A program made the position numbers and the translations under genes. A DNA stretch of 21,194 nt from an uncultured Eubacterium sp. (lineage in GTDB: Bacteria > Bacillota > Clostridia > Lachnospirales > Lachnospiraceae). Below the pieces are notes generated by a model that saw only the letters and a list, made by a program, of their open reading frames with translations, was not told the DNA's origin and made no database searches. Shown in pieces: positions 1-21,194 of the stretch; position 1 is the first letter of the stretch; the number at the start of each line of letters is the position of its first letter. The DNA lies in the NCBI GenBank assembly GCA_934317205.1, contig CAKREL010000036.1, positions 1 through 21,194 on the forward strand, given 5' to 3'.

Positions 1-200
1 TCGCGCAAAACCTTGTGAAACTCAGTCGCTTACTGAATCGCTTGTCGCAGAAGGATTTCTCGATTTCTATTTACACAATGCCCCTACCACATCATCATTT
101 ACACTCGTTCAAGAATACCGAAGGCATTCTTGCTGCGAGATGCGCGTCATGCAACGCATGACATAATTCTTCTACGCATCTCTGCAAAAGTCTACATTTT
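1..200. other. Non-coding, stem-loop-rich region at left edge
   Basis: I see no convincing gene in this stretch. It carries several stem-loops in close succession. TCAGT (22-26) pairs with ACTGA (32-36). GAATACC (113-119) pairs with GGCATTC (123-129), with one A-C position that becomes a G-U pair in a minus-strand transcript. GTCATGC and GCATGAC (147-161) form a 7-bp stem with a 3-base loop, enclosed by GAGATGCG/CGCATCTC arms (about 136-182). The density of nested palindromes suggests an interspersed structured repeat or the long 3' tail of the neighbouring minus-strand transcript. Two plus-strand frames are open from the left edge for about 160 bases, so a partial gene end cannot be fully excluded. 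Confidence 0.4.
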
Positions 201-259
201 TTACCTGTCATCTAACTGTGTTATGGGGCATATCACTTTATGTATTTCTCTGCGTAAAT

Positions 260-325
260 GGCGCACCCGGTGATTTTTCTTGGAATGCGATTATTAGCAG
301 ACAAGAAAAAATCCCCGGGTGCGCC
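260..325 (-). terminator. Terminator hairpin after the aldo/keto reductase gene
   Basis: A stem of about 23 bp joins GGCGCACCCGG plus GATTTTTCTTG on the left to the matching right arm ending GGGTGCGCC, around a loop of about 19 bases. It starts 27 bases past the stop codon of the minus-strand gene that ends at 352. A poly-T run after the stem is lacking, but A and T runs lie inside the stem, so it may also act as an RNA-stabilising or bidirectional hairpin. Confidence 0.6.
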
Positions 326-351
326 TTCATAAAATTATATTTATTATTTAA

Positions 352-1473
352 TTATTTCAGCAGATTTTCGCTTACGCGCTCCAGTTCTGCACGAATCTGA
401 ATATGCTGCGGACATGCTTCCTCGCATTTTCCACATTTTACGCACTCGTTTGCACGTTTCAGTCCGTGACCGCCTACCAGCCAGTTTTCCTGATGTAACG
501 CCATGTCTTTATCGCCGTACAATGTCAGAGAATTCATCGCTGTAAAGGAACCTGAAATACCAATCTGCATCGGACAGACTTTTGCACAATAATTGCAGGT
601 TGTACATGGAATCAGCGGAATCTTGTTCAGTTCTTCCTGTGCCTGTTTTAATGTCTGCATCTGAGCATCATTTAATCCATTGAAATCTTTCATGTAGGAC
701 AGGTTATCTTTCATCTGCTCTACGTTGCTCATACCGGATAATACGGTGATTACGCCTTCCAGGTTTGCTGCAAAACGAACAGCCCAGGATGCAACAGATG
801 ACTCTGGTTCTGCATCTTTTAATACTTTTACAACGGATTCCGGAGGAGTTGCAAGCATGCCGCCCTTTACAGGCTCCATGATAATCACCGGTTTACCATA
901 TTTTCTTGCTACTTCATAACAACCTCTGGACTGAATAGCCGGGTTCTCCCAGTCTGCATAATTAATCTGAAGCTGTACAAATTCCATCTCCGGATGTTCT
1001 TTTAAAATTACTTCCAGTTCTTCCGGTGTGGAATGGAAGGAAAAACCTACATGTTTGATCAGTCCTGCTGCCTTTTTCTCAGCTACCCAGTTCCACATAT
1101 CAAATTTATCAAAATATTCGGTTCTTGCCTCACCAAGATTGTGCAGCAGATAAAAATCAAAATAGCCTGCACCGGTCTGTTTTAAAGAGGTGTCAAACTG
1201 CGCATATGCTTCTTCTTTTGTCTTGCAGTTGATCCATGCCGCATTTTTTGTTGCAAGCTGGTAACTTTCACGCGGATAGCGCTCTACCAATGCCTGACGG
1301 ATGGCATCCTCGGAACCAGCATAAGCCCATGCGGTATCAAAATAAGTAAATCCTGCATCCATAAACAGATCTACCATTTCTTTTGTCTGCTCCACGTCAA
1401 TGACGCCATCTGTCTGTGGCAGACGCATCAGGCCAAATCCAAGTTTTCGAATGTCTTCACCTAAATAACTCAT
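352..1473 (-). CDS. Aldo/keto reductase with C-terminal 2x[4Fe-4S] domain
   Basis: A 373-residue predicted cytoplasmic oxidoreductase. The N-terminal 280 residues or so are an aldo/keto reductase TIM barrel. The usual catalytic tetrad can be read as Asp46 and Tyr51 (FDTAWAYAGSED), Lys76 (LATKNAAW) and His111 (YLLHNLGEA). The C-terminus carries two ferredoxin-type cysteine sets, CTTCNYCAKVCP (Cys290, 293, 296, 300) and CVKCGKCEEACP (Cys344, 347, 350, 354), so electrons may come from Fe-S carriers as well as a nicotinamide cofactor. The start was set at 1473 because AGGAGG (about 1483-1488) lies just upstream; an earlier in-frame ATG at 1509 has no such site. A TetR gene precedes it by 125 bases on the same strand and may control it. 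The substrate is unknown. A paralogue sits at 9421-10599. Confidence 0.9.
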   Translation of the reverse strand: MSYLGEDIRKLGFGLMRLPQTDGVIDVEQTKEMVDLFMDAGFTYFDTAWAYAGSEDAIRQALVERYPRESYQLATKNAAWINCKTKEEAYAQFDTSLKQTGAGYFDFYLLHNLGEARTEYFDKFDMWNWVAEKKAAGLIKHVGFSFHSTPEELEVILKEHPEMEFVQLQINYADWENPAIQSRGCYEVARKYGKPVIIMEPVKGGMLATPPESVVKVLKDAEPESSVASWAVRFAANLEGVITVLSGMSNVEQMKDNLSYMKDFNGLNDAQMQTLKQAQEELNKIPLIPCTTCNYCAKVCPMQIGISGSFTAMNSLTLYGDKDMALHQENWLVGGHGLKRANECVKCGKCEEACPQHIQIRAELERVSENLLK

Positions 1474-1598
1474 AATCTCTTTTCCTCCTATAATCCTTCT
1501 TTTATACACAAAACACCTCTTCCATCTATAACAAATATATCTGCCTAGCTATAATTCATACAGCAAACACCATTTTTTGCATGAACTTCAAACATCAT

Positions 1599-2198
1599 TT
1601 ATATCAGATATGGTTGTAACAATTTTATTAGATAATTTTTACAGTATTCCTGGGTGCGTTCCCGAAAACTGTACGCACCATCGCTCATACACCAGCAAAG
1701 CATTTCACCATACAGAACATCCACCAGCATTTTTGTAAAATCCTCCACCGGGAAATCTTCTTTCAGCAACTCATGCTCTATGCCATAGGAAAATAATTCC
1801 TGCATGTTTTTCAAATCCGCATGTAGCTTATTTTTGTCAAAGGAATCCGTCACCAGATTTGGATTTACCACATTTTTCACCCATTCCTGTGCCATCTGCA
1901 CACTTCCCTGCTCGATATAACCAGAAAAATTCACCATGTAAAATTCCAGTTTTTCTAAAAATGTGCCTTCCAGTGACTTGGCTTGTTCCAGAATTTCTCC
2001 AAACATGCCTCTGCTAAGCGCTAATACAACATCTTCTTTTTTCTTAAAATACGTATAAAAAGTACCCTTGGAAACACCGGCAGTTTCTGTGATCTGTTCC
2101 ACCGAAGTGTCAGTTAATCCTTTTTCACAGATCAGCTTTTGCGCTGCCTTCATCAGTTTTTGTTTTGTTTCCAAGGCTGCCAGTTGGCGGTTGTTCAT
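1599..2198 (-). CDS. TetR/AcrR family transcriptional regulator
   Basis: A 199-residue protein with the classic TetR layout: an N-terminal helix-turn-helix at about residues 28-52 (TSVEQITETAGVSKGTFYTYF) followed by an all-helical ligand-binding and dimerisation domain. Such proteins are usually repressors released by a small molecule. The start at 2198 is chosen because GAGGAAA lies at 2203-2209 and because the promoter (-10 at 2235-2240) lies downstream of the alternative ATG at 2249, ruling that one out. A palindrome in this promoter points to autoregulation. The likely second target is the aldo/keto reductase gene directly downstream, possibly by read-through, since no clear hairpin separates the two. 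The inducer cannot be read from sequence. Confidence 0.92.
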   Translation of the reverse strand: MNNRQLAALETKQKLMKAAQKLICEKGLTDTSVEQITETAGVSKGTFYTYFKKKEDVVLALSRGMFGEILEQAKSLEGTFLEKLEFYMVNFSGYIEQGSVQMAQEWVKNVVNPNLVTDSFDKNKLHADLKNMQELFSYGIEHELLKEDFPVEDFTKMLVDVLYGEMLCWCMSDGAYSFRERTQEYCKNYLIKLLQPYLI

Positions 2199-2234
2199 GA
2201 TGATTTCCTCGCTTGTGATAGCTTTACTGTACTT

Positions 2235-2263
2235 ATTATATCTTTTCATTGACCATCAGTCAA
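2235..2263 (-). promoter_or_regulatory. Sigma-A promoter with overlapping palindromic operator for the TetR gene
   Basis: On the minus strand TTGACT (2258-2263) and TATAAT (2235-2240) are separated by exactly 17 bases, a near-perfect vegetative promoter. The -35 box is part of the palindrome TTGAC-5-GTCAA (2249-2263). A repressor bound there would block RNA polymerase, so this is a good candidate for the TetR protein's own operator. The expected transcript start is near 2228, about 30 bases before the start codon. Confidence 0.78.
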
Positions 2264-2284
2264 CGAATTTCAAAATAGAATACA

Positions 2285-2314
2285 CAAAAATATCCGCATC
2301 TTTTGACACGGACA
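2285..2314 (-). terminator. Rho-independent terminator (copy 1 of 2)
   Basis: Read on the minus strand, an 11-bp stem with a 4-base loop (arms ATGTCCGTGTC and GATGCGGATAT) is followed by a run of five Ts. Several positions pair only as G-U, and only in the minus-strand RNA, which fixes the direction. It lies just upstream of the TetR promoter and shields that promoter from incoming transcription. Confidence 0.7.
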
Positions 2315-2416
2315 TTTTCTATATGACATTATGTTATGCTTCTTTATTCTTTTCTGTATAACAATGGTATACAAACAGTTTTTCATTCTCATTTGCTATT
2401 TTACACTTTTACTCAT

Positions 2417-2448
2417 TGAAAAACTGCCCGCATCTTCGATACGGACAG
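2417..2448 (-). terminator. Rho-independent terminator (copy 2 of 2)
   Basis: On the minus strand CTGTCCGTATC and GATGCGGGCAG form an 11-bp stem with a 3-base loop, preceded by As and followed by five Ts. Two stem positions are G-U pairs only in the minus-strand RNA. It is the likely end of the operon whose last gene stops at 2675. Its stem sequence closely resembles that of the hairpin at 2290-2314. Confidence 0.78.
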
Positions 2449-2507
2449 TTTTTTGTCTAGCGTGTATTCTTTTTTTGTAATCCCCTCCCATACTCAATTG
2501 ATTATTT

Positions 2508-2648
2508 GTAACTATTCAGAGCCAGGCAGATTTGCAGAAAAATGTGAGTTATGCTTGCATAAACGAGCACTTTTTCTTGTAAATCTATTTGGCGAGAAGC
2601 CACATCGAGATGAAGCATAGCGAAATCGAGATAGCTCTGAATAGTTAC
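2508..2648. repeat. MITE-like element with 15-bp terminal inverted repeats
   Basis: The 141-bp unit begins with GTAACTATTCAGAGC and ends with its exact reverse complement (2634-2648). Inside, 2521-2546 can pair with 2568-2593 over 26 positions: 19 Watson-Crick, 4 G-T and 3 mismatched. The loop holds a further TTATGC/GCATAA hairpin (2549-2562), and CATCGAGATG follows at 2603-2612. There is no coding capacity. The heptamer ATTATTT lies directly left of the element (2501-2507) and one base to its right (2650-2656), so it could be a target duplication, although the area is AT-rich. It sits between the stop of the 143-residue gene and its terminator. Confidence 0.72.
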
Positions 2649-2674
2649 GATTATTTTTTTAATGGGTATGCAAT

Positions 2675-3106
2675 TTACTGTACGATTCCGCATTCCAGAC
2701 ATTCTTTTCCAATGAGCTGCACTGCATAGCGCTCCAGTTTGATACAGTCCGCTTTTGGGGCTCTTTTTCTTGTTTTTCCTAACATATAACACAGATATAC
2801 TTTTCCAATGGTTATATTTTTATTTTGAAAACGAAATCCATATCGCTCCGGATGCTCAATCGCATCGCAAAATCTGGCATAACACTTTGCATCTGCCCGC
2901 AGGGTTTCTCCGGCATTCTCATAAATCTGTCCTACCATACGGCTCATGCCATCCACATAGCATTCTACAAATTCATCATCTGTCAGTTTTTCCTGCTCTG
3001 CATGCTCCAGCTTTTCCCTTACTGCCTCACCAAACAGATGGATGCTCTGGTCGATAAGATCTACAAAATACTGATACGTGTTTTCCTTTTTTGATGCGAA
3101 TATCAT
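2675..3106 (-). CDS. Hypothetical 143-residue protein, last gene of the HMG-CoA operon
   Basis: I do not recognise this protein. It is predicted soluble and mostly helical, without a signal peptide or membrane segment, and has four cysteines, two of them near the C-terminus (KECLECGIV). The N-terminus (MIFASKKENTYQYFVDLIDQ) faintly recalls the segment after the DNA-binding helices of TetR proteins, so it could be a TetR-type ligand domain lacking its DNA-binding part; that is only a guess. The start at 3106 follows GAGGAGG (about 3112-3118). It lies 87 bases after the permease stop on the same strand, separated by a stem-loop, and its transcript probably ends at 2417-2448. It may be cotranscribed with the permease and reductase genes. 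Confidence 0.7.
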   Translation of the reverse strand: MIFASKKENTYQYFVDLIDQSIHLFGEAVREKLEHAEQEKLTDDEFVECYVDGMSRMVGQIYENAGETLRADAKCYARFCDAIEHPERYGFRFQNKNITIGKVYLCYMLGKTRKRAPKADCIKLERYAVQLIGKECLECGIVQ

Positions 3107-3135
3107 AGTGTGCCTCCTCATACTTCTTCTTTTTA

Positions 3136-3205
3136 CTGGCAATTTTTATGTCAGGACTACATATCCAAAATTACATGTAGCCCTGATTTATTTTTATATT
3201 GCCAG
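3136..3205. other. Stem-loop between permease gene and the last operon gene
   Basis: TCAGGACTACAT (3151-3162) pairs with ATGTAGCCCTGA (3175-3186) over 12 positions, one of them a wobble. CTGGCAAT (3136-3143) and ATTGCCAG (3198-3205) form an outer 8-bp stem that overlaps the permease stop codon. In the minus-strand transcript no U-run follows, so it is not a standard terminator. An mRNA processing or stability element, or a partial attenuator that lowers expression of the distal gene, would fit. Confidence 0.5.
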
Positions 3206-4534
3206 TGCACAAACTGAAATCAGTGTTGTTACGATCCAGCCAGATGCATAATATGCCATAAACTGTACACCGGTATGGATTCCATAGTGGTTGTTTAAGA
3301 ATCCACCAAATACACCGATTACCAGTGCAGTGATAATACCGAATAAACCTGCCTCATGGAAAGCCAGCATGCAGACCAGTCCCATAAATGCGCCGATCAG
3401 TGCCTCATGACTGATGGAACGGAACATCTTTTCAGACCACTTACGGGCTTTTTTGATTGCCATCGGATATGCAAACAGACAACCGAAGATAATACCGATA
3501 AATCCATAAATGAAGTAATCTGACATGGACAGATAATCATGCAAATTAATCTGGTTGAATAACGGAGATGCCGGTCCTAAAGCTACCGGACTCAATGGCA
3601 GACCAAATGCGATCATCGGGATCAGAAGTTCTCCCAGATACGTTGCATTGGATACCGCATCCTGTACACCAAGGGTTGTGGTGACACGGTCAAATAACTC
3701 TTTCTTTCTGGAGGCTACCAGCTCGCCAAGCATAACGGTCATACCAACCGGGGAAAATGTAAATGTGCAGGCTGAAATTGCAGAACAGCCGGCAACGTAA
3801 CCTATGGATGATTTACCAAAAAATTTAAACGGGTTCGGGAAAAACGGCATCTTCTCTTTGGAGTCCGGCGCAAGCCAGATTTCTGTCGGTTTTTCCCTTC
3901 GGTTCTCCGCACGTTTTGCAGGAATCATAATATTGAAGATTTCTGCGATCATCGGGCCAATAGTAATTCCCATGAAAATAGATGTAAATAATGTCTTACC
4001 TACTGCCTCTGTGGAAATTCTCTGTAAGCCCTGAATCAGGAATGCAAACGGTACCAGTGCTACCACTGCTCCGATCTTTGCCTGTGACATAAATGCGATA
4101 ACGCATGCCGCAATGGTAAAAATCAGTCCGCTGTACTGTGTGATAATATCACTTAACGGTGCCAGAATCTGTGCAAACAGAATGGCGATCGGCAAACCGA
4201 TCAAGGATCCGATCATGGAACCTGCGGACATTTTACGCATGGAAATATGCGGAATACCAAGTTTTTTACCGATGTTACTGTTTTCTACCATCGGCACTGC
4301 CATGGTGGAACCCGGAAGGGCCGCCATTGCTGTCGGTATTGTATGTGTAATCTGCATTGCAACCAGAATTGCGATAAACCATGCAAAAATAACAACCGGT
4401 TCAAATCCCATTAAAACAAGAATCAATGTAATCGGTGCCATGGTCGCTGTCTCGTCTGTACCAGGGATAATTCCGATAATAGAGAAGATGATTCCTCCGA
4501 TAATTGAAACAATAATTGCCTGTATAATCAGCAT
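3194..4534 (-). CDS. tctA: TctA-like permease (tripartite tricarboxylate transporter large subunit family)
   Basis: A 446-residue integral membrane protein with about ten to eleven hydrophobic segments. Two glycine/proline loops in the N-terminal half, GIIPGTDET (about 21-29) and AALPGSTMAVPMVEN (about 71-85), resemble the two signature regions of TctA permeases, which carry carboxylates such as citrate with a small subunit TctB and a periplasmic binding protein TctC. It is shorter than the usual length of roughly 500 residues. The start at 4534 follows AGGAGG in the 12-base gap after the preceding gene, so the two are probably translationally coupled. No TctC-like binding protein is nearby. 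Its position beside the HMG-CoA reductase gene suggests import of a branched hydroxy acid such as mevalonate or hydroxymethylglutarate; this substrate is inferred. Confidence 0.8.
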   Translation of the reverse strand: MLIIQAIIVSIIGGIIFSIIGIIPGTDETATMAPITLILVLMGFEPVVIFAWFIAILVAMQITHTIPTAMAALPGSTMAVPMVENSNIGKKLGIPHISMRKMSAGSMIGSLIGLPIAILFAQILAPLSDIITQYSGLIFTIAACVIAFMSQAKIGAVVALVPFAFLIQGLQRISTEAVGKTLFTSIFMGITIGPMIAEIFNIMIPAKRAENRREKPTEIWLAPDSKEKMPFFPNPFKFFGKSSIGYVAGCSAISACTFTFSPVGMTVMLGELVASRKKELFDRVTTTLGVQDAVSNATYLGELLIPMIAFGLPLSPVALGPASPLFNQINLHDYLSMSDYFIYGFIGIIFGCLFAYPMAIKKARKWSEKMFRSISHEALIGAFMGLVCMLAFHEAGLFGIITALVIGVFGGFLNNHYGIHTGVQFMAYYASGWIVTTLISVCALAI

Positions 4535-4546
4535 GTTGTCTACCTC

Positions 4547-5029
4547 CTATGCATCTTTTTTGCTCTGACCTCCCGCCAGTTCTCTGTATTCCGGTTTGTA
4601 ATTGTTTGCACCTTCCGGAATCAGAGCCAGCAGACCGTACAGTTCCAGATCTTCCAGTTCTTTGATCACATCCGGTCCGACTTTTGTCAGTGCCTCGCCT
4701 TCCTCTTCCGGTGTCATATGTGCGTATTCCAATACTTCCGCAATATCGGTCGTACTGTCAAGCTCCGCAACAAGACGTTTCGGTCGGAAGGATTTCGCAG
4801 AGATCACGGCTGCAATAAAGCAGCCGGCAATCCCTATAAAAAGAGCATATCCTTTCGCAAGATTCTCTTCAATCGTTCCCATACTCATGAAGATCTTACG
4901 TCCGATCAGGTAGAAAACCATTGTAAAAATGACCCCTAAGATAATGGATATCGCCAATTCCTTGATATTAACGGTATCTCCCCATACTTCCGTCAACACT
5001 TTCTGTTTTTTCTCAGGTTCAGTATTCAT
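4547..5029 (-). CDS. Small two-helix membrane protein, probable partner of the TctA-like permease
   Basis: A 160-residue protein with a charged N-terminus, two hydrophobic segments (about residues 24-45 and 60-80) and a cytoplasm-type acidic C-terminal half rich in Glu and Asp. I cannot place it in a named family. TctB subunits typically have four membrane helices, so if this is the small subunit it is a reduced or unrelated one. The start at 5029 follows AGGAGG at a good distance. It ends 12 bases before the permease start, and the permease ribosome binding site abuts its stop codon, which argues for a two-protein complex made in matched amounts. Confidence 0.75.
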   Translation of the reverse strand: MNTEPEKKQKVLTEVWGDTVNIKELAISIILGVIFTMVFYLIGRKIFMSMGTIEENLAKGYALFIGIAGCFIAAVISAKSFRPKRLVAELDSTTDIAEVLEYAHMTPEEEGEALTKVGPDVIKELEDLELYGLLALIPEGANNYKPEYRELAGGQSKKDA

Positions 5030-5077
5030 AAATACGCTCCTCCTGTATGTTCTGTTTTATTTTAAATGTGTCATATA

Positions 5078-6340
5078 TTATTTGTTATATTTTTCAAACA
5101 GCTCCTGTGCATATTCCAGACGAACTTTTTTCTCAGAAACCATCTGTTTTACGATTGCTTCCAGAACTTCGCCTTTTGCGCCTACGGTAGAAGCCAGATT
5201 TCTTGCATGCAGTGACATATGTCCTCTCTGGATGCCTTCTGTAGCAAGTGCTTTCATCGCTGCCATGTTATTTGCCAGACCTACTGCTGCAATGATCTGT
5301 CCCAATTCAGCTGCTGTCTTGATGCCAAGCATCTTTACGGCTACCTGTGCCGTCGGATGGATTTTAGTCGCTCCACCTACTAATCCAACAGCCATCGGCA
5401 TTTCAATCGTTCCAACCAGATCACCGTTTGCATCTTTCTCCCAGGTTGTCAGGGAAGTATATCTGCCATTTCTGCTTGCATAAGCATGTGCGCCTGACTC
5501 AATGGCACGGGTATCGTTTCCTGTTGCCAGAACAACCGGGATAATTCCGTTCATAATACCTTTATTATGTGTTGCTGCACGATACGGATCTGCTGCTGCA
5601 AATGCATATGCGTTCAACATCTTATCTACTACTTCTTCGCCGCCGATTGCCTCTTTTTTAAATACGGCACGGGCTGTTACCAGTCTGTGATCTGCAAGGT
5701 TGGATAAAATACGAAGTTCTGCGGTTCCTCCGGTGATTTCCTCCAGGTACGGTGCTACTGCTTCTGCCATTGTATTAACCGCGTTTGCACCCATAGCATC
5801 TAAAGTATCAACCAGCAGATGAACGATTACCATTGGGCCAACCATGGAATCAATGACACGTACTTCTACGTCTCTTGCTCCGCCGCCAAATTTCACAAGT
5901 ACTGGATCTTTCTCATTACACTTCTGGATAATCTCATCTTTGTGCTCCAGGATCATGCTCTTTGCTGCAAATGGTGTCGGAACATTCAAAAGCTGAATCT
6001 GGGAGATCATAACTGTTCCAGAAGAATGTGTCGTAAATCCACCGCCAACGCGCGCCATTTTTGCTGCGTTTGTGCAGGCTGCAACTACGGAAGGCTCCTC
6101 GGAAACCATCGGGATAACATAATCTTTGCCGTTAATCTGGAAGTTGATTGCCACACCAAGAGGAAGTGCAAAACGTCCGATTACGTTCTCGATCATATGA
6201 TCCGCTTTGTCCATATCCAGACTGTCTGCATCCTGCAGCACTTTCTGATCTTCTTCTGTCAGGTTTGCAAACTCTGCAACCTCTTTCATTCTGTCCTCAA
6301 CTGATAATTTGAAAAATCCTGAATATTTACTTGTTTTCAT
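5078..6340 (-). CDS. mvaA: Class II (degradative) hydroxymethylglutaryl-CoA reductase
   Basis: A 420-residue cytoplasmic enzyme interconverting mevalonate and HMG-CoA. The sequence recalls Pseudomonas mevalonii HMG-CoA reductase along its whole length. The four catalytic residues are present: Glu82 (SEEPSVVAA), Lys260 (THNKGIMNG), Asp276 (ATGND) and His374 (QRGHMSLHARN). Asp145 matches the Pseudomonas Asp146 tied to NAD(H) preference. Other class II landmarks are DAMGANAVNTMAE (181-193) and GGGARDVEV. Class II enzymes are catabolic in P. mevalonii but biosynthetic in some Gram-positive cocci. Here the neighbour is a lyase-like gene, with no HMG-CoA synthase or mevalonate kinase in the window, which favours mevalonate oxidation. 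The start at 6340 follows AAAGGAG; the ATG at 6364 has no comparable site. Confidence 0.93.
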   Translation of the reverse strand: MKTSKYSGFFKLSVEDRMKEVAEFANLTEEDQKVLQDADSLDMDKADHMIENVIGRFALPLGVAINFQINGKDYVIPMVSEEPSVVAACTNAAKMARVGGGFTTHSSGTVMISQIQLLNVPTPFAAKSMILEHKDEIIQKCNEKDPVLVKFGGGARDVEVRVIDSMVGPMVIVHLLVDTLDAMGANAVNTMAEAVAPYLEEITGGTAELRILSNLADHRLVTARAVFKKEAIGGEEVVDKMLNAYAFAAADPYRAATHNKGIMNGIIPVVLATGNDTRAIESGAHAYASRNGRYTSLTTWEKDANGDLVGTIEMPMAVGLVGGATKIHPTAQVAVKMLGIKTAAELGQIIAAVGLANNMAAMKALATEGIQRGHMSLHARNLASTVGAKGEVLEAIVKQMVSEKKVRLEYAQELFEKYNK

Positions 6341-6448
6341 TGTCTTGTTCTCCTTTACCCTCACCGATACAAATTACTGATGTATTTCTCTCTATCGTTT
6401 CTAAAATTAATAAATTATTTGCTGTTTCTAATCTCTTTTTTTAACACA

Positions 6449-7411
6449 CTATCGAATGGAACTTGTGAATGAGCTTAATTCTCTTCCCAGAATACGTTCT
6501 ACCATCGTTGCTATTTTATAACATTTCTGTTCATCAATACCAGTCTCGATTCCCATCTGATTCAGCATTGTCACAAAATCACAGGTTTCTACCAGACCGG
6601 TTCTACGTGTGTCAAAATAGTAATCTCCGATACCTTTTACCGGAACATTATCAACAATGTTTGCCACCTGACCACCGATACCACCCATGGAGCAGTCAAA
6701 CATTGTCACACCGGCTTCCATTGCTGCATAATAAGCAGTCAACCCCATGCCTCTGATATCATGTACATGGAAACTATGTGCGGATGTATCCGGATATTTG
6801 TCCAATACAGTAGAAAAATATTCAAATACTTTTGCCGGATCTGCAATTCCATCCGGATCGGAATGCTCGATCTCATCAAATCCGATATCAAAACATCTGT
6901 CACAGAATTCATATGCCTTTTCCAATGGCACTTCACCCTGAATCGGACAGCCGAAAATGGTACCGATGTTTGCAAATACTTTTTTTACTCCATGATCATG
7001 TAAAAACTTTACATTCTTTTCTGCTTCTGCAAACAGTTCTTCGTGTGTGCGGTTCATATTTTTTCTTGCATATGCTTCACTGGTTGCAAGCTGTCCACAT
7101 AATACACGATCAATCTGTGCCCCATCTTCCAACGCCTGAATCGTACGCTCACATGCTTTTGTATTTAATGCCAGTACGGTATACTCTACATTTTCATTCT
7201 TCGGCAGACCTTTCAGAACCGCCTCGATATCTTTAAACTGCGGAACATATTTGATATGACTGAATGTTCCGACTTCAAACTTGGTAAATCCCGCATCAAT
7301 CAGTTTATTTGCAATCCAGAGCTTTGCTTCTGTCGGGACAAACATTTCCTCATGCTGGAAACCATCTCTTAAAGTAACATCCATCACTTCCACTTTTTTT
7401 GGTAGTTTCAT
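6449..7411 (-). CDS. HMG-CoA lyase-like DRE-TIM metalloenzyme with altered active site
   Basis: A 320-residue TIM-barrel protein of the HMGL-like family. The DRE motif region is clear (DVTLRDGFQ, Arg15, Asp16, Gln19), and so is the metal pair HVHD (His215, His217). Alignment by eye with human HMG-CoA lyase places the C-terminal loop at GGIGGQVAN (243-251). The catalytic Cys266 becomes Gln248, Asn275 becomes Leu273 and Glu279 becomes Cys277, and there is an insertion of about 16 residues. The GIGGQVAN pattern is closer to the GLGERAGN loop of isopropylmalate and homocitrate synthases or to aldolase loops. HMG-CoA cleavage is therefore uncertain; another Claisen-type or aldol cleavage is possible. 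It is the first gene after the sigma-54 promoter, with AAGGAG before the ATG. The reductase gene follows 108 bases later. Confidence 0.85.
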   Translation of the reverse strand: MKLPKKVEVMDVTLRDGFQHEEMFVPTEAKLWIANKLIDAGFTKFEVGTFSHIKYVPQFKDIEAVLKGLPKNENVEYTVLALNTKACERTIQALEDGAQIDRVLCGQLATSEAYARKNMNRTHEELFAEAEKNVKFLHDHGVKKVFANIGTIFGCPIQGEVPLEKAYEFCDRCFDIGFDEIEHSDPDGIADPAKVFEYFSTVLDKYPDTSAHSFHVHDIRGMGLTAYYAAMEAGVTMFDCSMGGIGGQVANIVDNVPVKGIGDYYFDTRRTGLVETCDFVTMLNQMGIETGIDEQKCYKIATMVERILGRELSSFTSSIR

Positions 7412-7459
7412 CTGTTCTTCTCCTTTTCTATCTTCCTGCAGGTTTGTGACCTATTATAT

Positions 7460-7475
7460 TGCAAAGCCGATGCCA
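7460..7475 (-). promoter_or_regulatory. Sigma-54 (-24/-12) promoter of the HMG-CoA operon
   Basis: On the minus strand the sequence TGGCATCGGCTTTGCA matches the sigma-54 consensus TGGCAC-N5-TTGCW at all conserved positions except C to T at the sixth base, with correct GG-to-GC spacing. A transcript would begin near 7450, leaving a leader of about 38 bases before the ATG at 7411. A sigma-54 activator is encoded directly upstream. Confidence 0.8.
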
Positions 7476-7579
7476 GTTTTACGACTGTATCTTGAAAATT
7501 TGTAAATCCTTCTCGTTTATGCTTATTTTATTTCAAAAAAAAGCAAATTTCATATCGTTTTCCCTGTTTTTTACGATAG

Positions 7580-7612
7580 AAAAAGGATATGACCATTCCA
7601 TCATATCCCTTT
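7580..7612 (-). terminator. Terminator of the sigma-54 regulator gene
   Basis: On the minus strand GGATATGA and TCATATCC form an 8-bp stem with an 8-base loop, extended by AAA/TTT with one bulged base, and the 3' side runs into TTTTT. It separates the regulator transcript from the sigma-54 promoter downstream. Confidence 0.72.
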
Positions 7613-7635
7613 CAAACTATGTTTTGTTTTAAATA

Positions 7636-7703
7636 GTGCCGTTTTTGGCACTCTTTTTTCTATACTTCTGTGTCACATTTGGCACGTTTGTCATTTTTGG
7701 CAC
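7636..7703. promoter_or_regulatory. Three repeated sites, putative activator-binding (UAS) cluster
   Basis: Three 16-bp sites share the form TG(C/T)C-N6-GGCAC. Site 1 (7636-7651) is a perfect palindrome, GTGCC-6-GGCAC, within AGTGCC/GGCACT. Site 2 (7670-7685) reads GTGTCACATTTGGCAC and site 3 (7688-7703) reads TTGTCATTTTTGGCAC. They lie about 195, 229 and 247 bases upstream of the predicted sigma-54 start, in the usual range for enhancer-like sites bound by bacterial enhancer-binding proteins. The adjacent regulator gene product is the likely ligand. Confidence 0.68.
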
Positions 7704-7735
7704 TTTTGATATTCCTTATATCAGCCTTTTCCGAC

Positions 7736-9319
7736 TCAGGACAATTCATAATCTGACAGTTTCCGATAAAAAGTTCTTCTGGAAACCTTTAATTCCTGAA
7801 TCACGGCATTGCGATCCCCATGGCAACGATCCAGTGCAGCCGCAATCACATGTTTCTCATAAGCCTCCATCTGCTCCTTCAAGCTATCAAACTGCATGCC
7901 GTCCTCCAGCAGAGAAAATTTATCCGCCTTTTTTTCCTGCTGCACGGTTTCTCTCGCAGCAACACCGGAAATATGCTCCGGTAAATCTCCCGCACCAATG
8001 GAATCCGATATCGTCAGCACCACTGCGCTTTCCACCACATTTCGCAGTTCCCGGACATTTCCCGGCCATTTATAATTCATCAGTGCCTGATACGCACTTT
8101 CTTTCAGATGTTTTTCTTTCTGGTATTTACGATTAAACGTATCCAGAAATTCATTTGCCAGCAATATAACGTCACTGCCACGTTTTCTGAGAGGCGGTAT
8201 CTCAATGGAAATAACGTTCAGTCGGTAATACAGATCCATACGAAAACTTCCATCCTCGATCATCTGCTCCAGCGGCTGATTTGTTGCCGCGATCACACGT
8301 ACGTCAATTGGAACGCTTTTTTGTCCACCGACTTTTTCAATCTCACCTTCCTGAAGTACACGCAGTAATTTTGCCTGCATGGCCATCGGCAGATCGCCGA
8401 TCTCATCCAGAAAAATAGTTCCACCGTGAGCCAGTTCAAATTTTCCGGCTCGTCCTCCTTTTTTTGCCCCGGTAAATGAACCTTCCTCATAACCAAACAA
8501 TTCACTCTCAATCAATGCTTCCGGAATTGCAGCACAGTTTACCTTAATGAATGGCTGATTCATTCTGGCACTGTTTTCCTGTATGATCTTACAGATGACT
8601 TCTTTACCGGTTCCGTTCTCACCACGAATCAATACCGATGCATCCGTAGATGCCACCATCATCGCTTTTCGGATACAGTTTAGATACACTTCGCTCTCTC
8701 CGATAATATGATTCGTTTTCAAAAAATCTCTGGCACGGATTTCCTGATTGTATTCTTCTGCCACCTGAGAAATACGCTGCACCTCACTTGTCAGATGGTT
8801 CAGTTCCGTAATATCCGTAAATAATGAACATGCTCCAATGAACTCTCCATGTCGATACAATGGAAACATATTTACCGACACATATTTCTGAACGGATTGA
8901 ATCAGCTGTTTTTCCCGACGTTTTGGCTGCTGTGTCTCCAGTACTTCCAAAAGTGCTGCATCTTTTTCAATCTGATTCATATAACGACCGATAATCTTAC
9001 CCGGTGCGACATTCAAAATATCTGAATACGCAGGATTTACATAAAAAATCCGACTTTCTTTATCCACTGCTATGACACCAATATTCAAATGTTCCAGAAT
9101 CTGCGCCATATCCATTGATTGATTCCATTGATAGATAAAACGAAGCCTCTCCGACTGAATGGCTCCCAGCATTTCGCCATTTTCATCCACAATACCAATA
9201 TATTTTTCTTCTGTATTTAGTACACGCTGATCAATATCCCTAATTCGAATTGCTGCCGGAAGAAAACTCTTTGTCTCTACATTTTTTCGGTTCGGGTTCA
9301 TAAAACGTGCAATTTCCAT
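7736..9319 (-). CDS. Sigma-54-dependent transcriptional activator (PAS, AAA+, Fis-type HTH)
   Basis: A 527-residue bacterial enhancer-binding protein. The N-terminal 60 residues contain a stretch resembling half a CBS motif (YIGIVDENGEMLGAI, 40-54). A PAS sensor domain spans about 72-175. The AAA+ domain (about 205-440) shows Walker A GENGTGKE (233-240), the sigma-54 contact loop as GSFTGA (280-285) instead of the more common GAFTGA, Walker B GGTIFLDEIG (299-308) and the conserved WPGNVREL (418-425). A Fis-type helix-turn-helix closes the protein (about 496-522). There is no receiver domain, so it probably senses a small molecule, plausibly the operon's substrate. It precedes the HMG-CoA operon on the same strand, and the sites at 7636-7703 are its likely targets. 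A GGTGGGG sequence precedes the ATG at 9319. Confidence 0.92.
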   Translation of the reverse strand: MEIARFMNPNRKNVETKSFLPAAIRIRDIDQRVLNTEEKYIGIVDENGEMLGAIQSERLRFIYQWNQSMDMAQILEHLNIGVIAVDKESRIFYVNPAYSDILNVAPGKIIGRYMNQIEKDAALLEVLETQQPKRREKQLIQSVQKYVSVNMFPLYRHGEFIGACSLFTDITELNHLTSEVQRISQVAEEYNQEIRARDFLKTNHIIGESEVYLNCIRKAMMVASTDASVLIRGENGTGKEVICKIIQENSARMNQPFIKVNCAAIPEALIESELFGYEEGSFTGAKKGGRAGKFELAHGGTIFLDEIGDLPMAMQAKLLRVLQEGEIEKVGGQKSVPIDVRVIAATNQPLEQMIEDGSFRMDLYYRLNVISIEIPPLRKRGSDVILLANEFLDTFNRKYQKEKHLKESAYQALMNYKWPGNVRELRNVVESAVVLTISDSIGAGDLPEHISGVAARETVQQEKKADKFSLLEDGMQFDSLKEQMEAYEKHVIAAALDRCHGDRNAVIQELKVSRRTFYRKLSDYELS

Positions 9320-9420
9320 TGTTCCCCACCAACTTTCTATCTTCTGCCTTATCCTTTACAACACAGCTAACATCATTTTTCCTCTATGTCATTTCTCCAC
9401 AGTCACACTATTAACTGCTT

Positions 9421-10599
9421 CTACCACAACTTCAACAGCCGTATTGCTTTCCCTGCCAGCTTATACGTCACATTTTCCAGTTCTTTCGAAGCATGTTTCA
9501 GTTCTTCACGAATCGGAATCCCCTGCGGACAGTGCTGCTCACATTTGCCACATCCCACACACTGGGAAGCGCTGGTCGGCGTCTGCCGGAAAATCGTACA
9601 CTGCATATATCCCTTCCGCGCCGTCTTTTTATTCTCACTGTAGATCAGATTATAAAAACTGAACGTGCCCGGGATATCCACATTTTTCGGACATGGCATA
9701 CAATAACCGCAGCCGGTACAGCCTACTTTCATGCTGTGATTGATTGCATCCTTTAACTCATTGACAAACGCTGTCTCTTTCTCTGTAAAGGCTCCTGCCC
9801 GGGTTTCTGACGCGATCCGGCAATTTTCCCGCACCATCTCAATAGAATTCATGCCGGAAAGTACCGTTGTGACTTCCGACTGATTCCAGAGCCAGCGAAA
9901 TGCCCATTCTGCTGCACTGCGTCCGGATGGATGTGCTGCCACCTTCCGTTTTGCTTCTTCCGGTAACAGATTTACCAGTTTGCCTCCCCGCAGCGGCTCC
10001 ATGATCATCACAGGCAGCCCCTTTGCGGCAGCATACTGTAATCCTTTCCGTCCAGCCTGACTGTTTTCGTCCAGATAATTATACTGGATCATACAGAAAT
10101 CCCAGTCATAGGCATCCACCAGTTCACAAAAATCTTTGGTATTTCCATGATAGGAAAAACCAATTCGGTGGATCTCTCCGGACGCTTTCTTCTTTGTAAT
10201 CCATTCTTTAATGCCAAGGCCTTTTAATTTTTCCCATGTTTCCAGATTCGTCAACATGTGCATCAGATAAAAATCAATGTAATTTGTACGTAATCTGCGC
10301 AGCTGCTCCTGAAAGGTCTTTTCCAGACCTGCTGCGGACTTGATCAGATAATGCGGCAGTTTATCTGCAATGTAAATCTGTTCCCTGCAGTGATTTTTTT
10401 CAAAAATCTTTCCCATGGCCTCTTCACTGCCGCTGTAAATATATGCGGTATCAAAATAATTAACCCCGAGTTTCATGGCCTCCAGAATCTCAGATTCCGC
10501 TTTTTCCAGGTTGATCTTTCCATTTTCTTTTGTAAAACGCATGCAGCCAAAGGCAAGCATAGAAACCGGATTCTTTTCTTTATCATATCGATATTGCAT
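9421..10599 (-). CDS. Second aldo/keto reductase with C-terminal ferredoxin-like domain
   Basis: A 392-residue predicted cytoplasmic oxidoreductase related to the protein at 352-1473. The aldo/keto reductase tetrad can be read as Asp50 and Tyr55 (FDTAYIYSGSEE), Lys80 (IADKLP) and His114 (YLMHML). Two Fe-S cysteine sets follow: CTGCGYCMPC (Cys294, 297, 300, 303), which has one residue less than the standard spacing before the last cysteine, and CVGCGKCEQHCP (Cys347, 350, 353, 357). The start at 10599 has AGGAG upstream. The acyltransferase gene ends only 15 bases before it, so the two are probably one transcript, which may continue into the sigma-54 regulator gene 101 bases further on. The substrate cannot be inferred. 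Confidence 0.9.
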   Translation of the reverse strand: MQYRYDKEKNPVSMLAFGCMRFTKENGKINLEKAESEILEAMKLGVNYFDTAYIYSGSEEAMGKIFEKNHCREQIYIADKLPHYLIKSAAGLEKTFQEQLRRLRTNYIDFYLMHMLTNLETWEKLKGLGIKEWITKKKASGEIHRIGFSYHGNTKDFCELVDAYDWDFCMIQYNYLDENSQAGRKGLQYAAAKGLPVMIMEPLRGGKLVNLLPEEAKRKVAAHPSGRSAAEWAFRWLWNQSEVTTVLSGMNSIEMVRENCRIASETRAGAFTEKETAFVNELKDAINHSMKVGCTGCGYCMPCPKNVDIPGTFSFYNLIYSENKKTARKGYMQCTIFRQTPTSASQCVGCGKCEQHCPQGIPIREELKHASKELENVTYKLAGKAIRLLKLW

Positions 10600-10614
10600 A
10601 TTCGTGCTCCTAAC

Positions 10615-11619
10615 TTACTTCTTCCGATTCCCATAATACGGAATCGCAATTTTTCGCAACAACCACTCAAATCCATTCCAGGATAGTCCCAGTGTCAGCC
10701 CCACTGAAATCAGCAGCTGCCATCCGATTTTATTAAATATCAGGTCTTTAAACGGCGTATACATCAAAATCAGAATTACAATTGTATGCAGCAGATAAAT
10801 GCTGAGTGTATTTTTTCCAATTGTTTCAATCACTGAAATTCGTTTTGTGGGCACCCATACAATCAAAATCCAGATCCACAAAAAAGCAATGATCCATGCC
10901 AGAATCCGTGTATACCATGTATACACGCCACCATTAAAACTCTCCGTTCCCCAGAATAACTTTCTTGTACTTACTCTGCTGACCAAAATAAATCCGGCGA
11001 TGATTCCAACTGCCAGAAACATCGTAGCGATTTTAGATTCCTTCGGATTTCTCTGCTTTCCATAATGAAGGAAGAATCCACCATCTTTTTCATAATATCC
11101 GGCAAGAAAAAACGGTAAAAAGTTCATGATTCTGGACATTGCCATAAAGTTTTCCGTATCTGGATTATAACCGATCACAATGCCAAGCACCATTGATAAA
11201 AGCAGATAAGCCACCCGGTGCCTCTTGTTTTTTGTGTCAAATACCGGCAGCAAAAGCTGGTAAATGATCATCGCCATCAAATACCACAGCGTCCACCGCG
11301 GTGTAAAAAACTGCATATCTATTTTTACCGGATGTCCATACATGATACTGTCCAGGATGAAGTCCAGTAAAAAACGAAGCAATTGAAATACGATATATAG
11401 AGGAAAAATCCTTGATAAAATCTTCTTTGGTTCTACTTTTGCAAAATACCCGGATACAAAAATAAAAGCCGGCATATGGAAGCTGAAAATAATCTTATAG
11501 ATAACATCCACTTCCGGCGTATCTGCAAAAGTACTGATCATATGTCCAAATACTACCAGAAAAATCAGCAATGCTTTTATGTTGTCAAAATGATAATTTC
11601 TCTCTCCAGCTATGCTCAT
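10615..11619 (-). CDS. Membrane acyltransferase (acyltransferase 3 / OafA-like family)
   Basis: A 334-residue polytopic membrane protein with about ten hydrophobic segments. The N-terminus has the family layout: a short cytoplasmic start, then a first helix ending in a conserved His (YHFDNIKALLIFLVVFGH), followed by a second helix in FHMPAFIFVSGYF. Members transfer acetyl or other acyl groups from cytoplasmic donors to cell-surface sugars or lipids. Nearby genes do not reveal the acceptor. The start at 11619 has AAAGAGGTG just upstream. The 5' leader region is occupied by the 160-bp hairpin at 11637-11796, which may affect its expression. It is followed at 15 bases by the second aldo/keto reductase gene. 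Confidence 0.85.
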   Translation of the reverse strand: MSIAGERNYHFDNIKALLIFLVVFGHMISTFADTPEVDVIYKIIFSFHMPAFIFVSGYFAKVEPKKILSRIFPLYIVFQLLRFLLDFILDSIMYGHPVKIDMQFFTPRWTLWYLMAMIIYQLLLPVFDTKNKRHRVAYLLLSMVLGIVIGYNPDTENFMAMSRIMNFLPFFLAGYYEKDGGFFLHYGKQRNPKESKIATMFLAVGIIAGFILVSRVSTRKLFWGTESFNGGVYTWYTRILAWIIAFLWIWILIVWVPTKRISVIETIGKNTLSIYLLHTIVILILMYTPFKDLIFNKIGWQLLISVGLTLGLSWNGFEWLLRKIAIPYYGNRKK

Positions 11620-11636
11620 TCACCTCTTTTTTATAG

Positions 11637-11796
11637 ATGTACTCTCGGAATCTTTCTAAACGAGTCATTCTGGCTATATTTCTGATATACTGCTTCCATT
11701 TTCTCGTCGTACACACCGTGTACGCACTGCGAAAATGTCATTGTATATCAAAAATCTATCTCAGAATTCTTCATTTAAAAGATTCCGAGAGTACAT
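11637..11796. repeat. 160-bp imperfect hairpin (MITE-like inverted repeat)
   Basis: Two arms of about 78 bases are reverse complements at roughly three quarters of positions. The outer parts, ATGTACTCTCGGAATCTTT and its complement ending GAGAGTACAT, are almost perfect. The apex is CGTACAC-ACC-GTGTACG (11708-11724), so symmetry runs through the whole unit. TATAG stands directly left (11632-11636) and recurs at the right end (11796-11800), which would fit a 5-bp target duplication. The unit is non-coding and lies between the divergent acyltransferase and htpG genes. Confidence 0.68.
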
Positions 11797-11840
11797 ATAG
11801 TTATCCCGTAGTGAGTATACCGTCTTTTTATAAAAACCGC

Positions 11841-11940
11841 AAGCAAGTTCAAGAAGTATCGCCCGCAAGCGAATTTACTTTTCTGGCTCCTTATGTTTAT
11901 CCCTTCTTGAAGCAAGTTCAAGAAGTATCGCCCGCAAGCG
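11841..11940. repeat. Two copies of a 31-bp direct repeat
   Basis: An identical 31-base unit beginning AAGCAAGTTCAAGAAG and ending CGCAAGCG occurs at 11841-11871 and 11910-11940, with 38 unrelated bases between. The second copy is part of two hairpins: CTTCTTGAA/TTCAAGAAG (11903-11925) and GCCCGC-AA-GCGGGC (about 11930-11943). The first copy lacks both partner arms. The pair lies just upstream of the CIRCE operator of htpG. Confidence 0.75.
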
Positions 11941-11947
11941 GGCTCTG

Positions 11948-11974
11948 TTAGCACTCATTTTAAAAGAGTGCTAA
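11948..11974 (+). promoter_or_regulatory. CIRCE operator (HrcA binding site)
   Basis: TTAGCACTC (11948-11956), a 9-base spacer and GAGTGCTAA (11966-11974) match the CIRCE consensus at every position. CIRCE is bound by the repressor HrcA and is typical of groESL and dnaK operons. Here it stands just upstream of the htpG promoter, so htpG is predicted to belong to the HrcA heat-shock regulon. Confidence 0.95.
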
Positions 11975-11981
11975 TTTTCTA

Positions 11982-12010
11982 TTGACTTTTCATTTTTCGA
12001 GTATTATAGT
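11982..12010 (+). promoter_or_regulatory. htpG: Sigma-A promoter of htpG
   Basis: TTGACT (11982-11987) and TATAGT (12005-12010) are separated by 17 bases. The -35 box begins 7 bases after the CIRCE operator, so HrcA bound there would hinder polymerase. A transcript would start near 12017 and have a leader of about 90 bases. Confidence 0.82.
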
Positions 12011-12109
12011 GTATTTATGCTTTCAGAAGTCCCTCTTTTCATCAGGATTTTTGAACCAAAAACGCTAATTTTTCAAAAATATTTATAAAAAGAAACAGGA
12101 GTGATAAGT

Positions 12110-14167
12110 ATGAGTAACAAACACGGAAGTCTTTCCATTAACAGTGACAACATTTTTCCGATCATCAAAAAATGGCTCTATTCTGACCACGACATTTTCT
12201 ATCGTGAGCTTGTATCCAATGGATGTGATGCCATTACAAAATTGAAAAAACTTGATATGATGGGTGAATACACACTGCCGGATGATTACGAAGCAAAAGT
12301 GGAAGTACGTGTCAACCCGACAGAAAAAACATTAAAATTTATCGATAACGGTCTCGGAATGACTGCCGATGAAGTAGAAGAATATATCAACCAGATTGCA
12401 TTTTCCGGAGCAACTGATTTCCTTGAGAAATACAAAGACAAATCCAACGACGATCAGATCATCGGTCATTTCGGACTTGGTTTCTACTCTGCATTCATGG
12501 TAGCTGACGAGGTTCATATCGATACTCTTTCCTATCAGGATGGTGCCACACCTGTTCACTGGGAATGTGATGGCGGTACAGAATTTGATATGACAGACGG
12601 TAATAAGACAACCGTTGGTACTGAGATTACTTTGTTCTTAAACGAAGATTGTCTGGAATTTGCCAACGAGTATCGTGCAAGAGAAGTTCTGACAAAATAC
12701 TGCTCTTTCATGCCGACAGAGATTTATCTCGTAAATGAAACTGCAGAACCGGAATATGAAACCATCCTTCCGGAAGAAAAAACAGACAAAGATACCGTTA
12801 TTGAAACCATCATCGAAGAGGCCAAAACAGAGGAAAAAGAAAACGAGAACGGTGAAAAAGAAGTTGTAGAAGTATCCCCGCGTACCGAGAAGTTAAAAAT
12901 TTTAAAACGCCCGGTTCCGATCAATGAGCCTCATCCACTCTGGACCAAACATCCAAATGAATGCAGCGATGATGATTATAAAGAATTTTACCGCAATGTA
13001 TTCCATGATTACAAAGAGCCATTATTCTGGATTCATCTGAACATGGATTATCCGTTCAACTTAAAAGGTATCCTCTACTTCCCGAAGATCAATACGGAGT
13101 ATGATTCCATTGAAGGCACCATTAAGCTGTATAACAACCAGGTATTTATCGCAGACAACATCAAAGAAGTCATTCCGGAATTCCTGATGCTCTTAAAAGG
13201 TGTCATTGACTGCCCGGATCTGCCACTGAATGTATCCAGAAGTGCACTTCAGAACGATGGATTTGTCAAGAAGATTTCTGAGTACATCACTAAGAAAGTA
13301 GCTGACAAACTCACAGGTATGTGCAAGACAGATAAAGAAAGCTACGAGAAATACTGGGATGACATCAGCCCGTTCATTAAATTCGGTTGCTTAAAAGATG
13401 AAAAATTCTGTGACCGTATGAACGATTACATTCTTTTCAAAGATATTAACGACAAATATATGACTCTTCCGGAACTTTTAAAAGAAAAAGAGGAAAAAGA
13501 AGCGGAAGCAAAAGATGAAAATGCCGATGATAACGCTGACAATACTGATGAGCAGAAAGATACCCGTGAAACTATTTATTATGTAACAGACAAAAATCAG
13601 CAGGGACAGTACATCCGCATGTTCAAAGAATCTGACATGAATGCAGTGATCCTTGACCATAACATTGATACCTCTTTCATCACTCAGTTAGAGCAGCGAA
13701 ATCAGAATTACAAATTCATGCGTATCGATGCAGACGTAACTGATGCACTGAAAGAAGAAGTATCTGAGGAAGATATGAAATCTGCGCAGGATACTCTGAC
13801 AGAGACATTCCGTACCGCTCTTGGTAAAGAAAATCTGGATGTAAAAGTAGAAAAATTAAAAGATGCTTCTATTTCATCCATGATCACACTCTCCGAAGAG
13901 GGACGTCGTATGCAGGATATGATGAAAATGTACAATATGTACGGCATGGATCCATCTATGTTCGGTGGTAATGAGACATTAGTTCTGAACGTCAACAACA
14001 AACTGGTTCAGTACATCTTAGATCACAAAGATGGTGAGCATGTACCAATGTTTTGTAAACAGCTTTATGATCTTGCAATGCTCTCCAATCAACCGCTTTC
14101 ACCGGAGGCTATGACTGATTTCGTTAACCGAAGCAATGCAGTCATGATGATCCTGGCTGATAAATAA
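12110..14167 (+). CDS. htpG: Molecular chaperone HtpG (bacterial Hsp90)
   Basis: A 685-residue cytosolic ATP-dependent chaperone. The GHKL ATPase domain shows ELVSNGCDAI (33-42), FIDNGLGMT (77-85), GHFGLGFYSAF (119-129) and GTEITLFL (170-177). A middle domain and C-terminal dimerisation domain follow. It is longer than the roughly 625 residues of the Escherichia coli protein because of two charged insertions: a Glu/Lys-rich linker at about 211-265 and an Asp/Glu/Asn-rich stretch at about 459-487. The ATG at 12110 is favoured by AGGAG at 12097-12101; an in-frame GTG at 12101 overlaps that site and is unlikely to be used. It is the only plus-strand gene, controlled by the CIRCE element and promoter upstream, and ends before the stem-loop at 14203-14268. 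Confidence 0.97.
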   Translation: MSNKHGSLSINSDNIFPIIKKWLYSDHDIFYRELVSNGCDAITKLKKLDMMGEYTLPDDYEAKVEVRVNPTEKTLKFIDNGLGMTADEVEEYINQIAFSGATDFLEKYKDKSNDDQIIGHFGLGFYSAFMVADEVHIDTLSYQDGATPVHWECDGGTEFDMTDGNKTTVGTEITLFLNEDCLEFANEYRAREVLTKYCSFMPTEIYLVNETAEPEYETILPEEKTDKDTVIETIIEEAKTEEKENENGEKEVVEVSPRTEKLKILKRPVPINEPHPLWTKHPNECSDDDYKEFYRNVFHDYKEPLFWIHLNMDYPFNLKGILYFPKINTEYDSIEGTIKLYNNQVFIADNIKEVIPEFLMLLKGVIDCPDLPLNVSRSALQNDGFVKKISEYITKKVADKLTGMCKTDKESYEKYWDDISPFIKFGCLKDEKFCDRMNDYILFKDINDKYMTLPELLKEKEEKEAEAKDENADDNADNTDEQKDTRETIYYVTDKNQQGQYIRMFKESDMNAVILDHNIDTSFITQLEQRNQNYKFMRIDADVTDALKEEVSEEDMKSAQDTLTETFRTALGKENLDVKVEKLKDASISSMITLSEEGRRMQDMMKMYNMYGMDPSMFGGNETLVLNVNNKLVQYILDHKDGEHVPMFCKQLYDLAMLSNQPLSPEAMTDFVNRSNAVMMILADK

Positions 14168-14202
14168 GTTTTGATTAAAACTTTATCGATAATATGATAT
14201 AA

Positions 14203-14268
14203 AGAACCCCCCGTATTTTGCAACAAGCAGGCTAAAATGCCTTGCTTTGATAAAAATATGGGGGTTCT
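14203..14268. terminator. Long stem-loop, probable bidirectional terminator
   Basis: AGAACCCCCCGTATTTT pairs with AAAAATATGGGGGTTCT at the outside, and a second GC-containing stem (CAAGCAGGC with GCCTTGCTTTG) lies inside. It sits between the convergent htpG and lipoprotein genes. U-runs after the stem are weak on both strands, but the outer stem is strong and the position suits termination from both sides. Confidence 0.7.
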
Positions 14269-14313
14269 ATTTACACTTTTATATAACGTCTATTTTCGAC
14301 TTTTCTCTAAAAT

Positions 14314-15303
14314 TTACTCTTCTGCAGAAAAATACTGCTGGTATACTTCCATAAAGGATGCACTCTCAAGTTTCAGCGAGGTATCAACCGTCACCTTGGA
14401 CCACACATCCTGATTTTCCTTAGAACTTAACTGACTCATATAATCAGCATAAGTATCTGTCACTGCATCAGACATCCTTTTTTCCAGTACATCTTTCTTA
14501 TGCGCATTTGTCAGTTCTGCATCAAAAGCACTGCTGCAATAAAAAATGTAATAGCCGTCGTCTATTTCTATTACATCTGTAATGCCACCATCTGTCAATG
14601 CAAACAGTTTTTCTGATATATCTGCCGGAAATGTGGTACGGTTCACATTGATGTCCTCATTATCTGCCTCATTGACAGCCTGCGCCAGTGTCTCAAAATC
14701 AGTGCCGCTTAGAAGCTGCGTCAGATAGCTTTGCGCTTTTGTCTGATCTGTCGTGTATATTTGCTTTAACTTCATCACACGGGCTTCGTCATCGCTAACT
14801 TCCTGATTTACTTCTGTCTTTAAAGTCTCATACAATTTTTCCGCAAGCACATAACGCTCAAATAATTTTTTAGTCTGTTTTTCGTTGAGTCCGATATAAT
14901 CACGTTCGGCATCATCCAGACCATCATGGTATGTTTTGGCTGCTTCAGACACTTTCTTCTGCTCATCTTCGGAAAGCGTCACGCCTTTTTCTGAAGCAAT
15001 CACGTCAAGTGTATATACTTGTGCCATCTGAGCAAGTGTCAGATTCTTGATATATTCTTCCAGGCTCTGCTCCTGCCCATAATCATGCTCCCACATATCA
15101 ATTCCGTACAGATTACTGTACTCCTTCTGATAGTTCATCAGTATCACTTTCGCATCTTCCTGTCTGCAGCTTTCTTTTCCCACTTTAAATACTGGCTTGG
15201 AAATGACTGCATCCAACGGATTACTGCAAGCACCAAGAAATGCACTGCAGGTAAATACAAGTGCAAATACACCTGCCTTTTTTCTCATCATTCTATTCTT
15301 CAA
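14314..15303 (-). CDS. Lipoprotein, PrsA/SurA-like foldase (peptidyl-prolyl isomerase family, divergent)
   Basis: A 329-residue predicted surface lipoprotein. A basic N-terminus and hydrophobic stretch lead to the lipobox LGAC with Cys26 as the lipidated residue. The rest has a SurA/PrsA-like layout: helical N-domain, a parvulin-like middle (about 175-260, including DFETLAQAV and GGITDVIEIDDGYYIFY) and a helical C-domain. The parvulin core looks shortened, so it may act as a chaperone without isomerase activity. The start is called as TTG at 15303: GGAG lies 9 bases before it, while the ATG at 15291 is about 21 bases away from that site. A 3-codon ATG-ATT-AAT-TGA mini-frame overlaps the TTG. 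It follows the 87-residue gene by 26 bases, a likely operon. Confidence 0.82.
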   Translation of the reverse strand: MKNRMMRKKAGVFALVFTCSAFLGACSNPLDAVISKPVFKVGKESCRQEDAKVILMNYQKEYSNLYGIDMWEHDYGQEQSLEEYIKNLTLAQMAQVYTLDVIASEKGVTLSEDEQKKVSEAAKTYHDGLDDAERDYIGLNEKQTKKLFERYVLAEKLYETLKTEVNQEVSDDEARVMKLKQIYTTDQTKAQSYLTQLLSGTDFETLAQAVNEADNEDINVNRTTFPADISEKLFALTDGGITDVIEIDDGYYIFYCSSAFDAELTNAHKKDVLEKRMSDAVTDTYADYMSQLSSKENQDVWSKVTVDTSLKLESASFMEVYQQYFSAEE

Positions 15304-15329
15304 TTAATCATTCTCCTGTTAATATTTTT

Positions 15330-15593
15330 TCAGGCATCTACTACCAGATAGCGGCCATCCGGAAGCTTGAACACTTCATCAGCCTGCTCCAGTTCTTCTT
15401 TGCTCATACCGGAAATATCTGCACCTGTCTCGTCAAAATATTCGCGTACTTCTTTCAGATTCTTGCATACTGCCGCCATACACATATCCAAAAAATCTTC
15501 TGCTTCTTCCGGTGTCTCTGCTACTTTCTCCGGAAAAAGCTTTAACTGATCCTTTAAAAATGTATCGATACATACTTTATCATATTCACCCAT
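15330..15593 (-). CDS. Conserved-looking small acidic protein, function unknown
   Basis: An 87-residue soluble protein rich in Glu and Asp, with a helical N-terminal two thirds and a short C-terminal segment (VFKLPDGRYLVVDA) that looks like a beta strand pair. There are no membrane segments, no signal peptide and no motif I can name. The start at 15593 is chosen because GGAG, inside an upstream in-frame ATG-GAG, lies 9 bases before it; the upstream ATG at 15608 has no ribosome binding site. It is followed after 26 bases by the foldase-like lipoprotein gene, so a role linked to protein export is conceivable but unsupported. Codon use does not differ obviously from its neighbours. Confidence 0.78.
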   Translation of the reverse strand: MGEYDKVCIDTFLKDQLKLFPEKVAETPEEAEDFLDMCMAAVCKNLKEVREYFDETGADISGMSKEELEQADEVFKLPDGRYLVVDA

Positions 15594-15620
15594 GATATTA
15601 TTCTCCATTTCTAAATTATT

Positions 15621-15690
15621 GTAACGCGGATTTTCACAATCCGATTTTACTACTTACACATAAACGGTCTGTCTTTCTTTGACAGAGAAA
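15621..15690. repeat. Diverged repeat, copy 1 (upstream of the 87-residue gene)
   Basis: This stretch matches 15774-15843 at about four of five positions over its first 45 bases (shared CGGA, TTC, CAATCCG, TTT, CTACTT, CAT and AACG blocks in order) and more loosely after that. Both copies contain a CGGA...TCCG hairpin followed by a GTC-7-GAC hairpin (15670-15683 region here). Confidence 0.55.
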
Positions 15691-15773
15691 AACACCAGTG
15701 CTTTTAATATACCATTGTTGCTTCTTTCCCGCAACCAAAAACAGCGTGTTTCATCTGGGGAATGCTTATTCTG

Positions 15774-15843
15774 CGGTAAAGCGGACATTCGCAATCCGCT
15801 TTCGCTACTTGCTCATGAACGCAGTCGCTTTGCGACCTGCGTT
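15774..15843. repeat. Diverged repeat, copy 2 (overlaps the maf 3' end)
   Basis: AAAGCGGA and TCCGCTTT (15778-15802) form an 8-bp stem with a 9-base loop directly after the maf stop codon. GAACGCAG and CTGCGTTC (818-842 region of this block, at 15818-15842) form a second stem within the end of maf. The first stem could terminate maf transcription, although no U-run follows. The unit is homologous to 15621-15690. Confidence 0.6.
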
Positions 15844-16395
15844 CAACTCATGATACAGCCTTGCGATCGGCAAGCCAACCACGTTGTTATAATCACCATG
15901 GATTTCACGAACATAAAGACCACCAATCCCCTGTATACCGTAAGAACCAGCCTTATCCATTGGTTCTCCAGTCGCTACATACTGTTCAATTTCTGTTTCT
16001 GTCATTGGGTAAAAGACTACATCTGTTTTTTCAAAAAAACAGTGTACATCATCTGCTCCATTTTCTTTTTTCCAGATGCAGACACCTGTGTACACCTGAT
16101 GTTTCTTATCCTGCAGCATGCGAAGCATCCGCTTTGCATCTTCTGCGTTCTTCGGTTTGCCAAGGATTTTCTGGTCATAAACAACTACCGTGTCCGCACC
16201 CAGAATACACACATCTCCGGCTGTCTTTTCTGCAATATCTGCGGCTTTCTGCTGTGCAAGTTCCATTACAGCACGCTCTGGCAGCACTTCTGTAATCTTT
16301 TCTTCTCCCTGTGACGGACATACTTCAAATTCCAGTCCCATCTGAGACAGCAGTTCACGCCGTCTCGGGGAGGCTGATGCTAAAATGATTTTCAT
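15805..16395 (-). CDS. maf: Maf family nucleoside triphosphate pyrophosphatase
   Basis: A 196-residue cytosolic enzyme that hydrolyses non-canonical or modified nucleoside triphosphates (dTTP/UTP-type activity is known for the family), linked to cell division in Bacillus. Visible motifs are the N-terminal LASASPRRRELL, the catalytic-acid region GADTVVVYD, GKPKNAEDA, and the KAGSYGIQG signature with GGLYVREIHGDYNNVVGLP. The start at 16395 is supported by GGAG 9 bases upstream; the in-frame ATG at 16410 lies ahead of that site. The last 10 residues or so (GRKATAFMSK) are encoded by a repeat element and are probably not part of the fold. It follows addA by 98 bases and may belong to the same transcript. 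Confidence 0.95.
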   Translation of the reverse strand: MKIILASASPRRRELLSQMGLEFEVCPSQGEEKITEVLPERAVMELAQQKAADIAEKTAGDVCILGADTVVVYDQKILGKPKNAEDAKRMLRMLQDKKHQVYTGVCIWKKENGADDVHCFFEKTDVVFYPMTETEIEQYVATGEPMDKAGSYGIQGIGGLYVREIHGDYNNVVGLPIARLYHELNAGRKATAFMSK

Positions 16396-16493
16396 ACACA
16401 TGTTCTCCAATTCAATATTTTTATAATTATTTGATCATGCTTTCAATTAGCACAAAATGATATATTTTCTTCACAAATACAACATATATTTTA

Positions 16494-19400
16494 TCAAAGC
16501 CTAATCGTCTCTTCCAGTGCAAAGGAATAGATCAAAATTTCTTTCACCGGCTTTCCATCTCCATATCTGTTCAACGCATCTGCATAAAGCTCCAGCTGCT
16601 TTTTGTAGCGCCGCACCAGTTCTTTCGCATGATCCACCCGGTCTGTCTTGTAATCCAGAAGTACGATACCCTCCTCTTCTTCCCAGAATACATCGATGAT
16701 ACCCTGAACCAAAACTTCTTCCTCCGGGCGGCTCTCTTCCCAGACCAGATTTGCCGGAACAGACATCACAAATGGTTTTTCACGTTGCAGTGTGTCTGCC
16801 TGCGCTGCCATCCGCATTCGTTTTGCAGTATCACTCTGCAAAAATCCAAGTAACTGTCTCCAGTTCAATCGTTTTGCATCCGCTTCCTGCATACGTCCAA
16901 GTGCACATAATGCGTCAATCTGCTGTTTTACAAAATACAAGCCCCGTTTTTCTTCCATAAAATCCGGAAGTTCTGCAAAATCCAGACATTCCAGAAAGCG
17001 GTGTACCATCGTTCCATACAGTGCACCTGCATTTTTCTCTGCCGCCTGCATAAACCGTGGCAGATATGGTGTAACAATTTCTTTTGGAAACAATGGTTCT
17101 GCCATGTTCAGTGTCTGCTCTGCCGTCTCACTACTTTCCTCCATCGCCCGGTGCTTAAGTTCCGATACAGATACTTTCTGTTTGTGCTTTCCTTCTTCAA
17201 TCCAGTCATATTCCCAGCCGAATCGGTCGTTCAGCTTCTGCATTTCTTCTTTTGACACATTCTGCAGTGCTTCAAGCAGATTTCTATGCTGCGCAGCTAC
17301 ATCATGCAGCTGACGATGCTGCTCGGAAAGCATCTGCTCCTCGTCCCAGATAGTATAATCATAAGCTGTATTTTCCATTCCAAGTACTGGAAGTACCCAA
17401 TCCCAGTAGCATCCTGCATCATAACGGGTAGAAAATGGAACTTTTTCATCCCTGTCATATCCATGAAACTGCCTTTCCTCCGGAAGTTTGCAACTTCCTG
17501 CAAGAATCAACTTTTCTTTTGCACGCGTAAGTGCCACATAAAGCACACGCAATTCTTCACCCAGATTCTCCCTTTTGGCTTCCATGGAAAAAATCTGGTG
17601 AATCAATGTATTTGCCTTCGTACGCTTCTCACAGTCATACCACTTCAGACCAATACCAAATTCCGGGTGAAAGATCATACTACTGTTCAGATCCTGCTCA
17701 TTAAATTTTTTTCCCATTCCGCAGACAAATACTACAGGAAATTCCAACCCTTTACTTTTGTGAATACTCATCAGGCGGACTGCATTTTCCTGCTCACTGA
17801 TAATTTCCGCCTCACCATAATCAATGTCATATTTCATCAGGCGGTCAATATAGCGGATAAAATGAAACAGACCGTGATAGCTCGTCTGTTCATAGGCTAC
17901 TGCTTTTTCCATCAGCATATCCAGATTAGCCCGGCGCTGCTTTCCTGCAGGAAGTGCTGTCACGTAGTTGCGATATCCGGTTTCATCCAAAATTTCCTGT
18001 AACAATCTGTGGATCGGCGTATAGGGAATGCGCTGACGAAACCTTTGCAGCATTTCCAAAAAAGCACTGATTTTCTCTGACAAATGCTGTGTCTGACTGG
18101 AAAGTTCTGATACTGCAAACTGCTCCACGCACTGATAAAACAACATTCCCGGATATTCTGTCCGAATCTGCGCCAGTTCATCCGACGAAAACTTTCCAAA
18201 ATAGGATTTCATCACCGCTGCCAGTGGAATATCCTGATATGGATTATCCAGCACGCGAAGCAGTGACAACACTGTCTGCACCTCTGTCGCAGAAAAATAT
18301 CCTGTTTTGGATGATACGATCAGTGGAATTCCTTCCTGTTCAAACACTTTCTGATATGTCTCTGCCCAACCAGACATCGAGCGCAGTAAAATTACGATAT
18401 CTTTGTAGGTAAGTCCCGGCAGCTTCTGCTGATCGACCATCTGTCGGATCCGCCCTGCAACTGCAAATGCTTCCTGCTCTCTTCGATCTGTACTACCACC
18501 TTCTGCCGGCACCAGAAGAAGTTCCGGTTTACAGCATGCCGTATCTTCATATGCTGGATATTCTGCACCTGCATACAGCGCAGCTTCTGCATCATAGCCA
18601 ACATTTCCAATATCTGCCACCATCAGCGGATAAAAAATATCATTGACTGCATCAACCACTTCCCTGCGACTACGGAAATTCCGATGCAGATCAATACGCT
18701 GCCGGTCACTCTCTTCCGTAGAAAAATGCTCATATTTTTCCATAAAAAGCTCTGGTCTGGCCAGTCGGAATCGGTAAATACTCTGCTTTACATCACCAAC
18801 CATAAACAGATTTTCATGTCCGTTTTTCACTCCGGAGACAGCCGTCAGAAGCGTTTCCTGCACATAGTTACTGTCCTGATACTCATCGATCATAACTTCC
18901 CGAAACTGCTGCTGATACTCCAGTGCAGTCTCCGTCAGTTCTTTTGTCTCAGGATCTACAAGCACACGCAATGCATTATGCTCTACATCGGAAAAATCCA
19001 TCATATTTTTCAACTGCTTTTCCTGATAAAAACGTTTTGCAAAGGCCTGCGTCACGGTCACCAGCATCTGCACCATTTCGGAAGTCTGCTTTAAACGTTC
19101 CAACTGTGTCTCCAAAGGCGTGGCAAATATCGTTTTTTTCCATTTGTCCACCTGCTTTTTCATCCGGTCACGCCCGGACATGACAGCTTCTTTCTTCTGT
19201 TCACTGCCATCATACTTTCTGGCACTTCCGATATTTTTGAATTTGATTGCAGACAGTGCCGACTGCCACTGAGAAAAATGCTCATATTCTGCCAGGACAG
19301 ATAACTGGCGCAGATCATCCTGAATGGATGCTTCATACATATACGGACCATCCACATCCTGGGTCAATTCCAACAATTTCTCATGTGCACAGATCAAATC

Positions 19401-20075
19401 TGTGAGCCGCACCTTCATATACGAAAGGAAGTCCTGCACCCATGGTTTTTCTTCCAGTTCAACCTCATTTTCTGCTTCATACTGCTGCACACAGGATGCC
19501 AGCCATTCCTCCGGCCACGGATAACTCTCGGCATAATCATATAGTTTCAGCACCATTTCCTTGATCTGCAGATCGTCCTTCGCTCTGGAATAACTGTCTG
19601 CAAACCGCAGAAATTCCGGATCTGCTTTTTCATAAAACTCTTCCAGAACTGCCTCACAGACATCTTCCCTCAGAAGTTTCAATTCACCCTCATCTGCGAT
19701 TCGAAATCCCGGTTCCAGGTCTATTTTGTGAAAGTGATCACGCAAAATACGAATACAAAAGCTGTCAATTGTTGTGATCTGTGCATTATGTACCAGGGTC
19801 AGTTGCCGCTGCAAGTGATGATTATACGGATCCTGTTCCAGTGCTGACTCAATGGCCGCTCCCACACGCTCCCGCATTTCTGATGCTGCTGCATTTGTAA
19901 ATGTCACAACCAGCAATCGATCAATATCTATCGGATCCGCCTCATCTGTCACCATAGATATAATACGCTGCACCAGCACCGCCGTTTTTCCAGAACCGGC
20001 AGCCGCAGAGACAAGCAGACTTCGATTTCTCAGGTTTATGACGTTTTCTTGCTCTTTTGTCCACTTAACACTCAT
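16494..20075 (-). CDS. addA: ATP-dependent helicase/nuclease AddA
   Basis: An 1193-residue subunit of the AddAB enzyme, the Gram-positive counterpart of RecBCD, which resects double-strand breaks for RecA. UvrD/Rep-type helicase motifs are in order: Walker A AAAGSGKT (24-31), TIDSFC (about 101-106), the Walker B region MIDEYQDSN (about 392-400), GDVKQSIYRFR, NFRSR, SIHKSKGLEFPVVFV (about 770) and LYVALTRAKEKLIL. The C-terminal RecB-type nuclease domain carries GTMVHRFLE and the catalytic LLDYKTDRV (about 1137-1145). Length is normal for the family. The start at 20075 overlaps the end of addB by 11 bases, with GGGAGG just upstream, indicating translational coupling. Confidence 0.97.
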   Translation of the reverse strand: MSVKWTKEQENVINLRNRSLLVSAAAGSGKTAVLVQRIISMVTDEADPIDIDRLLVVTFTNAAASEMRERVGAAIESALEQDPYNHHLQRQLTLVHNAQITTIDSFCIRILRDHFHKIDLEPGFRIADEGELKLLREDVCEAVLEEFYEKADPEFLRFADSYSRAKDDLQIKEMVLKLYDYAESYPWPEEWLASCVQQYEAENEVELEEKPWVQDFLSYMKVRLTDLICAHEKLLELTQDVDGPYMYEASIQDDLRQLSVLAEYEHFSQWQSALSAIKFKNIGSARKYDGSEQKKEAVMSGRDRMKKQVDKWKKTIFATPLETQLERLKQTSEMVQMLVTVTQAFAKRFYQEKQLKNMMDFSDVEHNALRVLVDPETKELTETALEYQQQFREVMIDEYQDSNYVQETLLTAVSGVKNGHENLFMVGDVKQSIYRFRLARPELFMEKYEHFSTEESDRQRIDLHRNFRSRREVVDAVNDIFYPLMVADIGNVGYDAEAALYAGAEYPAYEDTACCKPELLLVPAEGGSTDRREQEAFAVAGRIRQMVDQQKLPGLTYKDIVILLRSMSGWAETYQKVFEQEGIPLIVSSKTGYFSATEVQTVLSLLRVLDNPYQDIPLAAVMKSYFGKFSSDELAQIRTEYPGMLFYQCVEQFAVSELSSQTQHLSEKISAFLEMLQRFRQRIPYTPIHRLLQEILDETGYRNYVTALPAGKQRRANLDMLMEKAVAYEQTSYHGLFHFIRYIDRLMKYDIDYGEAEIISEQENAVRLMSIHKSKGLEFPVVFVCGMGKKFNEQDLNSSMIFHPEFGIGLKWYDCEKRTKANTLIHQIFSMEAKRENLGEELRVLYVALTRAKEKLILAGSCKLPEERQFHGYDRDEKVPFSTRYDAGCYWDWVLPVLGMENTAYDYTIWDEEQMLSEQHRQLHDVAAQHRNLLEALQNVSKEEMQKLNDRFGWEYDWIEEGKHKQKVSVSELKHRAMEESSETAEQTLNMAEPLFPKEIVTPYLPRFMQAAEKNAGALYGTMVHRFLECLDFAELPDFMEEKRGLYFVKQQIDALCALGRMQEADAKRLNWRQLLGFLQSDTAKRMRMAAQADTLQREKPFVMSVPANLVWEESRPEEEVLVQGIIDVFWEEEEGIVLLDYKTDRVDHAKELVRRYKKQLELYADALNRYGDGKPVKEILIYSFALEETIRL

Positions 20076-21194
20076 CTGTCAAACCTCCCTCCCGGTAAAT
20101 GCTGTTCCAGATTTCCTCTTCCTGCAATTTTTTATTTTTCTCATAGCAAAAACCATCAATCTTCGGATCAAAACCGCACACACTGTGATATGGGCAGTAA
20201 TCGCACCCGGTTCTCGTCTCCATCTGATATGGGCGGATATTGATATCTCCATCCAGAATCTGTTCTGCCGCCGCACAGATCTTTCGATTTACGAAGGAAG
20301 TCAGGGCATGGAAATCAATTCTCGTAGCACCTGAAGTGCCCCGCTTACTAACTGTTCCATCTTTTTTCAATGTCAGTGGAATAACTTCTGATTTTCCATG
20401 TAATCCCACATCCATTTGCTCATAAGCTTTCTGCTCCAGACTGACCAGCCCATTTAAGCGCAGTTCACTTAAGATATTTTCCATAATCTTTTCTTCCTCT
20501 TCACCGTCAGCATCCACCATCGGATCATCCATTCGATAATAAAAAATACCCGCCGGAACGATTTCTTTTCCCGGATGTGTCTTTTTTAACTGCTCCATGG
20601 CTGCATTCAGATATACTACAAGTTGCAGTTGCTGTCCATAATACAGATTCAACAACTGAAACGTTGTTTTTCCGGATTTATAATCAATGATACGAACATA
20701 CACGGCATCTTCTGTCTCTCTGGTGTCCATACGGTCAATTTTTCCCACCAGACGCATCTTGTGCTCCTCATCCAACATCATATTTTTCACATTTAACTCA
20801 TTTACCTGTACAAAATCCACTTCGTACCCGGCTGGTTTGAAAGTTCCATGCCGGATCTGTTCGGTCAGCGCCCAGATACTGCGCTTCATGATCCGGTAGA
20901 TCCGCTCCAGGACATAAGCGCTTCTGGCCGACTCCAGCAATGACTCATTTGGCATAGAAAGTACCGCATCCTGCATGGCTGCTTTCAGCAGATCTTCCTG
21001 TTGTGGTTCCGTTATAGAATACCAGTCATAGGATTTCTCCAGACTTTCACAATACCGTTGCAAAATCTCATGAAACATACTCCCCATATCCAGTGATGCA
21101 AAGCTATATGTCTCCCTCTCGGATAATTTCAGACCATATTCCAGAAAATGTGCATAAGCACAACGGGCAAATAATTCCAAACGTGTAACAGAAT
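20065..21194 (-). CDS. addB: AddB subunit of the AddAB helicase/nuclease, partial (C-terminal part)
   Basis: The frame is open to the right edge, so the N-terminal part lies outside the window; about 376 residues are visible. They form the RecB-type nuclease and Fe-S region of AddB. The first visible residues, SVTRLELFARCAYAHFLEYG, match the conserved start of this region and supply the first cluster cysteine. The other three are in GCDYCPYHSVCGFD (Cys-2-Cys-5-Cys) near the C-terminus. The nuclease motif is visible as MGSMFHEIL and later VRIIDYKSGKT. The nuclease domains of AddA and AddB each cut one strand. The TTG codon at 21180 is not a real start. The gene ends inside the start of addA. 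Confidence 0.95.
   Translation of the reverse strand, partial: SVTRLELFARCAYAHFLEYGLKLSERETYSFASLDMGSMFHEILQRYCESLEKSYDWYSITEPQQEDLLKAAMQDAVLSMPNESLLESARSAYVLERIYRIMKRSIWALTEQIRHGTFKPAGYEVDFVQVNELNVKNMMLDEEHKMRLVGKIDRMDTRETEDAVYVRIIDYKSGKTTFQLLNLYYGQQLQLVVYLNAAMEQLKKTHPGKEIVPAGIFYYRMDDPMVDADGEEEEKIMENILSELRLNGLVSLEQKAYEQMDVGLHGKSEVIPLTLKKDGTVSKRGTSGATRIDFHALTSFVNRKICAAAEQILDGDINIRPYQMETRTGCDYCPYHSVCGFDPKIDGFCYEKNKKLQEEEIWNSIYREGGLTDEC

Follow-up and report, generated by a model that had tools for sequence, protein, structure and literature searches.

The window, i.e. the whole stretch of 21,194 nucleotides that was analysed, carries five genes and a promoter region, all on the reverse strand. 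Furthest upstream lies the gene of a sigma-54-dependent activator (7736..9319) with PAS, AAA+ and Fis-type HTH domains (PAS, Sigma54_activat, HTH_8), followed by three GTGCCA-N4-TGGCAC-like dyads (7688-7703, 7670-7685 and 7636-7651, within 7636..7703), the proposed activator binding sites, and by a consensus-matching sigma-54 -24/-12 promoter, TGGCATCGGCTTTGC (7461..7475), about 50 bp upstream of the next gene start. That gene encodes an HMG-CoA-lyase-like enzyme of 320 aa from a glutamine, cysteine-less clade (6449..7411; PF00682). Behind it come a class II HMG-CoA reductase of 420 aa as counted from its ATG (5078..6340; TIGR00532), a small membrane protein of 160 aa occupying the TctB position (4547..5029), and a TctA-family permease of 446 aa (3194..4534; PF01970, 78.8 bits). 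The reductase reading frame opens with a GTG at 6364, and the ATG lies at 6340. All five genes named in the initial annotation were present at their positions when open reading frames and Pfam domains were checked. Its range of 2675..9319 holds for this five-gene unit and loses the reading frame at 2675-3142, which was set aside as not conserved, since it matches no family in Pfam or the curated models and has a homologue in 1 of 80 loci, that of the closest relative.

Two hydrophobic stretches run through the small membrane protein, which matches no Pfam family above cut-off; its homologues stand beside TctA in relatives at 39-60% identity, and at 96% in the closest relative. No TctB or TctC Pfam match was found among the ten window proteins scanned, and a sequence search of the PDB returned no match for the permease.

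Conservation and sigma-54 control

Co-occurrence in related genomes, which the initial annotation had named as a check, was found. The reductase and the lyase-like enzyme occur together in three clostridial families and, in a survey of 80 loci (80 of 531 relatives), the reductase lies in the same cluster in all eight loci with a lyase at least 65% identical, and in 0/72 loci at 44-48%. The two genes are adjacent in five of the eight, and the two permease genes stand between them in three. Among seven genomes found afresh via the reductase, four have the lyase at the cluster; no such lyase was found in the other three, where AtuA or BKACE adjoins the reductase (these tallies by reductase include the centre genomes and are samples from larger groups).

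The promoter is found in the same place in relatives, with a -24/-12 site ahead of the cluster in 14/14 related clostridial loci with upstream DNA, 12 of them strict and two, L005 and L006, relaxed by one base; L004, cut off upstream, was left out. The window and 12 loci give 15 strict sites, two of the loci contributing two apiece. In the 300 bp ahead of these sites, 23 matches to GTGCCA-N4-TGGCAC at no fewer than 10 of 12 bases were counted against 0.12 expected from first-order resampling rather than exact shuffles, at least one dyad being present in nine of the 15 regions and none in six. Because of this dyad excess and the site preceding the cluster in every one of these loci, the promoter is not a chance match. 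The activator's nearest curated model is PrdR (463 bits, far under the cut-off of 795), and homologues, 36-94% identical, are located at reductase clusters of relatives. Such a homologue lies beside the cluster in six of the eight loci, L004 being too short and L001 having none nearby even at E 1e-3, and all seven genomes found via the reductase combine a homologue with a strict promoter at the cluster. Judged by sequence, the window cluster has what would mark a sigma-54 regulon, namely an activator, a promoter and upstream sites, all conserved; the activator, matching promoter and sites described initially are thus borne out and kept in relatives.

Reductase and cysteine-less lyase-like enzyme

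The reductase matches TIGR00532 with 490 bits (cut-off 260), and its closest relative among 17 solved sequences is the Pseudomonas mevalonii enzyme 1qax (487 bits). Counted from the ATG at 6340 and aligned with P. mevalonii, it holds E82, D145, K260, D276 and H374, exactly the residues listed initially; we take E, K, D and H to be catalytic and Asp145 to be NAD-selecting. On these sequence grounds, the protein is a degradative (P. mevalonii-type) class II HMG-CoA reductase that would oxidize mevalonate with NAD+.

In canonical HMG-CoA lyases the Cys of the GGCP loop is catalytic. This cysteine is absent from the lyase-like enzyme, with GGCP replaced by a longer GGxGGQ loop in 81/81 aligned proteins (the window protein and 80 of 531 relatives), all of which keep RD, HxH and E46. 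In the canonical comparison, the Cys is present in 9/9 proteins above the canonical cut-off. The window protein carries the clade signature GGxGGQxAN...YY and scores 205.6 bits against NF004283, under the cut-off of 246. Its structure model (pLDDT 93) has HMG-CoA lyases as the best solved folds (TM 0.87), predicting the TIM barrel with the RD and HxH motifs of the canonical enzyme. Hence, fold and RD/HxH agree with a canonical HMG-CoA lyase, and the Cys and the NF004283 score do not. In the tree, a branch supported at 100/100, to be read with a long-branch warning, splits 29 glutamine-type rows from six canonical rows (six of the nine canonical proteins), and by this phylogeny the cysteine-less lyases form a clade apart from canonical HMG-CoA lyases. 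A separate alignment comprised the window protein and 18 homologues (120 of 625 listed). In one order, 254/389 genomes match a clade member at E <=1e-60, the glutamine motif having been inspected in few, and 11 genomes with the cluster lyase gave no other HMGL-like match at E 1e-8. The initial annotation made no mention of the cysteine loss. Its "HMGL-like enzyme" stands at the family level, but the pairing is not a plain mvaAB, because the lyase comes from a different, cysteine-less clade.

We note that a clade member of Desulfococcus multivorans, 37% identical to the window lyase and on a long branch, lies at 3.21 Mbp, where genes for acyl-CoA dehydrogenase, hydratase and carboxylase directly precede it. 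In position and gene neighbourhood it corresponds to the HmgL of a 3.20-Mbp cluster described as formed only in cells adapted to 3-methylbutanoate (isovalerate) (PMC5109826). By this analogy, the clade probably cleaves HMG-CoA.

Proposed pathway and alternative readings

Gene clustering, promoter and dyads support a catabolic, sigma-54-controlled, transporter-linked character of the operon, as far as can be read from the DNA. We consider it likely that it serves mevalonate use, with import, oxidation to HMG-CoA and cleavage to acetoacetate and acetyl-CoA, and propose the following mechanism. The PAS-domain activator would sense the substrate or its product, bind the GTGCCA-N4-TGGCAC dyads and fire the -24/-12 promoter. 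Mevalonate would be imported by TctA and the small membrane protein, and the reductase, operating in the oxidative direction, would convert mevalonate + CoA + 2 NAD+ to HMG-CoA + 2 NADH. The cysteine-less lyase would then split HMG-CoA into acetyl-CoA and acetoacetate. Acetyl-CoA could yield acetate and ATP, and the two NADH could serve to reduce acetoacetate, once activated by CoA transfer, to butyrate; the presumed sum is mevalonate -> acetate + butyrate. Such a redox-neutral fermentation is plausible, since mevalonate (C6H12O4) equals acetate plus butyrate in formula and the closest genome has a 3-oxoacid CoA-transferase pair, a thiolase and Hbd-like (hydroxybutyryl-CoA dehydrogenase-like) genes; acyl-CoA dehydrogenase-like genes are also present there.

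Of the initial "mevalonate or HMG" as substrate, mevalonate is favoured because the reductase would yield HMG-CoA directly, requiring no separate activation, and because the operon has no CoA ligase or CoA-transferase (none among the ten window proteins scanned, operon included). It is unlikely that the growth substrate is HMG, free or derived from its conjugates in plants, or a different C6 acid taken in as CoA ester, with the reductase disposing of electrons by making mevalonate, even though TctA-type permeases carry carboxylates and, in two Emergencia loci and in G387, the reductase/lyase pair is followed by a CoA-transferase of family III and by an enoyl-CoA hydratase. For this transferase, neither the Flavonifractor loci nor L003 gave a match. 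An isoprenoid biosynthetic role also appears unlikely, since among seven relatives, genomes of unstated completeness, HMG-CoA synthase was found in 0/7 and mevalonate kinase over cut-off in 0/7, and the MEP enzyme DXR was found in 6/7. The biosynthetic mevalonate pathway elsewhere in the genome that the initial annotation named as refuting its reading was thus not found in these relatives. Class II HMG-CoA reductases are described as biosynthetic in some Gram-positive bacteria (PMC10070635), and sub-cut-off GHMP-kinase-type matches occur in 4/7 relatives (best 71.7 bits against 163, in G003), but the lyase, the permease and the sigma-54 context make a remnant of that pathway, or salvage of mevalonate into isoprenoids, highly improbable. 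The reverse, electron-sink route was likewise set aside: HMG-CoA lyase cleavage favours acetoacetate and acetyl-CoA, and no HMG-CoA synthase was found in the seven relatives. Of the initial interpretation, the catabolic, sigma-54-controlled, transporter-linked part is retained and this reverse route is not favoured.

Given the missing catalytic cysteine and the longer GGxGGQ loop, the lyase might act on a different 3-hydroxyacyl-CoA, with HMG-CoA going elsewhere, e.g. by dehydration to 3-methylglutaconyl-CoA, for which the Emergencia cluster has its enoyl-CoA hydratase. A cysteine-type relative lies roughly 2 kb or less from the glutamine type in 4/80 loci (L033, L053, L054 and L077), and a canonical lyase is encoded elsewhere in 8/14 genomes whose clade member adjoins a leucine-type hydratase (14 of 15 such loci were checked); therefore, the clade may act otherwise there. 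We regard this reading as improbable for the window enzyme, as RD, HxH and E46 are kept in all 81 aligned proteins, the HmgL of D. multivorans, described from isovalerate-adapted cells only, belongs to the same clade and stands beside carboxylase and hydratase, and no canonical lyase was found in 6/14 of the leucine-type genomes. Outside the group at 65% identity or above, moreover, a closely related hydratase lies within 3 kb of the lyase in 15/72 loci, 11 of which have a carboxyltransferase too (a count that includes L075, the source of the queries). A complete chromosome is among the six genomes lacking a canonical lyase.

More broadly, and with somewhat less than even confidence, we suggest that anaerobic Clostridia of the gut and other habitats convert mevalonate to acetate and butyrate via a sigma-54 module in which the reductase runs backwards and another type of HMG-CoA lyase works without the cysteine, AtuA and BKACE filling the same slot in sister modules. 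If true, this would be an anaerobic, fermentative mevalonate route in gut-type bacteria whose own isoprenoids come from the MEP pathway, and an intestinal reaction on mevalonate, a building block of cholesterol, run by HMG-CoA reductase, the enzyme targeted by statins in people. It would also point to a widespread lyase clade without the residue taught as catalytic, and provide a genetic entry point to AtuA, whose family name refers to terpene use.

Comparison with known systems

No mevalonate-catabolic operon in gut Clostridia was found in the open-licence literature, among the matches listed, in agreement with the initial annotation, which was not aware of such a system. The arrangement resembles Clostridiales sigma-54 regulons, in which a catabolic operon lies next to the activator gene and carries a -24/-12 promoter and sites upstream of it; however, a TGT-N10-12-ACA motif is given for 15 groups, PrdR among them, in contrast to the GTGCCA-N4-TGGCAC dyad of the window, and HMG, mevalonate and tricarboxylate go unmentioned in the text of that survey (PMC6615313). 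The TctA-family permease and the small membrane protein recall TctCBA tripartite tricarboxylate transporters, but the latter, with its two hydrophobic stretches, gave no TctB match, and no TctC match adjoins. The anaerobic isovalerate cluster of D. multivorans assigns the HMG-CoA lyase step to the same glutamine clade, although the precursor of HMG-CoA described there is isovaleryl-CoA, which is carboxylated and hydrated, and not mevalonate (PMC5109826), and 20 kb around its clade member gave no HMG-CoA reductase match.

In its enzymes, the window resembles mvaAB of P. mevalonii, which reportedly catabolizes mevalonate to acetoacetate and acetyl-CoA and whose MvaB carries the lyase cysteine. 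P. mevalonii grows on mevalonate alone (PMC7503714). In both systems a degradative NAD-type reductase, belonging to one family, neighbours an enzyme of the HMG-CoA lyase family, and both are taken to run mevalonate to the same two products. The window differs in its anaerobic-type host and in a cysteine-less lyase that is not of the MvaB type, and adds a sigma-54/PAS activator with dyads, a TctA permease and, presumably, a fermentative end.

Organization and conservation of the gene cluster

All genes of the cluster lie on the minus strand, with a sigma-54 activator (9319-7736) first in transcription order. A gap of 324 bp, holding three dyads and a -24/-12 promoter, leads from the activator to the gene of an HMG-CoA lyase family protein (7411-6449), followed downstream by HMG-CoA reductase (HMGR; 6340-5078, starting at an ATG), a 160-aa membrane protein (5029-4547) and, as the last gene, a TctA-family permease (4534-3194). 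Separated by 108, 48 and 12 bases (HMGR counted from the ATG), the last four genes are spaced as in an operon. The HMGR reaches 490 bits on a curated model of the degradative enzyme, a wide margin over the cut-off of 260, and the nearest of the solved proteins is that of Pseudomonas mevalonii; each of the residues listed in the initial annotation (Glu82, Asp145, Lys260, Asp276 and His374) is present at exactly that number. Beyond TctA lies a 155-aa ORF (2675-3142) of no family, matched among 80 homologous loci in the closest relative only. The operon is flanked by genes of two aldo/keto reductases (352-1509 and 9421-10599), each carrying a 4Fe-4S domain at its C terminus; the two proteins cross-match each other's copies in the homologous locus L003 at 32-34%.

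The 80 loci were taken, of 531 relatives, in a lyase search with one genome per species. In eight of them (L001-L007 and L011) the lyase shares at least 65% identity with that of the window; their hosts are from Lachnospiraceae, Anaerovoracaceae, Oscillospiraceae and unplaced Clostridia. Of the five-gene grouping put forward in the initial annotation, the pairing of HMGR with a close lyase holds throughout (8/8), the two being adjacent in five loci and separated by the two permease genes in L004-L006. The small membrane protein and TctA occur together in 5/8 (L003-L007), being missing from both Emergencia loci while the L001 sequence stops just past HMGR, and an activator homologue is nearby in 6/8, with none at L001 even at E 1e-3 and L004 too short to show one. 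In the remaining 72 loci, mostly from Bacteroidota and Desulfobacterota-type hosts with two from Bacillota (L051, L053), the lyase is 44-48% identical and HMGR is found in the cluster in none.

A reverse survey by reductase alone, with centre genomes counted in, detected HMGR at E 1e-100 in one genome, the closest relative itself, among 295 sampled from its order, and at E 1e-120 in 8/197 sampled from the Emergencia family and 2/295 from the Flavonifractor order; the degradative enzyme is rare among sampled genomes of these groups. In all seven genomes newly gained, the cluster comes with a strict -24/-12 promoter and a homologue of the sigma-54 activator, accompanied by the lyase in four (G372, G387, G475, G669) and TctA in three (G372, G464, G669). 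Across 16 sequences (280 kb), 15 of the 20 strict -24/-12 sites are located at HMGR clusters. Upstream of these 15 promoters the dyad GTGCCA-N4-TGGCAC is matched 23 times versus 0.12 expected, with six of the upstream regions devoid of it. The cluster is a conserved unit.

A cysteine-less lyase

Known HMG-CoA lyases use a cysteine within a GGCP loop. The window lyase has a longer loop, GGIGGQ, and is not a canonical HMG-CoA lyase by a strict membership test, as glutamine replaces this cysteine. The replacement is found in 81/81 aligned proteins, all of which retain RD, the HxH pair and E46; the cysteine is present in 9/9 proteins over the canonical cut-off. A tree including six of these nine, and subject to a long-branch warning, splits the two kinds with full support. 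The best matches to the predicted fold (pLDDT 93) are HMG-CoA lyases.

In 15 of the 72 more distant loci, the lyase lies within 3 kb after a hydratase at least 71% identical to the enoyl-CoA hydratase of L075 (the query source, itself one of the 15), and 11 of these also have a carboxyltransferase subunit. This is the gene order of the leucine/isovalerate route, with HMG-CoA as its last intermediate. A canonical lyase is absent from 6/14 genomes of this type, one a complete chromosome, a line weakened because the other eight hold one. In Desulfococcus multivorans, acyl-CoA dehydrogenase, hydratase and carboxyltransferase genes at 3.21 Mbp, 73-83% identical to those of L075, are followed by a lyase with GGLGGQPAN, matching a cluster at 3.20 Mbp for which the published genome study describes EchA2, Mcc and HmgL as formed exclusively in 3-methylbutanoate-adapted cells (PMC5109826). 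The expressed HMG-CoA lyase candidate of this isovalerate pathway, supported by expression and not by enzymology, hence belongs to the glutamine clade; it is 37% identical to the window lyase. Taken together, three lines of support indicate that glutamine-clade lyases probably work like HMG-CoA lyase. Against this, in four of the 80 loci (L033, L053, L054 and L077, the last with L136 as neighbour) a cysteine-type relative is situated about 2 kb or less from the glutamine type, and the two may therefore differ in substrate there.

Proposed mevalonate fermentation and variants of the module

We propose that mevalonate would be imported and oxidized by the reductase to HMG-CoA, using two NAD+, and that the lyase would split HMG-CoA into acetyl-CoA and acetoacetate. 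Because the formula of mevalonic acid, C6H12O4, is the sum of those of acetic and butyric acid, the fermentation would balance given a 3-oxoacid CoA-transferase and the C4 pathway, with one ATP gained from acetyl-CoA. The closest genome encodes a 3-oxoacid CoA-transferase pair and a thiolase, with models over cut-off, and a 3-hydroxybutyryl-CoA dehydrogenase-like gene (397 bits versus a cut-off of 408), next to which an acyl-CoA dehydrogenase-like gene is truncated by the end of the contig. CoA_trans, 3HCDH_N and Acyl-CoA_dh_N are each present in 13/14 cluster-bearing genomes, all except the small G004, yet these families are common and their presence proves little.

None of the operon's genes was recognized as encoding an activating enzyme, a result more consistent with mevalonate, which would be oxidized directly to the CoA ester, than with free HMG as the substrate. 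Isoprenoid synthesis, already disfavored in the initial annotation, is probably not the role of the cluster: among seven relatives, one of which shows 99% identity in both reductase and lyase, none was found to have HMG-CoA synthase or a mevalonate kinase over its cut-off, with sub-cut-off kinase-family matches in four, and DXR of the MEP pathway is present in six, the seventh (G004) having only 1.4 Mb.

Other neighborhoods of the same reductase suggest different fates of HMG-CoA or of compounds related to it. Emergencia has two cluster copies, followed by genes for an amidohydrolase, an Na+/alanine symporter, a CoA-transferase III and a hydratase; these families were identified in the first copy, and the second was matched for transferase and hydratase. 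The HMGR of the second copy (L011:10962-12231) consists of two overlapping pieces in different frames, i.e. a broken gene or an assembly error. The relatives G464, G479 and G429 gave no HMGL-like match at E 1e-8. Under a sigma-54 promoter, AtuA adjoins the degradative HMGR in G464 (L094:11017-12711), where an AtuA ferredoxin-like protein is also encoded, and in G479 (L097:11757-13211), where Aconitase X (AcnX; L097:8956-10191) adjoins HMGR on the opposite side. The two contexts suggest HMG-CoA or a closely related compound as the substrate of AtuA. In G429, a beta-keto acid cleavage enzyme (BKACE; L098:8699-9547) adjoins a more distant HMGR (about 53%), again under a sigma-54 promoter.

In conclusion, the cluster is real and conserved, in all likelihood catabolic, and probably uses mevalonate. 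No such system appears among the papers listed in searches of open-licence literature, and the texts of the Clostridiales sigma-54 regulon paper (PMC6615313) and of a wider sigma-54 survey contain none of the HMG or mevalonate terms sought. Mevalonate catabolism in P. mevalonii is of the same kind; the module described here differs from it by the unusual lyase and the anaerobic setting.
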